Shown in pieces: positions 1-64,000 of a DNA stretch of 64,000 bases (positions are counted from its first letter, which is position 1; every line of letters starts with the position of its first letter). The translations under genes and the position numbers were made by a program. Origin of the DNA: Halopelagius longus (lineage in GTDB: Archaea; Halobacteriota; Halobacteria; Halobacteriales; Haloferacaceae); contig NZ_FNKQ01000002.1 of NCBI RefSeq assembly GCF_900100875.1, forward strand, positions 248,001 to 312,000, read 5' to 3'. A model generated the notes under the pieces. It was given only the letters and a program-made list of their open reading frames with translations, was not told the origin of the DNA and ran no database searches.

Positions 1-215
1 TCGGCGGCGCGATATCGATGTCGATGAGCGTCACGATGCCCGCCCCGCACGGCGGCATCTTCGTCGTCCCCCTCTCGAACAAGCCGCTGATGTTCCTCGC
101 GGCCATCGTCATCGGATCGCTCGTCACCGCGGTCATCGCCACGGTCATCAAGCCCGACTTTGAGGACCGCATCGCCACCGAAGGAGAGACGGAGACCGCA
201 ACGTCAAGCGACTGA
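1..215 (+). CDS. ptfC: PTS fructose transporter subunit IIC, C-terminal end (partial)
   Basis: This is the last ~71 residues of a membrane permease whose start lies left of the window; the frame is open from base 3. It reads through a GAISMSMSVTMPAPHGG segment, one hydrophobic helix (FLAAIVIGSLVTAVIATVI) and a short charged cytoplasmic tail. The PAPHGG turn and final helix are typical of fructose-type EIIC, which moves fructose across the membrane during phosphorylation. The next genes encode EIIA, HPr, EI and EIIB, the complete phosphorelay that feeds this permease, and this neighbourhood is the main support for the call. Only the end can be judged. Confidence 0.85.
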   Translation, partial: GGAISMSMSVTMPAPHGGIFVVPLSNKPLMFLAAIVIGSLVTAVIATVIKPDFEDRIATEGETETATSSD

Positions 216-263
216 GGCCGAACGCAACTACCTTACAACTCCCGTTCCCATATTCGAACGAAA

Positions 264-728
264 ATGCTCGAAGATGACATCGACCGACTGTTGCCGAAAG
301 CGCACGTCTCGCTCGAAGAGCCTCCGGCGTCGAAGGAGGCGGCCATCGAGTATCTCCTCGACCTCATCGCCGAGAACGGTCGGGTGACCGACCGCGAGAC
401 GGCGCTCGAAGCCCTGCACGAACGCGAGAAGGAGGCGACCACCGGCGTCGGCATGGGTATCGGCATCCCGCACGCGAAGACCGAGGCCGTCGAGGAGCCG
501 TCCGTCGCGTTCGCTCGCTCCACCGAGGGAATCGACTTCGACGCGATGGACGACGAGCCCGCGAAACTGCTGTTCATGATTCTCGTCCCCGCGGAGGGCG
601 GCGAGGAGCACCTCCAGATTCTCAGTTCGCTCTCGCGTGCGCTCATGCACGAGGACGTCCGCGAGAAACTGCTGGAGGCCGACAGCAAAGACACCGTCCA
701 GAACACCGTCCGGGAGGCGGTCGAGTGA
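264..728 (+). CDS. ptfA: PTS fructose-specific EIIA component
   Basis: Cytoplasmic phosphocarrier of 154 residues that accepts phosphate from HPr and passes it to EIIB. The fructose/mannitol-type EIIA signature GIGIPHAKT is present, and His70 is the expected phosphorylated residue. The length is normal for a single EIIA domain. Start: ATG with no convincing Shine-Dalgarno; a TATA-like CCTTAC lies about 30 bases upstream, so an internal leaderless promoter inside the PTS cluster is possible. The stop codon overlaps the ptsH start (TGATG), which indicates translational coupling. Confidence 0.93.
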   Translation: MLEDDIDRLLPKAHVSLEEPPASKEAAIEYLLDLIAENGRVTDRETALEALHEREKEATTGVGMGIGIPHAKTEAVEEPSVAFARSTEGIDFDAMDDEPAKLLFMILVPAEGGEEHLQILSSLSRALMHEDVREKLLEADSKDTVQNTVREAVE

Positions 729-997
729 TGCCCGAACGCGTCGTCACCGTCGTCCCCGAGGACGGCCTGCACGCCCGTCCGGCGTCGCTGTTCGTCGAAC
801 GGGCGAACGAGTACGACGCGACGGTCGAAGTCGGCCCCGCCGACGGCGACCTCGTGAACGCGTCGAGCATGCTCTCGGTCACCGGTCTCGGCGTCGCCGC
901 GGGCGACGAAGTTCGCCTCGTCGCGGAGGGCGACGACGCGGAGGCGGCGCTCGACGCTCTGGAGGAGATACTTACCACGCCCGAGGACGAACTGTAA
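728..997 (+). CDS. ptsH: Phosphocarrier protein HPr
   Basis: Small phosphocarrier of 89 residues between EI and EIIA. The active-site motif GLHARPAS places the histidine at residue 15 if translation starts at the ATG at 728, the canonical HPr position. The regulatory-serine region NASSML then starts at residue 44, with Ser46 in register. That register favours ATG 728 over the GTG one codon earlier. The start overlaps the ptfA stop by one base, and ptsI follows after 3 bases. HPr is rare in archaea outside halophiles with a sugar PTS. Confidence 0.94.
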   Translation: MPERVVTVVPEDGLHARPASLFVERANEYDATVEVGPADGDLVNASSMLSVTGLGVAAGDEVRLVAEGDDAEAALDALEEILTTPEDEL

Positions 998-1000
998 GCC

Positions 1001-2704
1001 ATGACCGAACGACGAATCGACGGCATCGGCGTGACGCCCCTCTCGGGGGTCGGGACGGTCGTCTGGTACTCGCCGGACGCGGAACTCGACGACCCGCCGG
1101 AGCCCGACTCGGTCGATACGGAGGCCGAGACGGCCCGGTTCGAGGACGCCCGGACGACCGCCCGAGAGGAACTGAAAGCCGAACGCGAGCGAACGGCGGA
1201 ACGCGTCGGCGAGGACGAGGCGGCGGTGTTCGACGCGCACGTCCAGTTCCTCGACGACCCGCAGATAACCGACGGCGTGAGCGACCGCATCGAGGGCGGA
1301 CTCCCGGCCGAACACGCCGTTTCCGAGACGTTCGCGGAGTTCATCGAGCAGTTCGAGGGGATGGAGGGCCGGATGGCCGAACGCGCCGACGACCTGCGCG
1401 ACGTACGCGACAGACTCGTTCGCGTCCTCTCGGGCGGCGAACGCGTGAACCTCGGCGACCTGCCGGAGGGAAGCGTCGTCCTCGCGGAGCGACTGACGCC
1501 CAGCGACACGGCGCAACTGGACCCCTCGAAGGTGGCCGGCTTCGTCACCGTCGCGGGCGGCCGCACGTCGCACGCGGCCATCTTCGCCCGGTCGCTGGCG
1601 CTTCCGGCCGTCGTCGGCGTCGGCGACGAACTGCACGAAGTCGAAGACGGCACCGACGTGGTGGTGAACGGCACCGACGGCGTCGTCACCTTCGACCCCG
1701 ACGAGGAGACGCGGGAGGCCGCCGCGGGCGGCGACGACGCGGACATCCGCGACGAACCCGTCTCGACGGCCGACGGCACGGAGATAGAAGTCGCCGCCAA
1801 CGTCGGGACGCGAAAGGATCTCGGCCCGGCGACGGAACGCGGCGCGGACGGCATCGGCCTCTACCGCACCGAGTTCCTCTTCCTCGACAGGGAGTCGCCG
1901 CCGGACGAAGAGGAACAGTACGAGGCGTACGTCGAAGCACTCGACGCGTTCCCCGAGGGGCGCGTCGTCGTCCGAACGCTCGACGTGGGCGGCGACAAGC
2001 CCATCGACTACCTCGATTTGCCCGAGGAGGAGAACCCGTTCCTCGGCGAACGCGGCATCCGTCGCTCCCTCGGCCCCGACTCGGACCTCTTCGAGACGCA
2101 ACTCCGCGCACTCCTGCGCGCCGCGGGGTCCGAGAACGGCGAGGGATTGGCCGTCATGCTTCCCCTCGTCGCCACCGTCGAGGAGGTTCGGGCCGCCCGC
2201 GAGACGATGGACGAGGTGGCCGCCGACTTAGACGACGAGGGCGTCGAGTACGCCCGCCCCGAGTTCGGCGTGATGGTCGAGACGCCCGCGGCGGCGTTCG
2301 TCGCGGACGAACTCGTCGAACACGTCGAGTTCTTCAGCATCGGCACGAACGACCTCGCGCAGTACGTGATGGCCGCCGAACGAGGCAACGAACGCGTCTC
2401 CGAACTCGGCGACTACCGTCAGCCCGCGGTCCTGCGGGCCATCCGCGCGACGGTCGAAGCGACGGAGGGCACCGACGCCTGGGTCGGCATGTGCGGCGAG
2501 ATGGCCGGCGACCCCGACCTGACGACGTTGCTCTTGGGCCTCGGACTCGACGAACTCAGCATGAGCGCGGTCACCGTCCCGCAGGTCAAGGAGGCGGTGA
2601 CCGAGACGACCCTCTCGGACGCTCGGGCTCTCGCCGAGGACGCCCTCGAAGCCGGCACAAAAGATGAAGTACAGCGCGTGTTAACAAATAACATCCAACA
2701 ATGA
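1001..2704 (+). CDS. ptsI: Phosphoenolpyruvate--protein phosphotransferase (Enzyme I)
   Basis: Enzyme I, 567 residues, takes phosphate from PEP and gives it to HPr. The N-terminal HPr-binding helical region is followed by the phosphohistidine domain GGRTSHAAIFA with the reactive histidine at residue 191 (His189 in E. coli numbering). The C-terminal PEP-binding barrel shows RTEFLF, RTLDVGGDKP, FSIGTNDLAQY and the active-site cysteine in VGMCGEMAGD. Length is standard. The stop overlaps the ptfB start by four bases (ATGA), so ptfA-ptsH-ptsI-ptfB is a tightly coupled operon. Confidence 0.96.
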   Translation: MTERRIDGIGVTPLSGVGTVVWYSPDAELDDPPEPDSVDTEAETARFEDARTTAREELKAERERTAERVGEDEAAVFDAHVQFLDDPQITDGVSDRIEGGLPAEHAVSETFAEFIEQFEGMEGRMAERADDLRDVRDRLVRVLSGGERVNLGDLPEGSVVLAERLTPSDTAQLDPSKVAGFVTVAGGRTSHAAIFARSLALPAVVGVGDELHEVEDGTDVVVNGTDGVVTFDPDEETREAAAGGDDADIRDEPVSTADGTEIEVAANVGTRKDLGPATERGADGIGLYRTEFLFLDRESPPDEEEQYEAYVEALDAFPEGRVVVRTLDVGGDKPIDYLDLPEEENPFLGERGIRRSLGPDSDLFETQLRALLRAAGSENGEGLAVMLPLVATVEEVRAARETMDEVAADLDDEGVEYARPEFGVMVETPAAAFVADELVEHVEFFSIGTNDLAQYVMAAERGNERVSELGDYRQPAVLRAIRATVEATEGTDAWVGMCGEMAGDPDLTTLLLGLGLDELSMSAVTVPQVKEAVTETTLSDARALAEDALEAGTKDEVQRVLTNNIQQ

Positions 2705-3159
2705 AACTAGTCGCAGTCACGTCCTGTCCCACCGGTATCGCACACAGTCAGATGGCAGCGGAGAACCTCGAACAGACCGCCGACAGACTCGGCCACGACA
2801 TCAAAGTCGAGGTCCAAGGCGCGATGGGCGCGGAGAACGAACTCAGCGGCGACGACATCGCCGGCGCGGATGCGGTCATCGTCGCCTCCGACACCTCCGT
2901 CTCCCGGGACCGATTCGAGGGCAAGCCCCTCGTCAAAGGGACCGTCAAAGACGGCGTCAACGACCCCGAGGGCCTCATCGAACAGGCCGCCGAACTGGTC
3001 GAGAGCGGAGAGTCGGGAACGGTCGAACTCGGCGACGCCGCCGACGGCGATGCCGACTCGGCGGGCGAACCCGCGGCCGACCCCGCGCCGCAGCAACAGC
3101 GTCGCGGCGGCGACAGGGAGAAAGGCTTGTTCGCCCGCCTGAAGAAGCTCTTCTCGTAA
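2701..3159 (+). CDS. ptfB: PTS fructose-specific EIIB component
   Basis: Soluble EIIB, 152 residues, passes phosphate from EIIA to the sugar bound by EIIC. The signature TSCPTGIAHSQMAAENLE is present, with Cys9 the expected phosphocysteine. The first ~105 residues are the EIIB fold. A low-complexity acidic/Ala-Pro-Gln stretch and a basic C-terminal end (REKGLFARLKKLFS, possibly an amphipathic helix near the membrane) follow and are additional to a minimal EIIB. Its start overlaps the ptsI stop. T-rich runs just after the stop suggest transcript end there. Confidence 0.93.
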   Translation: MKLVAVTSCPTGIAHSQMAAENLEQTADRLGHDIKVEVQGAMGAENELSGDDIAGADAVIVASDTSVSRDRFEGKPLVKGTVKDGVNDPEGLIEQAAELVESGESGTVELGDAADGDADSAGEPAADPAPQQQRRGGDREKGLFARLKKLFS

Positions 3160-3441
3160 CCTCCCTTTTCGCGGGTCGCTCTTTTCGGCCGCCGCGAGTC
3201 GCTCCGGTGCGGATTTCCGCGCGTCCGGACGGACAACAAACACAATCGAGTTAGAGCGGTCACGGACAGTCACGAACCACGGTCGGTTCGGGCGTTATCT
3301 CGGCCGGTCGAACGAACGCGATGAACGCTCTCGGTCTATTTTATCGGCGTCTCGCGCGGAATCGAACAAACGAGCAGAAACAGTACGCCTTCGCATACGT
3401 TATTACGCTCCCTCGTGAGAATTCGAACGAGGTGACACAGA
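3160..3441. promoter_or_regulatory. Intergenic region: PTS operon end and fba promoter
   Basis: No gene is seen here. Two T-rich runs (CCTTTTCG near 3168 and CTCTTTTCGG near 3180) fit archaeal termination of the PTS transcript. Two TATA-like boxes precede fba: TATTTTATC at 3337-3345 and TATTAC at 3401-3406. The nearer box would start RNA around 3430, leaving a short leader that contains a GAGGTG ribosome-binding site at 3429-3434. The separate promoter suggests fba can be expressed independently of the PTS. Confidence 0.45.
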
Positions 3442-4434
3442 TTGCCGTTCTACGGCGGAGATAAACTCGCACAGGTGTACGACGAGGCCCTCGAATCGGG
3501 GTTCGGCCTCGTCGCAAGCAACGTGGCCGAACCGAACGTCATGATGGGGCTGATGGAGGGCGCGGACCGCGCGGACTCGGACCTCCTCCTGCAGATGAGC
3601 GGCGGCGCGTGCTCGTTCGCGGGCGACGGCGACCCCGTGGCCGGCCTGAAGGCGATGGGGAACTACATCGAGGTGATGGCCGACAGACACGACGTCGGCG
3701 TCTTCCTCAACATGGACCACCAGACGGACATGGAGTTCATCGAGACGCAGATGGAACTCGACGTCCCCTCCTCGATAATGATAGACGCCTCCCACGAACC
3801 GTTCGAGGAGAACGTCGAACGGAGTCGCCGCGTCGTCGAGATGGCCGACGAGAAGGGCGCCGACGTCCTCGTCGAGGCGGAACTCGGCCAGATAAAGGGC
3901 GTCGAGGACGAAATCGAGTCCGAGGAGGCGTTCTACACGGACCCCGAACAGGCCGTCGAGTTCGTCGACCGGACAGGATGCGACCTGCTGGCGATTTCGG
4001 TCGGGACGCAACACGGCGTCGCCAAGGGGAAGGACCTCGAACTGCGCCCGGACCTCGCGGCGGACATCCGGGAGGCCCTGCGCGACCACGGCCTCGACAC
4101 GCCCCTCGTCCTGCACGGGTCCTCGGGCGTCCAACCGGACCAACTCCGGCAGATGCTCCAGCACGGCATCTGCAAGGTGAACAAGGACACCCGGTACCAG
4201 TACGAGTACACGCGGACGGCGTACGACCTCTACCGGGAGACCCCCGAGGCCATCGTGCCGCCGGAGGGCGTCGAGGACGACCGAGATACGTTCTTCAACG
4301 ACACCGAGTGGTCGCCGAACAAGGACGTGTTCGACCCCCGCGTCGTCGGCCGGGACATCCGCGCCCGAATCGCGGACGTCCACGCCGACTTGGCGGAGGT
4401 GGCCGGAAGCGCGGGCCAGAGCCTCTACAAGTGA
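3442..4434 (+). CDS. fba: Fructose-bisphosphate aldolase, class II
   Basis: Metal-dependent aldolase of 330 residues that splits fructose-1,6-bisphosphate. Class II features are visible: FLNMDHQTD with a zinc-ligand histidine, [15 protein letters not shown], the glutamate/histidine region [15 protein letters not shown], and VLHGSSGV with the following INKDTR-like phosphate segment (VNKDTRYQ). The start is a TTG: an in-frame stop lies only three codons upstream, GAGGTG precedes it at normal spacing, and MPFYGGD is the N-terminus I recall for haloarchaeal homologues. Its place after the PTS indicates a role in fructose breakdown. A distinct class I-type aldolase lies at 46 kb. Confidence 0.93.
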
Positions 4435-4511
4435 GGCGTCGTGGGTCGGAGTCGCGCCGACGCTCTCGACGTATTTCCGCCCAGACGTTATCGAATTGTG
4501 ACATCCTCCCC

Positions 4512-4520
4512 GGTGCTTAA
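4512..4520 (+). promoter_or_regulatory. TATA-like box for the small gene at 4546
   Basis: A GCTTAAGTC box lies about 28 bases before the ATG at 4546. That spacing places the transcription start at the start codon, as in typical leaderless haloarchaeal mRNAs, and supports the short start over the longer open frame beginning at 4441. Confidence 0.4.
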
Positions 4521-4545
4521 GTCTCTCGCAGCCGATTTCTCACCT

Positions 4546-4695
4546 ATGCCGCAGATTACCCTCGACGAAGAGACGGTGTCACGCCTCGACAGCCTGCGGG
4601 TGGAAGACGAGGACTACGACGAGATAATAACCGAACTCATCAACATCTACGAGGCCGAGGAGATGACGCTGTTCCACGGCGGCGACGAAATCTAA
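4546..4695 (+). CDS. Small DUF7557-type protein, possible RHH-like
   Basis: A 49-residue protein beginning MPQITLDEETVSRLDSLR. The short beta-like start (QITLDEE) followed by a helix resembles a ribbon-helix-helix/antitoxin N-terminus, and the acidic middle (EDEDYDEIITELINIY) is typical of the haloarchaeal family I recall as DUF7557. The longer open frame from 4441 is not credible because its N-terminus is arginine-rich; the leaderless promoter also points to 4546. No toxin gene is adjacent, so a toxin-antitoxin role is not supported. Function unknown. Confidence 0.7.
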   Translation: MPQITLDEETVSRLDSLRVEDEDYDEIITELINIYEAEEMTLFHGGDEI

Positions 4696-4770
4696 TCGGC
4701 CGGGAGTCGAGTTCGCGTCGAGGGGACGGCGCGTTGCGGGAGTCGGCGGCGGACCGTCGGCGTCCTCGCG

Positions 4771-5214
4771 TCACTCCTGATACGCGATACGAACCTGTTC
4801 CCACTTGCCGCGATTTTCGAGGTGGTTCTGTAGCTCGTCTGCGTACTCCTGCACCAGTCGCTCCGCCGCGTCCAGTCGCTGTTGGTCGACGCCGCTACCG
4901 CCGCCGAGTCCGAGTGCGCCCTTTATCGAGTCGAACAGTCCGCCGCCCGAACTCCCGCCGTCGCCGGGCGACCCGCCCATCTGCGCCATCTGCGAGCGGA
5001 CGTTCTCCAGTTCGGGCATTATCTGCGGCAGTTTCTCCGTGTCGGCGACGATGCGCGCCTCCTCGGGGTCGGAGGCGTTCGCGATCTCGAACTCCGTCGC
5101 CGTCATGATGAGTCCCCACTCCTGTCGGGTGAACTCCGAGGCGGTGACTCGGTCGTTGAACTCCCTGTCGACCGTCATCCGGTCGCCGACGATGGTGTCG
5201 GTCCAGTCAGACAT
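4771..5214 (-). CDS. DUF5799 family protein
   Basis: A 147-residue haloarchaeal protein that I place in DUF5799 from memory of its N-terminus MSDWTDTIVGDRMTVDREFNDRV. The first ~85 residues are an alpha/beta domain (EWGLIMTATEFEI). A glycine-rich linker (GGSPGDGGSSGGG) and a charged C-terminal helix follow. The ATG at 5214 is chosen because upstream in-frame sequence is antisense to the next gene. It stands alone, divergent from the HAD hydrolase. No enzymatic motif is recognisable; role unknown. Confidence 0.75.
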   Translation of the reverse strand: MSDWTDTIVGDRMTVDREFNDRVTASEFTRQEWGLIMTATEFEIANASDPEEARIVADTEKLPQIMPELENVRSQMAQMGGSPGDGGSSGGGLFDSIKGALGLGGGSGVDQQRLDAAERLVQEYADELQNHLENRGKWEQVRIAYQE

Positions 5215-5325
5215 GCCACGGCGTACGGATAGCAACCGTTTGAGGGTTTCCCCATCGGAACCGCCGCCCGCGGCAGACGTCGCCGAGCGTGCACCCTTTT
5301 TCACCCCGGAGTGCAGGGAGTCAGT

Positions 5326-6582
5326 ATGGAGCGGTACGACCTCATATTCCGTCTCTACGCCGACTTCGACGCGGAGGGACTTCGCGACGTACAGGACTTC
5401 CTCGACGTGTTTCCCCCGGTGGACTCCCGGACGGCCTTGGACTACTGGCAGGACGCGAGCGACGAACTGGAAGAACGGAAAGACGAGATACGCGAGGCGT
5501 TCGCCGCCGGCGACGAGTTCGCCGAGATGGCCGCCCGCGCCTCCCGAGACCAAGCGTTCACCGCGTTGGACCTCCACTCGAAGTACGACCGCGGGGTGAA
5601 CGCGTTAGTCCTCGACGTGGACGAGACGCTCCGGTCTGCGGGCCGGACCGACAACGAGATTCCGCGCCAGACCCTGCACCTCCTGACGCAGTTCCACGAG
5701 GCGGGCGTCCCCATCGTCATCTGCACCGGGCAGACGCTCGAAAACGTCAAGGGGTTCATGATTCAGGGTCTCGGCAACGAACTCGTCCACTCGGGCGACT
5801 TCAGCATCGTCTACGAGGCCGGAACCGGCGTGTTCACGCCCGGACACGGGTCGCAGACGAAGAAACTCCTCTACGACGGGTTGGACTCGGAGGTCCGCGA
5901 GGTGTTCGACGAGGTTCGCTCGCGCGTCCTCCCGCAGGCCCCCGACGACCTGCGCGAGTCGGTCCACCTGCAGGGCAACGAGTTCAACGTCACGCTGAAG
6001 CCGAACTTCGACATCGGCAGCGACAGGGCCGAGGCCGTCATCGACCGCGGTCTGGTCTACCTCGTGGACCTCCTCGGCCGCGCGGTGTACAACGCCGCGG
6101 ACGTTCCGGACGTCGCCGCCGAGGACGCAGACCCCGAGGGGTGGGCGCGGGCGTACTACGCCGAGGCCGACCCCGAGATTACGACGGTTCTCGACGCCGA
6201 AGACGCCGCGCCGGAGTGTGTCCCCGAGGACGTTCCGGACCCGATTCGGTCGCTCTTCGAACGCATCGACGTGGCGTACTACCACGCCGACGCGGCGGAA
6301 ATCGGCTCGCTCGAACTCAACAAGACCGAGGGCGTGAAGGCCGCCCTCGACGTTCTCGACGTCTCGGACCCGTTCGTCCTCGTGATGGGCGACAGCAAGT
6401 CCGACCTTCGCGTGATGCGGTGGGCGGAGGAGGAGTCGGCCGGAATCGCGGCCGCGCCGGAACACGCCTCCGAGGACGTCCTCGACCACGTCCGAAGCAC
6501 CGACGAACTCGTCTACGACCGGGGCGACGCCGCCTCGATGCTCCGCATCGCGTACGTGCTGAACGTCCTCGACGAACTCTGA
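5326..6582 (+). CDS. HAD-superfamily hydrolase (sugar-phosphatase-like)
   Basis: Protein of 418 residues with HAD motifs. Motif I is LVLDVDETLRS, an Asp-x-Asp nucleophile pair around residues 93-95; motif II is VICTGQT; the motif III/IV region is LVMGDSKSDLRVMRW with the metal-binding aspartates. The GDSKSDL signature and length recall the Cof/sucrose-phosphatase branch, which dephosphorylates small phospho-sugars. A helical N-terminal domain (MERYDLIFRLYADFDAEGLRDVQDFLDVF) precedes the catalytic part. ATG 5326 was preferred over one at 5311 because homologous N-termini I recall begin MERYDL. Substrate cannot be told; sugar genes on both sides suggest a sugar phosphate. Confidence 0.75.
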   Translation: MERYDLIFRLYADFDAEGLRDVQDFLDVFPPVDSRTALDYWQDASDELEERKDEIREAFAAGDEFAEMAARASRDQAFTALDLHSKYDRGVNALVLDVDETLRSAGRTDNEIPRQTLHLLTQFHEAGVPIVICTGQTLENVKGFMIQGLGNELVHSGDFSIVYEAGTGVFTPGHGSQTKKLLYDGLDSEVREVFDEVRSRVLPQAPDDLRESVHLQGNEFNVTLKPNFDIGSDRAEAVIDRGLVYLVDLLGRAVYNAADVPDVAAEDADPEGWARAYYAEADPEITTVLDAEDAAPECVPEDVPDPIRSLFERIDVAYYHADAAEIGSLELNKTEGVKAALDVLDVSDPFVLVMGDSKSDLRVMRWAEEESAGIAAAPEHASEDVLDHVRSTDELVYDRGDAASMLRIAYVLNVLDEL

Positions 6583-6644
6583 TCCCCTCGCCGTCCGCCG
6601 ACTCGCCGGGGTCGCTTCCGACGCCGCCCGTCGGAGTGCAAAGA

Positions 6645-6668
6645 TTTACACTTTATCGAGTAAACTCG
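6645..6668 (+). promoter_or_regulatory. Promoter and palindromes before the sugar dehydratase
   Basis: TTTACACTTTAT at 6645-6656 sits about 27 bases before the ATG at 6674 and would serve as a leaderless TATA region. Two overlapping inverted repeats cover it: TTTAC (6645-6649) with GTAAA (6660-6664), and CGAGT (6657-6661) with ACTCG (6664-6668). The second lies between the TATA region and the transcription start, a position where repressors usually act. Confidence 0.4.
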
Positions 6669-6673
6669 GAACT

Positions 6674-7912
6674 ATGAGCAAAGACTACTCGGAACTCCAC
6701 GACCCGAACGCGGAGTACACGATGCGAGAGCTGTCCGCAGAGACGATGGGTGCCACCGCAAAAAGGGGTGGCGGCCGCGACGTCGAAATCACCGACGTCC
6801 AGACGACGATGATAGACGGGAACTTCCCGTGGACGCTCGTCCGCATCTACACCGACGCGGGCGTCGTCGGCACCGGCGAAGCCTACTGGGGCGCGGGCGT
6901 CCCCGAACTCATCGAACGGATGAAGCCGTTCGTCGTCGGCGAGAATCCCCTCGACATCGACCGACTGTTCGAGCATCTCGTCCAGAAGATGTCCGGCGAG
7001 GGCTCCGTCGAGGGCGTCACCGTCACCGCCATCTCCGGCATCGAGATTGCGCTTCACGACCTCGCGGGCAAGATTCTCGACGTTCCCGCCTACCAACTGC
7101 TCGGCGGGAAGTACCGCGACAAGGTCCGCGTCTACTGCGACTGTCACACCGAAGAAGAGGCCGACCCCGAAGCCTGCGCCGACGAGGCGGAACGAGTCGT
7201 CGAAGAACTCGGCTACGACGCCCTAAAATTCGACCTAGACGTGCCCTCGGGCTTCGAGAAGGACCGCGCGAATCGCCACCTCCGCCCCGGCGAGGTTCGC
7301 CACAAGGCCGAAATCGTCGAGAAAGTCACCGAGCGAGTCAAAGACCGCGCTGACGTCGCCTTCGACTGCCACTGGACGTTCTCCGCCAACTCCGCGCAAC
7401 GCCTCGCGGCCGCCATCGAAGACTACGACGTCTGGTGGCTAGAAGACCCCGTCCCGCCGGAGAACCTCGAAGTGCAGGAAGAGGTCACCAAGTCCACGAC
7501 GACGCCGATTACGGTGGGCGAGAACCGCTACCGCGTCACCGAGGAACGCCGCCTCATCGAGAACCAAGCAGTGGACATCATCGCGCCGGACCTGCCGAAA
7601 GTCGGCGGCATGCGCGAGACGCGGAAAATCGCGGACGTTGCGAACCAGTACTACATCCCCGTGGCGATGCACAACGTCTCTTCGCCTATCGCCACGATGG
7701 CCTCCGCGCACGTCGGCACGGCCATTCCGAACTCGCTGGCCGTCGAGTACCACTCCTACGAACTCGGTTGGTGGGACGACCTCGTGGAGGAGACGGTCAT
7801 CGAAGACGGCTACATCGAGATTCCCGAAAAGCCCGGCCTCGGTCTGACGCTCGACATGGACACGGTGGAAGAGCACATGGTCGCAGGCGAGACTCTCTTC
7901 GACGAAGAATAA
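6674..7912 (+). CDS. gad: Gluconate/galactonate-type sugar acid dehydratase (enolase superfamily)
   Basis: A 412-residue mandelate-racemase/enolase-superfamily enzyme, likely removing water from gluconate or galactonate to give 2-keto-3-deoxy sugar acid in the semiphosphorylative Entner-Doudoroff route. Visible features: the N-terminal capping domain, YDALKFDLD (the catalytic lysine region), metal ligands in VAFDCHWTFS, WWLEDPVPPEN and ITVGENRYR, and the general-base region VAMHNVSSPI. The length and its place near the PTS/aldolase genes match the gluconate dehydratase I recall from Haloferax volcanii. Exact sugar specificity is not readable from sequence. The C-terminal FDEE-stop is embedded in a hairpin that recurs 100 bases downstream. 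Confidence 0.85.
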   Translation: MSKDYSELHDPNAEYTMRELSAETMGATAKRGGGRDVEITDVQTTMIDGNFPWTLVRIYTDAGVVGTGEAYWGAGVPELIERMKPFVVGENPLDIDRLFEHLVQKMSGEGSVEGVTVTAISGIEIALHDLAGKILDVPAYQLLGGKYRDKVRVYCDCHTEEEADPEACADEAERVVEELGYDALKFDLDVPSGFEKDRANRHLRPGEVRHKAEIVEKVTERVKDRADVAFDCHWTFSANSAQRLAAAIEDYDVWWLEDPVPPENLEVQEEVTKSTTTPITVGENRYRVTEERRLIENQAVDIIAPDLPKVGGMRETRKIADVANQYYIPVAMHNVSSPIATMASAHVGTAIPNSLAVEYHSYELGWWDDLVEETVIEDGYIEIPEKPGLGLTLDMDTVEEHMVAGETLFDEE

Positions 7913-8022
7913 CTTCGTCGAGCCAGCGAATCTCTGATTCGCGCTGTTCGACGAGGCGTAAGCCGACATCGAGCACGTGACGAACAGCGTCACGGAGTTC
8001 GACGAAGAATAACTCCGTCGAG
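7898..8022 (+). repeat. Duplicated hairpin cluster at the end of gad
   Basis: A 25-base sequence ending the gene (7898-7922) recurs with one change at 7998-8022. Copy 1 forms a perfect 9-bp stem (TCGACGAAG at 7899-7907 with CTTCGTCGA at 7913-7921) whose loop holds the gad stop codon. Between the copies are GCGAATC/GATTCGC (7926-7942) and CGTGACG/CGTCACG (7976-7994). Copy 2 forms ACGGAGTT/AACTCCGT (7992-7999 and 8011-8018). The block is probably a structured 3' end or the relic of a small palindromic insertion. Confidence 0.7.
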
Positions 8023-8108
8023 TCCCGACCGACAGGCGTCGCGGCGACGTCTCTCGTATCTTTTCGGCAACTACATCTTGATAGTCTCCGGGCGCGTGGG
8101 TCGGTACC

Positions 8109-9068
8109 GTGCCCCCCGACGACCACACCGTCGACTACGAACTGAGCGACCAAGACGAGAACGTCCACCACGTCTGGGACGACGGCATCGACCCGGCGGT
8201 GACGGTCGAACCCGGCGACGTGGTCCGCTTCGAGTGTCGCGACGCGTTGAACGGGCAGGTCGGCCCCGACGGGACGGTGGAGGACCTCGTGAACGTCGAC
8301 CTCGACCCCGTCCACCCCCTCACCGGCCCCGTGCGCGTCGAGGGCGCGGAACCGGGCGACGTGTTGGCCGTCGAACTCCTCGACTTCGAACACAAAGGGT
8401 GGGGGTTCACCGGCTTTCTGCCCGGCGAGATGGGCCTCGGCCTCCTTCCGGAGGAGTTCGAGGAGGGCGGCCTGCACGTCTGGGAGTTCGACGGCGACAC
8501 CGCGGAGTTCGTAAACGGCATCGAGATTCCGCTGGACCCGTTCCCCGGCATCATCGGCGTCGCGCCCGGCGCGGAGGGCGAACACGACACCCTCCCGCCG
8601 CGCGACGTCGGCGGCAACGTAGACGTAAAGCAGATGACCGCCGGTTCGACGGTGTACCTCCCGGTGGAAGTCGAGGGCGCGTTGTTCTCGACGGGCGACT
8701 GCCACGCCGCGCAGGGCGACGGCGAGGTGTCCGTCACGGGCGTCGAAGCGCCGATGTTCGTCACCGCGCGGTTCGACGTACTGACGGAGAAGTCCATCGA
8801 GCAACCGGAGGTGGAGACGACGGGACCGTTCACGCCGACGGGCGCGGACGAACCGATGTACGCGACGACCGGCATCGCCGACGACCTGATGGCGGCGACG
8901 AAGAAGGCGATACGGCACATGATAAACCACCTCGAAGCCGAACGGGACCTGACGCGCGGGGAGGCGTACATCCTCTGTTCGGCCGCGGTGGACCTCAAGA
9001 TAAGTCAGGTCGTGGACGCGCCCAACTGGACGGTGACGGCGTTTCTCCCCGAGAGCATCTTCCCCTGA
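8109..9068 (+). CDS. Acetamidase/formamidase family protein
   Basis: A 319-residue FmdA/AmdA-type amidase expected to hydrolyse short aliphatic amides to acid and ammonia. Family features include DALNGQVGPDG, the VNPVHPLTGPV-like segment (LDPVHPLTGPVRVEGAEPGDVLAVELLDF), the metal-region GDCHAAQGDGEVSVTGVE, and AYILCSAAVDLKISQVVDAPN near the end. The start is GTG at 8109; a TATA-like CATCTTGATAG about 27-35 bases upstream supports a leaderless mRNA. It is not operonic with gad, since the hairpin cluster lies between them. The physiological substrate is unknown. Confidence 0.88.
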   Translation: MPPDDHTVDYELSDQDENVHHVWDDGIDPAVTVEPGDVVRFECRDALNGQVGPDGTVEDLVNVDLDPVHPLTGPVRVEGAEPGDVLAVELLDFEHKGWGFTGFLPGEMGLGLLPEEFEEGGLHVWEFDGDTAEFVNGIEIPLDPFPGIIGVAPGAEGEHDTLPPRDVGGNVDVKQMTAGSTVYLPVEVEGALFSTGDCHAAQGDGEVSVTGVEAPMFVTARFDVLTEKSIEQPEVETTGPFTPTGADEPMYATTGIADDLMAATKKAIRHMINHLEAERDLTRGEAYILCSAAVDLKISQVVDAPNWTVTAFLPESIFP

Positions 9069-9075
9069 CTCCTCG

Positions 9076-9627
9076 CTACTGCGAACCGTCGTCACCATCG
9101 CCGCGCAGGCGGTCGATTATCGACCGCCCCTCCGTCCGCGGGTCGGCCTCGACGACTTCGAGTTCGTCGCCGACGCGAACCGTCCCCGGCGTCACCACGT
9201 CGGCGCAGATGCCGCCGCGGCCGTCGCCGAGTGCGCGGGCGACGCCCTCCTCGCCGGCGACGCGTTCGACGTGCGCGCAGGGCGGGCGCGGGCGCGTCCC
9301 GCGGAACGCCGCCTCGCCGATTCGGAACGTCGTCTCCAAGAGGGCGCGGAGGTCCGAGACGGAGACGACGACGTTCCGCCGGTGGCGGCCGTCGGAGAGG
9401 TCGATGCCCGTCTCTTCGCGTATCTCCTCGATGGCCGACGCCGAGACGAACGTCACCTGACAGACGTCGTACGGCGAGTAGTAGCCCGTTCCGAGGAGAT
9501 ACCGGTCGCCGTGGAGTCCGCCCTCGACGGCCTCCACCGACTCGGTGGACTCCATCGGTTCGCCCTCCTCCGGACTCGTCCATATCGCCTCGACGCGGCC
9601 GCGTCCGTCCGTACGAGCGTCCGTCAT
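9076..9627 (-). CDS. MOSC domain-containing protein
   Basis: A 183-residue single-domain MOSC protein, the family of the molybdenum-cofactor sulfurase C-terminal domain and of YiiM. MOSC features: EGGLHGDRYLLGTG early on, then TGIDLSDGRHRRNVVV, GEAAFRGTRPRPPCAHVE (with the conserved cysteine) and GGICADVVTPGTVRVGDELEV. Such proteins bind persulfide sulfur or transfer it to metal cofactors. The ATG overlaps the stop of the upstream rubrerythrin-like gene by one base (TGATG), so the two are co-translated. The final ~20 residues are acidic and probably disordered. The real partner is unknown. Confidence 0.88.
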   Translation of the reverse strand: MTDARTDGRGRVEAIWTSPEEGEPMESTESVEAVEGGLHGDRYLLGTGYYSPYDVCQVTFVSASAIEEIREETGIDLSDGRHRRNVVVSVSDLRALLETTFRIGEAAFRGTRPRPPCAHVERVAGEEGVARALGDGRGGICADVVTPGTVRVGDELEVVEADPRTEGRSIIDRLRGDGDDGSQ

Positions 9628-10262
9628 CAGCACACCGACCGCGGGTCGAACCCGAGGTTTCTGAGGGCGTCGGCGTAGTCGTCGTAGGCGAGTTGGACGG
9701 TGTACTCCGCGACCATCTGTGCGGCCTGCCAGTCGTCGTCCGTCTCGCACGTTCGCTCCAAGAGGCCGAGGCCGTCGTCCAACACCTCCTCCGTCTCGGC
9801 CTTCAACCCGCGTATCACGTCCGCGCGGCGTTCGTCCGCCTCGTTGACGAAGAAGCCGACGAGTTGGTTGTGCGTCCGAAGGCTCACCAACGGCCGCCCG
9901 ACCATGCCGCCGCCGATTCGCTCCACTGTCGCTTCGCGCCCCCGGAGGTAGGCGTGCATCGGCCCCGGTTCGCCGTCGGCCTCCCACTCCCCGTCGAGTT
10001 CGTCGGTCACCCGGCGGAGGTGGTCGTCCTCCTGTTCGGCGACGGCGGCGAACGCCTCCCGGGCGTCGTCGTCCTCTTCGTCGTCCGCCCACCCCCGGAA
10101 CGTCTCCCGCGCGGCGTGTTCGCTCGCCGCCGCCACGTCGAGGACGCGTTCGGCCGTCAGTTGCGCGTCGGTCAACGCGACGAGCAACTGTTGGGAGCCG
10201 AGTCGGTTCAACTCCGTCGCCTTCGACTCCTCGATTTCGGTCCGCAGTCGCTTCCCGTCCAT
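9627..10262 (-). CDS. Rubrerythrin/ferritin-like family protein
   Basis: A 211-residue mostly helical protein beginning MDGKRLRTEIEESKATELNRLGSQQLLVALT. It has acidic/histidine helices of the ferritin-like type (AASEHAARETFRGWA..., AEQEDDHLRRVTDEL) and ends LRNLGFDPRSVC with a terminal cysteine. I recall similar haloarchaeal proteins named rubrerythrin family, but a full set of di-iron ligands is not certain by eye and no rubredoxin domain is present. It is coupled to the MOSC gene and divergent from the rhodanese/persulfide dioxygenase gene, so a redox or sulfur role is plausible. Confidence 0.6.
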   Translation of the reverse strand: MDGKRLRTEIEESKATELNRLGSQQLLVALTDAQLTAERVLDVAAASEHAARETFRGWADDEEDDDAREAFAAVAEQEDDHLRRVTDELDGEWEADGEPGPMHAYLRGREATVERIGGGMVGRPLVSLRTHNQLVGFFVNEADERRADVIRGLKAETEEVLDDGLGLLERTCETDDDWQAAQMVAEYTVQLAYDDYADALRNLGFDPRSVC

Positions 10263-10349
10263 GCGTCGAGAGACGCGCCCGCGCGCCCTGAAACTTCGGC
10301 CCGTCGCGTCCGCGGAGCGTTCTTCCCCCTCGCCGCCGTATCTCTCCGC

Positions 10350-11552
10350 ATGACTCCCGAGGAACTCCACCGCGCGATAGCGCGCGGCGACGTAGCCGAA
10401 CAGAGTTCGGCTGCCCGCCAGACGCAGTCCGGCGACGACGTTCGCCTCCTCGACGTTCGGAACCGAGACGAGTACGAGGCGTGGCGCATCTCCGGCGAGA
10501 CGGTCGATTCGACTGTCGTTCCCTACTCCCGGTTCATGGCGGCCGAGGTGCAGGGCACCGTGGGCGAACTCGCCGCCGAAAACGGCATCTCCGAGGACGA
10601 GAACGTGGTGGTCGTCTGCGGGCGGGGCGAGGCCAGCGACTACGTGGCCGAACTCCTCCGCGAGGCGGGGTACGACGCCGAGAACCTCGAACGCGGGATG
10701 CGCGGGTGGGCGCGAGTGTACGACGCCCGCGAGGTGCCCGCCGACGCGGAGGCGACGGTGCTCCAGTACCGCCGCCCCTCCAGCGGATGCCTCGCGTACC
10801 TCGTCGTCTCCGGCGAGGAGGCGGCCGTCGTCGACCCCCTGCGCGCCTTCGCCGACCGGTACGTCGCGGACGCCCGCGAACGCGGCGCTGAACTCCGGTA
10901 CGCCGTCGATACGCACGTCCACGCCGACCACGTCAGCGGCGTCCGCGACGTGGCCGACCTGACCGGCGCGGAGATCGTCCTCCCGACGGGAGCCGCGAAC
11001 CGGGGACTCGCCTACGCCGACGCCGAGGAGTACGACGTTCGGTTCGTCGGCGGCGGAGACGAACTCCGCGTCGGGGACGCGACGCTCACGGCGGTGGACG
11101 CACCCGGACACACTCCGGAGATGACGGCGTTCCGCCTCTCGGACCTGCTCTTTGCGGGCGACAGCCTGTTCGTCGAGAGCGTCGCCCGCCCGGACTTAGC
11201 GGAGGGCGACGAGGGCGCACCGGACGCCGCGCGGCGACTCCACCGCACCCTGACGGAGACGTTCGAGGCGTTCGAAGACGACGTAACAGTTGCGCCCGGC
11301 CACTACGGAGAGGCGACCGAACCCGCGGCGAACGGGACGTACACGGCGACGCTCGGGGAACTCCGCGACCGGCTTTCGGCGCTGTCGATGGACGAGGCGG
11401 CGTTCGTCGAGTACGTCCTCGGGGATATGCCGCCGCGGCCCGCGAACTACGAGGAGATAGTGGAGACGAACATCGGACGGGAGGCGTTGGCCGACGAGGA
11501 GGCGTTCGAGTTGGAACTCGGACCGAACAACTGCGCGGCGACGGCGGCGTAG
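10350..11552 (+). CDS. Rhodanese-metallo-beta-lactamase fusion, persulfide dioxygenase-like
   Basis: A 400-residue two-domain protein. Residues ~1-130 form a rhodanese domain (VRLLDVRNRDEYEAWRI, then VVVVCGRGEASDYVAELLREAGYDAENLERGMRGW with the active cysteine). Residues ~140-400 are an ETHE1/glyoxalase-II-like fold with VDTHVHADHVSG metal ligands, DAPGHTPEMTAFRL, LLFAGDSLFVESVARPDL and VAPGHYGE. Together they suggest oxidation of glutathione- or protein-bound persulfide, with the rhodanese delivering sulfane sulfur. ATG 10350 starts directly before the rhodanese domain; the much longer open frame upstream runs antisense to the neighbours. MOSC and ferredoxin genes nearby fit sulfur handling. 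Confidence 0.87.
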   Translation: MTPEELHRAIARGDVAEQSSAARQTQSGDDVRLLDVRNRDEYEAWRISGETVDSTVVPYSRFMAAEVQGTVGELAAENGISEDENVVVVCGRGEASDYVAELLREAGYDAENLERGMRGWARVYDAREVPADAEATVLQYRRPSSGCLAYLVVSGEEAAVVDPLRAFADRYVADARERGAELRYAVDTHVHADHVSGVRDVADLTGAEIVLPTGAANRGLAYADAEEYDVRFVGGGDELRVGDATLTAVDAPGHTPEMTAFRLSDLLFAGDSLFVESVARPDLAEGDEGAPDAARRLHRTLTETFEAFEDDVTVAPGHYGEATEPAANGTYTATLGELRDRLSALSMDEAAFVEYVLGDMPPRPANYEEIVETNIGREALADEEAFELELGPNNCAATAA

Positions 11553-11560
11553 CGGCGAAT

Positions 11561-12178
11561 CTACTCCTCGACTCTCTCGTTCACCTGCGCCGCGACGCGT
11601 TCGCCGGGGCGTCGAAGTTCCCCGCTCTCGACTTCGTACACGTACCCCCTCACGGTGACGTCCTCCGGAATCAACTCGTGGTCCTCGAGGTACGCCACCT
11701 GCGCCGCGCACGCTTCGTCGATGTCGTCCGTCATGCGGACCCAATCGGCTATCGACGCGTCGCCGATGTCGAGTTCCGGCAGCGACGGGTCGAGGTGCAC
11801 GTCCGCTAACGACCCCCCGACCTGCGCTTCGAGTCCTTCGACCACGGCGTCGTCGGGCGCGCTCATCATCCCGCAGTCGGTGTGGTTCACGACGATTATC
11901 TCCTCCGTCTCGAAGAAGTTCGTCGTCAGCGCAGCGCTCCGAATCACGTCGTCGGTCACCTTCCCGCCGGCGTTGCGGTACACCTGCGCGTCGCCGAGTT
12001 CGAGCCCCAACGCCGCCTCTACGGGGATGCGTTCGTCCATACACGCGACGACGAGCAGTCGCTCGTCCGTCGGAATCCCCTTGCGCCGTCGCCTCGCCCA
12101 GTCGTCGCGTTCCTCCACGGCGGCGTCTACTCGTTCGTGAACCCGTTCTCCCCCGTCGTCGCTCTCGTCCGGTGACAT
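11561..12178 (-). CDS. Beta-class carbonic anhydrase
   Basis: A 205-residue zinc enzyme interconverting CO2 and bicarbonate. Beta-class motifs are present: VVACMDERIP (first zinc cysteine with the Asp/Arg dyad region), VYRNAGGKV and VVNHTDCGMM (zinc histidine and second cysteine). The C-terminal tail VRGYVYEVESGELR is family-typical. The gene converges on the rhodanese gene with an 8-base gap and has its own upstream region. The N-terminal 25 residues are acidic and variable. Substrate is inferred from family only. Confidence 0.9.
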   Translation of the reverse strand: MSPDESDDGGERVHERVDAAVEERDDWARRRRKGIPTDERLLVVACMDERIPVEAALGLELGDAQVYRNAGGKVTDDVIRSAALTTNFFETEEIIVVNHTDCGMMSAPDDAVVEGLEAQVGGSLADVHLDPSLPELDIGDASIADWVRMTDDIDEACAAQVAYLEDHELIPEDVTVRGYVYEVESGELRRPGERVAAQVNERVEE

Positions 12179-12406
12179 ACGAGTCGATTCGCGCCCGAAC
12201 GAGTCGCCTCTTCCCGTCGCGGAGAATAACTCTCGAACCTATGACACGAACGCGGGACGGATCGGCCGACGAGACGCGTTCTCTCCGCGCGACGAACTGT
12301 GCGAAGTGTTCTCACACGTCGGTCCGTGCAGTGGCTCTCGTCGTCGGTGGCGGCGAAAAACGAGGTTACCAGCGGAACTGACTCGTCGTCTCCGTCGACG
12401 CTCCGG

Positions 12407-12733
12407 TCAGTCGTCGTCGGCCGCGGGGGCCGATGCGGCGGCGTCGTCCTCGATGCTCGGGGGGTAGACGCCGCGGTCGAGTTTCAGGTCGCTCTGGGGG
12501 CGCGCCATGCACGTCAGGGCGAAGCGCTCCGCCTCCTCGTCGGTCAGACCGCGGGCGGCGGGTTGGGTCACCTCGCCTTCGAGGATTTCGGCGGAACAGG
12601 CCAGACACATCCCGACGCGGCAGGAGTACTCCTGTGCGATACCCTCGTCGATGCAGGCCTTGAGGATGGTCTGTTTGTCGGACACTTCGATGGTCTCGTC
12701 CGTCCCGACGAACTCGACGGTGTACTCAGTCAT
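12407..12733 (-). CDS. [2Fe-2S] ferredoxin, plant type
   Basis: A 108-residue electron carrier. The cluster ligands are seen as CRVGMCLAC followed about 30 residues later by LTCMARP, the CX4CX2C...C pattern of plant/halobacterial 2Fe-2S proteins. It is shorter than the main haloarchaeal ferredoxin and lacks that protein's large N-terminal acidic insertion, so it is probably a secondary ferredoxin. It ends in an acidic Ala/Asp tail. Start ATG at 12733. It stands alone, with UspA just upstream on the same strand. Confidence 0.9.
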   Translation of the reverse strand: MTEYTVEFVGTDETIEVSDKQTILKACIDEGIAQEYSCRVGMCLACSAEILEGEVTQPAARGLTDEEAERFALTCMARPQSDLKLDRGVYPPSIEDDAAASAPAADDD

Positions 12734-12810
12734 GAATTCCGGTACGAGGGACCGCGCCTAAACTCTTTATGGAGCGATTCCGTCCTCGAAAAAAGGTCCG
12801 ATACGCCGCC

Positions 12811-13272
12811 TCAGGCGACGGTCTCGTCTTCCGATTCGGCCGACTCGCCGTTCATCCGGACCGTCAGGACCGGCACGTCGGAGCTTCTGACGATCTTCTC
12901 GGTGACGCTCCCCAGCAGGTAGCGGTTGATTCCGGTCCGGCCGTGCGTCCCCATCACGATGAGGTCGATGTCGTGGTCGTCGGCGTAGTCGAGGATGCTC
13001 TGGTGGGTGGACCCCGAGACGACGGCCGACTCCGAGGAGACGCCCTCGGCGCGCGCCCGGTCGGTCACCTCCGCTATCGCCTTCTTCCCCTCCTCCTCTA
13101 AGGACTCGACGACGAGGTCGGCTCCCGTCTCGACGGAGGCGTAGACGCTCGAATCCACGACGTACAGCGCGTGGATGGTGGCGTCGTACTGCGACGCGAT
13201 GTCTATCGCGTTCCGAATCGCTCCCCTCGCCGCCTCGCTTCCGTCCGTCGGCACGAGTATTCGATCGTACAT
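12811..13272 (-). CDS. Universal stress protein (UspA family)
   Basis: A 153-residue single Usp domain. MYDRILVPTDGSEAARGAI opens the Rossmann-like fold, and the ATP-binding-type motif GTHGRTGINRYLLGSVTEKIVRSSDVPVL (Gly-x2-Gly-x9-Gly-Ser) is intact, so it is probably nucleotide-binding. Haloarchaea carry many Usp paralogues, and neither substrate nor partner can be assigned. The acidic tail (ESAESEDETVA) is typical of halophiles. It lies upstream of the ferredoxin gene on the same strand with a 77-base gap. Confidence 0.9.
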   Translation of the reverse strand: MYDRILVPTDGSEAARGAIRNAIDIASQYDATIHALYVVDSSVYASVETGADLVVESLEEEGKKAIAEVTDRARAEGVSSESAVVSGSTHQSILDYADDHDIDLIVMGTHGRTGINRYLLGSVTEKIVRSSDVPVLTVRMNGESAESEDETVA

Positions 13273-13355
13273 ACGTGGACGTACGAACAGCGACGGTTAG
13301 AAACTAGGCCCGGATTCGACGGCGACCCCCCGTCGTCCCTCGCTTCGGCCCCGCC

Positions 13356-13727
13356 TCACGCCGAGTCGGCGTCGTCGTCGGTCGCGACTTCGGCGTCGGT
13401 GTCTGCCTCGTCGGCACCCACGGTGTCGTCGGCGTCGGCACCTTCGGCGTCCGTCTCGTCGCGGAACGCCCACACCGCCTCCTCGCAGACCTGCAGTCCC
13501 TCGATTCGCGGCCGGTCGTCCAGCGACACCGTCTCGACGACCGTCCACGCTTCGCTCTGCTCGTCGAACGCGAGGCCCTTCACCCACGCGTCGGTGGCGA
13601 GGAGGAGACTCCGCGCGTCCCCGTCGCTCTCGACGGAGACGGCTAACTCGAACGCGTCGGCGGTGTTGAGACCGGTGAGTTCCTTCGGCGATAGCGGCCG
13701 CGGCGGAAGCGACTCCAGGAGTGACAT
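13356..13727 (-). CDS. Conserved haloarchaeal hypothetical protein
   Basis: A 123-residue protein I cannot assign. The first ~90 residues look folded (alternating hydrophobic stretches such as AFELAVSVESDGDARSLLLATDAWVKGLAFDE, and a single cysteine in LQVCEEAVWAF). The remaining third is a low-complexity Asp/Ala/Thr tail, almost certainly disordered. No signal peptide or membrane segment. It sits divergent from Agl23. The codon pattern is chromosome-like. Confidence 0.65.
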   Translation of the reverse strand: MSLLESLPPRPLSPKELTGLNTADAFELAVSVESDGDARSLLLATDAWVKGLAFDEQSEAWTVVETVSLDDRPRIEGLQVCEEAVWAFRDETDAEGADADDTVGADEADTDAEVATDDDADSA

Positions 13728-13828
13728 GTCGTCGCGTCGGCCGCGCCGGGGCTTGTGCCTTGCGAACCGCGACGCGGCGGCGGGCGCGCACCAAAAAGTT
13801 TCTACTCGGTCACGGCTGAGAGTCGCGC

Positions 13829-15619
13829 ATGTCTCGCAACACCGACGAGGGTGACTCGTCGGGCCACCGGGCTACGTCCGGTGTTGCCCCCGGAGGCGGG
13901 GAGACGGCGGCGTCCGAACGACGCCCCGGACACCGTCGGAGTTCGCTCGTCTACGCCGTCGCCGTTCTCGCCGCGGCGGCCCTCCTCGCGCGCCTCGTCG
14001 GCCTCGGCGCGCGACCGTTCCACTGGGACGAGGCCCGCGTCGGCTACTGGACGCTCAGATACCTCGAAAGCGGCGCGTTCGAGTACCGCCCCGTCGCGGG
14101 CGGACCGCTCCTGTACCTCGTGGACCGCCACGTGTTCGCCCTCCTCGGCGCGTCCGACGCGACGGCGCGACTCCCCGTCGCCGTCCTCGGGGGCCTCCTT
14201 CCGCTCTGCGCCCTGCTCTTTCGGGACCGACTCGACGACGTCGAGACGTTCGTCTTCGCCGCTATCTTGGCGTTCAACCCGCTCTTGGTCTACTACTCGC
14301 GGTTCCTCCGCGGCGACGTTCCGCTTGCGTTCTTCGCCTTGGCGTCCGTCGGGTTCGCGGTGCGGGCGTACGACCGCCGGAGTCGGCGCGACGCGTACGC
14401 CGCCGCGGCGATGGTCCCCCTCGCGGCCGCGTCTTCGGGATTCGCCGCGGGGTACGTCCTCTGTTGGGTCGCCGCGGGCGTCCTCCTCGTCGACCAACCG
14501 AGCGCCGTCGTCGACCGCGGCGCGTCCGCCAAAGCGACCGTCGCAGACGTCTACGCCCGTGTCGCGGGCCGGTGGAACGTCGCCGCGCGCGCGTTCCTCC
14601 TCTCTCTCGGGGTGACCGTCTACTGCTTCGCCCCCCGCGCCGGGCCGACCGTCGAGGCCGGCCTCTGGAAGCCGACGACGTGGCACCTCGTCCTCTGGGA
14701 GGCGACCGGCGGCGCCCTGTGGACGTTCGTCGGCGTCCGGGTGGTGCACCGCTACCCCGACGGCGTCCACGCGATACTCCCGTTCGTCTCCGACACGCTC
14801 GATACGCTCGCCCGGACGAGTCTGCCGATACTGCTCGCGGCCGTCGCGGCGTTCCTCTGGACGCGGTACGCCCGTGGGGACCGACGCCCCCTCGTCGCGG
14901 GGTTCGCCTACTGGGGCGCGGCGGCGGCGTTCGTCTTCCCCGTCGTCACCGAGGTGTCCGCGCCGTGGGTCGCCGTCCACGTCCTCCTGCCCCTGTCGCT
15001 CCCCGGCGCGGTCGGTATCGCCGCCCTGTTGACCCGCGCCCTCGCGGCGGCGAGAGCGACGAACGCCGACGGCGCGCCGTTCGGCGGCGGACTCGCCTCG
15101 GCGGACGCGGCGACGGTGGCCGCGGTGGTCCTCGTCGTCGTCGCCGTCGTCGCGCAGGCGGGCGCGGTGACCGCCGCGGGCGTGTACGGCCCCTCCGACC
15201 GGAACAACCACCTCGCGCAGTACGGGCAACCGAGCGACGACGTCGAACCGTTGGTGGCGAACGTCTCGGGGTTCGCGGACGGCGACAGATCGACGCCCGA
15301 GGTGCTGTACGTCGGGTCCGACTACGCGACGGGGTGGGACCCCGGAAACGAGTTCCCGCCGGTGGTAGACTCGTGGGGTAACAGGCTCCCGCTTCCGTGG
15401 TACTTCGAGCGCGCCGGGTTGGACGAGGCGAGCACGGAGAACGTGACGACGTTCGACGAACGCGCGGACCGCGGGGAGCCGATTCCGCCGGTGGTCGTGA
15501 CGACTCCGGCCCTCCGCGAACAGGTCGAAGAGAGGCTCGGCGACGACTACGAGGCGCGGTCGTACCGACTCGGCCTGTGGGGCCGGGACGTCGTCGTCTT
15601 CGTCGCGCAGTCGGAGTGA
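13829..15619 (+). CDS. Flippase activity-associated protein Agl23 (TIGR03663 family)
   Basis: A 596-residue membrane protein of the dolichyl-phosphate-sugar mannosyltransferase-like clan, linked in haloarchaea to lipid-linked sugar handling in glycosylation. A ~40-residue charged N-terminus precedes many transmembrane helices. The first extracellular loop has the family signature ARPFHWDEARVGYWTLRYLESGAFEYRP and a GGPLLYLVDR segment. A soluble C-terminal ~110 residues follows the last helix. ATG 13829 is the first in frame. Its own reaction is not established; the name rests on the TIGR03663 signature as I recall it. Confidence 0.85.
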   Translation: MSRNTDEGDSSGHRATSGVAPGGGETAASERRPGHRRSSLVYAVAVLAAAALLARLVGLGARPFHWDEARVGYWTLRYLESGAFEYRPVAGGPLLYLVDRHVFALLGASDATARLPVAVLGGLLPLCALLFRDRLDDVETFVFAAILAFNPLLVYYSRFLRGDVPLAFFALASVGFAVRAYDRRSRRDAYAAAAMVPLAAASSGFAAGYVLCWVAAGVLLVDQPSAVVDRGASAKATVADVYARVAGRWNVAARAFLLSLGVTVYCFAPRAGPTVEAGLWKPTTWHLVLWEATGGALWTFVGVRVVHRYPDGVHAILPFVSDTLDTLARTSLPILLAAVAAFLWTRYARGDRRPLVAGFAYWGAAAAFVFPVVTEVSAPWVAVHVLLPLSLPGAVGIAALLTRALAAARATNADGAPFGGGLASADAATVAAVVLVVVAVVAQAGAVTAAGVYGPSDRNNHLAQYGQPSDDVEPLVANVSGFADGDRSTPEVLYVGSDYATGWDPGNEFPPVVDSWGNRLPLPWYFERAGLDEASTENVTTFDERADRGEPIPPVVVTTPALREQVEERLGDDYEARSYRLGLWGRDVVVFVAQSE

Positions 15620-15764
15620 GAGGCGGGAAACGCCGAAGCTCCGAGATTCGGGGGAGAGCGCGTCGGAGGAGCGAGCGAGAAAAGCGAGAGCTAGAGCGGA
15701 ACTGAGACGGCGGAAAGATGGAAAGAACGGTTCGAGCGTCCGAGCCGACGAGGTTCGCGCCGAC

Positions 15765-16724
15765 TCAGCGGAAGCCCATCGCTTCGATCTGCTCTTGGTA
15801 GCGGTTGCGGATGGTCACTTCCGTGACCTGCGCCACGTCGGCGACTTCGCGTTGGGTCTTCTTCTCGTTGCAGAGGAGCGACGCGGCGTAGATGGCCGCG
15901 GCGGCGAACCCGGTGGGCGACTTGCCCGAGAGCAGGCCCTGCTCGGCGGAGACGTCGATTATCTCGGTCGCTTTCGCCTGCACTTCCTCCGAGAGGCCCA
16001 GGGCGGAGGCGAAGCGCGGGACGAACTGCTTGGGGTCTACGGGCTTCAGTTCGAGGCCGAGTTCCTGCGAGATGTAGCGGTACGTCCGACCGATTTCCTT
16101 CTGCGGCACGCGCGACACCTCCGCGACTTCGTCGAGCGACCGGGGGATGCCCTCCTGTCGGCAGGCGGCGTAGAGCGCGGAGGTGGCGACGCCCTCGATG
16201 GAACGGCCGCGAATCAGGTCCTCGTTCAGCGCGCGCCGATAGATGACGGAGGCGACTTCCCGCACCGACCGCGGAACGCCGAGCGCCGAGGCCATGCGGT
16301 CTATCTCGGAGAGCGCGAACTGCAGGTTGCGCTCGCCCGCGTCCTTCGTCCGGATTCGCTCCTGCCACTTGCGGAGGCGGTGCATCTGCGACCGCTTCTC
16401 GGAGGAGAGCGACCGACCGTAGGCGTCCTTGTCCTTCCAGTCGATGGTCGTCGTCAGTCCCCGGTCGTGCATCGTCTCCGTTATCGGCGCGCCGACGCGC
16501 GACTTCGACTGACGCTCGGAGTGGTTGAACGCCCGCCACTCCGGGCCGCGGTCTATCTGTCGTTCGTCTAAAACGAGTCCGCAGTCGTCACAGACCAGTT
16601 CCCCTTGGTCGGCGTCGGTGACGATGTTGGTGGACTCACACTCCGGGCACGCGATGAGTTCGTCGGCCTCTGTTTCAGTCTCCGTCTCCTTCTCTCGCTG
16701 GCGCTGGCGGCTCGGACGTTCCAT
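15765..16724 (-). CDS. tfb: Transcription initiation factor IIB (TFB)
   Basis: A 319-residue general transcription factor that bridges TBP-bound promoters and RNA polymerase. The zinc ribbon ([10 protein letters not shown]...CDDCGLVL) is followed by the B-reader/linker ([26 protein letters not shown]) and two cyclin repeats, ending in the [17 protein letters not shown]. Start MERPS at 16724 is preferred to an ATG 24 bases upstream because a TTTAAATT box lies ~27 bases before it. Haloarchaea have several TFBs, so its promoter set is unknown. It is a useful reference for the divergent TFB-like protein at 63.1 kb. Confidence 0.95.
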
Positions 16725-16747
16725 TATAAGGTTTGTGGTGGAGCGCA

Positions 16748-16758
16748 AATTTAAACCT
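16748..16758 (-). promoter_or_regulatory. TATA/BRE box of tfb
   Basis: On the minus strand the sequence reads GGTTTAAATTT, centred about 27 bases upstream of the ATG at 16724. This fits a leaderless transcript and decides the start in favour of the shorter protein. Confidence 0.5.
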
Positions 16759-16858
16759 TTGTACCAAAGTGACGGAATCCCGACCGTTTCGCCGGCCGTC
16801 GAACGCGACTCGCGGCGGGCGATTACGTTATGTGGCGGTGCCGTAAAGCGGCGTGCGT

Positions 16859-17797
16859 ATGCGACGTCGATATCCGCTCTGCGTCCTCCTCGTCGTCTCT
16901 CTCGCCGCCTGCCTCGGCGGATTCGGCGTCGCGCCGACGCCAGACGGCCAGAGGGGACCGGACGCCGCGACGGTACGCGAACCCGACGCCGGCGTCCGCG
17001 CGACGGTGACGCGCGTCGTGGACGGAGACACCGTGAACGTCAGGTTTTCGAACGGGTCGGGGGACACCGTCCGCCTCCTCGGCGTCGATACGCCCGAGGT
17101 GCGCGGGGCGAACTCGCCCGGGGAGTTCGAGGGCGTTCCCGACACGGCGGCCGGGAGAGCGTGTCTCGCAGACGCCGGCGAGACGGCGTCGTCGTACGCG
17201 AGAGAGCGACTCGCCGGGGAAGAGGTGCGCATCGTCTTCGACGAGGTGACGGACAGACGGGACTACTACGGCCGTCTCTTGGCGTACGTCCGCGTCGGCG
17301 GCGAGTCGTTCAACCGGGAGTTGCTCGCCTCCGGACACGCCCGTCTGTACGACGGAACATTTACCGAACGTGAACGGTACGTGGCGGCGGAACGTCGCGC
17401 CCGCGAGGAGGGGCGCGGCCTGTGGGCCTGTGCGACGCCCGCCGGCGGCGACGACGCCGCGTCGAACACGACGCTCGCGGTGGTTCGGGTGCACGCCGAC
17501 GCCGAGGGCCGCGACGGGGAGAATCTGAACGACGAGTACGTCGTCTTCCGGAACGGGGGCGGGGAGACGCTGAACCTCTCGGGGTGGACGGTGTCCGACG
17601 AGGCGGGCGCGAGGTACGTCGTTCCCGAGGGGACGACGCTCCCGCCCGGCGGGGAACTGACGCTCTACACCGGGTCGGGAACCGACGGCGACGGCGCGCG
17701 CTACTGGGGGAAGGGTCGGCCGGTGTGGAACAACGACGGCGACGCGATACTCGTCCGCGACCCGAACGGAGCGCTCGTCGTCGAACGTCGGTTCTAA
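16859..17797 (+). CDS. Secreted lipoprotein nuclease: SNase domain plus lamin-tail domain
   Basis: A 312-residue exported protein. The N-terminus [18 protein letters not shown] is a lipoprotein signal with a LAAC lipobox. Residues ~45-190 match a staphylococcal (thermo)nuclease fold: [57 protein letters not shown] and EEGRGLWAC. Residues ~205-312 resemble a lamin-tail domain ([27 protein letters not shown], ending [12 protein letters not shown]). Such proteins degrade extracellular nucleic acid, and the lamin-tail part may hold the enzyme at the surface. A GTG two codons upstream is an alternative start. Confidence 0.85.
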
Positions 17798-17913
17798 GGG
17801 GGAGGGGGAAGCGGAGCGTGCTTCCCGGTATCATTCCTCGTTCATGCTCCTTGAGTACCAGTGGTCGTTTTACCCCGCCCACCGTCCCGGCGTCGTATGC
17901 CGATAATGCGCCC

Positions 17914-17940
17914 GTAATATTACCATTGTGCATTTCACAA
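17914..17940 (+). promoter_or_regulatory. Tandem palindromes upstream of the cysteine-rich gene
   Basis: A perfect 10-base palindrome GTAATATTAC (17914-17923) is followed by TTGTG/CACAA (17926-17930 and 17936-17940). A TATA-like TGTATAAC begins at 17948, and the gene starts at 17977 with leaderless spacing. Two palindromes directly upstream of the BRE/TATA are a good candidate regulator site. Confidence 0.45.
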
Positions 17941-17976
17941 AGGCTTTTGTATAACCGGTGACTATCGGGGAGCAAC

Positions 17977-18384
17977 ATGAGTACGACGAACGCCCCGAAC
18001 GGGAGCGCGGAGGAAGCCGAAACTATCGACACCGACGCAGTCGCGGACGTGACGCCGGTCCGAATCGAAGCGAGTGCGTTGTCCTCCACGTCGCCGTCGT
18101 ACCTGCGCGACCTGAAGTCCCGACTCGCGTCCGAGGGGCGTCAGCCCGCCGTGTTGACCGTCGAGACCTGTTTCGACGAGGACTGTCGCCTCGCCAGTCA
18201 GTCGGTCGCCGACGAGGTTCGCGGGTTCGTCCGCGCGGCGGCGTTCCTCGGCGCGGCGCGGGTCGAAGTGACCGTCACGGACGTCGCCGACGAAGACGTC
18301 GCGCGGGACGCCCTTCGCGCCGTCGAGGAACGCGGTCGCAGAGAGGGCGTCGCGGTCGATATCTCCGGCTGCGTCTCCTGCTGA
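17977..18384 (+). CDS. Uncharacterised protein with paired cysteines
   Basis: A 135-residue protein with no assignment I can defend. After an acidic, disordered ~40-residue N-terminus, the rest looks like a compact alpha/beta domain with two cysteine pairs, ETCFDEDC in the middle and ISGCVSC at the very C-terminus. These could bind a metal or form disulfides. The start is a leaderless ATG. Its stop overlaps the start of the METTL5-type methyltransferase (TGATG), so the two proteins are made together and may act together. Palindromes upstream suggest regulated expression. Confidence 0.7.
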   Translation: MSTTNAPNGSAEEAETIDTDAVADVTPVRIEASALSSTSPSYLRDLKSRLASEGRQPAVLTVETCFDEDCRLASQSVADEVRGFVRAAAFLGAARVEVTVTDVADEDVARDALRAVEERGRREGVAVDISGCVSC

Positions 18385-19010
18385 TGCCGACGAAATCCGC
18401 CTTGGAGACGCAGTTGGCGGTCGTGGCGGGGTTCGACGCGCCGCGGGCGGAACTCGAACAGTACCCGACGCCGCCGGACCTCGCGGCCCACGTCGTCCAC
18501 GTCGCGGACCTCAACGGCGACATCGAGAACAGGACGGTCGTCGACCTCGGCACCGGGACGGGGATGCTCGCACTCGGCGCGGCACTCCGCGGCCCGGACC
18601 GCGTCGTCGGCCTCGACATCGACCGCGACGCGTTGGAGACGGCGGCCGAGAACCGCGTCCGCGTCGGGACGACGACGGACATCGACTGGGTACGCGCGGA
18701 CGCGACGCGGCCGCCACTCCGGACGGGCGGGCCGACGACGGTGCTTATGAATCCGCCGTTCGGGGCGCAACGCGGCCACGAACACGCCGACCGGGCGTTT
18801 CTCTCCACCGCCGCCGAAGTGGCGGACGTCTCTTACTCCATCCACAACGCCGGGTCTCGCGAGTTCGTCGAGGCGTTCACCGAGGACGAGGGCGGCGAGG
18901 TGACCCACGCCTTCCGCGCGACGTTCACGCTCGACAGGCAGTTCGACTTCCACGACGCCGAATCGAAGGACATCGAGACGGAACTGTACAGAATCGAGTG
19001 GGATACGTAA
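18384..19010 (+). CDS. METTL5-family N6-adenine methyltransferase
   Basis: A 208-residue SAM-dependent methyltransferase. The SAM motif VVDLGTGTGMLALGAAL, the acidic motif VVGLDIDRDALE, and the catalytic MNPPFG (N6-adenine NPPF type) are clear. YPTPPDLAAHVVH near the N-terminus and GHEHADRAFL after the catalytic motif match the METTL5-like group, whose eukaryotic member methylates one adenine in small-subunit rRNA. The target here is therefore probably rRNA, by inference. The start overlaps the upstream cysteine-rich gene by one base. Confidence 0.85.
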   Translation: MPTKSALETQLAVVAGFDAPRAELEQYPTPPDLAAHVVHVADLNGDIENRTVVDLGTGTGMLALGAALRGPDRVVGLDIDRDALETAAENRVRVGTTTDIDWVRADATRPPLRTGGPTTVLMNPPFGAQRGHEHADRAFLSTAAEVADVSYSIHNAGSREFVEAFTEDEGGEVTHAFRATFTLDRQFDFHDAESKDIETELYRIEWDT

Positions 19011-19133
19011 CTCGGCGAGCCGCGACGTTCGGACCCCCGAGGGCGTCCCGTCGGCCCGAGAGTGTCTCTTCGACCCGAGACCGCTCGGAAGTCTTCCGAC
19101 GGCGAGTGTCTCTTCGGCCCGAGGGGAGTCCCG

Positions 19134-20795
19134 TCAGCTTCCGCGGTACCGCTCTTTCTTCAGCACCCGCACGCGCGTCCCGCCGAACTCCGCGTACACC
19201 CTGTTTTTCTCGCGGGTGAACGTAATCTGGTTCACGGTGACCGACTCGCCCTCGTTCGGGAGGGGAGCGCTCACCGTCTCGTCTCGGCGCTCGACTTCGA
19301 CGTAGTAGCCGTCGGCGGTGGGGACGACGGAGATGTTCCGCCCGCCGACGACCGGACCCGCCGTCGCCGCGTCGGAGACGTAGACGACGCGCGACTCGCC
19401 GTCGTCCCGCAGGTGGACGCGGTAGGCCGTCCCGCCGTCGACGGCGTTCCACCCGTCGCGTTCGGCGTACACCGTCTCGCGCCACCCGAGGCCGCCGAGC
19501 GTTATCGGCACCTTGCCCGCGAACGCCAACCGACCTTTGCTCGCCGCCGTCGTCCAGATGCCGCGGGACTCGCTTTTGACTATCACGCCCGACGTCTTCA
19601 CGTTCGTCGTCTCGCCGAACGCGTCCACTTGGTACGCAGACACCATCCCGTTCTGGACGCCCTCGGCGTACGTCACCTCGTAGTCTTCGACCCGCACGGG
19701 TTCGCCGGGTAACTCGCCGCCGTCGGTGGTGTAGAGGTTGTACGGCACCGCCGGACCGGAGACGGCGGCGGCGACGACGACGAGGCAGGCCGCACCCGCC
19801 TGCCACCGGCGGAAGGAGAACTGGCCGCCGAAGACGCCCGTCAGGGCGGGCCGGTCGGAGGCGACGGCGGCGAAGACGACGAGCAACGCCAACACCGCGA
19901 CGAGGGCGACGCCGACGGCGCGATAGAGGACGTACGTCTCGCCGCCGCGGTACCAGTAGATGGCCCACATCGACTGCGAGACGGCGAACAGCACCGATCC
20001 GGTCCACAGTTTCAGCGCCGACGGGCGCTCGACAGACGGGCGCATGCGGACGACGTACAGACCCAAGATGACGCCGATGAACAGGCCGAGCGCGTGGCCC
20101 TGAATGGCGATGTCGGCCCACCACGGCGTGACGTACGTGGGGTGGCCGCTCGCGGTGACCGTCGGTTCCTGCATCGCGTTGTAGACGAGGCGGAGCGCTC
20201 GTCCGGCGGCCAACGCCACCACCGTCTTCAGCGGGTAGTTGACGAGGGCGAACCCCGCGAACGCGAAGACGACGCCGGAGAAACCGATGATGGGTCCGAG
20301 CGCGAAGACGGACGTGGCGAGACCCACGACGAGGACGGCGGCGGGGAACACGACGAACGCGCGCACGTACGGGTTCGTCCGCCGCGACGACATCGACGCC
20401 GACCCTCGTTCGCGCGGGTAGTGACCCCACGCGTACTCGGCCAACGGTGCGAGCGTCAGCGTCGCCGCGAGGTTCCCCAGCAGGTGCCCTGCACCGTTGT
20501 GCGAGAACGGCGCGGTGACGATACCCAACGGGTAGAAGTACGACCACGCTCGGAACGGAAGCGTCACCGGCGAGTACCAGTGACGAAGCCCGTCTTGGAC
20601 GAACAGGTAGACGGCGACGACGAACGCGACGGTGACGACGGTCCCCCACGGAATCCCGAACAAGAATCGCCGGCGAAGCGCGGCCCCCCACCGACCCCCC
20701 GGTCGGTCGACTGCGTAGACCGCGATTCCGGCGAGGAGGAACGCGACGAGCATCGCCCCCTGTTGTATCGGCACCCATCCCGGAATGTCAATCAT
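19134..20795 (-). CDS. Rhomboid family intramembrane serine protease
   Basis: A 553-residue membrane protein. The N-terminal half has about seven to nine helices with rhomboid motifs: a HNGAGHLLGN loop/helix, the catalytic serine in IIGFSGVVFAF and the catalytic histidine in IQGHALGLFIG. The helices after that (TGSVLFAVSQSMWAIYW and so on) lead to a large, mostly beta soluble C-terminal domain of ~230 residues, unusual for a minimal rhomboid and probably extracellular. Such proteases cut transmembrane segments of other proteins. Substrate unknown. It is a single gene with its own ATG at 20795. Confidence 0.85.
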   Translation of the reverse strand: MIDIPGWVPIQQGAMLVAFLLAGIAVYAVDRPGGRWGAALRRRFLFGIPWGTVVTVAFVVAVYLFVQDGLRHWYSPVTLPFRAWSYFYPLGIVTAPFSHNGAGHLLGNLAATLTLAPLAEYAWGHYPRERGSASMSSRRTNPYVRAFVVFPAAVLVVGLATSVFALGPIIGFSGVVFAFAGFALVNYPLKTVVALAAGRALRLVYNAMQEPTVTASGHPTYVTPWWADIAIQGHALGLFIGVILGLYVVRMRPSVERPSALKLWTGSVLFAVSQSMWAIYWYRGGETYVLYRAVGVALVAVLALLVVFAAVASDRPALTGVFGGQFSFRRWQAGAACLVVVAAAVSGPAVPYNLYTTDGGELPGEPVRVEDYEVTYAEGVQNGMVSAYQVDAFGETTNVKTSGVIVKSESRGIWTTAASKGRLAFAGKVPITLGGLGWRETVYAERDGWNAVDGGTAYRVHLRDDGESRVVYVSDAATAGPVVGGRNISVVPTADGYYVEVERRDETVSAPLPNEGESVTVNQITFTREKNRVYAEFGGTRVRVLKKERYRGS

Positions 20796-20998
20796 GCCTA
20801 TGACTTACACGGACCCGTTATCAACTTCTCGCCGCGCCCGCGGGCGGGCGTCGGTAGCGTGCGGTGCGATACCACACACTATTCGGTCGTCCTTGATACC
20901 CGTGTCGATGCGCACGACGGCCAAGAATATCGCGTCACCGCTCGGACGCCGGGCTACCGTCCCGCCGTCCGGAGTCGGTGGGAGTCGGCGTGTCCGAC

Positions 20999-21277
20999 TC
21001 AGAGTTTCGACTCTGCATCGTCTGCGAGTTCCTTCATTCGCTTTCCGACGCGGCCCGCGTTGGAGAACTCGTCCTCGCTCATCGCCGTCGCGAGGGCGTT
21101 ACCGAGGACGAAGACGGCGTGTTTGTGCTCGCTCTTGGATTTGTGGACGTGGGAGGGGTCGACCCCGAGTTGCTCGTAGGGTTCGAATATCTCCTCGTCG
21201 ACGTCCTCGCGCGCCGCGAAGTTGTTCTTGATGATGAGCATCTGTTCGTGGAGTTCGAGCAGTTCGTCCTTGTGCAT
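20999..21277 (-). CDS. UPF0058 family protein
   Basis: A 92-residue helical protein, MHKDELLELHEQMLIIKNNF, in the archaeal UPF0058 family. The histidine-rich central segment SHVHKSKSEHKHAVFVLGNALA is characteristic. No function is established. It has no partner in an operon; the ribbon-helix-helix gene downstream runs on the other side of a convergent-free 58-base gap on the same strand order. Start ATG at 21277. Confidence 0.85.
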   Translation of the reverse strand: MHKDELLELHEQMLIIKNNFAAREDVDEEIFEPYEQLGVDPSHVHKSKSEHKHAVFVLGNALATAMSEDEFSNAGRVGKRMKELADDAESKL

Positions 21278-21335
21278 GTCCGGAGTTAGGCGAGATGCCG
21301 CTTTAAGGGTTTTTGGCTGTTCGTCCCACGGGGGG

Positions 21336-21548
21336 TTAGAAGACGTACTCGTCTTCGTGACCCATCATCCCGTCGTCCTCGAAGCCTCTGTCGTCGTCGT
21401 CGATGGGCCCGCTCGTCTTGAACGCGCGGATACCCGTCGAGAGGAGTTCGGAGATGGCTTCCTCTCGGCTGACGAACTCGCCCTGTTCGACCAGCTGTGC
21501 GATCTGCATCTCGAGGTGCTCTGGTACGTTTATATTGACTTTGGGCAT
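21336..21548 (-). CDS. Ribbon-helix-helix (CopG-like) DNA-binding protein
   Basis: A 70-residue protein with an N-terminal beta strand (MPKVNINVPEHLEMQIAQLVEQGEF) followed by two helices (SREEAISELLSTGIRAFK), the classic CopG/NikR-type RHH dimer fold. An acidic tail DDDRGFEDDGMMGHEDEYVF follows. It likely binds DNA as a dimer. Targets are unknown. The ATG at 21548 has AT-rich sequence just upstream (TTTAATTCC region at 21578-21586 on the plus strand), compatible with a leaderless promoter. Confidence 0.82.
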   Translation of the reverse strand: MPKVNINVPEHLEMQIAQLVEQGEFVSREEAISELLSTGIRAFKTSGPIDDDDRGFEDDGMMGHEDEYVF

Positions 21549-21730
21549 CTGAACGTCCGGGGGTTTGGAGCCGGCTTATTTAATTCCTACGCCCCGCGTT
21601 GTCGTTAGCGGAACGAACTCCGGCGTTTCGTAGAGATTCTTTTTCGACGGCCGAAACTGAGTTCTCGATTCCCGTATTCGACGGCGGGAGCAGTCGTCAG
21701 CGTTACGTACGTCGCCGCGAACCCTCTCAC

Positions 21731-22324
21731 ATGGCGAAAGACGTCACGGGCTTGTACGAGGAGTTCGGCGACGAGCGACTCCCGCCGGGACAACGAGAGA
21801 CGTCGCGGTTTCCGGTCCTCTCGAAGAGCGGAACTCCCTCGTGGGACCGAGACTCGTGGCAGTTCGAGGTGTGGGGTGCGGTCGAAGACGAACTATCGCT
21901 CTCGTACGACGAGTTCACGTCGCTCCCCTCCGAGACGCAGATTCAGGACTTCCACTGCGTCACCGGGTGGAGCAAGTTCGACTGCGAGTTCACCGGCGTC
22001 ACGTTCCCGACGCTGGCGGAACGGGCGGGCGTCGAGGACGACGCGGTCCACGTCATGTTCCACGCCCTCGACGGGTACACGACGAACCTCTCCTTGGAGG
22101 AGTGTCGGAGGCAGGAGGTCATGTTCGTCTACGAGTACGACGGCGAACCCCTACCCGCGGACCACGGCGGCCCCCTCCGCGTCGTGACGCCCCACAAGTA
22201 CGCATACAAGGGCGCGAAGTGGGTGTCGGGCGTCGAGTTCCTCACCGAACCCGAACGCGGGTACTGGGAGAAGCGCGGGTACTCGAACACGGCGAACCCG
22301 TGGAACGAAGAGCGGTACAGCTAG
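21731..22324 (+). CDS. Sulfite-oxidase-like (YedY/SuoX family) molybdopterin protein
   Basis: A 197-residue oxidoreductase-molybdopterin-domain protein. The molybdenum-ligand cysteine is in the segment IQDFHCVTGWSKFDCEFTGVTF; the VVTPHKYAYKGAKWVSGVEF stretch is also family-typical. There is no Tat signal and no C-terminal dimerisation domain, so it is a minimal cytoplasmic version. The start MAKDVTGLYEEFGDERLPPGQR at 21731 is taken because the upstream frame has no homologous look. Physiological substrate unknown. Confidence 0.85.
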   Translation: MAKDVTGLYEEFGDERLPPGQRETSRFPVLSKSGTPSWDRDSWQFEVWGAVEDELSLSYDEFTSLPSETQIQDFHCVTGWSKFDCEFTGVTFPTLAERAGVEDDAVHVMFHALDGYTTNLSLEECRRQEVMFVYEYDGEPLPADHGGPLRVVTPHKYAYKGAKWVSGVEFLTEPERGYWEKRGYSNTANPWNEERYS

Positions 22325-22435
22325 AGAGGCGCGTCGACGACGAGGCGAACACGGTTCTCGGCCGGCCGAACCGGCGAATTTCTCTCCGATCGGGGATAGT
22401 CAGGTAAAAGAGCGTGGCGTCCTCATCTCCCGTCG

Positions 22436-23782
22436 ATGGAATCGCTGGGGAGCGACGAGGCGGGCGCACGCCCCGTCAGCAGGTCCGTCAGGATATCGAA
22501 GCCGCAGTTCCGGGCCGTCCTCCGCGCCGCCGACGCGCCGCGGACCGTCTGGTCCGCGCCCGACGAGGCGACGGTGGTCGGAAGCGGTGCGGCGGCGACG
22601 GTGACCGCCGACGGACCGAACCGGTTCGAACGCATCCGCGAGGCCGCGGAAGCCCTCTTCTCGTCGGGCGACGTCCACGCCGGAACCGAGGCGGCCCGCC
22701 CCCGACTGTTCGGCGGGTTCGCGTTCCACGCAGACAGCGTCGCCGGCCCCCCGTGGGAGCAGTTCCCCGGCGCGCGCTTCGTCCTCCCGCGCGTGCAGGT
22801 GACGTACGCGGACAACGGAACGTGGCTGACGGTCACCGCCGTCGGCCCGGACGCCGACCCCCGGACGGTCGAACGGGAACTCGACCGCCACCGAGAGCGC
22901 CTCCGGTCGCTCCCCGACCCCGGCCCGCCGGCCGACCCGCCCGGCGTCGTCGGACGGCGGCGAACGACCGCCAAGGGAGACTGGCGTTCGAGCGTGAACG
23001 CCGCCGTCGAACGCATCCGCGCGGGCGACTTGGAGAAAGTCGTCCTCGCGCAGGCCCTCGACGTGGATTTGGGGGACGACCTGTCGGTGCCGGACGTGCT
23101 CTGGCGACTCGGCGAGGCGTACCCCGACTGCTACCGCTTCCTCGTCGAACCCGTCGGCGACGACGGACCGCAGGCGTCGTTCTTCGGCGCGACGCCGGAA
23201 CGACTCGTCGGCCTCCGGGGGCGAACCGTCGAGACGGACGCCCTCGCGGGGACGACCGGTCGCGGCGAGACGCCCGCCGAGGACGAGTGGCTGGCGAACG
23301 AACTGCTGGCCGACGAGAAGAACGTCCACGAACACGAACTCGTCGCCGAGACGATTCGGGACCAACTGGCCCCCTTCGCCTCCTCGGTGAACGCCGGGGC
23401 GCGCCGCGTGAAGCGCCTCGCCACCGTCCAGCACCTCTGGACGCCGATAACGGCCGAACTGGCGACGGACGAACACGTCCTCTCTTTGGTAGAGGCGCTC
23501 CACCCGACGCCGGCCGTCGGCGGCCTGCCGCCGGACCGGGCGCTCTCGACCATCCGCGACACCGAACCGTTCGACCGCGGGTGGTACGCCGCCCCGGTCG
23601 GGTGGGTGGACGCCGCGGGGTACGGGTCGTTCGCCGTCGCCCTCCGGTCGGCCGTCTCCCGCGAGGACTCGGCGACCCTCTTTGCGGGCGTCGGCGTCGT
23701 CGAAGACTCCGACCCGGACCGCGAGTGGGACGAAGTGCAACTGAAGTACCGCCCGATACTCGACGAGCTGGAACGCTCCTGA
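22436..23782 (+). CDS. menF: Isochorismate synthase
   Basis: A 448-residue chorismate-utilising enzyme that makes isochorismate, the first step of menaquinone synthesis. Typical segments: DLEKVVLAQALDV, the RFLVEPVGDDGPQASFFGATPERLVGLRGRTVETDALAGTTGRG stretch, EKNVHEHELVAETI, TVQHLWTPI, HPTPAVGGLPPDRAL and the glutamate-rich end AGVGVVEDSDPDREWDE. There is no glutamine-amidotransferase partner, and menD follows by 13 bases, so MenF is preferred over anthranilate or aminodeoxychorismate synthase. ATG 22436. Confidence 0.94.
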   Translation: MESLGSDEAGARPVSRSVRISKPQFRAVLRAADAPRTVWSAPDEATVVGSGAAATVTADGPNRFERIREAAEALFSSGDVHAGTEAARPRLFGGFAFHADSVAGPPWEQFPGARFVLPRVQVTYADNGTWLTVTAVGPDADPRTVERELDRHRERLRSLPDPGPPADPPGVVGRRRTTAKGDWRSSVNAAVERIRAGDLEKVVLAQALDVDLGDDLSVPDVLWRLGEAYPDCYRFLVEPVGDDGPQASFFGATPERLVGLRGRTVETDALAGTTGRGETPAEDEWLANELLADEKNVHEHELVAETIRDQLAPFASSVNAGARRVKRLATVQHLWTPITAELATDEHVLSLVEALHPTPAVGGLPPDRALSTIRDTEPFDRGWYAAPVGWVDAAGYGSFAVALRSAVSREDSATLFAGVGVVEDSDPDREWDEVQLKYRPILDELERS

Positions 23783-23795
23783 CGACTCTCCTATC

Positions 23796-25577
23796 ATGAC
23801 CGCACCTAACCGCAACGCCCTCTGGGCGCGCGCGTTCGTAGACGAACTGGCCGAGGGCGGCGTCTCCGCCGTCTGCATCACGCCCGGTAGCCGTTCGACG
23901 CCGCTGACGGAGGCGTTCGACAGACACGAGGACGTCCACGTCTTCTCGCACCTCGACGAACGCTCCTCGGCGTACTTCGCACTCGGGCGCGCCCGGCGGA
24001 CGGGCGACGTGACGCCACTGGTCTGTACCTCCGGCACCGCGGCGGCGAACTTCCACCCCGCGGTCATCGAGGCGTACCAGTCGCGGGTTCCGCTCCTCCT
24101 CCTGACGGCGGACCGGCCGCCGGAACTCCGCGACTCCGGCGCGAACCAGACTATCGACCAAGAGAAACTGTACGGCGACGCGGTGCGCTGGTACAAGGAC
24201 CTCCCCGAACCCGAAGCGGAACCCAGAAAACTCCGCTCGCTCCGGACGACTGCGGCGCGCGCTCTCTCGGAGGCGACGGGGACGCCGTCGGGTCCCGTCC
24301 ACCTCAACGTCCCGTTCCGCAAACCGCTGGAACCGACGCCCGTCGAGGGCGACGTGCCCGACGACCTGCCGGAACTCGCGGCGTCGGGGCGCGACGGCGC
24401 GTTCGTGAAGACGACGCCGGGCGTCCCCGAACTCGGAGACGACGAACTGCGCTCGCTGGCCGAGCGCATCTCGGAACCGCGCGGACTCGTCGTCGCCGGT
24501 CCGGCGGACGCCCCCGGCGTGGACGGCGAAGCGGTCGCCGCGTTCGCCCACGCGTCGGGCTTTCCGGTCCTCGCGGACCCGCTCTCGGGCGTCCGCTTCG
24601 GCGGGCACGTCCGCGTCACGCCCACCCTCGGCGGGTACGACTCCTACCTCGACCCGCGCGTCACCGCCGAGTGGCCCGACCCGGACGTGGTGCTTCGCTT
24701 CGGCGCCTCGCCCACCTCGAAGACGCTCCGGAACTATCTCGCCCGCACGGACGCCGAGCAACTCGTAATCGACCCCGCGGGCGAGTGGCGCGAAGCGGAG
24801 TTCACGGCGACGGACCTCGTCGTCGCCGACCCCTCGCGCCTCCTGACGCGCCTCTCCCGTCTGCTCGCGGGCCCCGGAAGCGCCGAGTGGCGGCGGCGGT
24901 TCGAGGCGGCCGAAGCGGCCCACTGGGAGGCGTTCGACGCGAGTGCGGACGCCGCCGACGCCGAGACGGCGGTCCCTCCCGAGGGGCGCGTCCTCGCGGA
25001 CGTGGCGGAACTCGCGCCGCAACCCTCCACCCTGTTCGTCTCGAACTCGATGCCCGTCCGCGACGCCGACCGCTTCGCCCGCCCGACGACGAAGGCGCGG
25101 ACGGTCCTCGGCAACCGCGGCGCGTCCGGCATCGACGGCATCGTCTCCACCGCCCTCGGCGCGGGAAGCGCGACGACGGACGAGTTGACGCTCGTGACGG
25201 GCGACATCGCCTACTATCACGACATGAACGGCCTGTTGGCACTCGCCCGGTGCGACGCGGACGCGACGGTGGTCCTGATAAACAACGACGGCGGCGGCAT
25301 CTTCCACATGCTCCCCATCGAGGAGTACGACCCGCCCTTCACCTCGCAGTTCAAGACGCCGCACGGCCTCGATTTCGAACCGACGGCGGACCTCTACGAC
25401 CTGTCGTACGCGCGAGTCGCGGGCGACGACCGGGAGGGGTTCCGCGAGGCGTACGCCGAGGCGACGGCCGCCGAGGGGTCCCACGTCGTCGAAGTCGTCA
25501 CCGACGCAGAGGAGAGCCACCGCGCCCGCGAACGACTCCACGAACGCGTCGTGGAGCGACTGGCCGAGGACGGCTGA
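23796..25577 (+). CDS. menD: SEPHCHC synthase
   Basis: A 593-residue thiamine-diphosphate enzyme joining 2-oxoglutarate to isochorismate in menaquinone synthesis. Seen: VCITPGSRSTPLTEAF, HLDERSSAYFALGRAR, CTSGTAAANFHPAVIEAYQSRVPLLLLTADRPPELRDSGANQTIDQ, and the ThDP motif GDIAYYHDMNGLLALARCDADATVVLINNDGGGIFHMLP. Length is standard. It follows menF directly, probably as one transcript, and menB comes two genes later. Confidence 0.96.
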   Translation: MTAPNRNALWARAFVDELAEGGVSAVCITPGSRSTPLTEAFDRHEDVHVFSHLDERSSAYFALGRARRTGDVTPLVCTSGTAAANFHPAVIEAYQSRVPLLLLTADRPPELRDSGANQTIDQEKLYGDAVRWYKDLPEPEAEPRKLRSLRTTAARALSEATGTPSGPVHLNVPFRKPLEPTPVEGDVPDDLPELAASGRDGAFVKTTPGVPELGDDELRSLAERISEPRGLVVAGPADAPGVDGEAVAAFAHASGFPVLADPLSGVRFGGHVRVTPTLGGYDSYLDPRVTAEWPDPDVVLRFGASPTSKTLRNYLARTDAEQLVIDPAGEWREAEFTATDLVVADPSRLLTRLSRLLAGPGSAEWRRRFEAAEAAHWEAFDASADAADAETAVPPEGRVLADVAELAPQPSTLFVSNSMPVRDADRFARPTTKARTVLGNRGASGIDGIVSTALGAGSATTDELTLVTGDIAYYHDMNGLLALARCDADATVVLINNDGGGIFHMLPIEEYDPPFTSQFKTPHGLDFEPTADLYDLSYARVAGDDREGFREAYAEATAAEGSHVVEVVTDAEESHRARERLHERVVERLAEDG

Positions 25578-25659
25578 CCGCCTCGCCGTCCCGGAGACGC
25601 CGGGCGTCGAACCGCGCCGTCGCAGTACGTTTTTGACGGTTCTGGTCGAACTACGGGCC

Positions 25660-26136
25660 ATGTCCCAACGAGGTACGGACCGAGCGACCGAGGAACGCCG
25701 ACTCAGACCGCGCGAGGAGTCCAAGAACGACCCCCTCGGTCGGTGGCTCGAAGACCTGTTCGACGGGACGGCGGAGGGCCTCGTCTTGGGTCTTCCGGCG
25801 CTTCTGTTCTCCGTCTTCGCGGGCGACATCGTCGCCTCCTCCGCGGCGATGGGTGCTACGGTCGTCCTCTCGTGCGGCATCGCCGCCTACCGGAACGGCC
25901 GCCTCGCCGTCGGCCCGGAGTGGCCGCCGATGGACGCCGCGTTCGTCGTCCTCCGCTTCGTCTGGTACAACCTCTCCCTCGTCGCGGCCATCTTCGCCGG
26001 CGCGGCGGCGGCGAACAGCCCGATCGCGCCGTCGGAACTCGTCGTCGCCGGGTTCGTCGGCGGCGGCGTCGCCGCACTCGGCGTCCTCTCGCTTTCGTCC
26101 GTCGCGTCGGCCCTCGCATCGCTCCGCCGGATCTGA
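25660..26136 (+). CDS. Small membrane protein between menD and menB
   Basis: A 158-residue protein with a charged N-terminus (MSQRGTDRATEERRLRPREE) and about four predicted transmembrane helices: LVLGLPALLFSVFAG, AMGATVVLSCGIAAY, LVAAIFAGAAAANS and LVVAGFVGGGVAALGVLSL. No catalytic motif is visible and I do not recognise the family. It lies in the men gene run, 82 bases after menD and 62 before menB, so a role at the membrane end of quinone synthesis is possible but only by position. Confidence 0.7.
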   Translation: MSQRGTDRATEERRLRPREESKNDPLGRWLEDLFDGTAEGLVLGLPALLFSVFAGDIVASSAAMGATVVLSCGIAAYRNGRLAVGPEWPPMDAAFVVLRFVWYNLSLVAAIFAGAAAANSPIAPSELVVAGFVGGGVAALGVLSLSSVASALASLRRI

Positions 26137-26198
26137 GAATTTCGACCGACGGCGCGCCGGAAGCGAATCTTTTTGCGCGCGCCGTCCCCCTCTCCGGC

Positions 26199-27116
26199 AT
26201 GGTTTCGGATATCTTCGACGCAGAGCGGTGGCGTCAGGTGGAGGGTGCAGACGAGTTCGACGACATCACCTACCACCGCGCGGAGGACGTCCCCGCCGTG
26301 CGCATCGCGTTCGACCGCCCGGAGGTCCGCAACGCGTTCCGCCCGGGGACGGTGGACGAACTGTACGCCGCACTCGATCACGCCCGAAAGCAGGCCGACG
26401 TGGGCTGTATCCTCCTCACCGGCAACGGCCCCTCGCCGAAGGACGGCGGGTGGGCGTTCTGCGCCGGCGGCGACCAGTCGGTCCGCGGCGGGTCGGGCTA
26501 CGAGTACCGCGAGGGCGACGACGTCGACGAGTCCGACGACGAACTCGTCCGCGAGGCGAAGGCCGGACGCCTCCACGTCCTCGAAGTCCAGCGTCTCATC
26601 CGGTTCGTGCCGAAACCCGTCGTCGCCGTCGTCCCCGGGTGGGCCGTCGGCGGCGGTCACTCGCTTCACGTCGTCTGCGACCTGACGCTCGCGTCGGCGG
26701 AACACGCGAAGTTCCTCCAGACCGACCCCGACGTGGCCTCCTTCGACGGCGGGTTCGGGTCGGCGTACCTCGCCAAACAGATCGGCCAGAAGAAGGCCCG
26801 CGAGGTGTTCTTCCGCGGGAAGACCTACTCCGCCGAGGAGGCCGAACAGATGGGCATGGTCAACGAGGTGATTCCGCACGAGGAGTTAGAGGACGTGGCC
26901 TTGGAGTGGGCCGACGAGATGACGAAGAAGTCGCCGACGGCGATGCGGATGCTCAAGTACGCGTTCAACATGGCCGACGACGGCATGGTCGGCCAACAGG
27001 TGTTCGCGGGCGAGGCGACCCGTCTGGCCTACATGACCGAGGAGGCCCAAGAGGGTCGCGACGCGTTCTTGGAGAAGCGAGAACCGGACTTCCGCCAGTA
27101 TCCGTGGTACTACTAG
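26199..27116 (+). CDS. menB: 1,4-dihydroxy-2-naphthoyl-CoA synthase
   Basis: A 305-residue crotonase-fold enzyme closing the second ring of the naphthoquinone. MenB-specific motifs are visible: GWAFCAGGDQSVRG (oxyanion hole), VPGWAVGGGHSLHVVCDLTLAS, DPDVASFDGGFGSAYLAKQIGQKKAREVFF with its catalytic Asp/Tyr region, and the C-terminal QEGRDAFLEKREPDFRQYPWYY. ATG at 26199 gives the standard length. It is well separated from the generic enoyl-CoA hydratase at 30587. Confidence 0.95.
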   Translation: MVSDIFDAERWRQVEGADEFDDITYHRAEDVPAVRIAFDRPEVRNAFRPGTVDELYAALDHARKQADVGCILLTGNGPSPKDGGWAFCAGGDQSVRGGSGYEYREGDDVDESDDELVREAKAGRLHVLEVQRLIRFVPKPVVAVVPGWAVGGGHSLHVVCDLTLASAEHAKFLQTDPDVASFDGGFGSAYLAKQIGQKKAREVFFRGKTYSAEEAEQMGMVNEVIPHEELEDVALEWADEMTKKSPTAMRMLKYAFNMADDGMVGQQVFAGEATRLAYMTEEAQEGRDAFLEKREPDFRQYPWYY

Positions 27117-27141
27117 CGTCGCCCGCGCCGTCGCCGCGGCG

Positions 27142-27780
27142 TCAGTACCCGACGCCGAGACGGGAGTGAACCGCCTCGCCGTTTTCCAGTTCGTCGACGA
27201 ACGCGATGGCGAAGTCCTCCATCGTGATGTAACTCTCGCCGTCCTCGTCGGCGACGAGTTCGCCCTCGGCCGTCCGGAACTCACCCGTTCGCTCGCCGGG
27301 TTCGATTATCGCGGCCGGCGCGACGTAGGTCCAGCGCAGGTCGTCGGCGTCGCGGAGAACCTCCAACGCGTCGATTGCCGACCGGGCGAGGGGTTCTATC
27401 TCGTCGGGGAACTCGTCGGTTTCGACCAGTAGCGTGTCCGGTCCGACGTTCAGACCGCCCGCGCCGCCCGTCCAGACGAGGCGGTCGACTCCTGCCTCCC
27501 GGAGTCCCGCGACGACGGCCTCGGCCATCTCGGGGAGGACTTCGACGTCTTCGTCTCCGGAGGGTCCGAGCGCGGAGGCGACGGCGTCGTACCCTTCGGC
27601 CAGTTCCGCCACGTCGTCGGCGTCGGTCGCGTCGCCCGCGACGGCCTCGAAGTCGGGGTCGTCGATTCCCTCGACGGTCCCGCTCCGGGAGACGCCGGTC
27701 ACCTCGTGCCCCCGGTCGAGGAGTTCGTTCGCGATTCGTCGTCCGATTCGTCCGCTCGCGCCGAGTAGGAGTACCTTCAT
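27142..27780 (-). CDS. NAD(P)-binding NmrA/SDR-type oxidoreductase
   Basis: A 212-residue atypical short-chain dehydrogenase. The N-terminal dinucleotide motif LLLGASGRIGRRIANELLDRGHEVTGVSRSG is clear, with the usual DLxD-like positions (VAGDATDADDV) and YDAVASALG. It lacks a standard Tyr-x3-Lys in an obvious place, as NmrA-like redox sensors often do. The gene is divergent from an HxlR regulator 135 bases away, a common regulator-target pairing, so it is probably induced by whatever HxlR senses. Confidence 0.8.
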   Translation of the reverse strand: MKVLLLGASGRIGRRIANELLDRGHEVTGVSRSGTVEGIDDPDFEAVAGDATDADDVAELAEGYDAVASALGPSGDEDVEVLPEMAEAVVAGLREAGVDRLVWTGGAGGLNVGPDTLLVETDEFPDEIEPLARSAIDALEVLRDADDLRWTYVAPAAIIEPGERTGEFRTAEGELVADEDGESYITMEDFAIAFVDELENGEAVHSRLGVGY

Positions 27781-27872
27781 GGTGTCGTTGGGTCGTCTGT
27801 CGGTTTCGCGCGGTACGCGGATGAGTGCCCGCCGTGGCGGTCACATCATCACACTTGCTGTTGGAGAGTGAC

Positions 27873-27892
27873 CTTGATATAGTTCAGCGAAC
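27873..27892. promoter_or_regulatory. Divergent promoter region between SDR and HxlR genes
   Basis: A TATA-like TTGATATAG (27873-27881) is followed by GTTC-AGC-GAAC (27882-27892), a short inverted repeat, about 25 bases before the HxlR start. Such a site could let HxlR control itself and the divergent SDR gene. Confidence 0.3.
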
Positions 27893-27915
27893 GTTACCGT
27901 GAGTAAGTCACATCG

Positions 27916-28248
27916 ATGTCATCGCACACGAACCTCGAAGAGAAGTACGGCGACTGCCCCGTCATCAAAACCTTCGAGGAGGTCGGTTCTCGCTGGCGAC
28001 TGACCGTCATCCACGTCCTCCGGGAGGGTGACCTCCGGTTCAACGAACTCAAGCGCGCGACGGACGCGAACTCCCAGACCCTCTCGCGGGTACTCGACGA
28101 CTTAGAGGAGACAGACTACGTCGAACGCCGAGTCGAGGAAGGGAGTCCGGTCGCCGTCTACTACTCGCTGACGCCGAAGGGCGAGGAACTCCTCTCGGCG
28201 TTCGACGAGATACACGAGTGGGGGAAGAAGTGGATGGACGGCGCGTAG
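27916..28248 (+). CDS. HxlR-family winged-helix regulator
   Basis: A 110-residue MarR-like DNA-binding protein of the HxlR (DUF24) group. The N-terminus has the conserved cysteine in YGDCPVIKTFEEVGSRWRLTVIHVL, often redox-sensing in this family. LRFNELKRATDANSQTLSRVLDDLEETDYVERRVEEGSPVAVYYSLTPKGEELL is a typical wing-helix reading head. Its divergent SDR neighbour is the likely target. It interrupts the men gene run between menB and menA. Confidence 0.9.
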   Translation: MSSHTNLEEKYGDCPVIKTFEEVGSRWRLTVIHVLREGDLRFNELKRATDANSQTLSRVLDDLEETDYVERRVEEGSPVAVYYSLTPKGEELLSAFDEIHEWGKKWMDGA

Positions 28249-28278
28249 CGTCGGACGGTGACCGACCCCCGGTCGGCA

Positions 28279-28443
28279 CTACTCCGCTATCGGTTCGAAC
28301 GCCTCGCACCCGCAGGCGCAGGACCCGCCCGTCCCCACCGGGCGTAACCCGTCGTCGGACTCCTGCACCGGGTACACCTCCCCACACTCGACGCATCGAC
28401 CGAACGTCTCCGGTTCGCCCCCCGTCCGAGGCTCCTCCGTCAT
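28279..28443 (-). CDS. 54-residue zinc-ribbon protein
   Basis: A short gene just below usual length cut-offs. The minus strand reads MTEEPRTGGEPETFGRCVECGEVYPVQ..., with two cysteine pairs (CVEC and the CAC/CGC cluster in GGSCACGCEAFEPI) suitable for one zinc. Codon use is chromosome-like, with mostly G/C third positions. The ATG at 28443 is followed upstream by AT-rich promoter-like sequence shared with menA. Function unknown; small zinc proteins of this kind are common in haloarchaea. Confidence 0.65.
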   Translation of the reverse strand: MTEEPRTGGEPETFGRCVECGEVYPVQESDDGLRPVGTGGSCACGCEAFEPIAE

Positions 28444-28600
28444 ACTATTCTAATATTTGTCGAGTCGCATTTGAATATTATTCCTCCCGTCGAATCGAGC
28501 GAACGGTTCGGTCGAAACGGCCGGAAGGCCCGGAGGGGAGTTCGCCGCCCGCGGAGCGAGATGCCAACTTTGAGGCTCACCCCGTCCCGAGGAGAACGCA

Positions 28601-29554
28601 ATGAGTACGCAGAACATCTCGCGGACGAAGGCGTGGGTCATGGCCGCCCGTCCGCAGACGCTCCCCGCGGCGGCGGCCCCCGTCGTCGTCGGCGCGGGCG
28701 TGGCGCTTCACGACGGCGTGTTCGCCGCGCTTCCGGCGTTGGCGGCGTTCCTCGGCGCGGCCCTCATCCAAATCGGGACCAACTTCGCCAACGACTACTA
28801 CGACGCGATACAGGGCGCCGACACCGAAGACAGGGAGGGGTTCACCCGCGTCACCGCGGGCGGCCTCATCGACCCCGCCGAGGTGAAACGGGCGATGTAC
28901 CTCACGTTCGCCGCCGCCGTCGTTGTGGGGACGTACCTCGTCTACGTCGGCGGCGTCCCCATCCTCGTAATCGGTCTGCTGTCCGTCGCCTCCGGCATCG
29001 CCTACACCGGCGGACCCTACCCCCTCGGTTACCACGGACTCGGCGACCTGTTCGTCTTCGTCTTCTTCGGCGTCGTCGCCGTCACCGGCACCTACTACGT
29101 GCAGGCGGCGTCGGTTCTCGCCGCGCCGTTCCCCGTCGGCGTCCCGCCGAACACGCTCCCCCTCGCGGCCGTCGTCGCCTCCCTCCCCGTCGCGGCCATC
29201 TCGACGAACATCCTCGTCGTCAACAACGTCCGCGACAAGGAGGAGGACGCGACGACCGGAAAGCGCACCCTCGCCGTCCGGTTCGGCTACGGGTTCTCCC
29301 GCGGGGAGTTCCTCGCCATGCTGGCAGTCGCCTACCTCGTCCCCCTCTGGTTCCTCGGCCGCCCCGACTACGGCGTCACCGTCTTGCTCCCCCTCCTCTC
29401 GCTTCCGTACGCCGCCTCCGTGGCCCGAACGGTCCTCTCTGAGACGACGGGCGACGCGCTCAACCCCGCCCTCGAACGGACGGGCAAGTTGCTCGCGATG
29501 TACGCCGTCCTGTTCGCCGCCGGGTTGGCGGTCCGAGTTCCGTCGTGGTTCTGA
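28601..29554 (+). CDS. menA: 1,4-dihydroxy-2-naphthoate polyprenyltransferase
   Basis: A 317-residue UbiA-family membrane enzyme attaching the polyprenyl tail to dihydroxynaphthoate. The first aspartate-rich motif is NFANDYYDAIQGAD and the second is NNVRDKEEDATTGKRTLAVRFG; about eight to nine helices surround them. The N-terminal AWVMAARPQTLPAAAAPVVVG is typical of MenA. menC starts on its stop codon (TGATG), so the two are co-translated. Confidence 0.93.
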   Translation: MSTQNISRTKAWVMAARPQTLPAAAAPVVVGAGVALHDGVFAALPALAAFLGAALIQIGTNFANDYYDAIQGADTEDREGFTRVTAGGLIDPAEVKRAMYLTFAAAVVVGTYLVYVGGVPILVIGLLSVASGIAYTGGPYPLGYHGLGDLFVFVFFGVVAVTGTYYVQAASVLAAPFPVGVPPNTLPLAAVVASLPVAAISTNILVVNNVRDKEEDATTGKRTLAVRFGYGFSRGEFLAMLAVAYLVPLWFLGRPDYGVTVLLPLLSLPYAASVARTVLSETTGDALNPALERTGKLLAMYAVLFAAGLAVRVPSWF

Positions 29555-30555
29555 TGGGAATCGAACGCTTCTCCGTCGAACTCGCCCGCCCCCTCGACAC
29601 CGCGGCCGGGACCATCGACTCGCGGACGGGGTTTCTCGTTCGGACCGACGGGGGACTCGGCGAGGCGACGCCGCTTCCGGGGTGGACCGAATCGCTGGAC
29701 GAGTGCCGCGCGGCCCTCGAACGCGGGACGCCCGACGACTCCACTCCCGCCGCGCGGCACGGCGTCTCTCTGGCCCGCACGGACGCCGCGGCGCGCGAGT
29801 CGGGCGAACGCCTCTGCGACACCCTCGCGGCGGACGCCGGGTTCGCCGACCCCGCCGCCGACGCCGTCCCCGTCAACGCCACCGTCGGCGACGGGTCCGT
29901 CGCGGAGACGGCCGACGCGGTGCGGACGGCCGTCGAGGAGGGGTACGACTGCGTGAAGGTGAAAGTCGGCGCGCGGTCCCCGGAAACGGACGAGGAACGC
30001 CTGCGCGCCGCCCGCGACGCCGCGGGCGACGCCGCCGAACTCCGCGCCGACGCCAACGGCGCGTGGGACGCGGCGACGGCCGAACGGATGCTCGACGTCG
30101 CCGCCGAACTCGACTTCTCGTACGTCGAGCAACCGCTTCCCGCCGAGAGGGCGTCCGACCACGCCGCCCTCCGCGGGCGGGGCGTCGGCGTCGCACTCGA
30201 CGAGTCGCTCTCGACGACGAGCGTTTCGGCCGTCCTCGACGCCGACGCGGCGGACGTGCTCGTCTGCAAACCGATGTCGCTCGGCGGCCCCGACCGGACG
30301 CTGGCGGCGGTTCGGCGCGCGCGGGAGGCGGGCGTCGAGTGCGTCGTCACGACGACGATAGACGCCGTCGTCGCGCGCCTCGGCGCGGTTCACGTCGCCG
30401 CCGCGGTGCCGGACGTGCCCGCCTGCGGCCTCGCCACGGGGTCGATGCTCGCTTCGGACCTCGCGCCCGACCCCGCGCCCGTCTCCGAGGGGCGAATCGA
30501 GGTTCCGGAGGGGCCGGGACTTGGCGACGGCCTGGAACAGTTGTATCGACCGTGA
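29554..30555 (+). CDS. menC: o-Succinylbenzoate synthase
   Basis: A 333-residue enolase-superfamily enzyme dehydrating the MenH product to o-succinylbenzoate. Catalytic residues appear in order: CVKVKVG (lysine pair), ELRADANGAW, SYVEQPLP, VALDESLS, and VCKPMSLGG (second lysine). GEATPLPGWTES is family-typical. It is coupled to menA. menE, which would use its product, is not in this window. Confidence 0.9.
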   Translation: MGIERFSVELARPLDTAAGTIDSRTGFLVRTDGGLGEATPLPGWTESLDECRAALERGTPDDSTPAARHGVSLARTDAAARESGERLCDTLAADAGFADPAADAVPVNATVGDGSVAETADAVRTAVEEGYDCVKVKVGARSPETDEERLRAARDAAGDAAELRADANGAWDAATAERMLDVAAELDFSYVEQPLPAERASDHAALRGRGVGVALDESLSTTSVSAVLDADAADVLVCKPMSLGGPDRTLAAVRRAREAGVECVVTTTIDAVVARLGAVHVAAAVPDVPACGLATGSMLASDLAPDPAPVSEGRIEVPEGPGLGDGLEQLYRP

Positions 30556-30586
30556 ACTTTTCTGCGCGGCCGCCGTCGCCGTTCGT

Positions 30587-31387
30587 ATGAGCGACGAAAC
30601 TGACAACTCCGTCCTCGTTTCCTCGTCCGACGGCGTCGTCACCGTGAGGCTGAACCGCCCCGACGTGCGGAACGCGCTGACGACTGACCTGACGGCGGGC
30701 GTTCGCGACGCCCTCGACGGACTGGACGACGACGCGCGGTGCGTCGTCTTCGAGGGCGCGGGCGACGCCTTCTGCGCCGGCGGCGACGTGAACGCCATGA
30801 TGCGACTGCAGGGCGGCGAACTGACGACCGAGGAGGCGGTTCGCCACGTCATCGACGACACCGGGGGCGTCGTAAAGCGCGTCTTCGACTGTTCCCTCCC
30901 GACGGTGGCGAAGATAGCGGGCCCGGCCATCGGCGCGGGCGCGGCCTTGGCTCTCGCCTGCGACGTGCGCCTCTTTTCGACCGACGGCCGCATCGGGTTC
31001 GGCTTCGAGAAACTCGGACTCGCGGTCGATTCGGGCGTCTCCTACCTCCTTCCCCGGGAGGTCGGCGCGGGCGTCGCCAAGGAGTTGGTCTACACCGGCG
31101 AAGTGTTGGACGCCGAACGGGCCTCGGAGGTGGGACTGGCGAACCGGGTCTTCGACGCCGACTCCTTCGACGCGGAGAGCGAGGCGTTCGTCTCCGACAT
31201 CGCCGCGGGACCGACGGCCGCGTTGCGAACGTCGAAGCGCCTGCTCCGTCGGGGGTTCGAGGTGTCCTTGGAGACGGCCATCGAACACGAGGCGGCCGCG
31301 CAGGGGGCGTTGTTCGGGACGGACGACCACGCCGAGGGCGTCGAGGCGTTCCTCGAACGGCGCGACCCGGCGTTCGAGGGCCGCTAG
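30587..31387 (+). CDS. Enoyl-CoA hydratase/isomerase family protein
   Basis: A 266-residue crotonase-fold protein, probably in fatty acid or aromatic breakdown. VVFEGAGDAFCAGGDVNAM forms the oxyanion hole and KIAGPAIGAGAALALACDVRLFSTDGRIGFGFEKLGL is standard. One of the paired glutamates of a true hydratase is hard to place, so isomerase or other activity cannot be excluded. The start MSDETDN at 30587 is 31 bases after menC. It is distinct from menB. Confidence 0.88.
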   Translation: MSDETDNSVLVSSSDGVVTVRLNRPDVRNALTTDLTAGVRDALDGLDDDARCVVFEGAGDAFCAGGDVNAMMRLQGGELTTEEAVRHVIDDTGGVVKRVFDCSLPTVAKIAGPAIGAGAALALACDVRLFSTDGRIGFGFEKLGLAVDSGVSYLLPREVGAGVAKELVYTGEVLDAERASEVGLANRVFDADSFDAESEAFVSDIAAGPTAALRTSKRLLRRGFEVSLETAIEHEAAAQGALFGTDDHAEGVEAFLERRDPAFEGR

Positions 31388-31449
31388 CGGGTGGATTTCC
31401 CGCGGTTCGAGTGCGCCGCCGCGCCGCCGCACCGCCGCGTCCCTGCCGC

Positions 31450-32523
31450 CTACGAAGCTAACAGGCCGACGACGACGGCGGTGACGAGCAGGTTGACGAA
31501 CGAGAGGACGAGGAGCCCCTTCCACCCGACCACGATGAGTTGGTCGATGCGGAGTCGGGGGACCGCGGACCGCGCCCACTGCGTGAACAGGAACACCGCC
31601 CAGATTTTGACGAGGAACCAGACGAAGCCCGGCAGGACCGGTCCGGCGGGGCCGCCGAGAAACACGGTGGCGACCAACGCGCCGCCCAAGAAGAGGTGGA
31701 CGAACTCGCCCATGTAGATGAGCACCCAGTAGACGCTCCCGTACTCGGTCTGATAGCCCGCGACGAGTTCCGTCGGCGCTTCGGGGGCGTCGAACGGGTT
31801 GCGGCCCACCTCCGCGAGGTTCGCGATCAAGAACAGCACGAACGCGAAGGGGTTGACGAACGCGTACCACGACGGGATTTGGAGGCCGCCGAGCGTGAGA
31901 AGCGGCGTCTGCTGGGCGGCGACGATTCCGCTCGTGCGGAGGGTTCCGGCGAACAGCACCACCGAGGCGGCGGACACGACGAGGGGTATCTCGTAGGCGA
32001 TGTTCGCCGCGACGGCGCGGAGGCCGCCGAGGAGCGAGAACTTGTTGTTCGAGGCGTACCCGCACATCGTGAGACCGAGCGTGGATAGCGAGGCGGCGGC
32101 GAAGGCGTAGACGAGTCCCGTCTCCGGGTCGGCCAACTGGAGTCTGACGCCGAACGCCGACCCCATCGGGACGACGGCGAACCCGAGGAAGGCCGAGAGC
32201 GGGACCAGCAACGGTCCGATGTCGTACGCCGGGCGGTCTACGCCGTCGGGGATGATGAGTTCCTTGCCGAGGAGGCGGAAGATGTCGGCGACGATGACGA
32301 GGAGGCCGAACGGCCCGATTCGGTTGACCGCGACTCGGTCGGTGAAGGCGGCCGTCACCTTGCGCTTCGCCCAGATGACGACGGCCGCGCAGGTCAACGG
32401 GACGAGGCAGACGACGACGGCGGCCACCAACGCGGACGCGAGTTGCTCCGGGAGCGTCGGGTCGCCCCCGAACAGTATCCGAGCGACCGCTTCGGGGAGG
32501 AGGACTGTCAGCGGAGCGTGCAT
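31450..32523 (-). CDS. nuoH: Orphan NADH dehydrogenase-like subunit 1 (NuoH homologue)
   Basis: A 357-residue membrane protein with about eight helices and complex I NuoH signatures: ADIFRLLGKELIIP, the YASNNKFSLLGGLRAVAANIAYEIPL loop, and the quinone-site glutamate loop NLAEVGRNPFDAPEAPTELVAGYQTEYGS. No other nuo gene is adjacent, so it is not in a complex I operon here. The N-terminal part lacks the usual RRGPNRVGP loop in full (NRIGPFGLL remains). It may be a spare subunit, part of a cation antiporter/hydrogenase-like complex, or a relic. It is divergent from a bacterio-opsin-activator-type regulator. Confidence 0.85.
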   Translation of the reverse strand: MHAPLTVLLPEAVARILFGGDPTLPEQLASALVAAVVVCLVPLTCAAVVIWAKRKVTAAFTDRVAVNRIGPFGLLVIVADIFRLLGKELIIPDGVDRPAYDIGPLLVPLSAFLGFAVVPMGSAFGVRLQLADPETGLVYAFAAASLSTLGLTMCGYASNNKFSLLGGLRAVAANIAYEIPLVVSAASVVLFAGTLRTSGIVAAQQTPLLTLGGLQIPSWYAFVNPFAFVLFLIANLAEVGRNPFDAPEAPTELVAGYQTEYGSVYWVLIYMGEFVHLFLGGALVATVFLGGPAGPVLPGFVWFLVKIWAVFLFTQWARSAVPRLRIDQLIVVGWKGLLVLSFVNLLVTAVVVGLLAS

Positions 32524-32605
32524 ACCGGAGCATGGACCCCTCGCCGGAGGTCGATTCTGCGAGAGATGTTCGGCTCTTTATGTTTGCGGCGACGAACGGA
32601 GGGCC

Positions 32606-33256
32606 GTGAAGTACCTTCGTCTGACCGTCGAACCCGCGGGCCGCGAGATTCACCCGGTCCACACGCTCATGACGGAACGGCCGTTCGTCGAACGGGTGCG
32701 GATGCTGCACTGGAACCTCGCCGACTTCGAGATGCCCGCCCTCTTCTTCTACCTCGTCGGCGACGCCGCGAAAGTCGCGGACGGACTGCGTTCGACGCCC
32801 GAAATCGAGACGTTCGACGTCACGCGAATCGACGAGAATCGGTTCTACTGCTTCACGCTCGGAGAGACGACGGAGGTGGAGCGAACGCTGTACGCGACGT
32901 TCACCCGCGAGAGCCTCATCGTCCTCCCGCCCCTCCGCTACGAGGCGTCCGGCGGGGTGACGTTCGAGGTGCTCGGCGAGTCGGAGACGCTCCGCGAAGC
33001 GTTGGCGAACGTCCCCGAAGGCATCGGCGTCGCCGTCGAACGCGTCGGGGAGTACGACACCGCGCGGCGGACGGCCGAATCGGCGCTCACCTCGCGTCAA
33101 CGCGAGGCAGTCTCTGCCGCGATGGCGGTGGGGTACTACGAGACGCCGCGGGAGGCGACGATAGCGGAGGTGGCGGCGGAACTGGGGTGCGCGCGAAGCA
33201 CGGCGGCGGAGCACCTCCAGAAGGCGGAAGCGCGCCTCGTCCGGACGGTGCTGTGA
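32606..33256 (+). CDS. Bacterio-opsin activator-type HTH-10 regulator
   Basis: A 216-residue regulator with the Bat-family layout: an N-terminal sensory-like domain, then a C-terminal HTH_10 helix-turn-helix (LTSRQREAVSAAMAVGYYETPREATIAEVAAELGCARSTAAEHLQKAEARL). It lacks the PAS/GAF modules of full-length Bat. Start GTG at 32606 is taken because CTTTATGT about 25 bases upstream gives leaderless spacing. The divergent NuoH gene shares this region, so it may be a target. Signal unknown. Confidence 0.85.
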   Translation: MKYLRLTVEPAGREIHPVHTLMTERPFVERVRMLHWNLADFEMPALFFYLVGDAAKVADGLRSTPEIETFDVTRIDENRFYCFTLGETTEVERTLYATFTRESLIVLPPLRYEASGGVTFEVLGESETLREALANVPEGIGVAVERVGEYDTARRTAESALTSRQREAVSAAMAVGYYETPREATIAEVAAELGCARSTAAEHLQKAEARLVRTVL

Positions 33257-33340
33257 GCGACTCGAACTCTCCGACGACGCGCGCCGGACCCGTCGGGTGC
33301 GGGCGGTGGCTACTTACTCGCGCCGTTCGACGCCGGGAGT

Positions 33341-34066
33341 ATGTCCGACGTGCGCGTCACCGTCTGGAACGAGTACCGACACGAACGCGAGGACGAGGAA
33401 GTCGCCGAGGTGTACCCCGACGGCATCCACGAGGCCATCGCCGAGGGGTACGAGGAACGGGGATACGAGACGCAAACGGCGACGCTAGACGACCCCGAAC
33501 ACGGCCTGACCGAGGCGGTTCTCGACGAGACGGACGTGCTGACGTGGTGGGGCCACCGCGCGCACGACGAGGTGGACGACGAGGTGGTTGACCGCGTGGT
33601 CGAACGCGTCTTAGACGGGATGGGCCTTCTCGTCCTCCACTCGGGGCACTACTCCAAGCCGTTCAAGCGACTCATGGGCACGCGGTGCTCGCTGAAGTGG
33701 CGCGAGTCCGGCGAGAAAGAGCGTCTCTGGGTGACCGACCCCTCCCACCCCATCGCCGACGGACTCGACGAGTACGTCGAGATTCCCGAAGCCGAGATGT
33801 ACGGCGAACACTTCGACGTGCCCGCCCCGGAGCAACTCGTCTTCACGAGTTGGTTCGAGGGCGGCGAGGTGTTCCGATCGGGGTGCTGTTACGCCCGCGG
33901 GTCGGGCCGCGTCTTCTACTTCCGGCCGGGCCACGAGACGTACCCCATCTACTACCGCGACGACGTGCGCAACGTTCTGGCGAACGCCGCCGAGTGGGCC
34001 GCGCCCGGCGACGGACCGACGCCCACCTACGAGAACGTCGACCCCCTCGAAGACCTGAGCGACTGA
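33341..34066 (+). CDS. ThuA domain-containing protein
   Basis: A 241-residue protein of the ThuA (trehalose utilisation) family with a flavodoxin/glutamine-amidotransferase-like fold. Visible: [84 protein letters not shown], and [16 protein letters not shown]. ThuA proteins are linked to sugar metabolism, probably as oxidoreductase partners or hydrolases, but the reaction is unproved. No sugar dehydrogenase is adjacent. Confidence 0.87.
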
Positions 34067-34140
34067 GCGCCGGACCCCCTCCGGGACCGAACGCCCGTTC
34101 GACCGCTCGAAATAAACGCGTGGCGTCCCATGCGTCGGGT

Positions 34141-34254
34141 ATGGCAGAACCGACGACGGGTCAGCGTCGACTCCTCTACGGGTTGTTCGTCTTCGCGTTC
34201 GTCGTGTTCGTCCTCGGCGTCGTCGCCATCCTCTTTCTCTCGGGGTATCTGTAA
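34141..34254 (+). CDS. 37-residue single-helix membrane protein
   Basis: A very small gene, MAEPTTGQRRLLYGLFVFAFVVFVLGVVAILFLSGYL, with a polar N-terminus and one long transmembrane helix. It is in good haloarchaeal codon context. AAATAA about 30 bases before the ATG is a plausible TATA box, so leaderless translation is likely. Function unknown; such miniproteins often modulate a larger membrane complex. Confidence 0.55.
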   Translation: MAEPTTGQRRLLYGLFVFAFVVFVLGVVAILFLSGYL

Positions 34255-34264
34255 CCTCGCCCCC

Positions 34265-35110
34265 TCACTCGGCGTCGCCGGGGCGGTGCGTGACGCCCGA
34301 CTGCGAGTCGGCGTTCATCCGTCGGAGCGCGGCGGTGGCGTTCGAGGCGTCGTAGCCGAAGAACACGCTCTTGCCGTACTCCGAGGCCACCTCCGTCGCG
34401 TGGATGAGAGCGTCCACGTCCACGTCGACGGCGTACAGTTCTATCGAGAACGGCGTATCGAGGGGCGCAAGGAGCGTCTCGAACCCTTTCGCGATGGTCT
34501 CCAGCCAGTATGTCGTCCCGTAGTCCACGTCGTAGAGGGGGACGACGAACTCGTCTACGTACTCGGCGAGGGCCTCCACGTCAAGTCCGGCCCGTCGGTA
34601 GAGGTGCCCCGGGTACGGGTCGGGATAGAGGGTGAGGTACGTCCGACCGGGGATTCGCTCGGCCGCCTCCGCGACGAACTCCGTTACCACCTCGGCGCGC
34701 CACGCCATCCGGTCGTCGTGGTCGCTCTCCTCGAAGAGGCGTTCGCACCGGTCGCACCGGCAGTACTCCTCGCGCGGGAACCCCACGTCGTCGAGGCGCA
34801 CGTCCTCGTTCTCGGCGGCGCAGTCCTCGACGATTTCCAAGAGGCCGGTTCGGTACTCCTCGTTCGTCGGGCAGATGTACGCCCAATCGAAGTACGTCTG
34901 GTCGCGGGTGGCGAGGTTCCCCTCCGCGTCCACGGGGACGAGTTCGGGGTCCGAGTTCGCGGCGGCGGTGTCGCCGAAGCACGACACCATGTTCACCGCG
35001 TTCGGCAACGGGGACGACGCCCGTCCGGTCACGTCCTTGACCTCGTAGAATCCGCGGTCGAAGACGTCCCCCTCGACTTCCTCCGCGTTGCGCGTGACGA
35101 CGCCGTACAT
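34265..35110 (-). CDS. Putative TIM-barrel glycosidase-like protein
   Basis: A 281-residue protein with no firm name. The ordered beta-alpha look (TRDQTYFDWAYICPTNEEYRTGLLEIVEDCA..., VRLDDVGFPREEYCRCDRCERLFEE, RTYLTLYPDPYPGHLYRRAGLDVEALAEYVDEFVVPLYD, KSVFFGYDAS) suggests a TIM barrel with carbohydrate-active-like aspartates. The CRCDRC cluster could hold a metal. ATG 35110 (MYGVVTRN) is preferred because the further upstream extension is arginine-rich. Possible sugar hydrolase; the neighbour ThuA is at most suggestive. Confidence 0.6.
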   Translation of the reverse strand: MYGVVTRNAEEVEGDVFDRGFYEVKDVTGRASSPLPNAVNMVSCFGDTAAANSDPELVPVDAEGNLATRDQTYFDWAYICPTNEEYRTGLLEIVEDCAAENEDVRLDDVGFPREEYCRCDRCERLFEESDHDDRMAWRAEVVTEFVAEAAERIPGRTYLTLYPDPYPGHLYRRAGLDVEALAEYVDEFVVPLYDVDYGTTYWLETIAKGFETLLAPLDTPFSIELYAVDVDVDALIHATEVASEYGKSVFFGYDASNATAALRRMNADSQSGVTHRPGDAE

Positions 35111-35264
35111 ACCACGACGTTTCGCGCCGACGATGAAGAGTCGTTCGCTGTCGGTCACCGACGGGGGCGACTCCCGCCGCCGACGCACCCGAATCTGTCG
35201 CGGCGTAACGGACACCGAAAACAGGCTTTCGCGGGGCGCTCCGTTCGAGAAGCGCCGACTCGCG

Positions 35265-35369
35265 TTACTGTTCGACTTCGACCTCTATCGGTTCGGACCC
35301 AACCGACAGGGTGAGGTAGAGGGCTGCTACGAGGGACAGTACGAGGACCAGTTTCGCTTTTCCGGACAT
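35265..35369 (-). CDS. 34-residue small membrane protein
   Basis: The minus strand reads MSGKAKLVLVLSLVAALYLTLSVGSEPIEVEVEQ-stop. A short charged N-terminus, one hydrophobic helix and an acidic tail are visible. It is too short for standard gene callers, but the composition and halophile-like tail argue against chance. Function unknown. It lies alone between the glycosidase-like gene and pyrI. Confidence 0.5.
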   Translation of the reverse strand: MSGKAKLVLVLSLVAALYLTLSVGSEPIEVEVEQ

Positions 35370-35486
35370 ACGCTCCAGTTCGACCACGCGGTACAAAGTG
35401 ATTTCGACGCGAGACATTCTGCGAGAACGACTCGCCGTCGCCGCCGACGGGACGCGGGCGAACGGGCGAACCGCCGAGACGGTCGG

Positions 35487-35957
35487 TCAGGACACCTTGA
35501 GGTGCGAGCCGACTTCGTCCTCGCGGACGATGGTTCCGCAGTAGGCGCAGCGCAGACCGTCGGAGAGCACCTCGAACCGCGTATCGACCGGTTCGTCGGC
35601 CGTCGTGATGCAGTTACGGTTGGGACACGAGAGGATGCCCGCGACGACGTCGGGGCGTTCGACTCGCTTCTTGTCGACCACCTCGTAGTCGCGGACGATG
35701 TTGATGGTCGCCTCCGGGGCGATGACCGAGAGGACGTCCACCTCCGATTGGCTGAGTTCGCGCCCCTCGACCTTCACGATGTCCTTGTTGCCGAGGCGGT
35801 CGGAGGGGACGTTCATCCCGATGGAGACGCCCTCGCCGCCCGACCCGTCGATGCCGAGGATGGCGAGGACGTTCAACGCCTGTCCCGCGGAGACGTGGTC
35901 GATGACGGTGCCGTCGCGTATCTTCGAGACGCGGAGTTCCTTGTTCGAGTCGCTCAT
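35487..35957 (-). CDS. pyrI: Aspartate carbamoyltransferase regulatory subunit
   Basis: A 156-residue regulatory chain. Nucleotide-effector domain: [29 protein letters not shown]; zinc domain with four cysteines in [11 protein letters not shown] and [10 protein letters not shown]. It allows feedback control of pyrimidine synthesis. Its ATG overlaps the pyrB stop by four bases (ATGA), so it is coupled to the catalytic subunit. Confidence 0.95.
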
Positions 35958-36868
35958 TGACTATCCTCCAGTAGCATGTCCAGAAGCGCCATCCGAACCG
36001 GGACGCCGTTGTGCGCCTGTTCGAAGTACTTCGCGTAGGCCGTGTCGTCTATCTCCGGCGCGATTTCGTCCACGCGCGGAAGCGGGTGCATGACCGTCAG
36101 GGAGTCTTTCGCCGCCGAGAGGTCGTCCAAGCCTATCTGGTACTCGCCGGCGACCTTCCGGTACTCGTTCTCGTCGGGGAAGCGTTCGCGCTGGATGCGC
36201 GTGACGTACAGGACGTCCAGTTCCGGGAGCACCTCGTCGAGTTCGGTGTGCTCGCGGACCTGCGCGCCCGACTCGTGGAGGTCGTAGCGGACGCTCCGGG
36301 GCAGTTGCAGGCTCTCGGGACTGACGAAGTGCTGGCGCACGTCGAAGTTCGTCAACGCCTCCGCGAGCGAGTGGACCGTCCGACCGTACTTCAGGTCGCC
36401 CATGATGCCGACCGTGATGCCGTCGAGTCCGACGTTCTCGCGGATGGTGTAGAGGTCCAACAGCGTCTGGGTCGGGTGCTGTCCCGCGCCGTCGCCCGCG
36501 TTGACGAGGGGGACGTCCACGAACTCCGACGCCATCGACGCCGCCCCCTCGTAGGGGTGTCTGAGGACGAGGGCGTCGGCGTACCCCTCGACGACGCGGA
36601 CGGTGTCCGCCAGCGTCTCGCCTTTCTTGACCGAGGAGGACTCGACGGGGCCCATGTCCACGGTGCGACCGCCCAACCGCTTCATGGCGGTGTCGAAGCT
36701 CATCCGCGTGCGGGTGCTGGGTTCGAAAAAGCAGAGGCCGAGAACCTCTCCGGCGCGACGTTGTTGCCACGCCGCCGGGTCGGCGTCGATTTCGGCCGCC
36801 CGGTCGAGCACCGCCTCGATGTCCTCCCGCGACAGTTGCGCCGCGGAGATGAGGTGGTCCTGACGCAT
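35954..36868 (-). CDS. pyrB: Aspartate carbamoyltransferase catalytic subunit
   Basis: A 304-residue enzyme making carbamoyl-aspartate, the committed pyrimidine step. Key segments: [23 protein letters not shown] (carbamoyl-phosphate site), [67 protein letters not shown] and [13 protein letters not shown] 36868 gives the canonical N-terminus [16 protein letters not shown]; an upstream ATG at 36952 would add 28 unlikely residues. pyrI follows. An inverted repeat lies 47 bases upstream. Confidence 0.96.
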
Positions 36869-36914
36869 CGTTGAGTAGGGGGCGGTGGACCGACTTGAAT
36901 CACTCGGGTTACGA

Positions 36915-36935
36915 ACGTGTGCGAAATACACACGT
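36915..36935. promoter_or_regulatory. Perfect inverted repeat upstream of pyrBI
   Basis: ACGTGTG (36915-36921) and CACACGT (36929-36935) are perfect 7-bp arms around a CGAAATA spacer. The TATA-like GATTCAAG on the minus strand near 36898 would give a leaderless start at 36868, placing the repeat just upstream of the promoter. It is a candidate regulator site for pyrimidine genes. Confidence 0.45.
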
Positions 36936-36976
36936 CCGTGCATCGTCCTCACCGAACGTGGAAGCCGCCGCGACGC

Positions 36977-37723
36977 TCACACGTCGCTTCGCGCCGACGA
37001 CGGGGACCCGCCGCGAGCGTCGAGGTACCGGTCGGTGACGTGTTCGAACAGGCCCTCGACGGTGTCGGCGTCGTACGTCCAAAAGCCGGAGAACCGCCGC
37101 GGACCGCGTTCCTCCGCGATGAGGGCGCACCCGTCGTCCGGCCGCGGGCCGCCGTCGAAGGCGACGAACCAGACGCGCCGAATCTCGGGCGAGGAGGCGG
37201 GACGGACGGCGAAGGTACTCTCGTGTGACGGCAACTCAGCGTCGGGCGCGGCGAGGGCGGCGACGTCTAACTCCGCTTTCGTCCCCAGTTGTTCGTAGAC
37301 GCGGAGTTGCTCTTCGAGTATCGAGTAGCGCTGGAACCCCGCGTAGAGGCGACCGGTCCCCGAACGCCACGCCCGGTCCTCTATCTCGCGGGACGCGGCC
37401 AGCATCTGTTCGGTGTCGTACGACGCGAAGAACGTCTCGTCGAGTTCGTCCAGAATCGGGCGGTACGGCTCGGCTTCGAATCCGGGCGTTCGCACCTCGT
37501 CCGCCGGACGCAACTCCGAGAGCGCAGTCGCGGCAAGCACGTCGTCGCCGTCCGTAAGCATCGCGTACTCCGGGAGGTCGGGTTCCGAAGACGCCGCCAC
37601 GACCGTCACGTTCCGGTCCGAGAAGCGCTCTCTGACCGATTCGACGGCGCTTCGGTCGTCCGCGTCGACGTAGAGCGTCTTCCGGCGCGCCTCCACGTCT
37701 TCGACCAGTTCGAGGAGTGACAC
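36977..37723 (-). CDS. DICT domain-containing sensory protein
   Basis: A 248-residue protein with a DICT sensory domain, which in haloarchaea often accompanies light or redox-responsive regulators. The domain is suggested by MSLLELVEDVEARRKTLYVDADDRSAVESVRERF, then a region with FFASYDTEQMLAASREIEDRAWRSGTGRLYAGFQRYSILEEQLRVYEQL and VWFVAFDG. No DNA-binding domain follows. Start codon is GTG at 37723. It is a single gene; its signal is not readable. Confidence 0.82.
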   Translation of the reverse strand: MSLLELVEDVEARRKTLYVDADDRSAVESVRERFSDRNVTVVAASSEPDLPEYAMLTDGDDVLAATALSELRPADEVRTPGFEAEPYRPILDELDETFFASYDTEQMLAASREIEDRAWRSGTGRLYAGFQRYSILEEQLRVYEQLGTKAELDVAALAAPDAELPSHESTFAVRPASSPEIRRVWFVAFDGGPRPDDGCALIAEERGPRRFSGFWTYDADTVEGLFEHVTDRYLDARGGSPSSARSDV

Positions 37724-37803
37724 GGGCGTACCTTACGAACGCTCCGTATAGTTCTTTTCCGACAGAAAAATGATACGCGTCAGTCGGCCCGGAGACGGCG
37801 CGT

Positions 37804-39060
37804 TCAGGGCCAGTTACCGCTCTCGGCGTAGGAGTCGGCGACGCGTCGGATGGCGACGACGTACGCCGCGGTACGGAAGTTCGGCAGGTCGTGCGACTCG
37901 TAGGCCTCGACCAGATTGTCGAAGGCGTCGGTGATGACGCGTTCGAGTTCCTCGTTGACCCGTTCCTCGGTCCAGTAGAAGCGCTGGCGGTTCTGCACCC
38001 ACTCGAAGTACGAGACGGTGACGCCGCCGGCGTTCGCGAGGATGTCCGGGACGACGGTCACGTCGCGGTCCGTCAGTACGTCGTCCGCCTCGGGGGTGAG
38101 GGGACCGTTCGCCGCCTCGGCGATGACGTCGGCCTGTACATCTTCGGCGAGGTCGCCGTCGATGGCGTTCTCCAAGGCCGCGGGCACGAGGAGGTCCACG
38201 TCGAGCGTCAGGAGTTCCTCGTTCGTCAGTTCCTCCTCCGCTTCGTCGTACCCGACGACGGACCCCGTCTCCTGCTTGAAGTCTCTGACCTCGCGGGCGT
38301 CGAGTCCGTCTTCCTTGTAGATGGCACCGCTGGAGTCGGAGACGGCGACGACGTTCGCGCCGAGGTCTTCGAGTAGGTACGCCGCGATGGACCCGGCGTT
38401 ACCGTACCCCTGCACCGCGACGGTCGCGCCCTCCATCTCCTTGTCGCGGTAGTCGAACGCCTCCCGGGCGGCGATCATGGTGGACCGGCCCGTCGCCTCG
38501 ACGCGGCCCTCGGACCCGCCCGAGGAGAGCGCTTTCCCGGTGACGACGCCGGGTTCCGTCTTGTGTTCCAGCGTCTCGTAGGTGTCCTTTATCCAGTTCA
38601 TCTCCCGTTGGCCCGTGTTCACGTCGGGCGCGGGGATGTCCTTGTCCTCGCCGATGAGGGGTCGAAGTTCCTCGGCGAACGACCGCGTGATGCGTTCGAG
38701 TTCGCTCTCGGAGTACTGCTTGGGGTCGATGACGATGCCGCCCTTGCCGCCGCCGTAGGGGATGTCCACGACGGCGCACTTGTACACCATCCACCCCGAG
38801 AGGGCCTTCACCTCGTCGCGGGAGACGCCCGGGTGATAGCGGATGCCGCCCTTGTACGGCCCCCGGTCGCCGTTGAACTGCGAGCGGAACGCCTCGAACA
38901 GTTCTACCTCCCCGTCGTCCATCTCTACGGAGAGGTTCAGTTCGAGGACCCGTTCGGGGTTCTTCAGACGTTCGACGACGTCGTCCCCCACGTCCAGATG
39001 GGCGGCGGCGTCGTCTATCTGCTCCTGTAGGCTCTCAAACGGATTTGCCTCCTCGGACAT
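37804..39060 (-). CDS. gdhB: Glutamate dehydrogenase
   Basis: A 418-residue Glu/Leu/Phe/Val dehydrogenase interconverting glutamate and 2-oxoglutarate. Substrate pocket: [39 protein letters not shown] with the catalytic lysine in GGGKGG. Cofactor fold: [50 protein letters not shown] and [22 protein letters not shown] end the chain. Length is normal. NADH or NADPH preference is not readable. Its promoter has an inverted repeat around the TATA box. Confidence 0.95.
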
Positions 39061-39070
39061 ATTTCACCCT

Positions 39071-39099
39071 CCCGGCAGCGAGAGGTTAAGTTTGCCGGG
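39071..39099. promoter_or_regulatory. Inverted repeat flanking the gdhB TATA box
   Basis: CCCGGCA (39071-39077) and TGCCGGG (39093-39099) are perfect 7-bp arms. Between them, on the minus strand, lies AACTTAACC, a TATA-like box about 27 bases before a start near 39064, four bases ahead of the ATG. A protein binding both arms would block the promoter, so this is a repressor-site candidate. Confidence 0.45.
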
Positions 39100-39153
39100 T
39101 CTGTTACCGTGTCGCAATATTTGTCCGCTTCTACGGAGAGCGCAGAGAGACAC

Positions 39154-40032
39154 CTATACGGTATCGTACCCGGCGCGGTCCAAGATTCGCTCCGCCTGCG
39201 CGACGAGGGGCGCGTCTATCATCTCGCCGTCCACGCGGAACACGCCTCGCCCCTCCTCGTCGGCGTCGTCGCGCGCTTCGAGCACCCGCTTCGCCCACTC
39301 GACTCTGTCGGGCGCGGGGGTGAACGCCTCGTTTATCGGACCCACCTGCGCGGGGTGAATCGCCATCTTGCCGTCGTACCCCAGCGTCGCGGCGAACTCC
39401 GTCGCCTCGCGGAGGCCCGCCTCGTCCTCGAAGTCCGTGTAGACGGTGTCGATGGCGTCTACGCCCGCCGCCGCCGCCGCGAGGACGACCCGTTCGCGGG
39501 CGTACAACACCTCCGTCCCCTCCGCCGTCCGCGTCGCGCCGATGTCCGCCGCCAAGTCCTCCGCGCCGAAGACGAGCGCAGTCGTCGCCTCCGCGTCGGC
39601 TATCTCCGGGGCGTTCAACGCGCCGCGGGCGTTTTCGACGAGTGCGAAGACGGGGAGCGTCCGCCCGCGGGCGGCCAGTTCGTCGGCGACGGCCCGCACG
39701 TCCCCTGCGGCGTCCACCTTCGGTACCATCACCGCGTCGAGACGCAGGTCCGAGTCCGCGTTCGCGTCCGACGCCGAGTCGGCACCGTCGGAACCGAAGA
39801 GAGCGTCGAAATCCGACTCGAACGCGTCGCTCACCCGGACGACCACTTCGGCGTCCGGGTCGAACGACGGGTCCGCGAGGACGGCGCGCACCGCCTCGCG
39901 GGCCTCCTCCTTTCGGGCGGGCGCGACGGCGTCTTCGAGGTCGAAACAGACGATGTCCGCGTCGGTTGCCGGGGCGTTTCGCAGCAGTTTCTTTCGGTCG
40001 CCGGGCGAGAACAGCAGGCTTCGTCTGGCCAT
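39154..40032 (-). CDS. HpcH/HpaI aldolase / CitE-like CoA-ester lyase
   Basis: A 292-residue CitE-family lyase. Family signatures: RRSLLFSPGDRKKLLRNA, DADIVCFDLEDAVAPARKEEAREAV, LDAVMVPKVDAAGDV, VFALVENARGALNAPEIA, LVFGAEDLAADIGAT, and YDGKMAIHPAQVGPINEAF. It probably cleaves L-malyl- or beta-methylmalyl-CoA. A divergent MaoC hydratase 86 bases away would hydrate the matching mesaconyl-CoA, as in the methylaspartate cycle of some haloarchaea. The mutase and ammonia-lyase of that cycle are not in the window. Confidence 0.85.
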   Translation of the reverse strand: MARRSLLFSPGDRKKLLRNAPATDADIVCFDLEDAVAPARKEEAREAVRAVLADPSFDPDAEVVVRVSDAFESDFDALFGSDGADSASDANADSDLRLDAVMVPKVDAAGDVRAVADELAARGRTLPVFALVENARGALNAPEIADAEATTALVFGAEDLAADIGATRTAEGTEVLYARERVVLAAAAAGVDAIDTVYTDFEDEAGLREATEFAATLGYDGKMAIHPAQVGPINEAFTPAPDRVEWAKRVLEARDDADEEGRGVFRVDGEMIDAPLVAQAERILDRAGYDTV

Positions 40033-40118
40033 ATCCGGAGTACGCCAGGCGACGTGTTCAAACTGTGCGGCGGGGGAACGACCGACACGATTTTTCTCCT
40101 CGCGCGCGAGGTGCCCCC

Positions 40119-40574
40119 ATGACAGGGCGGTACTACGAGGAGTTCGAGGTGGGCGAGACCATCGAACACGAGAAGCGCCGGACCGTCTCCGAGGCCGACA
40201 ACCAACGGTTCTGCGACGTGACGATGAACCAACAGCCGTTACACCTCGACGCCGAGTTCGCGGCGGAGACGCGGTTCGGCGAACGACTCGTCAACGGGCT
40301 GTACACGCTCTCTCTCGGCGTCAGCCTGACGATACCCGACACCACCGACGGCACCATCGTCGCCAACCTCTCGTACGACGAGGTGGAGCACCCCGAACCC
40401 GTCTTCCACGGCGATACGCTCCGCGCGCGGTCGACCGTGACGGGGAAGCGAGAGACGTCGGACGGCGAACGCGGCGTCGTGACGATGCGCGTCGACGTGC
40501 TAAATCAGGAGGATACCGTCGTCTGCTCGTTCGATCGAACCGTGCTGTCGTTGAAGCGTCCCGACGAGTCCTGA
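40119..40574 (+). CDS. MaoC-family hydratase
   Basis: A 151-residue hot-dog-fold hydratase. YYEEFEVGETIEHEKRRTVSEADNQRFCDVTMNQQPLHLDAEFAAETRFGERLVNGLYTL matches the hydratase half, with the Asp-His pair expected in the active site, and PEPVFHGDTLRARSTVTGKRETSDGERGVV follows. It may be mesaconyl-CoA hydratase given the divergent CitE-like lyase, but that is only context. Start MTGRYYEEF at 40119. Confidence 0.82.
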   Translation: MTGRYYEEFEVGETIEHEKRRTVSEADNQRFCDVTMNQQPLHLDAEFAAETRFGERLVNGLYTLSLGVSLTIPDTTDGTIVANLSYDEVEHPEPVFHGDTLRARSTVTGKRETSDGERGVVTMRVDVLNQEDTVVCSFDRTVLSLKRPDES

Positions 40575-40645
40575 CCGCGACCCGGAGGCCGGACGCGTCG
40601 GACGCCGACCACCCGGTTTTTGCGCCGCGGCCGCGACGACGTCGT

Positions 40646-41068
40646 ATGGACGCGCGACGGTTCGCCGACGACGTCCGCGACGCCGCGGCGTTCGCACCCG
40701 ACGCGGCGACGGTCGCTCGTGTCGGTCTGGGCCTGATGTTGTTCGCCGCGGGCGTGCACAAACTGTTGGATCCTGCGGCGTGGGCCGTCTACGTCGTTGA
40801 GTGGCTGGTGCCGTGGCTGGTCGTCTCGCCGGTCGCGTTCATGCTGGTCAACGGGGCGTTAGAAATCGGGTTCGGCGCGGCGATTCTCGCGGACCGGTAC
40901 ACCGCCCTCGCGAGCGCCGTCGCCGCCGTGTCGCTCTCCGCGACGTGTCTCTATCTCGCCGCCGTCTTCATCCTCGAAGGCGGTCTGTTCGGCGACGTCC
41001 TCGCCCGTGACATCGGGCTGACCGGACTGGCGTGGTCCGTGCTGCTCGCCTCCCTCCGAGGTGACTGA
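40646..41068 (+). CDS. DoxX-family membrane protein
   Basis: A 140-residue membrane protein with about four helices. RVGLGLMLFAAGVHKLLDPAAWAVYVVEWLVP is the DoxX-type first helix and loop; the last two helices end in LTGLAWSVLLASLRGD. DoxX-like proteins are linked to thiosulfate:quinone oxidation or membrane stress, but the single small subunit gives no firm role. ATG 40646 is the first after the MaoC gene stop. Confidence 0.75.
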   Translation: MDARRFADDVRDAAAFAPDAATVARVGLGLMLFAAGVHKLLDPAAWAVYVVEWLVPWLVVSPVAFMLVNGALEIGFGAAILADRYTALASAVAAVSLSATCLYLAAVFILEGGLFGDVLARDIGLTGLAWSVLLASLRGD

Positions 41069-41120
41069 GCGCTCGTCGCGATTCCGGGTCGTGGTCCGCG
41101 CCAGTCCGGGTCCGCGACGC

Positions 41121-41483
41121 TCACAGCCCGACGACGAGGACGAAGTTCGAAATCGACGCGAGACCCCACGGCGTCGCCACCGCGAGGGGGATGAGCGGCC
41201 GCCCTCGATTCGGGACGAGGCGGGCGGCGACGGCGGCGAACGCGACGACGAGAGCCTTCAGTCCGACCATCGCGGGCAACGGACCGACCGACGCGATAAC
41301 GGCCCGCGCGAAGGGGTTCCCCTCGGTGTACCCGAGTTCGAGTCCGTACGCGGTCAGGAGAACGTCGAGGGCGAACGTCACGCCGACGAGTGCCCACAGC
41401 GTTCGTTCGTAGTCGGCCACCGCGTCGAGTGTGGCGGCGAGGGCGGACGACGGGAGGGACGCCGTCGAGTTGGGCGCGGCCAT
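41121..41483 (-). CDS. DUF5658-like small membrane protein
   Basis: A 120-residue protein with about three helices: LWALVGVTFALDVLLTAYGLELG, AMVGLKALVVAFAAVAARL and PLAVATPWGLASISNFVLVVGL. The YTEGNPFARAVIASVG loop is typical of the DUF5658 type as I recall it. No catalytic residues visible. The adjacent DoxX gene is on the opposite strand, convergent. Function unknown. Confidence 0.7.
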   Translation of the reverse strand: MAAPNSTASLPSSALAATLDAVADYERTLWALVGVTFALDVLLTAYGLELGYTEGNPFARAVIASVGPLPAMVGLKALVVAFAAVAARLVPNRGRPLIPLAVATPWGLASISNFVLVVGL

Positions 41484-41663
41484 GTCCGAGGGGTCGTCGG
41501 GAGGTACCCTCAGTAGTCGTCGTATACGAACGGACTATCAGGATAAACAGAACGTTACCCCGGCGGTAGCCGCGTCGTATCGGGTTCCTAACGGGTCGGT
41601 TCGGACGGGTCAGACACGTCGGCACAGAAGACTTATCCCGAAGTTGTCGAATCTCGAATCAGA

Positions 41664-42509
41664 ATGCCCTCCACGCACTCAAGACGCGGCGCCCTCCTCC
41701 TCTGTGGCGCGGTGCTCGCTTCGTTAGCCGGATGTGCGACTCGCTCGGACTCCACATCGAAGTCCTCCGAGACGCCGACGGACGAAGCAACGACGGACGA
41801 AACGCCGACGACCGAGACGAACGTCGCGCTTCGACGCGTCGAGGTCACTCCGGCGGTCGTCTCGCCGAACTCCCCCGACTCCATCGGTACGTTCGGGGAA
41901 CGCGACGAACAGTTCGTCATCATCACCCTCTCGGATAACGGACCGTTCCCCGAGAAAGGCGAGTTCGCGTTGACGGCCGGAGAGGCGACGTACGACCCGG
42001 CCGCGGACGACGAGAACACGAACTTCGAAAACGGCATCTGGGACTACGGCGAGTACCAGGACGTCCCCGAGAACGTCCTCGTCTTCTCGGTGCCGAAACC
42101 CCTCGACGCCGAGTCGGTGGAACTCAGCTGGCCCGACGGGTCGGAGTCGCTAGGCGAGAGCGCTCTCGAAGCCCTGAACCGACCCCCGACGGAGTTCTCC
42201 GTCGAACTCTCCGCGCCCGACTCCGTGACGGGCGGCGAACAGGCGACGGTGACGGTGACCGCCGAGAACGTCGGCGACGCTCCCGGCACGTTCGTCGGCG
42301 CACTCAACCGACAGGGGCCGCTTGTGGCGCACACGCCCGTCGAGAGCGTCTCGCTGGAACTCGACGCCGGCGAGACGAAGGAGTGGACGCACAGGTTCCG
42401 GTCGAAGGCGTACTACGACGTCGAGGACCCGGAGGCGACGTTCAGCCTCGCCCGGCGGGGAGAGCGGTTGTCGGCGACGATAGCCGTCGACGCGGAGACC
42501 CCCTCGTAA
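41664..42509 (+). CDS. Secreted lipoprotein with CARDB-like domain
   Basis: A 281-residue exported protein. SRRGALLLCGAVLASLAGC is a Tat-type lipoprotein signal (twin arginine, LAGC lipobox). A Thr/Glu-rich linker and beta-rich domains follow; the last ~95 residues (FSVELSAPDSVTGGEQATVTVTAENVGDAPGTFVGALN...WTHRFRSKA) resemble a CARDB-like adhesion fold. No catalytic site. Leaderless ATG with CTTATCC about 28 bases upstream. Role probably at the cell surface. Confidence 0.75.
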   Translation: MPSTHSRRGALLLCGAVLASLAGCATRSDSTSKSSETPTDEATTDETPTTETNVALRRVEVTPAVVSPNSPDSIGTFGERDEQFVIITLSDNGPFPEKGEFALTAGEATYDPAADDENTNFENGIWDYGEYQDVPENVLVFSVPKPLDAESVELSWPDGSESLGESALEALNRPPTEFSVELSAPDSVTGGEQATVTVTAENVGDAPGTFVGALNRQGPLVAHTPVESVSLELDAGETKEWTHRFRSKAYYDVEDPEATFSLARRGERLSATIAVDAETPS

Positions 42510-42560
42510 TCCGCCGACCGAACGGTAGAATCATTACGCGCTGTTCCATCTCCACGGAAC

Positions 42561-43322
42561 ATGTCGCCCGATTGGGAAGAAATCTCGCACGTCACGAAGG
42601 TGGACCCCGCAGAAAGCCTGCCCGAGGACCTCTCCGTCCTCGAGGGGACCGACCTCGTCATCGTGGGCGGTTCCGACGGCGTCACCCGGCAGAACTCCCT
42701 GAACGCGCTCGAACGGATCCGAGCGCACCACCCGGACGTTCCCCTGTTTCAGGAGCCGTACAGTTCGAGTCACGTCTCCGAGGAGACGATAGGCGCGGCG
42801 GACTTCCTCTCCGTCCCGGCGGTGTACAACGGCGACCGAGAGAACTTCGTCGCGAAGCACGTCGATTTCTTCACCGAAGTCGGCAGCAAACCCGAGGAGA
42901 TACTCGGGTCGGGGCTTCCCCTCGTCGGCGACCTGATAGCGTCGAGAGGTCGTGACGCGATACAATCGATCTCCGAGAAGATTCTCGCGGAGGGGTACGT
43001 CGTCCAGAATCTCGACTCGAAGGCGGCGGCCGTCTCCGGCGTCGAGACGACGTTCACCACCGAACAGGTGGCGGGGGCGGCGTTGGCGACCGAGTCGTTC
43101 TACGGGTTCCCGATATTCTACGTCGAGTACTCCGGAACGTACGGCGGACCGGAGGACGTCGCGGCGGCGGCGACGTACCTCGACGACACCGTGTTGCTGT
43201 ACGGGGGCGGCATCGAGAGCCGAGAACAGACCGAGGAGATACTCGACGCGGGTGCCGACGCCGTCGTCGTCGGGGACTGCTTCCACGAGGACCCGGAACG
43301 GTATCGACGCACTATCCCCTGA
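42561..43322 (+). CDS. Geranylgeranylglyceryl phosphate synthase family protein
   Basis: A 253-residue PcrB/GGGPS TIM barrel. HVTKVDPAESLP, FLSVPAVYNGDRENFVAKHVDFF, EGYVVQNLDSKAAAVSG, FYVEYSGTYGGPEDVAA and LLYGGGIESREQ contain the conserved glycerol-phosphate and prenyl sites. It should form the first ether bond of archaeal lipids from glycerol-1-phosphate. Haloarchaea can have more than one such gene, so its relative contribution is unknown. The second ether-bond enzyme (DGGGPS) is at 59.1 kb. Confidence 0.85.
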   Translation: MSPDWEEISHVTKVDPAESLPEDLSVLEGTDLVIVGGSDGVTRQNSLNALERIRAHHPDVPLFQEPYSSSHVSEETIGAADFLSVPAVYNGDRENFVAKHVDFFTEVGSKPEEILGSGLPLVGDLIASRGRDAIQSISEKILAEGYVVQNLDSKAAAVSGVETTFTTEQVAGAALATESFYGFPIFYVEYSGTYGGPEDVAAAATYLDDTVLLYGGGIESREQTEEILDAGADAVVVGDCFHEDPERYRRTIP

Positions 43323-43366
43323 GTGATTCAGGCTCCGGCCTTCGAGAGAGTGGCGAACGCTCGGTT

Positions 43367-45169
43367 CTACAGCACGGTGCCGTGTTTCTTCTCGGGCAGG
43401 GACTTCTCCACCGACTCGTAGAAGGCGAACCGACCCGCGAGTTCCGCCCGGAGGTCGGAGGGCGGCACGATTTCGTCGATGACGACTTCGCTGGCCATCC
43501 GGTGGGCGTCGATGTCCTCGCGGTACTCCTCGCGGAGTTCCGCCTCTCGCTTCCGGCGTTCCTCGGGGTCGTCTATCTCGTTCAACTTGTTCGCGTAGAC
43601 GGCGTTGATGGCCGCCTCCGGCCCCATGATGCCTATCTCGCCCGACGGTAGGGCGATTATGCTCTCGGGGTCGTAGGCGGGGCCGCCCATCGCGTAGATG
43701 CCCGCACCGTACGCCTTCCGGACGACGACGGTCTGTTTCGGCACCGTCGCCGAGGAGGTGGCGTAGATGAACTTCTTGCCCTTCTCCAAGATTGCGTCGC
43801 GTTCCACCTGCGACCCGGCCATGAACCCCGGCGTGTCGCAGAGGTAGAGGAGCGGAATCTCGTAGGCGTCGCACGTCCAGATGAACTCCGCGGCCTTCTC
43901 GGCGGCGTCGGGGAAGATGGCCCCCGACCGTTGGGCGGGTTGGTTGGCGACGACGCCGACGGGTCGGCCGTCGATGCGCGCGAAGGCGGTGACTATCTCC
44001 GTTCCGTAGTCGGATTTGAGTTCGAAGACCGACTCGGCGTCGGCGATTCGGTCCAACAGGTCGTGGACGTCGTACGGGCGGTTCGGCGACTCCGGGATGA
44101 GTTCGTCGATGCCGTCGGGGGAGTACTTCGGCGGCACCGTCTCAGATTTCGGCGGTTTCTCGCCCGCCACGTCGGGGAGGTACGTTATCAGTTCGGCGAC
44201 GAGTTCGCGGGCGTGTTCCTCGTCGCGGGCGACCAAGTCGGCGCTTCCGGACTCCTCGGCGTGCACGCGCGCGCCGCCGAGGTCCTGCATCTCTATCTTC
44301 TCGCCGGTGACCATCTCCACCATCCGCGGGGAGGCGATGGCCATCGCGGACATCCCCTCGACCATGACGGTGAAGTCCGCGAAGACGGGCGTGTACGCCG
44401 CGCCCGCGATGCACGGCCCGTAGAGGACGCATATCTGCGGGACCCGCCCCGAGAGCATCGAGTGGTTGTAGTAGTACTTCCCGATGCCCTCGCGGTTGGC
44501 GAAAAAGCCCGTCTGCTGGTCGATGCGGCCGCCGGAGGAGTCCATCAGGTAGAGGACGGGCTTGCCGTTCTTCAGGGCGCGTTGCTGCATCCGGAGGAAC
44601 TTCTCGACGCCGCGGCGCGCCATCGACCCCGCTTTGACGGTGAAGTCGTTCGCCATGAAGTGGACCTTCCGCCCCTCGAACTCCGCGGCACCCGTGATGA
44701 GGCCGTCGGCGGGGAGGCGGTTGCGGTCGGTCGCTTCCTCGGCGTCGACTTCGGGACTGTCGGGGTGCCACGAGTCGAAGTTGGCGAACTTGCCGTCCTC
44801 GAAGAGCACGCCGGACGCCTCGCCGTCGGTCGAAGCCGCGCCGTCGGTCGAATCCCCGTCGCTCTCGCCGTCGAACCACAGGTCCAGACGGTCGCGGACG
44901 AACAGTTTGCCCTGTTCGGAGAGGCGGTTTCGGTACTTCTCCGGGCCGCCTTCGAGGATGTCGGCTATCTCCTCGCGGAGTTTCGCCTCCCGGTCGGTCG
45001 GACCGAGTTCGTCGTCGAGGGGGTACGCCGTCTCGGGCGGGTCTGCGGTCGCCGCGGGGGAGTCGCCGCCGGCGTACACTTCGACGCTCGTATCGAGGTG
45101 GCGGGCGAGTGCGCCGGCGATGGCCGACGCCTCGTCCGCGGAGGCGTCGCCGCCGATTCGAACCTTCAT
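43367..45169 (-). CDS. Acyl-CoA carboxylase carboxyltransferase subunit beta, extended N-terminus
   Basis: A 600-residue biotin-dependent carboxyltransferase, longer than the ~515 usual. The catalytic core from about residue 150 shows KVHFMANDFTVKAGSMARRGVEKFLRMQQRALKNGKPVLYLMDSSGGRIDQQTGFFANREGIGKYYYNHS, YGPCIAGAAYTPVFADF, and the oxyanion Gly-Gly loops. The first ~60 residues (MKVRIGGDASADEASAIAGALARHLDTSVEV) resemble the epsilon/PccX small subunit of haloarchaeal and actinobacterial acyl-CoA carboxylases, so a gene fusion is possible. No biotin carboxylase subunit is adjacent, so the partner is elsewhere. Substrate (acetyl-, propionyl- or other CoA) unknown. Confidence 0.88.
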   Translation of the reverse strand: MKVRIGGDASADEASAIAGALARHLDTSVEVYAGGDSPAATADPPETAYPLDDELGPTDREAKLREEIADILEGGPEKYRNRLSEQGKLFVRDRLDLWFDGESDGDSTDGAASTDGEASGVLFEDGKFANFDSWHPDSPEVDAEEATDRNRLPADGLITGAAEFEGRKVHFMANDFTVKAGSMARRGVEKFLRMQQRALKNGKPVLYLMDSSGGRIDQQTGFFANREGIGKYYYNHSMLSGRVPQICVLYGPCIAGAAYTPVFADFTVMVEGMSAMAIASPRMVEMVTGEKIEMQDLGGARVHAEESGSADLVARDEEHARELVAELITYLPDVAGEKPPKSETVPPKYSPDGIDELIPESPNRPYDVHDLLDRIADAESVFELKSDYGTEIVTAFARIDGRPVGVVANQPAQRSGAIFPDAAEKAAEFIWTCDAYEIPLLYLCDTPGFMAGSQVERDAILEKGKKFIYATSSATVPKQTVVVRKAYGAGIYAMGGPAYDPESIIALPSGEIGIMGPEAAINAVYANKLNEIDDPEERRKREAELREEYREDIDAHRMASEVVIDEIVPPSDLRAELAGRFAFYESVEKSLPEKKHGTVL

Positions 45170-45227
45170 GCGTTCGACTCCGCGGCGTTATTCCAAATGG
45201 TTTTCCATGTAAGAGATGAGCCGACGG

Positions 45228-46127
45228 TCAGCGGTCGGCGAGGTGCGCCTCGATGGGTTCGACGAGCGACTCGTTGCCGACGTACACCGGCGTCCGCGCG
45301 TGCAGTTCGTCCTTCTCGACGTCCATCAGCGACTTCCGGCCGTCCGAGGAGTACCCGCCCGCCGTCTCGACGATGTGTCCGACGGGGTACCCCTCGAACT
45401 GGACGCGGAGTTTCCCTTCGGGCGTGTCCTTCAGCGTCGGGTAGCCGAAGACGCCGCCGTAGGTGAGCACCTGATTCACGTCGCCTATCATCGACCCGCC
45501 GTACCGGAGTTTCATCGAGTCGTCCGACTCTATCTCGCGGACGTACGCCTCGAACTCGTCTACCCAATCGGGGACGCGCCCGCCGAACCCGTACACCGTC
45601 GGGTCCTCGGGGAGCGTCAGGTCCTCGCGGACGGCGTCGTAGGAGCCGTCGGGGTGGACGACGTACTCCGTGACGGTGCCGTCGCGGGCCGTTATCATCG
45701 TCGTCGTCGCCCCGTAGAGGACGTACGCCGCGGCGACGATATCGTCGCCCGTCGCCGGAAGCGGCGCGTCGTAGACGGAGACGATGGTGCCCATCGTGTT
45801 GTTGGGCTTGAGGTTCGAGGAGCCGTCTAACGGGTCGACGCAGACGGAGAGGCCCGCGCCCACGCCGATGACGTCTTCGCGCTCCTCGCTCGCGTACTCG
45901 CCGACGCCCGCGATGTCGCCGATGCGTTCGAGCAGTAGGTCGTCGGCGAACACGTCGGCCTCCATCGGACGTTCCCCCGAGGGGTTCTCCCCTTCGACGT
46001 ACTTCCGCCGGGTGGGGAGGCCCTGCCGGATGTCCGGGGCCGTCCGCGCCGTCACGTCCAGTATCTGGTCGATTACCGAGGCGGTCGAACTCGCTTCGGT
46101 CGGGAGAGAGCTCTCTTCGGTCGCCAT
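45228..46127 (-). CDS. fbp: Fructose-1,6-bisphosphatase, class I
   Basis: A 299-residue phosphatase for the gluconeogenic step. [34 protein letters not shown] carries the metal-binding [62 protein letters not shown] holds the substrate loop, and the C-terminus ends [27 protein letters not shown]. It follows the class I-type aldolase with a one-base gap, so the pair make and then dephosphorylate fructose-1,6-bisphosphate. Confidence 0.94.
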
Positions 46128-46128
46128 C

Positions 46129-46926
46129 TCAGAGCCCCGCCGTTTCCAGCGCTTCGTCTGTGGTCGCTTCCTCGAATATCACCTGCTCTAAGGCGTCGAG
46201 GATGCCCTCCGGGTCCTCGCGTTGGAACACGTTGCGACCGACGGCGAGTCCCTTCGCGCCGGCGTTCATCGCGGACTCGACCGTCTCCAAGAAGTCGCGG
46301 TCGGACGTCTTCGACCCGCCGCTCATGACGACGCTGGTCGGCCCGGCGGCGCGCACCGCCTGCTCCATCGCCTCGCCGGAACCGGGGTACTTCACCTTCG
46401 CGATGTCCGCGCCGAGTTCGAGGGCGAGGCGGGCGGCGTAGGCGATGGTGCCCGGCTTCTTGTCGTTCTTCAGGCCCTGTCCGCGTGGGTAGGACCACAT
46501 CACGACGCCCATCTCGTTCTCCCGGGCGGCCTCTTGGGCGTCGCGGAACTCCTCTTGCATCTCCACCTCGTGGTTCGACCCGCCGTAGAGGGTGAACCCG
46601 ATGGCGTCCGCGCCGAGGTCGGCCGCGTTCTCCACCGTCCAGTTGACGGCGGAGTCGGGTTCGCCCATCCAGAGGTTGCTCGTGCCGTTCAGTTTCGCCA
46701 GAAGCGACACGTCGTCCTCGTAGGAGGGGTAGTACGCCTCCGCGACGCCCTTCTGGACGGCGAACGCCGTCACCGCCGAGTGGGTCGCCAACTCCCACAG
46801 GACTTCGGGGTCGGCCGTCTCCGGCACCGGGTCGAAGTCCGACGGTCCGTGCTCCAGCCCGTGGTCGTACGCGAGGATGATGGACTTGCCGTTCCGAGTG
46901 ATGGCGGAGTCGGCTCCGGGTTTCAT
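46129..46926 (-). CDS. Class I-type fructose-bisphosphate aldolase (FbaB/DhnA family)
   Basis: A 265-residue Schiff-base aldolase. [28 protein letters not shown] opens the barrel, [13 protein letters not shown] holds the likely catalytic lysine, and [40 protein letters not shown] is the phosphate-binding end. The next gene, fbp, supports an aldolase over its paralogue that makes a shikimate-route sugar. Start at ATG 46926 (MKPGADS) is preferred over ATG 46935 and TTG 46947 because TTTATAT at 46951-46957 lies ~28 bases before it. Confidence 0.87.
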
Positions 46927-46950
46927 TACTTCCATTTCGGGTAACAAACT

Positions 46951-47030
46951 ATATAAAATCTTTGTAGGTCGTCATTCTCGCGAGCGCAGAATCAAACGGA
47001 GAATTTTGGCCCCTCAGCCTCGAATGGCCA
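46951..47030 (-). promoter_or_regulatory. Gluconeogenic operon promoter with upstream inverted repeat
   Basis: TTTATAT (46951-46957 in minus-strand sense) is the clear TATA box. About 50-80 bases farther upstream TTGGCC (47005-47010) and GGCCAA (47025-47030) form 6-bp arms around a 14-base spacer, a possible activator site. Only the TATA assignment is firm. Confidence 0.4.
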
Positions 47031-47075
47031 ACAATAGCCGAACTAAGTAAATTAACTCGAAAAGTAAAAAGTAAT

Positions 47076-48284
47076 TCAGACGCCGTCGAGTCGCTCGTCG
47101 GCGGCGCGGACCCACCCCTCGACGAGGGACTGGTCCAACTGGAGGGCGTCGGCGACGCTCTCGGGGTCGGCGGTGGCGAGGCGGCGGACCGACCGAATCC
47201 CCGCGTCGGCGAGTTCCCGCGCGTCCGCCTCTTCGACGCCGTCGAGGACCGTCACGGGGGTGGGGAGGCTCTCGGCGCGCCACTCCGCCTCGGCGTCCGT
47301 CGCGGGCGAGGAGGCGTCGCCCGCCGTCGCGTTCGACCGCCACTCGGCCTCCTCGCGTTCGGAGGAGGTTCCCCCGTTCCGGGACTGCGACGTGCGAGCC
47401 GAGGGGGTCGGGTCGTCGCTCTCGACGCTCTGACTCCGCCACGCCGCTTCCCCGTCCGTCACGTTCGAGTCGCGTTCGCTCCCGCCCGTCGACTCGGCGC
47501 GCCACGCCGCCTCCTCGTCTTCGGGCGCGGCGTCGGACGCGGCGTCCGTCCCGTCGCCCCCGACGCTCCGACTCCGCCACGTCTCCTCGTCCGACGCGGC
47601 GTCGTCGTCCGACTTCCCCCCTCCGGCGTCCGCCGACGCGGAGGCGGCGCGTTCGCGCCACGTCGATTCGTCCACGGCGTCGGCGTCCGTCGACCGCCGG
47701 CCGTCCACAGTCGCGTCCGCGTCGGCGGACTCCGTCCGGCCGTCGGCGGTCCAGTCGCCCTCGCGTTCGTCCGTGTCGCTCTCGTCGTCGCCGTCGCCCC
47801 ACCCCGTCGAACTCGCGGCTATCCACGCCCGTTCCTCGTCGTCCAAGCCGCGAACCTGCGTGGACCGCCGCGAGAGGTCCGTGTCCGTCGCGTCGAACGA
47901 CCACGACAGGGAGTGCTCGCGCCGTATCTTCGCCGCGACGCCGGGGTTGACGCCGATTTCGGTCAGGTCCCGGTACGAGATGCGCTTCCTGACGAAATCC
48001 GACAGGTCTATCTCCGACGATTCGAGCGCCTCGGCCGTCTTCGGTCCGACGAACCGGAGGTCCTCGAACGTCTCGGGGCCCTCCTCGTCGTCGGACGCGT
48101 CGCTCTCGTCGGTGCTGTTCCACGGAAGCGGAATCTCCTCTTCCTCGTCTACCGCCGCGTCGGTGCCGTCCGCGTCCGACAGGCGGTTGCGGTCGCTCAC
48201 TCGTCCCGCTTCGACGTACTCGTTCACGCCGTTTCCGGCGTCGCCGCCTTCGGTCACGTTGTCACCCGTTGGGTGTACCTTCAC
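47076..48284 (-). CDS. Helix-hairpin-helix protein with six WR repeats
   Basis: A 402-residue acidic protein. An HhH-like region lies at residues ~72-120 (LRFVGPKTAEALES, LTEIGVNPGVAAKIRREH) and another at ~345-402 (LDGVEEADARELADAGIRSVRRLATADPESVADALQLDQSLVEGWVRAADERL). Between them is an acidic Ser/Asp/Glu-rich stretch with W-R pairs at residues 209, 236, 261, 282, 315 and 335, each preceded by a Glu-rich end. The repeats are probably disordered with spaced aromatic/arginine contacts. HhH domains suggest DNA or nucleoprotein binding. Start GTG 48284 has some doubt; a GTG at 48257 also fits. Confidence 0.65.
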   Translation of the reverse strand: MKVHPTGDNVTEGGDAGNGVNEYVEAGRVSDRNRLSDADGTDAAVDEEEEIPLPWNSTDESDASDDEEGPETFEDLRFVGPKTAEALESSEIDLSDFVRKRISYRDLTEIGVNPGVAAKIRREHSLSWSFDATDTDLSRRSTQVRGLDDEERAWIAASSTGWGDGDDESDTDEREGDWTADGRTESADADATVDGRRSTDADAVDESTWRERAASASADAGGGKSDDDAASDEETWRSRSVGGDGTDAASDAAPEDEEAAWRAESTGGSERDSNVTDGEAAWRSQSVESDDPTPSARTSQSRNGGTSSEREEAEWRSNATAGDASSPATDAEAEWRAESLPTPVTVLDGVEEADARELADAGIRSVRRLATADPESVADALQLDQSLVEGWVRAADERLDGV

Positions 48285-48417
48285 GGTTTCCGACTTGAGC
48301 GTTTCCGTGCCTGTCGCTTTGCAATCACGTCGTCCGCCAGCCGACGAATGTGGCCGACCGCTCGACCGAAACCCTCCCCTCCGGCACGTTTACCACGCGA
48401 CCGGACGCACGTCCTCC

Positions 48418-49284
48418 ATGGACGTTCGTGATGTAACCGAGGTGGAGGCGGTCGGCGTCGTCGGCGCGGGCACGATGGGTAACGGCATCGCACAGGTGGC
48501 GGCGACGGCGGGGTACGACGTCGTGATGCGCGATATCGAACCCGAGTACGTCGAACGCGGCTTCGACAGCATCGAGGAGAGCCTCGACCGACTCGTCGGA
48601 AGCGACCGCCTGACCGCCGAGGAGGCCGAGGCGGCGCGCGAGCGAATCACAGGGACGACGGACCTCTCGGACCTCGCCTCCTGCGACGCGGTCGTCGAGG
48701 CGGCCGTCGAGAACATGGACGTAAAGCGAGACGTCTTCGCCGAGTTGGACGGACTCGTCGCCGACGACGCGGTGTTGGCGACGAACACGAGTACGCTCTC
48801 GGTGACGACCATCGCCGCCGCGACGGACGCGCCCGAACGCGTCGTCGGCGTCCACTTCATGAACCCCGTGCCGGTGATGAAGGGCGTCGAGGTGGTCGTC
48901 GGCGAGAAGACGGCCGAGGGCGCCGTCGAGTTCGCCCACGAGTTCGCGGCCCGACTCGACAAGGAGACGTGGGAGTCCGACGACAAACCGGGGTTCGTCA
49001 CCAACCGCATCCTGATGCCGTGGCTGAACGAGGGCATCCGCGCCTACGACGAGGGCGTCGCCTCGAAGGAGGACATAGACCGCGGGATGAAACTGGGGAC
49101 GAACGCGCCGATGGGCCCCCTCGAACTCGCGGACCACATCGGCCTCGACATCTGTCTCGACGCCTCGAAGACCCTGTTCGAGGAACTCGGCGACCGCTAC
49201 AAGCCCGCCTACCTCCTCAAGCGGAAAGTCGCCGCCGGCGACTTGGGGAAGAAGACCGGAACGGGGTTCTACGAGTACGACTGA
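48418..49284 (+). CDS. 3-hydroxyacyl-CoA dehydrogenase
   Basis: A 288-residue NAD-dependent enzyme of fatty acid oxidation. VGVVGAGTMGNGIAQVAATAGYDVVMRDI is the NAD site; VVGVHFMNPVPVMKGVEVV (catalytic His), GFVTNRILMPWLNEGIRAYDEGVASKEDIDRGMKLGTNAPMGPLELADHIGLD and KTGTGFYEYD complete the fold. Length matches the stand-alone monofunctional type. ATG 48418 is the canonical start. Confidence 0.92.
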   Translation: MDVRDVTEVEAVGVVGAGTMGNGIAQVAATAGYDVVMRDIEPEYVERGFDSIEESLDRLVGSDRLTAEEAEAARERITGTTDLSDLASCDAVVEAAVENMDVKRDVFAELDGLVADDAVLATNTSTLSVTTIAAATDAPERVVGVHFMNPVPVMKGVEVVVGEKTAEGAVEFAHEFAARLDKETWESDDKPGFVTNRILMPWLNEGIRAYDEGVASKEDIDRGMKLGTNAPMGPLELADHIGLDICLDASKTLFEELGDRYKPAYLLKRKVAAGDLGKKTGTGFYEYD

Positions 49285-49293
49285 CTCGCCGAC

Positions 49294-49452
49294 TCACCAC
49301 GTGCAGTACTCGCAGCGGTCGCCGTCGAGTTCCTCCGGGTCGGCCTCCCGTTCCTCGGCGGGGTCGATGACGCTCGAGCGCTGACACCCCAAGATGTCCG
49401 TTCGATGCCAGTCTCCGTCCGCCGCGCGAACAACCGTGAGTTCGGGTGCCAT
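49294..49452 (-). CDS. 52-residue small protein with a C-terminal CxxC
   Basis: Minus strand: MAPELTVVRAADGDWHRTDILGCQRSSVIDPAEE..., ending DRCEYCTW. One cysteine mid-chain and a CEYC near the end could bind zinc. It falls below normal gene-calling length, but the composition is halophilic and the codons are chromosome-like. It converges on the dehydrogenase gene with a 9-base gap. Function unknown. Confidence 0.55.
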   Translation of the reverse strand: MAPELTVVRAADGDWHRTDILGCQRSSVIDPAEEREADPEELDGDRCEYCTW

Positions 49453-49553
49453 ACTCGAATGGTCACTCTCTCGTCACGAAAAAGTATCGCCGACGGCGGG
49501 GGGCGGCGACGCCGACGACGCGCGCGGGAACCGGTCGGCGGTCCGTCCGCCTC

Positions 49554-49760
49554 TCACCGAGCGAGAAGCGCCGCGGCGACCAGAGCGAGGAGCAGGAAGA
49601 CGGCGCCGAGACCGGCGAGTGCGCCCGAGAGCGCTCTGACGGCGGGCAGAACGTCGCCCCCGGCGACGTACGCCAACAGGGCGGCGAACCCGAACAGTCC
49701 GGCGACGAAGACGCCGACGAACGCCGCCGTCGTCGCGTCGAGGTAGTCGTCTGCGGGCAC
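49554..49760 (-). CDS. Two-helix small membrane protein
   Basis: About 68 residues from a GTG at 49760 (PADDYLDATTAAFVGVFVAGLFGFAALLAYVAGGD...), with two hydrophobic helices (residues ~10-30 and ~40-65) and no polar catalytic positions. A purine-rich GGGGGT just upstream favours GTG 49760; an ATG at 49787 would add nine basic residues. Divergent from the ABC operon. Function unknown. Confidence 0.55.
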   Translation of the reverse strand: MPADDYLDATTAAFVGVFVAGLFGFAALLAYVAGGDVLPAVRALSGALAGLGAVFLLLALVAAALLAR

Positions 49761-49870
49761 GGTACCCCCTTCTCGTCGCCGGCCCAAATGGTTACCGAGA
49801 TGATAGTCTGAGTATCAGGACTGAACATCTGCGCGAACGCTTTATCGGGGGGAACGCCGTTGCCGTTCGC

Positions 49871-50854
49871 ATGATTACCGTCGAGAACCTCAGGAAGACC
49901 TACGAGGGCTTTCCCGCAGTCGTCGGGAGTTCCTTCGAGGTGGACCGCGGCGAGATATTCGGCGTCGTCGGCCCCAACGGGGCGGGGAAGACGACGACGT
50001 TGAAGATGCTCGCCGGACTCATCGAACCGACAGACGGCGCGGCGCGCGTCGGCGAGTTCGACGCCGGCGACCCGGAGATGCGGCGGCACCTCGGCTTTCT
50101 CCCCGAGGAGTCGCCCCTCTACGAGGACATGACGCCGCGGTCGTACCTCCGCTTCTTCGCCGACCTGTACGACGTGCCGTACGCGGAGGCGACGCGCCGG
50201 ATGGAGGAGACGTTCGACCGACTCGAACTCGAACACCGCGAACGCCGCCTCGGCGACATGTCGAAGGGGATGAAGCGGAAGGTGGCCATCGCCCGGTCGT
50301 TGGTGAACGACCCCGACCTGCTCATCTACGACGAACCCGCGTCGGGACTCGACCCCCTGACGACGAACTACGTGCTTGAGTTCACCCGCGAACTCGCAGA
50401 ACGGGGCAAGACCATCGTCTTCAGCGCGCACAACCTCTACCACGTCGAGAGCGTCTGCGACCGGGTGGTCATCATGAACCGCGGCGAGATAATCGCCCGC
50501 GGGACGGTCCCCGAGATACGCGAGGAACACGGGGAGACGACGTACCACGTCTTTACGACCGTCTCCGTTCCCGACTCGGACCCCGTCGGCGACGGGCGAC
50601 ACCGGCGCGTCGTAGACGACATGGACGCCGTCGAGTCCGTCCGCGCCGCCGCCGAGTCCGCGGGCGGCGAGGTGGACGACATCCGCACCCGAGAGCCGAG
50701 TTTAGAGGAGATATTCTTGGACCTCGCCGGGCGGCCGACCGCCGAGGAGGGGACCGACCGGGGGCGTTCGCGCCGTCCGTCGGCCGGAGACGACGAAGGT
50801 GACGGCGAGGAGAACGCGGGCGAAACCGCGACGCACGGGGGACCGGCGAAGTGA
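49871..50854 (+). CDS. ABC transporter ATP-binding protein
   Basis: A 327-residue nucleotide-binding subunit of an ABC-2 exporter. Walker A GPNGAGKTTTLKML, signature LGDMSKGMKRKVAIARSL (atypical KGMKRK in place of SGGQ), Walker B LLIYDEPASGLDPL and an H-loop region FSAHNLYHVE. The C-terminal ~75 residues are acidic and charged, not part of the domain. The GTG of the next gene overlaps its stop (GTGA). The cargo is unknown. Confidence 0.93.
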   Translation: MITVENLRKTYEGFPAVVGSSFEVDRGEIFGVVGPNGAGKTTTLKMLAGLIEPTDGAARVGEFDAGDPEMRRHLGFLPEESPLYEDMTPRSYLRFFADLYDVPYAEATRRMEETFDRLELEHRERRLGDMSKGMKRKVAIARSLVNDPDLLIYDEPASGLDPLTTNYVLEFTRELAERGKTIVFSAHNLYHVESVCDRVVIMNRGEIIARGTVPEIREEHGETTYHVFTTVSVPDSDPVGDGRHRRVVDDMDAVESVRAAAESAGGEVDDIRTREPSLEEIFLDLAGRPTAEEGTDRGRSRRPSAGDDEGDGEENAGETATHGGPAK

Positions 50855-52713
50855 AGCGCGACATTCAGGACCACCTGCGCGCCGTCGCCCGCATCGCTCG
50901 CTGGGAGGTGAGTCGCTCCGCGGGCACGATAGACCGCCGCACGGCCGTCCTCGGTTTGGTCGCTCTCTTGCTCGCGGGGTCCGTCGCGGGCGCGGGGGTG
51001 CTGACCGGCGGCGTCGAAATCGACCGGGGCATCTACCGCGTCGGCGTCGCGCCCGAGAACCCGTACTACGAACCGGTCGCGGCCAGTTCCGCCCTCGACC
51101 CGCGCCCGCCGGACGCCCGAGCGCTCGAAAACGGCGACATCGACCTCCTCGTCGCCGGCGACACGTTCTACGCCGCCGACTCCCAGAAGGGCCGGGCGGC
51201 GCTTTCGACCACCCGGTCGGTCGTCCAACGGTACAACGACGGCCTGATGCTCCGCGAGGAGAACCGGACGGCGGCGTTCCCCGTCGTCGTCACCCTGCGC
51301 TACCTCGACCGGAGCACCCCGCTCACCTCCGGCGGCGACGCCGGCGGCGCGACGGGCGGCGCGGGGACGGGAGGCGGCGGAGAGGGCAGTTCCGGCGGAG
51401 GCGACGACTCCGACGCGACCGGCGGGACGGACGAGGGAACCGCCGGCGGCGACGGGTCCGCGGCGGGCGGGTCCGGGTCTCCGTCCGACGACGGACGCCT
51501 CCGCGTCCCCGAGGTGGGCGGCGCGAACCCCCTCTCGTCGGGGTCCACCGGGTCCCCCGCGGCCATCCAACCGCCGTTCCCCTTCGCCTCGTTGGTTCTG
51601 GCCTTCGCCTTCCTCGTTCCGATGAACTTCGTCGTGCAGGCGTACGGGAGCACGATGCTGAACGAGCGAATCAACCGCCGGGGGGAACTACTCTTGGTCG
51701 CGCCCGTCTCGCCGGGCGACATCGTCGCGGGCAAGACGCTCCCGTACTTCGGCCTCATGGTCGGACTCACGAGTCTCATCGCCGTCGGCGTCGGCGGCGG
51801 AGCGCTCTCCGTCGCCGCCGTCCTCCCCGTCGCTTTAACCTTCCTCGCGGCGACGTTCGTCGGCGCGATGTTCGCCCGGTCGTTCAAGGAACTCACCTTC
51901 GTCACCGTCGCCGCGTCGGTGTTTCTCACCTCCTACGCGTTCGTCCCGGCCATCTTCGCGAACGTGACGCCCATCGCGCTCATCTCGCCGCTGACGCTCG
52001 TGGTTCGGGACTTGCAACCGGCGGGCGTCGTCGGACTCGGCGAGTACGTCTTCTCGACGGGACCGTTCTACCTCTGTTCGGGCGTGCTGTTCCTCCTCGG
52101 CGCGGGCGTCTACCGCGAGGAGGACATGTTCACCCAACGGCCGGTCCCGCTGAAGTTCTTAGACGCCCTCGACGCGCGCATCTCCCGGCCCCGCGACGTG
52201 GCCGTCCTCTCGGCGCTCTCTATCCCGTTCGTCTTCGTCGCCGAACTGCTGGCCATCGCCGTGTTGTTCGCGCTCCCCGTCGAGGCGACGGTACCCGTCC
52301 TCCTCCTTTTGGTCGCCGTCGTCGAGGAGTTCGCAAAGAGCGTCCACGTGTACGCCGCCTTCGAGAAGTCCCGGTTCGAACGTGCGGCCGGGACGGCGCT
52401 CCGAGTCGGCGCGCTCTCGGGACTTGGCTTCTTCGTCGGCGAGAAGTTCACCGCCGTCGCGCAGGCCGTCGCCCTGCCCGAACTCGTCCTCGGGCAGGCG
52501 ACGCTCGCGCCGTCCGGCGTCGGTGCGTTCTCCGGTATCGGCGTCCTCTCCGCCGTCGGACTGTTCCTCGCACCGCTCGTTCTCCACGTCGTCACCGCGG
52601 GCCTGACCGCCCTCGGGGCGTCGCGCGACGGGCGGTCCTACGCCGCCTCCTTCGTCGTCGCGGTACTCCTTCACACGGCGTACAACCTAACGGTGGTGAA
52701 CGCCCTTGGGTGA
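50851..52713 (+). CDS. ABC-2 permease fused to a PrsW-type intramembrane protease
   Basis: A 620-residue membrane protein. The N-terminal half has one helix, an extracellular domain with a long Gly/Ser-rich stretch (residues ~160-215), and ABC-2-like helices starting ASLVLAFAFLVPMNFVV. The C-terminal half matches PrsW/CPBP-type proteases: EEFAK at 492-496, Glu531 in FFVGEKF, His579 and His608 in LLHTAYN. It starts at GTG 50851. The fusion suggests that membrane-protein cleavage is tied to the exporter. Substrate unknown. Confidence 0.85.
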   Translation: MKRDIQDHLRAVARIARWEVSRSAGTIDRRTAVLGLVALLLAGSVAGAGVLTGGVEIDRGIYRVGVAPENPYYEPVAASSALDPRPPDARALENGDIDLLVAGDTFYAADSQKGRAALSTTRSVVQRYNDGLMLREENRTAAFPVVVTLRYLDRSTPLTSGGDAGGATGGAGTGGGGEGSSGGGDDSDATGGTDEGTAGGDGSAAGGSGSPSDDGRLRVPEVGGANPLSSGSTGSPAAIQPPFPFASLVLAFAFLVPMNFVVQAYGSTMLNERINRRGELLLVAPVSPGDIVAGKTLPYFGLMVGLTSLIAVGVGGGALSVAAVLPVALTFLAATFVGAMFARSFKELTFVTVAASVFLTSYAFVPAIFANVTPIALISPLTLVVRDLQPAGVVGLGEYVFSTGPFYLCSGVLFLLGAGVYREEDMFTQRPVPLKFLDALDARISRPRDVAVLSALSIPFVFVAELLAIAVLFALPVEATVPVLLLLVAVVEEFAKSVHVYAAFEKSRFERAAGTALRVGALSGLGFFVGEKFTAVAQAVALPELVLGQATLAPSGVGAFSGIGVLSAVGLFLAPLVLHVVTAGLTALGASRDGRSYAASFVVAVLLHTAYNLTVVNALG

Positions 52714-53755
52714 CCCCCGACCCACCATCGCAAAGCGCGAACTCGGGTCGCTCCGCAAGGAGAAGACCATCGTGCTGGCGCTCTGTTTACAGCTGTTCGT
52801 GGCGGCGTTCTCGTCGTTCCTCGTCGTCGGCCTCGTCTCGCTGTACGACCCCGGCTCCGTCGGCAACTACGAGGTGGACGTGGCCGTCTCCGGCGACGCC
52901 ACCTCGGACCTGATTCGGGCGGCGTCCTCCGTCGGCGGCATCGACGCCAGACCGTATCAGTCGGACGACGCCGCGATGCGGGCCTTCGAGCGGGGTGACG
53001 TGGACGCCGTCCTCTCGGCGGAGCGGTTGCACGGGCGGGTGTTCGTGACGGCGACGGCCCCCGACTCGAACATCGAGACCACCGTGACCGTCGTCCAACT
53101 CCGCGACGCCCTCCGGGAGTTCGAGCGAACCGAACGGGCCGAGCGGTCGGCGTTCCTGACGAGTTCGACGCTGGAGTTGCCGCCGGAGACGCAGTCGAGC
53201 CCGTACTACGGCTTCACGTACACGGTGCTCGTCCCGCTTCTGCTCTACCTGCCCGTGTTCATCAGCGGCTCCATCACCGTCGACTCGATAACCGAGGAGA
53301 TAGACCGCGGGACGCTCGAACTGCTCAGGGTCGCACCGCTTTCGCTGTCGGACGTGGTGGACGGGAAACTGCTCGCGGCGGCGACGCTCGCGCCCGCCCA
53401 GTCGGCGCTGTGGATTCTCCTCCTCGGAATCAACGGGACGCCCGTCTCGAACCCGCTGTCGCTTCTGGCGATGGTCGCCGCGCTCTCGACGCTCGTCTGC
53501 TCGCTCGGGGCGGCGGTGGCGCTCCTCTCGCCCGAACGGCGCGCCGCGCAGTTCCTCTACTCCATCGGCGTGCTGTTCGTCTTCGGCGGCACCACGCTGT
53601 TCCCGCACAACCCCATCAACACGTCCGCCCGCCTCGCAATCGGGAGTCCGGACCCCCTCGCGCCCGCCGTCGTCGCGTCGTACGTGGTCCTCGGCGCGGG
53701 CGCGTACCTCGCGGTCCGGTATCTCGTCGGCGGCGTGGACCCGAACGAACTCTAA
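52706..53755 (+). CDS. ABC-2 type transporter permease
   Basis: A 349-residue permease. One N-terminal helix (TIVLALCLQLFVAAFSSFLVVGLVSL), an extracellular domain of ~150 residues, then a helix bundle with the family turn ITEEIDRGTLELLRVAPLSLSDVVDGKLLAA. It starts at TTG 52706, overlapping the previous stop by 8 bases; no ATG fits in frame. With the upstream ATPase and fused permease it forms a three-gene exporter. Its stop overlaps the convergent sensor-kinase stop. Confidence 0.88.
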   Translation: MGDPRPTIAKRELGSLRKEKTIVLALCLQLFVAAFSSFLVVGLVSLYDPGSVGNYEVDVAVSGDATSDLIRAASSVGGIDARPYQSDDAAMRAFERGDVDAVLSAERLHGRVFVTATAPDSNIETTVTVVQLRDALREFERTERAERSAFLTSSTLELPPETQSSPYYGFTYTVLVPLLLYLPVFISGSITVDSITEEIDRGTLELLRVAPLSLSDVVDGKLLAAATLAPAQSALWILLLGINGTPVSNPLSLLAMVAALSTLVCSLGAAVALLSPERRAAQFLYSIGVLFVFGGTTLFPHNPINTSARLAIGSPDPLAPAVVASYVVLGAGAYLAVRYLVGGVDPNEL

Positions 53756-56169
53756 TCGAGGAACTCGACGCCGGTAATCTCGAACCGCCCGCCGCCTTCG
53801 GGCCCTTCGGCGGCGGTCACCTCCCACCCGTGAGCGTCGGCGATGCGCCGCACTATCGAGAGGCCGAACCCGGTCCCGTCGCGCGTCGTCGAGTAGCCCG
53901 TCTCGAACACGTCGTCTCGCCGGTCCGGCGGGACGCCGGGACCGTCGTCCTCGACGTAGAAGCCATGGGGCGATTCGCCGACGCGGACGGTCACCGCCGG
54001 GCCGCCGTGTTCCACGGCGTTCCGGACGAGGTTTTCGAGCAGTTGCTGCATCCGCCCCTCGTCCGCGCGGACGACGCGACCCACGTCGGCGATGAGCGTC
54101 GCGTCCGCCGTCTCGACGTTCCGCCACGCCGACTCGACGGCGTCCCCGAGGGCCACCGGTTCGGTGTCCGCCGTCGTCTCGCCCTCCCGTGCGAGTTCCA
54201 GCAGGTCGTCTATCAGCCTCGCCATCCGTTCGTGGGCGTTCGCCACGTCCCGAAGGTGGTCGCTGTCGCACTCCTCGGCGGCGAGTTCGAGACGTCCTTG
54301 GGCGACGTTCAGCGGGTTCCGCAGGTCGTGAGAGACGACGCTCGAGAACTCGTCGAGTCGCTCGTTCTGCTGGCGGAGTTCGCGCTTGCTCTCCAGTTGG
54401 TCGAGCGCCTGCCCCGTGTGCGAGACGAGCAGTTCCGCCAGTTCGACGTCGTCCTCGTCGAAGGCTCCGGCCCGTTCGCTGACCGCCTGAAAGACGCCGT
54501 GGTCGCCGACGGGGACGCTGAGCGCTCCGCGGTACGGCCCCTGCGGGTTCGCCTCCTCGGCGTCCCGCACGTCGTCGAACAAGAACGTCTCGCCGGTTCG
54601 GTACGTCTTGCCGACGATGCCGTCGTCGACGGACATGGCGGTGACGCCGTCGGACGGCACCACCTCGGAGACGGCCACGACCGGCAGCATACCGTCGTCT
54701 TCGAGGTTTATCACGCACTGGTCGAACTCCAGGATGTTCTCGGCGACGTCTATCGTCCGCCGACAGACCGCCTCCGGCGAGTCGAACGTCGTGATGTCGG
54801 TTGCGATGCCGTGGAGTTCCTCCAACGCCCGTTCGCGCTCTCTCTGCCGTCGGTTGCTGAGCACGCGGAGCACTTGGTCCGCGATCTCCCCGGCGAACCG
54901 ACGTTCGTCGTCGGTCCACTCGCGCGGTTCGCCGACGTGTTCGTGACAGACGACGCCGACCACGTCGCCGTTGGAGCGAATCGTCGCGTCGAGGACCGAG
55001 CCGATTCCGTACGGTTCGAGGTACTCCGCGGCGAGTTCGGCGGTTCGCGGGTCGGACCGCGCGTCCTCGGCGGCGAGAGAGCGGTGCGCCTCCAACGCCT
55101 CGAAGTAAGCGGGGTAGTCGTCGGCGGCCAACTCCTCGCCCTCCGTGTGCGCGTCGGCGGACCGTTCGTACAGGTCGGCGTTCCGGAGGACGCTGTTGCC
55201 GTCCTCGAACAGCCAGATGCCGACGCGGTCCACGTCGAGCGTCTCCGCGGCCGTCTCTGTTATCGTCCGCTTGCCGGCCTCGAAGTCGCCGTCGGTGATG
55301 CGCTCGTCCGTCGAGAGTTCGACGACGGTGCGTCGCTGCCGCGCCTGACGCTCCCGACTGCGGTAGTCGTCGGTCACGTCGCGGAAGACGAGCACGACGC
55401 CGATCATCTCGCCGCACTCGTCCGCTATCGGCGATGCGCTGTCGGCGATGAACCGCTCGGTGCCGTCCTTCCCGACGAGGACCGTTCCGTTCGCCAGCCC
55501 GACCGCGCTACCCGTCTCTAACACCCGTTCGGCGGGGTTCGCTTCCGGCTCGCGCGTCTCGTGGTCGATAATCTCGAACACCTCCGAAAGCGGTTCGCCG
55601 ACCGCTTCGTCGGTCGACCAGCCGGTGAGATCCTCCGCCACCGGATTCATCCGCGTCACCCGGCCGTCGACGTCGGTGGTGACGACGGCGTCGCCGATGG
55701 ATTCGAGGGTGACCCGGAGGTTCTCCTCTCGCTTCCGGAGGCGGCGCTGGGTGCGGTGGTGTTCGTACTCCTGTACGATGGTCCGCGCGAGGACGCCGTA
55801 CTGGGAGGTGGGGTCGCCGCCCTTCCGGAGGTAGCGGTCCGCGCCGAGGTTGAGCGCCTCTATCGCCACTTCCTTTCTCCCCTCCCCCGTGAACACGATG
55901 AACGGCACGTCGTCGTCGAACGTCTGACGCACCGTTTCGAGCACTTCGACGCCGTCCATCTCCGGCATCTGGTAGTCGCAGACGACCACGTCCACCTCGC
56001 GACGTTCTATCGACTCCAGGCCCCGCCGCGGAGACGACGCCGTCTCGACTTCGATTCGAGGCGTCTCCGTCTCCAAGAACCGCCGCGTGAGCTCCAAGAG
56101 GCTCTCGTCGTCGTCGATGTAGAGGGTCCGAATCGGAGCGGCGCTCTCTGAGTCCCGTTTCTCCCCCAT
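53752..56169 (-). CDS. Hybrid response-regulator / PAS-GAF sensor histidine kinase
   Basis: An 805-residue signalling protein. Order: N-terminal receiver domain (IRTLYIDDDESLLEL, phospho-Asp in VVVCDYQMPEMDG), PAS (LRVTLESIGDAVVTTDVDGRV), two GAF-like sensor regions, then a DHp helix with the His in SSVVSHDLRNPLN and an ATPase with ENLVRNAVEHGG, VEDDGPGVPP and GTGFGLSIV. The receiver first, kinase last layout is common in haloarchaea. Start MGEKRD at 56169 has a TATA-like stretch about 27 bases upstream. Signal unknown. Confidence 0.9.
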   Translation of the reverse strand: MGEKRDSESAAPIRTLYIDDDESLLELTRRFLETETPRIEVETASSPRRGLESIERREVDVVVCDYQMPEMDGVEVLETVRQTFDDDVPFIVFTGEGRKEVAIEALNLGADRYLRKGGDPTSQYGVLARTIVQEYEHHRTQRRLRKREENLRVTLESIGDAVVTTDVDGRVTRMNPVAEDLTGWSTDEAVGEPLSEVFEIIDHETREPEANPAERVLETGSAVGLANGTVLVGKDGTERFIADSASPIADECGEMIGVVLVFRDVTDDYRSRERQARQRRTVVELSTDERITDGDFEAGKRTITETAAETLDVDRVGIWLFEDGNSVLRNADLYERSADAHTEGEELAADDYPAYFEALEAHRSLAAEDARSDPRTAELAAEYLEPYGIGSVLDATIRSNGDVVGVVCHEHVGEPREWTDDERRFAGEIADQVLRVLSNRRQRERERALEELHGIATDITTFDSPEAVCRRTIDVAENILEFDQCVINLEDDGMLPVVAVSEVVPSDGVTAMSVDDGIVGKTYRTGETFLFDDVRDAEEANPQGPYRGALSVPVGDHGVFQAVSERAGAFDEDDVELAELLVSHTGQALDQLESKRELRQQNERLDEFSSVVSHDLRNPLNVAQGRLELAAEECDSDHLRDVANAHERMARLIDDLLELAREGETTADTEPVALGDAVESAWRNVETADATLIADVGRVVRADEGRMQQLLENLVRNAVEHGGPAVTVRVGESPHGFYVEDDGPGVPPDRRDDVFETGYSTTRDGTGFGLSIVRRIADAHGWEVTAAEGPEGGGRFEITGVEFLD

Positions 56170-56315
56170 TTCTGGCGTTCCTTTCGCGTAATACGTTAAA
56201 AGAGTTACCAGCACCCGCGCTACCGCACCACAGGCGCACGTCCGCGAGTCGAGAGGCGTCCGCGCGGAACAGCCGAGTCGGAACGCACTCAAGGTAAGAG
56301 GACGGTATCCGAGGT

Positions 56316-56669
56316 ATGGGACTCGGAGGAACCGCGAAGAAGCTCCAGAAAGTGGCCGAGATGGCAGAGGACGTCTACGCGCGACTCAACGACCTGCGCG
56401 ACCAGATACACGAGATGCGCGAGACGGTCGGCGAGACGAAAGACCGCGTGGACTCCCTCGAGACGGAGTCCGCCGAACAGCGAGCCATCCTCGAAGCCAT
56501 CGCCGAAGAGCAGGGTATCGACGTCGAAACCGTGACCGCGACGGCGCACATCAGAGAGGCCGAGGCGGACGAAACCGCGACTGACGCCGACGCGACTGAC
56601 GCAGGCGCGACGGATGCCGACGAGACGGACGCAGGAACCGCCGACCCCGAACCCGCCGACGAAGCGTAA
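56316..56669 (+). CDS. DUF5798 family coiled-coil protein
   Basis: A 117-residue protein. The N-terminus is a long helix, MGLGGTAKKLQKVAEMAEDVYARLNDLRDQIHEMRETVGETKDRVDSLETESAEQRAILEAIAEEQGID, with heptad character, and the last ~40 residues are a low-complexity Asp/Ala/Thr tail. I recognise the N-terminus as DUF5798. It probably oligomerises by coiled coil. Divergent from the sensor kinase. Role unknown. Confidence 0.78.
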   Translation: MGLGGTAKKLQKVAEMAEDVYARLNDLRDQIHEMRETVGETKDRVDSLETESAEQRAILEAIAEEQGIDVETVTATAHIREAEADETATDADATDAGATDADETDAGTADPEPADEA

Positions 56670-56785
56670 CTCGTTCTCGGCGCCGCGATTTTACTTCGGC
56701 GTACGCCCGACCCCTCGGTAGTTCGGTCCCCGTCCGTCGCCGCCGGATGACAACCTTCAGGTTCGGGGGCAACTTTTGCCAGCGC

Positions 56786-57766
56786 ATGACCACGGACCGC
56801 GAGCCGCTTTCCTCGGTGTTGGAAACCATCGGCCGGACGCCGTTGGTCCGCGTGCACGCCTCGCCCGACGAGGTGCCCGTCTACGCCAAGGTGGAGTCGT
56901 TCAACCCGGGCGCGAGCGTCAAAGACCGCATCGGGAAGTACATGCTCGAACGCATGCTGGAAGACGGGACGCTCCCCGAGGGCGGCACCGTCGTCGAACC
57001 GACCGCCGGGAACACCGGCATCGGTATCGCCGTCGCCGCCGGCCAACTCGGCGTTGACGCGGTGTTCGTCGTCCCCGAACGCTTCAGCGTCGAGAAACAG
57101 CAACTGATGCGCGCACTCGGCGCGACGGTCGTCAACACGCCGACCGAGAAGGGGATGGACGGGGCGATACGGCGCGCGCACGACATCGCCGACGACGTGG
57201 ACGACGCCGTCGTCCCCCAGCAGTTCTCGAACCCGCTGAACGCCGAAGCGCACTACGAGACGACGGGACCCGAGATTTACGAGGCGCTGGACGGCGAGGT
57301 GGGCGCCGTCGTCGTCGGGTGCGGCACGGCGGGAACGCTCATGGGCGTCGCGCGGTACGCCCGCGAACGCGACGAGAACACCTACGTCGTCGCCGTCGAA
57401 CCCGAGGGGTCGCTGTACTCCAGACTCGAAGGCGAGGACGTCGAGGAAGCCGACTACAAGACGGAGGGCATTGGGACGCACAACCTCGAAACGAACGAAC
57501 TGTTCGACGACTCGTTGGTGGACGACATCGTCCAGATAGCCGACCGGGACACCCACGCGGAGGTCAAACGACTCGCAAGCGAGGAGGGACACCTCGTCGC
57601 CTCCTCCTCGGCCGCCGCGAGTCTCGCCGCGCGGGACGTCGCCGAACGCATCCGCGACGGCGAGATAGACGCGCCGCACGACACCGTCGTCACTATCTTT
57701 CCCGACTCCAGCGAACGCTACCTCTCGAAGGGCATCTACCGCGACTTCGAGTCGTGGGAGGGGTAA
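56786..57766 (+). CDS. cysK: Cysteine synthase / PLP-dependent beta-family enzyme
   Basis: A 326-residue beta-family PLP enzyme making cysteine from an activated serine. The PLP lysine is in FNPGASVKDRIG. Other features: EPTAGNTGIGIAVAAGQLG, a phosphate-binding glycine loop VGCGTAGTLMGVARY, and SRL...DYKTEGIGTHNLETNELFDDSLVDDIVQIAD near the C-terminus. Cysteine synthase or cystathionine beta-synthase activity cannot be separated by eye. ATG 56786 is preferred over one 39 bases upstream, whose extension is not family-like. Confidence 0.87.
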   Translation: MTTDREPLSSVLETIGRTPLVRVHASPDEVPVYAKVESFNPGASVKDRIGKYMLERMLEDGTLPEGGTVVEPTAGNTGIGIAVAAGQLGVDAVFVVPERFSVEKQQLMRALGATVVNTPTEKGMDGAIRRAHDIADDVDDAVVPQQFSNPLNAEAHYETTGPEIYEALDGEVGAVVVGCGTAGTLMGVARYARERDENTYVVAVEPEGSLYSRLEGEDVEEADYKTEGIGTHNLETNELFDDSLVDDIVQIADRDTHAEVKRLASEEGHLVASSSAAASLAARDVAERIRDGEIDAPHDTVVTIFPDSSERYLSKGIYRDFESWEG

Positions 57767-57797
57767 CTCGTCCGCACGGGCGCGGACGCGAGAGCGC

Positions 57798-58223
57798 CTA
57801 CAGCAGGCGGCCGTGCTCTACCTTCATACACTTGTCCTGCACGACGCGTAGCCCGGCGTCCTCCGCGCGCGCGGCCGCCTCGTCGTCCCGTATCCCCAGT
57901 TGGAGCCAGATATCGTCGGCGTCGCCGACCGACTCGTGGCGTTCGAGTACGTCGTCGACGATTTCCGGAACCTCCTCGCTCGGGCGAAACACGTCCACGA
58001 CGTCGATTTCGGCGTCCTCCGGCACGTCGGACAGCGAGTCGTACGCCGTCTCCCCGAGAACCGAGTCGGCGAAGGGGTTGACGGGAATCACCTCGTAGCC
58101 GTGCCGCTTGAGGTACGCGGGAATCTCGTGGGCGGCCTTGCCGGAGGTGGTCGAACAGCCGACGACTGCGATGGTTTCGGCGTCGAGCACGTCCGTCAGT
58201 CCGGCGTCGTCGGTGACTGGCAT
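57798..58223 (-). CDS. CoA-binding protein (YccU-like)
   Basis: A 141-residue Rossmann-fold CoA-binding domain: IAVVGCSTTSGKAAHEIPAYLKRHGYEVIPVNPFADSVLGETAYDSLSDVPEDAEIDVVDVFRPSEEVPEIVDDV. Stand-alone CoA-binding domains like this have no enzymatic part. The C-terminus LRVVQDKCMKVEHGRLL is conserved. It is single, converging on the cysteine synthase gene. Function unproved. Confidence 0.88.
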   Translation of the reverse strand: MPVTDDAGLTDVLDAETIAVVGCSTTSGKAAHEIPAYLKRHGYEVIPVNPFADSVLGETAYDSLSDVPEDAEIDVVDVFRPSEEVPEIVDDVLERHESVGDADDIWLQLGIRDDEAAARAEDAGLRVVQDKCMKVEHGRLL

Positions 58224-58339
58224 AACTGTACTGAGGGCGGGCGCAGACAAAAAATCGTGGCCGCGCGTGCGTCGCCGTCGCACGGCGGTCGGCCGAGAGG
58301 AAGAGTCGGTCGGACGCGGGGAGTCAGTCGAAACGGGGC

Positions 58340-58951
58340 TCAGTCGGAGGCGAGGCGAATCTCCGGGTCGCCGTCCTCGCGGGTGGTGATGATGCCGTCG
58401 AAAAGTTGCTTCAGCGTGTTCATCGTCTGGTCGTCGTGGGCGCTGGAGTCGATGGCGAACAGGCCCAGTCCGTCGACGCTCTGGATGCGCCCGGTGAACA
58501 CGTGCAGGAAGCGAAACACCGTCTGCAGGTCGGCGTACATCAGGAGCGTCGAGAGGGAGTGGAGCATGACGCGGTTCTGCTCTATGTGGCGGTCCTGATA
58601 GAACGCCTGCAGGAACTCCGAGAGCTTGATTCCGATGCCCGTCATGTCCACGGGCGAGGACGTGTACTTGATTCGGTCGTCGTCGCGGATGTCGCCGAGA
58701 CCCTGCTGGCGCGTCACGCAGTCTACGACCGCGACCGGCTTCCCCTCGTAGGGGACGCGCTTGCCGAAGTCCGAGAGCACGCGCTGTGCGCCGTCCTTCG
58801 TGGTGACGATTATCGCGCCGTCACCCCGTTCGGTCCCCTCCGCGAGGACGTCGAGCGCCAACGACCGCTTCCCGGTGAGCGGCGGTCCGCTGAGGAGGAT
58901 GTTCGTTCCCGGTTGGACCTCCGTGTCGAGATCCGGGCCGAGGTCATACAT
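58340..58951 (-). CDS. RecA/KaiC-like ATPase with degenerate motifs
   Basis: A 203-residue RecA-superfamily protein of the type haloarchaea annotate as HTR-like or RAD55-family. Walker A is SGPPLTGKRSLALDVL (Lys present, the next Ser/Thr shifted by an Arg). The Walker B-like segment NRVMLHSLSTLLMYAD lacks the usual Asp. GPDLDTEVQPGTNIL is KaiC-like. ATP hydrolysis may therefore be impaired, suggesting regulation. Start ATG 58951 has GAGGGA 7 bases upstream; a longer open frame to 58981 lacks that ribosome-binding site. Confidence 0.75.
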   Translation of the reverse strand: MYDLGPDLDTEVQPGTNILLSGPPLTGKRSLALDVLAEGTERGDGAIIVTTKDGAQRVLSDFGKRVPYEGKPVAVVDCVTRQQGLGDIRDDDRIKYTSSPVDMTGIGIKLSEFLQAFYQDRHIEQNRVMLHSLSTLLMYADLQTVFRFLHVFTGRIQSVDGLGLFAIDSSAHDDQTMNTLKQLFDGIITTREDGDPEIRLASD

Positions 58952-59034
58952 GTGAGTCCCTCGGGGCTGAACCGTCAGCATGGAGATAACCGTTCGCCTG
59001 ACGGGACGACTCGCCGGGAGTCATTAGATGGTAA

Positions 59035-59061
59035 CACGATATCGTGAACCGATAATATTCT
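59035..59061 (-). promoter_or_regulatory. Promoter and 12-bp palindrome for the KaiC-like gene
   Basis: AATATTATC (about 59052-59060 on the minus strand) is the TATA box. It is followed by CACGATATCGTG, a perfect 12-base palindrome at 59035-59046, just before the expected transcription start near 59029. That leaves a leader of about 75 bases. The palindrome between TATA and start is an ideal repressor site. Confidence 0.5.
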
Positions 59062-59143
59062 TTTTGATTCCGTAACTGGCGGTCGCTCCGTCGAACGACG
59101 GGTTCCGTCGGACGGTCACCGCACCGCCGGTTCGGGTTGCGAC

Positions 59144-60046
59144 TCACGCGGGGACTCCGCCGGACGCGGTGATTCGGCCGGCGATGAACGCCGCCGTCGC
59201 CAGAAACATCCCCTGTTTCAGTCGCGTCTGTCCGGCCGACGGGTCGGCGAACGCCCGCGCCGCGCCCCAGAGCATGACGCCGTCTGCGGGGAGCACGAGT
59301 GCGAGGTAGACGACGCCGAACCCGCCGACGACGAACGGAACGACGCTCGCCGCGACGGCGACTGCCAACACGGCGACGCCGAGTGCGAGCGACCGCCGTT
59401 CGCCGACCACTATCGGAAGCGTCCGCAGGCCCTCCTCTCTGTCGCCCGCGACGTCCTCGACGTCCTTCGTCACCTCCCGCGTGAACGTCGCCATCGCCGA
59501 GAGGGCGAAGAGGACGAGCACCGTCGTCTCGAACGCGCCGCCCACCGCGGCGGCACCGAACAGGAACGTAGACCCCGTGAGATACGCGACGACGACGTTC
59601 CCGACGCCGGGAAGGCCCTTGAACAGTTCCGTGTAGGCGAGCAACGCGACGAGGTTCACCACCGCGATGGCGATGGCCGTGACGGGGAGGACGGCCGCGG
59701 AGACGACCGCTCCCGCGAAGAGCGCGACGCTGAACCAGAGCGCGCCGCGTGCGCTCACCGCGCCGCGGGGAATGGGGCGGTCTGGGCGGTTGATTCGGTC
59801 GATTTCGCGGTCGAAGTAGTCGTTCACCGCGTTGCCCGCCGCCGTGGCGAACATCGTCGCTGCGACGGCGGCGACGATGGCGGCCGGCGCGAGGAGTCCG
59901 TCCGCGACGAACGCGCCCGTGAACGTGAGGACGCCCGCCGCCGCGACGTTGCCGGGACGGGTGAGTTCGAGGAGTCCGCGCATCGTCTCCGACGGCGACG
60001 CCTCCGCCTCGCGGACGCTCGATTCGGACTCTGCGGCCGGTGGCAT
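59144..60046 (-). CDS. ubiA: Digeranylgeranylglyceryl phosphate synthase
   Basis: A 300-residue UbiA-family membrane enzyme. The first aspartate motif is NAVNDYFDREIDRINRPDRPIP and the second is TFTREVTKDVEDVAGDREEGLRTLPI; about eight helices surround them. It should form the second ether bond of the archaeal lipid. MenA at 28.6 kb is its paralogue, and the N-terminal MRGLLELTRPGNVAAAGVLTFTGAF supports DGGGPS over MenA. ATG 60046 gives the standard length. Confidence 0.88.
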   Translation of the reverse strand: MPPAAESESSVREAEASPSETMRGLLELTRPGNVAAAGVLTFTGAFVADGLLAPAAIVAAVAATMFATAAGNAVNDYFDREIDRINRPDRPIPRGAVSARGALWFSVALFAGAVVSAAVLPVTAIAIAVVNLVALLAYTELFKGLPGVGNVVVAYLTGSTFLFGAAAVGGAFETTVLVLFALSAMATFTREVTKDVEDVAGDREEGLRTLPIVVGERRSLALGVAVLAVAVAASVVPFVVGGFGVVYLALVLPADGVMLWGAARAFADPSAGQTRLKQGMFLATAAFIAGRITASGGVPA

Positions 60047-60121
60047 ACGACGTACTCCCGATGCCGCGGAGATAAATGGCGCGGAGTCGGACGGATTCCC
60101 ACGGCGCGTCCGAATCCGTGG

Positions 60122-60127
60122 GTTTAA
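60122..60127 (+). promoter_or_regulatory. TATA box of tRNA-Arg
   Basis: A TTTAAA at 60122-60127 lies about 30 bases before the tRNA start at 60156. It is the original host promoter, still in place on the left side of the junction. Confidence 0.4.
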
Positions 60128-60155
60128 AAGGAATCGCCCCACTACGTAGTATCGA

Positions 60156-60203
60156 GGGCGCTTAGCTCAGTCTGGACAGAGTGCTTGGCTTCGGACCAAG
60201 TTG
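60156..60203 (+). tRNA. tRNA-Arg(TCG), 5' part, interrupted at the variable loop
   Basis: The acceptor 5' strand GGGCGCT (60156-60162), D-arm (GCTC/GAGT), and anticodon arm CTTGG-CTTCGGA-CCAAG (60184-60200) are intact, with anticodon TCG at 60191-60193. After TTG the sequence departs from any tRNA: no T-arm, no TTCAAATC loop and no complement to the acceptor appear downstream. The element adjoining it carries an integrase, so this is one attachment junction. An intact copy may exist at the far junction, outside the window. Confidence 0.8.
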
Positions 60204-60235
60204 CGGTAGCCTTCTGTGGCTGCTCTGTCCCACCG

Positions 60236-60267
60236 CCGTCTGTCGGTTTTCTGGTTCTCGCAGACGG
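60236..60267 (+). promoter_or_regulatory. Inverted repeat upstream of the integrase gene
   Basis: CCGTCTG (60236-60242) and CAGACGG (60261-60267) are perfect 7-bp arms. It lies between the att junction and the integrase start, a likely place for a recombinase binding site or excision-related regulator site. Confidence 0.35.
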
Positions 60268-60354
60268 AGCAAACGAGCATGTCCGAGGCTATCCAAGTTC
60301 AACTAATCGGTGTATCGTACCGCTGTCTGGCGATTAGGCGGAGGTGTCAGGCTC

Positions 60355-61470
60355 ATGACTGAAATTGAGGCCATTGATGGCATTCCGCTACTTCCTGAGC
60401 CATCTCAAAATCTACTAAACGAACGTCAGCGGGTTGATTACCGTCATCACCGTGAAGGACTGATACGGTGGATGTTGAAGTTAGGAAAGAACCCCGACAG
60501 AGCGGAAGGATACGCACGTCAAACGGCGAAGCGGCGTGCAACAAATGCAGACATGTTCTATCGGTGGGTATGGCAGGAGTACAATGGATACACAACTACA
60601 GTTACTCACGAGTATGCTGATGAGTATACACGAGAGTTAGCATACTCCGACCTCTCAGATACCCACAAGTCGAATCTACAGAAAACGCTTAAGATGCTGT
60701 TTCGGTGGCGGAAATGGGAATTTGGCGATTCTGAGTGGCAACCAGAAATCACATTCAGCGGCCAAGGAAGTGCCTCACAACCACGAGACTACTTTACTCA
60801 AGAGGAACGCAAACGGCTACGAGACGCCGCCCTTGAGTACGGAAGCGTTCCACACTACTGTTCTCTAACGCCAGAACAACGACAGGAATGGAAACGCCAC
60901 TTGGCTCAACGGTTCAGGAAACCTATGCAGGATATTGGACGGGAAGAATTTGAGCGAGCAAATGGATTCAAAGTCCCGTCGTTAGTATGGGTCTCTCTTG
61001 ATGTAGGATTACGTCCCATCGAAGTAGAGAGGGCAAAGGTTAGTTGGTGCGACTATGATAATGCAGTTCTGCGGATACCTGCCAACGATTCTGCTAAGAA
61101 CCACGATAATTGGAGTGTCAGTCTACAATCTCGGACTGCTGAAATTCTACAACGGTGGACGGAAGAGCGGCGTCTATACGACAAATATGGAGAGACAGAT
61201 AGACTCTGGCTTACCCGAGAGGGGAACCCCTACCAGAGTACCGCTCTCAAATATGTACTCGGGAAGCTTACTGACTTAGCAGGAATCGAAACTGAGGACC
61301 GTCAACTGAGTTGGTATGCTATTCGTCACTCTGTAGGGACGTATATGGCGCGAGAGGAAGGTCTTGCAGCCGCTCAAGCTCAATTACGACATCATTCGGT
61401 CCGTACTACGATGAAGTACGACCAAGCACCTGTTGAGGACCGTCGAGACGCCCTTAGTCGAATGGGATAA
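60355..61470 (+). CDS. Tyrosine recombinase (integrase)
   Basis: A 371-residue phage/plasmid-type integrase that most likely inserted the element at the tRNA. N-terminal core-binding domain to about residue 150, then the catalytic part: Arg220 in VGLRPIEVER, Lys248 in SAKNHDNW, Arg324/His325 in WYAIRHSVGT, His346 in RHHSVRTT, and nucleophile Tyr355 in MKYDQ. The box usually written H-x-x-R has Tyr321 in place of the histidine, which I believe is common in haloarchaeal integrases. The ATG at 60355 is the most likely start. Codon use is unlike the left side. Confidence 0.92.
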   Translation: MTEIEAIDGIPLLPEPSQNLLNERQRVDYRHHREGLIRWMLKLGKNPDRAEGYARQTAKRRATNADMFYRWVWQEYNGYTTTVTHEYADEYTRELAYSDLSDTHKSNLQKTLKMLFRWRKWEFGDSEWQPEITFSGQGSASQPRDYFTQEERKRLRDAALEYGSVPHYCSLTPEQRQEWKRHLAQRFRKPMQDIGREEFERANGFKVPSLVWVSLDVGLRPIEVERAKVSWCDYDNAVLRIPANDSAKNHDNWSVSLQSRTAEILQRWTEERRLYDKYGETDRLWLTREGNPYQSTALKYVLGKLTDLAGIETEDRQLSWYAIRHSVGTYMAREEGLAAAQAQLRHHSVRTTMKYDQAPVEDRRDALSRMG

Positions 61471-61474
61471 CATT

Positions 61475-61504
61475 CTATCCCCGCACCGCTTCTCGGGGAG
61501 ATAG
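61475..61504 (+). repeat. Hairpin after the integrase; copy A of a three-copy repeat
   Basis: Just after the stop, CTATCCCCG (61475-61483) can pair with CGGGG-A-GATAG (61494-61504) with one bulge. Within it, 61481-61503 is copy A of a ~23-base sequence that recurs at 62322-62344 and, inverted, at 62825-62847. It may be a terminator or a protein-binding site. Confidence 0.5.
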
Positions 61505-61557
61505 CCGCAAGAACGATGACACCAATATTGATGGTAATTCAGTCATATTGATAATTC

Positions 61558-61749
61558 ATGGTAGACATCGTTGAATCATTCGTAGCAGCAATTGTCCTTC
61601 TTGTTGGTCTAATGCTAATGGCTGTCTTCGCAGGGGTAGACCCATCAGTTGCTACAGGATTGTTTGAGGGAGCAGTAAGGGTCGTGGTGGCCGTGTTCTT
61701 TGTTGGGGCTATTGGCCTTGCTATCTTCAGTGCTATAGGAGGCAGATAG
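61558..61749 (+). CDS. 63-residue two-helix membrane protein
   Basis: MVDIVESFVAAIVLLVGLMLMAVFAGVDPSVATG, then a second helix (VVVAVFFVGAIGLAIFSAIGG). Two helices with a short polar loop. An AATATT box lies about 30 bases upstream, so a leaderless start is possible. It sits 6 bases before the next membrane gene in the same direction, so they form an operon. Function unknown; small paired membrane proteins are common in archaeal viruses. Confidence 0.65.
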   Translation: MVDIVESFVAAIVLLVGLMLMAVFAGVDPSVATGLFEGAVRVVVAVFFVGAIGLAIFSAIGGR

Positions 61750-61755
61750 CGGCCG

Positions 61756-62007
61756 ATGTCTAAGCAGTCCCTCTACAGCCAGGTGGTTGAAGAAATGGAA
61801 AAAGACGGGTATCAGTTGACAGAGCAAGCTTTGATACTTGTCTTCGGAGGCGTCTTCGGTGGACAAGCATACAGCATTACACAAGAGGGGTATCCATTAG
61901 TACTGGAGCTGTTCCTCTATCTCTTTATTGTAACAATCGCTCTTATAACGATTGGAGCACTCCATTTTCTAATCAGTTATATTCGACTGTCGGATGCTGC
62001 AGGCTAA
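61756..62007 (+). CDS. 83-residue two-helix membrane protein
   Basis: A cytoplasmic-looking helix (MSKQSLYSQVVEEMEKDGYQLTEQ) is followed by two hydrophobic helices (ALILVFGGVFGGQAYSI and LELFLYLFIVTIALITIGALHFLISYI). It begins 6 bases after the preceding small membrane gene. No recognised family. Element-type codon use. Function unknown. Confidence 0.65.
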   Translation: MSKQSLYSQVVEEMEKDGYQLTEQALILVFGGVFGGQAYSITQEGYPLVLELFLYLFIVTIALITIGALHFLISYIRLSDAAG

Positions 62008-62321
62008 TGCCATCTGAACAACTGCAAAGGATTGTCTAAGGACTTTCATACAGTGGGTTCTTTTTATTCGCTTACAACTCACCTCATGAATTGTGACTTG
62101 AAACTGTACTTCTCTCAAAGGCCACAGCCTGCTTCACATTGGATTCTTTGATTGAGATAATGGAAACCATTCATAACAAATCCAAAGCGAATGTGACGCC
62201 AGCCAGACGCCTTAGAATGGAATCTAAGTGGTAATCACCCCCGAATCTTCTCCTGAGTTCCTCTCTCAATATACAGTACCTTAGCAGGTCGTAGTATACC
62301 TTACTGTAGTACCGTACAGCA

Positions 62322-62344
62322 CCGCACCGCATCCTCGGGAGATA
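62322..62344 (+). repeat. Copy B of the three-copy ~23-base repeat
   Basis: Matches copy A (61481-61503) with a few differences and the inverted copy C (62825-62847). The shared core is an ACCGC-CTCGGG-like arrangement ending GATA. It is followed by ATTCCGCCT, whose copy (ATTCCACCT) occurs after copy C. Confidence 0.5.
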
Positions 62345-62352
62345 TTCCGCCT
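62339..62352 (+). repeat. 14-base direct repeat, copy 1
   Basis: GAGATATTCCGCCT at 62339-62352 recurs as GAGATATTCCACCT at 62872-62885 with one change. The first copy overlaps copy B of the larger repeat; the second follows the inverted copy C. Likely part of the same regulatory architecture. Confidence 0.45.
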
Positions 62353-62625
62353 AAACCGCAACCACTACCGCAACAGCACAGCAACCGCCCTATTACAGTA
62401 CACTGTTAACAGCTGTAATGACACAGTATGCTGTAACACAGTTTCCTATTATAATAATGGAACTGTAGTAAGTAAACAGTGTCGTTCATTGAAACTCTGA
62501 CTGTTAACTATTAGCACTCTCCCATTTTTAAGGGTAAAAAGCACATATGAGTTAGTGTAACGAAACGTCCTAATAGAGGCTCTACAAGAGGGATTATTGA
62601 AAGAAAATTAGATTTCATGACTCCT

Positions 62626-62653
62626 GTCACCCCCACACAAGGCGGGGGATGAC
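62626..62653 (+). other. GC-rich stem-loop in the noncoding region
   Basis: GTCACCCCC (62626-62634) pairs with GGGGG-A-TGAC (62644-62653) around a 9-base loop, a strong hairpin in otherwise AT-rich sequence. It could be an origin feature or RNA structure. Confidence 0.4.
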
Positions 62654-62716
62654 GGTCGTCTACAAACGAATATCTAACCCCAGTGAACAGAAGTAATTAA
62701 ACTTAAGCCCTGTTCT

Positions 62717-62734
62717 ACACCTCGAAGGTGTTTT
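62717..62734 (+). terminator. Hairpin followed by T run
   Basis: ACACCT (62717-62722), loop CGA, AGGTGT (62726-62731) then TTT. This resembles an intrinsic terminator. The nearest upstream genes on the plus strand are the two membrane proteins about 700 bases away, so its role is uncertain. Confidence 0.35.
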
Positions 62735-62824
62735 GAGAAGTTAGTACGTTGATTCGAGGTTACAGAGTCTGAAATAGGTGAATAATATTCTGACTGTTGC
62801 TATCTCTGGTGCCGTTATGCTGTC

Positions 62825-62847
62825 TATCCCCCGAGATGCGGTAGCGG
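62825..62847 (-). repeat. Copy C (inverted) of the three-copy repeat
   Basis: The minus strand here matches copies A and B closely (CCGC-ACCGC-...-CGGG-...-GATA layout). The inverted copy places the repeats on both sides of the ACAGT cluster and hairpins, i.e. bracketing the noncoding region. Confidence 0.45.
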
Positions 62848-62871
62848 ATAGTAGAAATGGTCGGAATTATA

Positions 62872-62885
62872 GAGATATTCCACCT
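62872..62885 (+). repeat. 14-base direct repeat, copy 2
   Basis: GAGATATTCCACCT; differs at one base from 62339-62352. Confidence 0.45.
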
Positions 62886-63065
62886 CTAAGATTCCTTCCG
62901 CCATTTAAATAGATAAACCAACATATGAACTATACGCAGGGGTCATTCCCTGTCTACCAATCTGGAACGTCACCTGAATATTGAACTCGTCCTCTATTGT
63001 TGATATGGAAAGGTGTGCGGAATCAAGTTCCTTTACCGCTTCACCTTTCCAGAGAAGTAGTTGAA

Positions 63066-63785
63066 TCAGTTTACCTGTTCTTTCACCTGCTTCATACTTG
63101 CGTACCAGTCTACGTCATGACGGTCAGCTATTTCTTTGAACAACGGCTTGTCTCCGTCATGCCGCTCAAATTCTCTTACTTGGATTCGTACCTCATATTC
63201 TTCTGGAGTCTCTATCATCCGATTCTGAGCAACTGCTAAACAACCAAGTGCAAGAGCTATTGGAGCAGAATTCGGTTCCTCGTTATCGTCATCGTCTATG
63301 TTTCCCTTGATATTTCCAAGACGATTGAAAGCGCGAGCATCGACCTTCATAACAAGCCGCTTTGCGTCTCTAACGATAGCATCAGAAAGATTGAGCGTAT
63401 CTCCAAGGGCTTCAGTCAGTGACAGCTTATCCTTAATTGCACTCTTCTTTCCACCGTCTCCGTAGTACCCATGCTGCCACATCCACATCCGCTTCCTCTG
63501 GGCTTTCAAATCTCTTCCATCCATCGCGGTTGTTGGAAGAGGATTTCCATGTGCGTCTTTCCGATTTGCATTGAACGTCGTCTCGCTTGGACGGCGCTTC
63601 CATCCTTGCGACGTTCGACCGCTGATTTCAGGCTCGTCATACCGATGTTTCGGCCTGGTCGCATCGATAAACGCTTCATCAACGCTACCATCGCCTGATG
63701 ATGCTACAACTGGCTGTCCGTCTGCAGTTTTCCCAATCTGTTCACCGACTTCATAGTCATGTCTGTATGTGTTTGTTGTTGACAT
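63066..63785 (-). CDS. Divergent TFB-like protein with one cyclin-like repeat
   Basis: A 239-residue element protein. Residues ~66-104 (RKDAHGNPLPTTAM..., ending RKRMWMWQ) align by eye with the TFB linker [10 protein letters not shown]...RLRKWQ of the chromosomal TFB at 15.8 kb. Residues ~121-239 (LTEALGDTLNLSDAIVRDAKRLV, PIALALGCLAVAQ, FKEIADRHDVDWYASMKQVKEQV) look like a single cyclin fold. The zinc ribbon and the second cyclin repeat are missing. It could alter or replace host promoter recognition. An alternative is another helical DNA-binding protein; the TFB link is by eye only. Confidence 0.55.
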   Translation of the reverse strand: MSTTNTYRHDYEVGEQIGKTADGQPVVASSGDGSVDEAFIDATRPKHRYDEPEISGRTSQGWKRRPSETTFNANRKDAHGNPLPTTAMDGRDLKAQRKRMWMWQHGYYGDGGKKSAIKDKLSLTEALGDTLNLSDAIVRDAKRLVMKVDARAFNRLGNIKGNIDDDDNEEPNSAPIALALGCLAVAQNRMIETPEEYEVRIQVREFERHDGDKPLFKEIADRHDVDWYASMKQVKEQVN

Positions 63786-63837
63786 GGACCCAACCCCGCA
63801 AGTTCCAACTACGAGGAAAACATCAGGATTTTGCTAT

Positions 63838-64000
63838 CTACCGTGCTTTTCGTCTCGGCTCCTCGATAGTGACGGTCGGGCCACCGAATTGCAAGTCATC
63901 CTCTTCAACAGTTTTCGTGGTGCCTTTTGACCGCTCTCCATCAATGAAACCGACTTCAATGAGTGCCTGACGTACTTCTGCAGGCTTGACATTCCACACT
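63838..64000 (-). CDS. C-terminal end of an unknown element protein (partial)
   Basis: The last 53 residues of a minus-strand gene that continues right of the window: VWNVKPAEVRQALIEVGFIDGERSKGTTKTVEEDDLQFGGPTVTIEEPRRKAR. A helix-turn-like KPAEVRQALIEVGFI is visible but insufficient for a name. It lies 52 bases before the TFB-like gene on the same strand, so they may be transcribed together. Judged partial because the frame stays open to the edge. Confidence 0.6.
   Translation of the reverse strand, partial: VWNVKPAEVRQALIEVGFIDGERSKGTTKTVEEDDLQFGGPTVTIEEPRRKAR

Follow-up and report, generated by a model that had tools for sequence, protein, structure and literature searches.

A tRNA gene cut short beside an integrase gene

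In Halopelagius longus, a tRNA-Arg(TCG) gene begins normally and then gives way to AT-rich DNA with an integrase gene, which raises the question of whether the cell has lost this tRNA and, if not, where the rest of the gene lies. The window (the whole 64-kb stretch that was analysed, G000:C2:248001-312000) holds the first base of the tRNA at position 60156, and the match is intact to nucleotide 49 (60204), taking in the acceptor 5′ strand, the D-arm, the whole anticodon stem-loop and some of the variable region. A 20-base D-arm motif occurred once in the 64 kb and was absent from all 100 shuffles. The initial annotation, made from the letters alone, had described a 5′ part of tRNA-Arg(TCG) with a TATA box, followed by AT-rich DNA with an integrase, and each of these elements was confirmed (60123-61470). 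The features of this junction are as follows.

60123-60130, + strand: chromosomal tRNA TATA-like box TTTAAAAG, at -33, which now precedes the 5′ stub and is oriented toward the integrase gene
60153-60204, + strand: attL, the integrase-proximal copy of a 52-bp perfect repeat (tRNA-Arg(TCG) nt -2 to 49)
60156-60204, + strand: 5′ stub of tRNA-Arg(TCG), nt 1-49, not a functional tRNA
60189-60195, + strand: anticodon loop CTTCGGA, tRNA nt 34-40, the probable 7-bp crossover region by comparison within the integrase family
60355-61470, + strand: tyrosine integrase, 371 amino acids from the ATG, PF00589 (2.7e-13), intact with conserved catalytic residues
60205-64000, no strand: left part of the integrated element, which continues past the window to L004:10873 and is bounded on the right by the complete tRNA (L004:10877-10951)

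ARAGORN found no complete tRNA in the window, and the T-arm and acceptor 3′ strand were absent from all of it with up to three mismatches allowed. Taken by itself, the window therefore shows just the 5′ half of the tRNA, as it would if the CGA-decoding tRNA had been lost or if the gene were split by an intron. An intron was excluded because the 3′ part is missing from the window at this tolerance; the initial annotation had named a 3′ part shortly to the right of 60203 as the sign of an intron, and its reading of a foreign insert stands. With a complete tRNA-Arg(TCG) lying 8.7 kb away and a window devoid of the 3′ half, disruption of the tRNA by either route is extremely improbable.

The gene is complete at the far end of an ~8.7-kb insertion

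Reading the sequence through to the right end of the element, beyond the right edge of the window, we found the missing 3′ part within a complete, ARAGORN-positive tRNA-Arg(TCG) at G000:C2:316876-316950 (L004:10877-10951). Both junctions, seen directly, share a perfect direct repeat of 52 bp (tRNA nt -2 to 49); the partner of attL lies outside the window at L004:10874-10925, a repeat distance of 8,720 bp. The initial annotation had proposed looking here for the 3′ part and a repeated 5′ core, and both are present. It had also proposed a genome-wide search, in which the copy at the right junction was the sole complete tRNA-Arg(TCG) found (all but five of the 45 Rfam tRNA hits were re-typed with ARAGORN, and those five did not match the tRNA-Arg(TCG) DNA query). 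The idea that the cell had lost its only CGA decoder is thereby excluded.

The other genome of the genus that we compared (G001, locus L006) has an empty site, an uninterrupted tRNA-Arg(TCG) recognized by ARAGORN. Alignment of the ubiA-like left flank (86% identity) continues across the tRNA 5′ half into this uninterrupted gene, and L004:660-2204 and L004:10874-10952 both map to a single place in L006. The empty site identifies the element as an insertion of ~8.7 kb. Its GC content is 0.456, and that of the two flanks is 0.669 and 0.649 (host ~66%). The locus combines a full tRNA at one end, a fragment at the other, a direct repeat, an empty site in a relative and an intact tyrosine recombinase near one end, all features of a tRNA-integrated element.

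Given the perfect repeat, the complete distal tRNA and the empty site, we conclude, with a probability of roughly 0.93, that an ~8.7-kb integrative element used its own tyrosine integrase for site-specific insertion into the single tRNA-Arg(TCG) gene, that its attP carries the 5′ half, and that the gene was rebuilt distally. Both junctions and the distal complete tRNA support the proposal in the initial annotation of a foreign element that encodes an integrase and targets this tRNA in its 5′ half. The attP of the element would carry a copy of nt -2 to 49, and the integrase would exchange strands across the 7-bp anticodon loop. After integration, attL would hold the promoter and 5′ half of the chromosomal gene, now a non-functional stub directed toward the integrase gene. 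At attR, the 5′ half brought by the element would be followed by the 3′ half of the chromosomal gene, so that the tRNA gene there is complete and preceded by element DNA. The predicted excised circle has an attP running from element DNA through GGGCGCTTAG...AAGTTGCGGTAGCC, and the chromosomal gene restored by excision is predicted to read ...TATCGAGGGCGC...AAGTTGCCGTGGG.

Two side observations concern tRNA-Arg genes. The same-genus genome has a tRNA-Arg(CCG) with a ~53-bp insert that separates the variable region from the T-arm (L008:1501-1630, G001:C9:36774-36899), which Rfam scores as a 126-nt tRNA at 42.6 bits and ARAGORN misses; the insert could be a non-canonical intron or the gene could be damaged. 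Downstream of the restored tRNA in H. longus lie degenerate copies of a tRNA-Arg 3′ end (L004:11045-11068 and 13910-13948), and because they flank a large ORF, probably a glycoside hydrolase (L004:11275-13755), they suggest an older 3′-type insertion at the same tRNA.

A cryptic element with an intact integrase

The integrase gene starts ~150 bp from the attL stub. R220, K248, Y321xxR324, H346 and Y355 were invariant in all nine family members aligned, and the protein has YxxR in place of the usual HxxR. It is mostly 44-67% identical to its full-length haloarchaeal relatives, and its similarity to the listed haloviruses (HF1-group/HSTV-2) also spans the full length, at 37-45% over 97-98% of the protein. 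At E <= 1e-30, 88 of the 170 genomes from the host's family contain a member of this integrase family. Six plasmid records carry a relative, the best of them, in Natrinema thermotolerans, being 66% identical and adjoining a complete tRNA-Glu. Among IMG/VR viral contigs there was a single relative, 48% identical, at which we looked for a 5′-type repeat and found none.

The other ORFs of the element in the window are the following.

61558-62007, + strand: two small ORFs of 63 and 83 amino acids, no family above the Pfam cut-off
63066-63785, - strand: ORF of 239 amino acids that belongs to no known family; among 167 genomes of the host's family, a single weak relative

The element further encodes a 238-amino-acid protein without a family, a GIY-YIG protein and a 309-amino-acid orphan. 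It also contains a second, short tyrosine recombinase of 204 amino acids that consists of the catalytic domain only (L004:8250-8864). A provirus of a head-tailed halovirus was considered and rejected: the element ORFs searched gave no matches to virion structural genes, and a search of 50,697 phage records with two central ORFs gave no relatives. Defence cargo was likewise rejected, with no PADLOC hits among five ORFs. Cryptic integrative element is the most fitting name for it.

Relatives of the integrase carry either half of the tRNA

We surveyed ~115 integrase loci with 10-20 kb of flanking sequence where available, some of them duplicates, with one contig present in two collections. Most were of the 3′ type, having a complete tRNA upstream of the integrase gene, typically within 50-360 bp, and a 3′ fragment at the distal end where a distal repeat was found. 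Nine loci were of the 5′ type, with a 5′ stub adjoining the integrase gene, and eight of these had a complete tRNA at the distal end. They involve tRNA-Arg(TCG) (the Halopelagius element, L083, which is the same as L205, from Halobacteriales archaeon QS_4_69_34, and L223), tRNA-Gly(CCC) (L111 and L156), tRNA-Leu(CAA) (L163 and L164) and tRNA-Glu(CTC) (L171 and L168). The anatomy of the Halopelagius element, a stub at the integrase gene and a complete distal tRNA, recurs at L083, L111, L156, L163, L164, L171 and L223; at L168 we found the stub and no distal repeat within the stretch examined. A third set, mostly of tRNA-Ser, has a reversed tRNA-Ser(TGA), complete next to the integrase gene, with a 5′ fragment distally (L099, L142, L143, L149 and L154), and L228 and L229 have tRNA-Ser copies at both element ends.

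The integrase closest to that of the window (L082 of Natrinema limicola, 67% identical) belongs to a 3′-type locus; those of L083 (65%) and L111 (64%), also near it, belong to 5′-type loci. On a quick IQ-TREE phylogeny of 77 integrases, the 5′ type requires about six changes, counts that cannot give direction. A single origin of the 5′ mode was rejected, as the 5′-type integrases forming one clade had an AU p of 0.005 (on this quick tree, where L156 forms a long branch). Polarity thus appears to have changed repeatedly within one haloarchaeal integrase family. A shared element lineage was also rejected, the 5′-type elements compared having almost only the integrase in common with the Halopelagius element.

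Four loci (L145, L146, L228 and L229, at tRNA-His and tRNA-Ser) carry nearly whole tRNA copies, with an ARAGORN-positive tRNA at each end. Separately, several haloarchaeal tRNA genes or element ends are followed by short copies of tRNA 3′ ends, ~100-180 bp apart and with no integrase between them (L099:9385-9674; L115:11281-11656; L111, reverse complement, 8840-8866; L145:14493-14659).

The strands most likely cross over at the anticodon loop

The initial annotation had placed the interruption at the variable loop, where the repeat does end, but comparison across the integrase family places the crossover at the anticodon loop. At the Halopelagius element alone, any crossover point within the 52 bp of identity (nt -2 to 49) would yield identical junctions, so that the exchange might lie elsewhere in the repeat, in the D-arm or at the border of the anticodon stem and variable loop, with the loop common to all only because both halves reach it; IntSNJ2 and others indeed use different parts of tRNA genes (PMC8371274). 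The extents of the other repeats make such an exchange unlikely. Every 5′-type repeat ends 0-9 nt past the anticodon loop, 3′-type repeats begin 1-27 nt before it with L128 as the sole exception, and the loop lies inside 28 of the 30 mapped repeats (27 of 29 in the main set, plus L223), those of L128 and L154 diverging within it. IntSSV1, moreover, exchanges strands at the anticodon loop, its cuts bordering the loop (PMC8371274). In two free haloviruses whose integrases are related, a tRNA fragment containing the loop lies immediately before the integrase gene: tRNA-Leu 25-85 in HSTV-2 and tRNA-Thr 16-72 in Serpecor1. Because the loop is shared by 28 of 30 repeats, it is the most likely site of crossover, and the simplest reading would be one common cut region, where homology on one side or the other preserves the tRNA.

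The restored tRNA may be transcribed from element DNA

Since the element rebuilds the gene with its own copy of the 5′ half, the DNA upstream of the tRNA belongs to the element. A BRE+TATA model built from 20 host tRNA genes (consensus CGAAACCCTTAAAC around -41) gave these genes leave-one-out scores of -1.7 to 15.4, with a median of about 9. In the -52 to -16 region of the restored tRNA-Arg(TCG) it found no host-type promoter (0.1 bits), and the best candidate, GGAGAGATTTTTAT at -88 to -75, scored 6.2 bits. The initial annotation had considered a complete right-hand copy with an element-supplied promoter: the complete copy is there, but at the canonical distance a host-type promoter is not.

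The low score could mean that the element gives no promoter, that the restored tRNA is silent or weak and that CGA decoding is crippled. We consider this quite improbable: besides the candidate at -88 to -75, one host tRNA gene scores lower than the restored copy in the canonical window, and the region upstream of the left stub, on the host side, itself scores just 0.5 despite its good TATA at -33. Because no other complete tRNA-Arg(TCG) was found, loss of the restored copy would be expected to meet strong selection.

Elsewhere, the repeats of L083 and L156 extend ~50 bp upstream of the tRNA and take in a TATA-like box, and the distal copy of L163 has an element-supplied CGAAAGGGCTTACA at -40 (7.9 bits). 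For the Halopelagius element we infer that the restored tRNA would be expressed from element DNA and that the host tRNA promoter would read into, and drive, the integrase gene.

Discussion

Integration into the 5′ half of a tRNA gene is already known but rare; its occurrence in haloarchaea appears to be new, and the open literature that we searched, which was limited in scope, yielded no report of it there. Among 3,919 islands, Islander has 159 with a 5′ tDNA fragment versus 3,760 with a 3′ fragment (PMC4383910), and the thaumarchaeal survey of Krupovic et al. (2019) includes one case, CalSub-E1 in tRNA-Ser of Ca. C. subterraneum (PMC6563490). These belong to other lineages and are likened to the Halopelagius element by description rather than by sequence.

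Within archaea, pTN3-like integrases have been called unique for their use of the 5′ half (Badel et al., 2021, PMC8371274). The attB of pTN3 of Thermococcus is a tRNA 5′ half (Cossu et al., 2017, PMC5495485; PMC8371274), with 41 bp shared and a minimal site of Leu2-44 that includes the anticodon (PMC5495485; PMC8371274), and integration reconstitutes the full tRNA at a distance from the promoter that it had originally, as in the Halopelagius element. Beyond the difference in host group, Thermococcus versus haloarchaea, the pTN3 integrase is suicidal, its gene being split by integration, whereas that of the Halopelagius element is intact and lies next to attL.

The 3′-type haloarchaeal relatives (Serpecor1/HF1-group viruses and Hdep-prov1, PMC7230728; L082) share with the Halopelagius element a homologous integrase, a tRNA pointing toward it and an anticodon loop inside the repeat. 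Serpecor1/HF1-group viruses have a partial tRNA-Thr adjoining the integrase gene as attP (PMC7230728). In the 3′-type relatives attP carries the 3′ half, and the complete tRNA, still with its own promoter, adjoins the integrase gene; unlike the HF1-group/HSTV-2 family, with its tRNA 3′ half next to the integrase gene, the Halopelagius element has the 5′ half, distally.

The 5′ mode, which accounts for ~4% of mapped Islander islands, thus recurs in haloarchaea with non-suicidal integrases and among 3′-mode relatives, and searches that rely on 3′ fragments would be expected to miss such elements. These loci form a natural series for asking how integrases retain one cut site yet change which flank protects the host gene, and the same series bears on who controls the expression of a single-copy tRNA. 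We tentatively propose, at somewhat less than even confidence, that an integrase family acting at the anticodon loop may have switched repeatedly in the half of the tRNA that it carries, and that carriers of the 5′ half may swap promoters with their host, so that the host promoter would read into the integrase gene and a single-copy tRNA would be transcribed from mobile DNA. If that swap is real, read-through from the host tRNA promoter into the integrase gene would act as a signal of the integration state.
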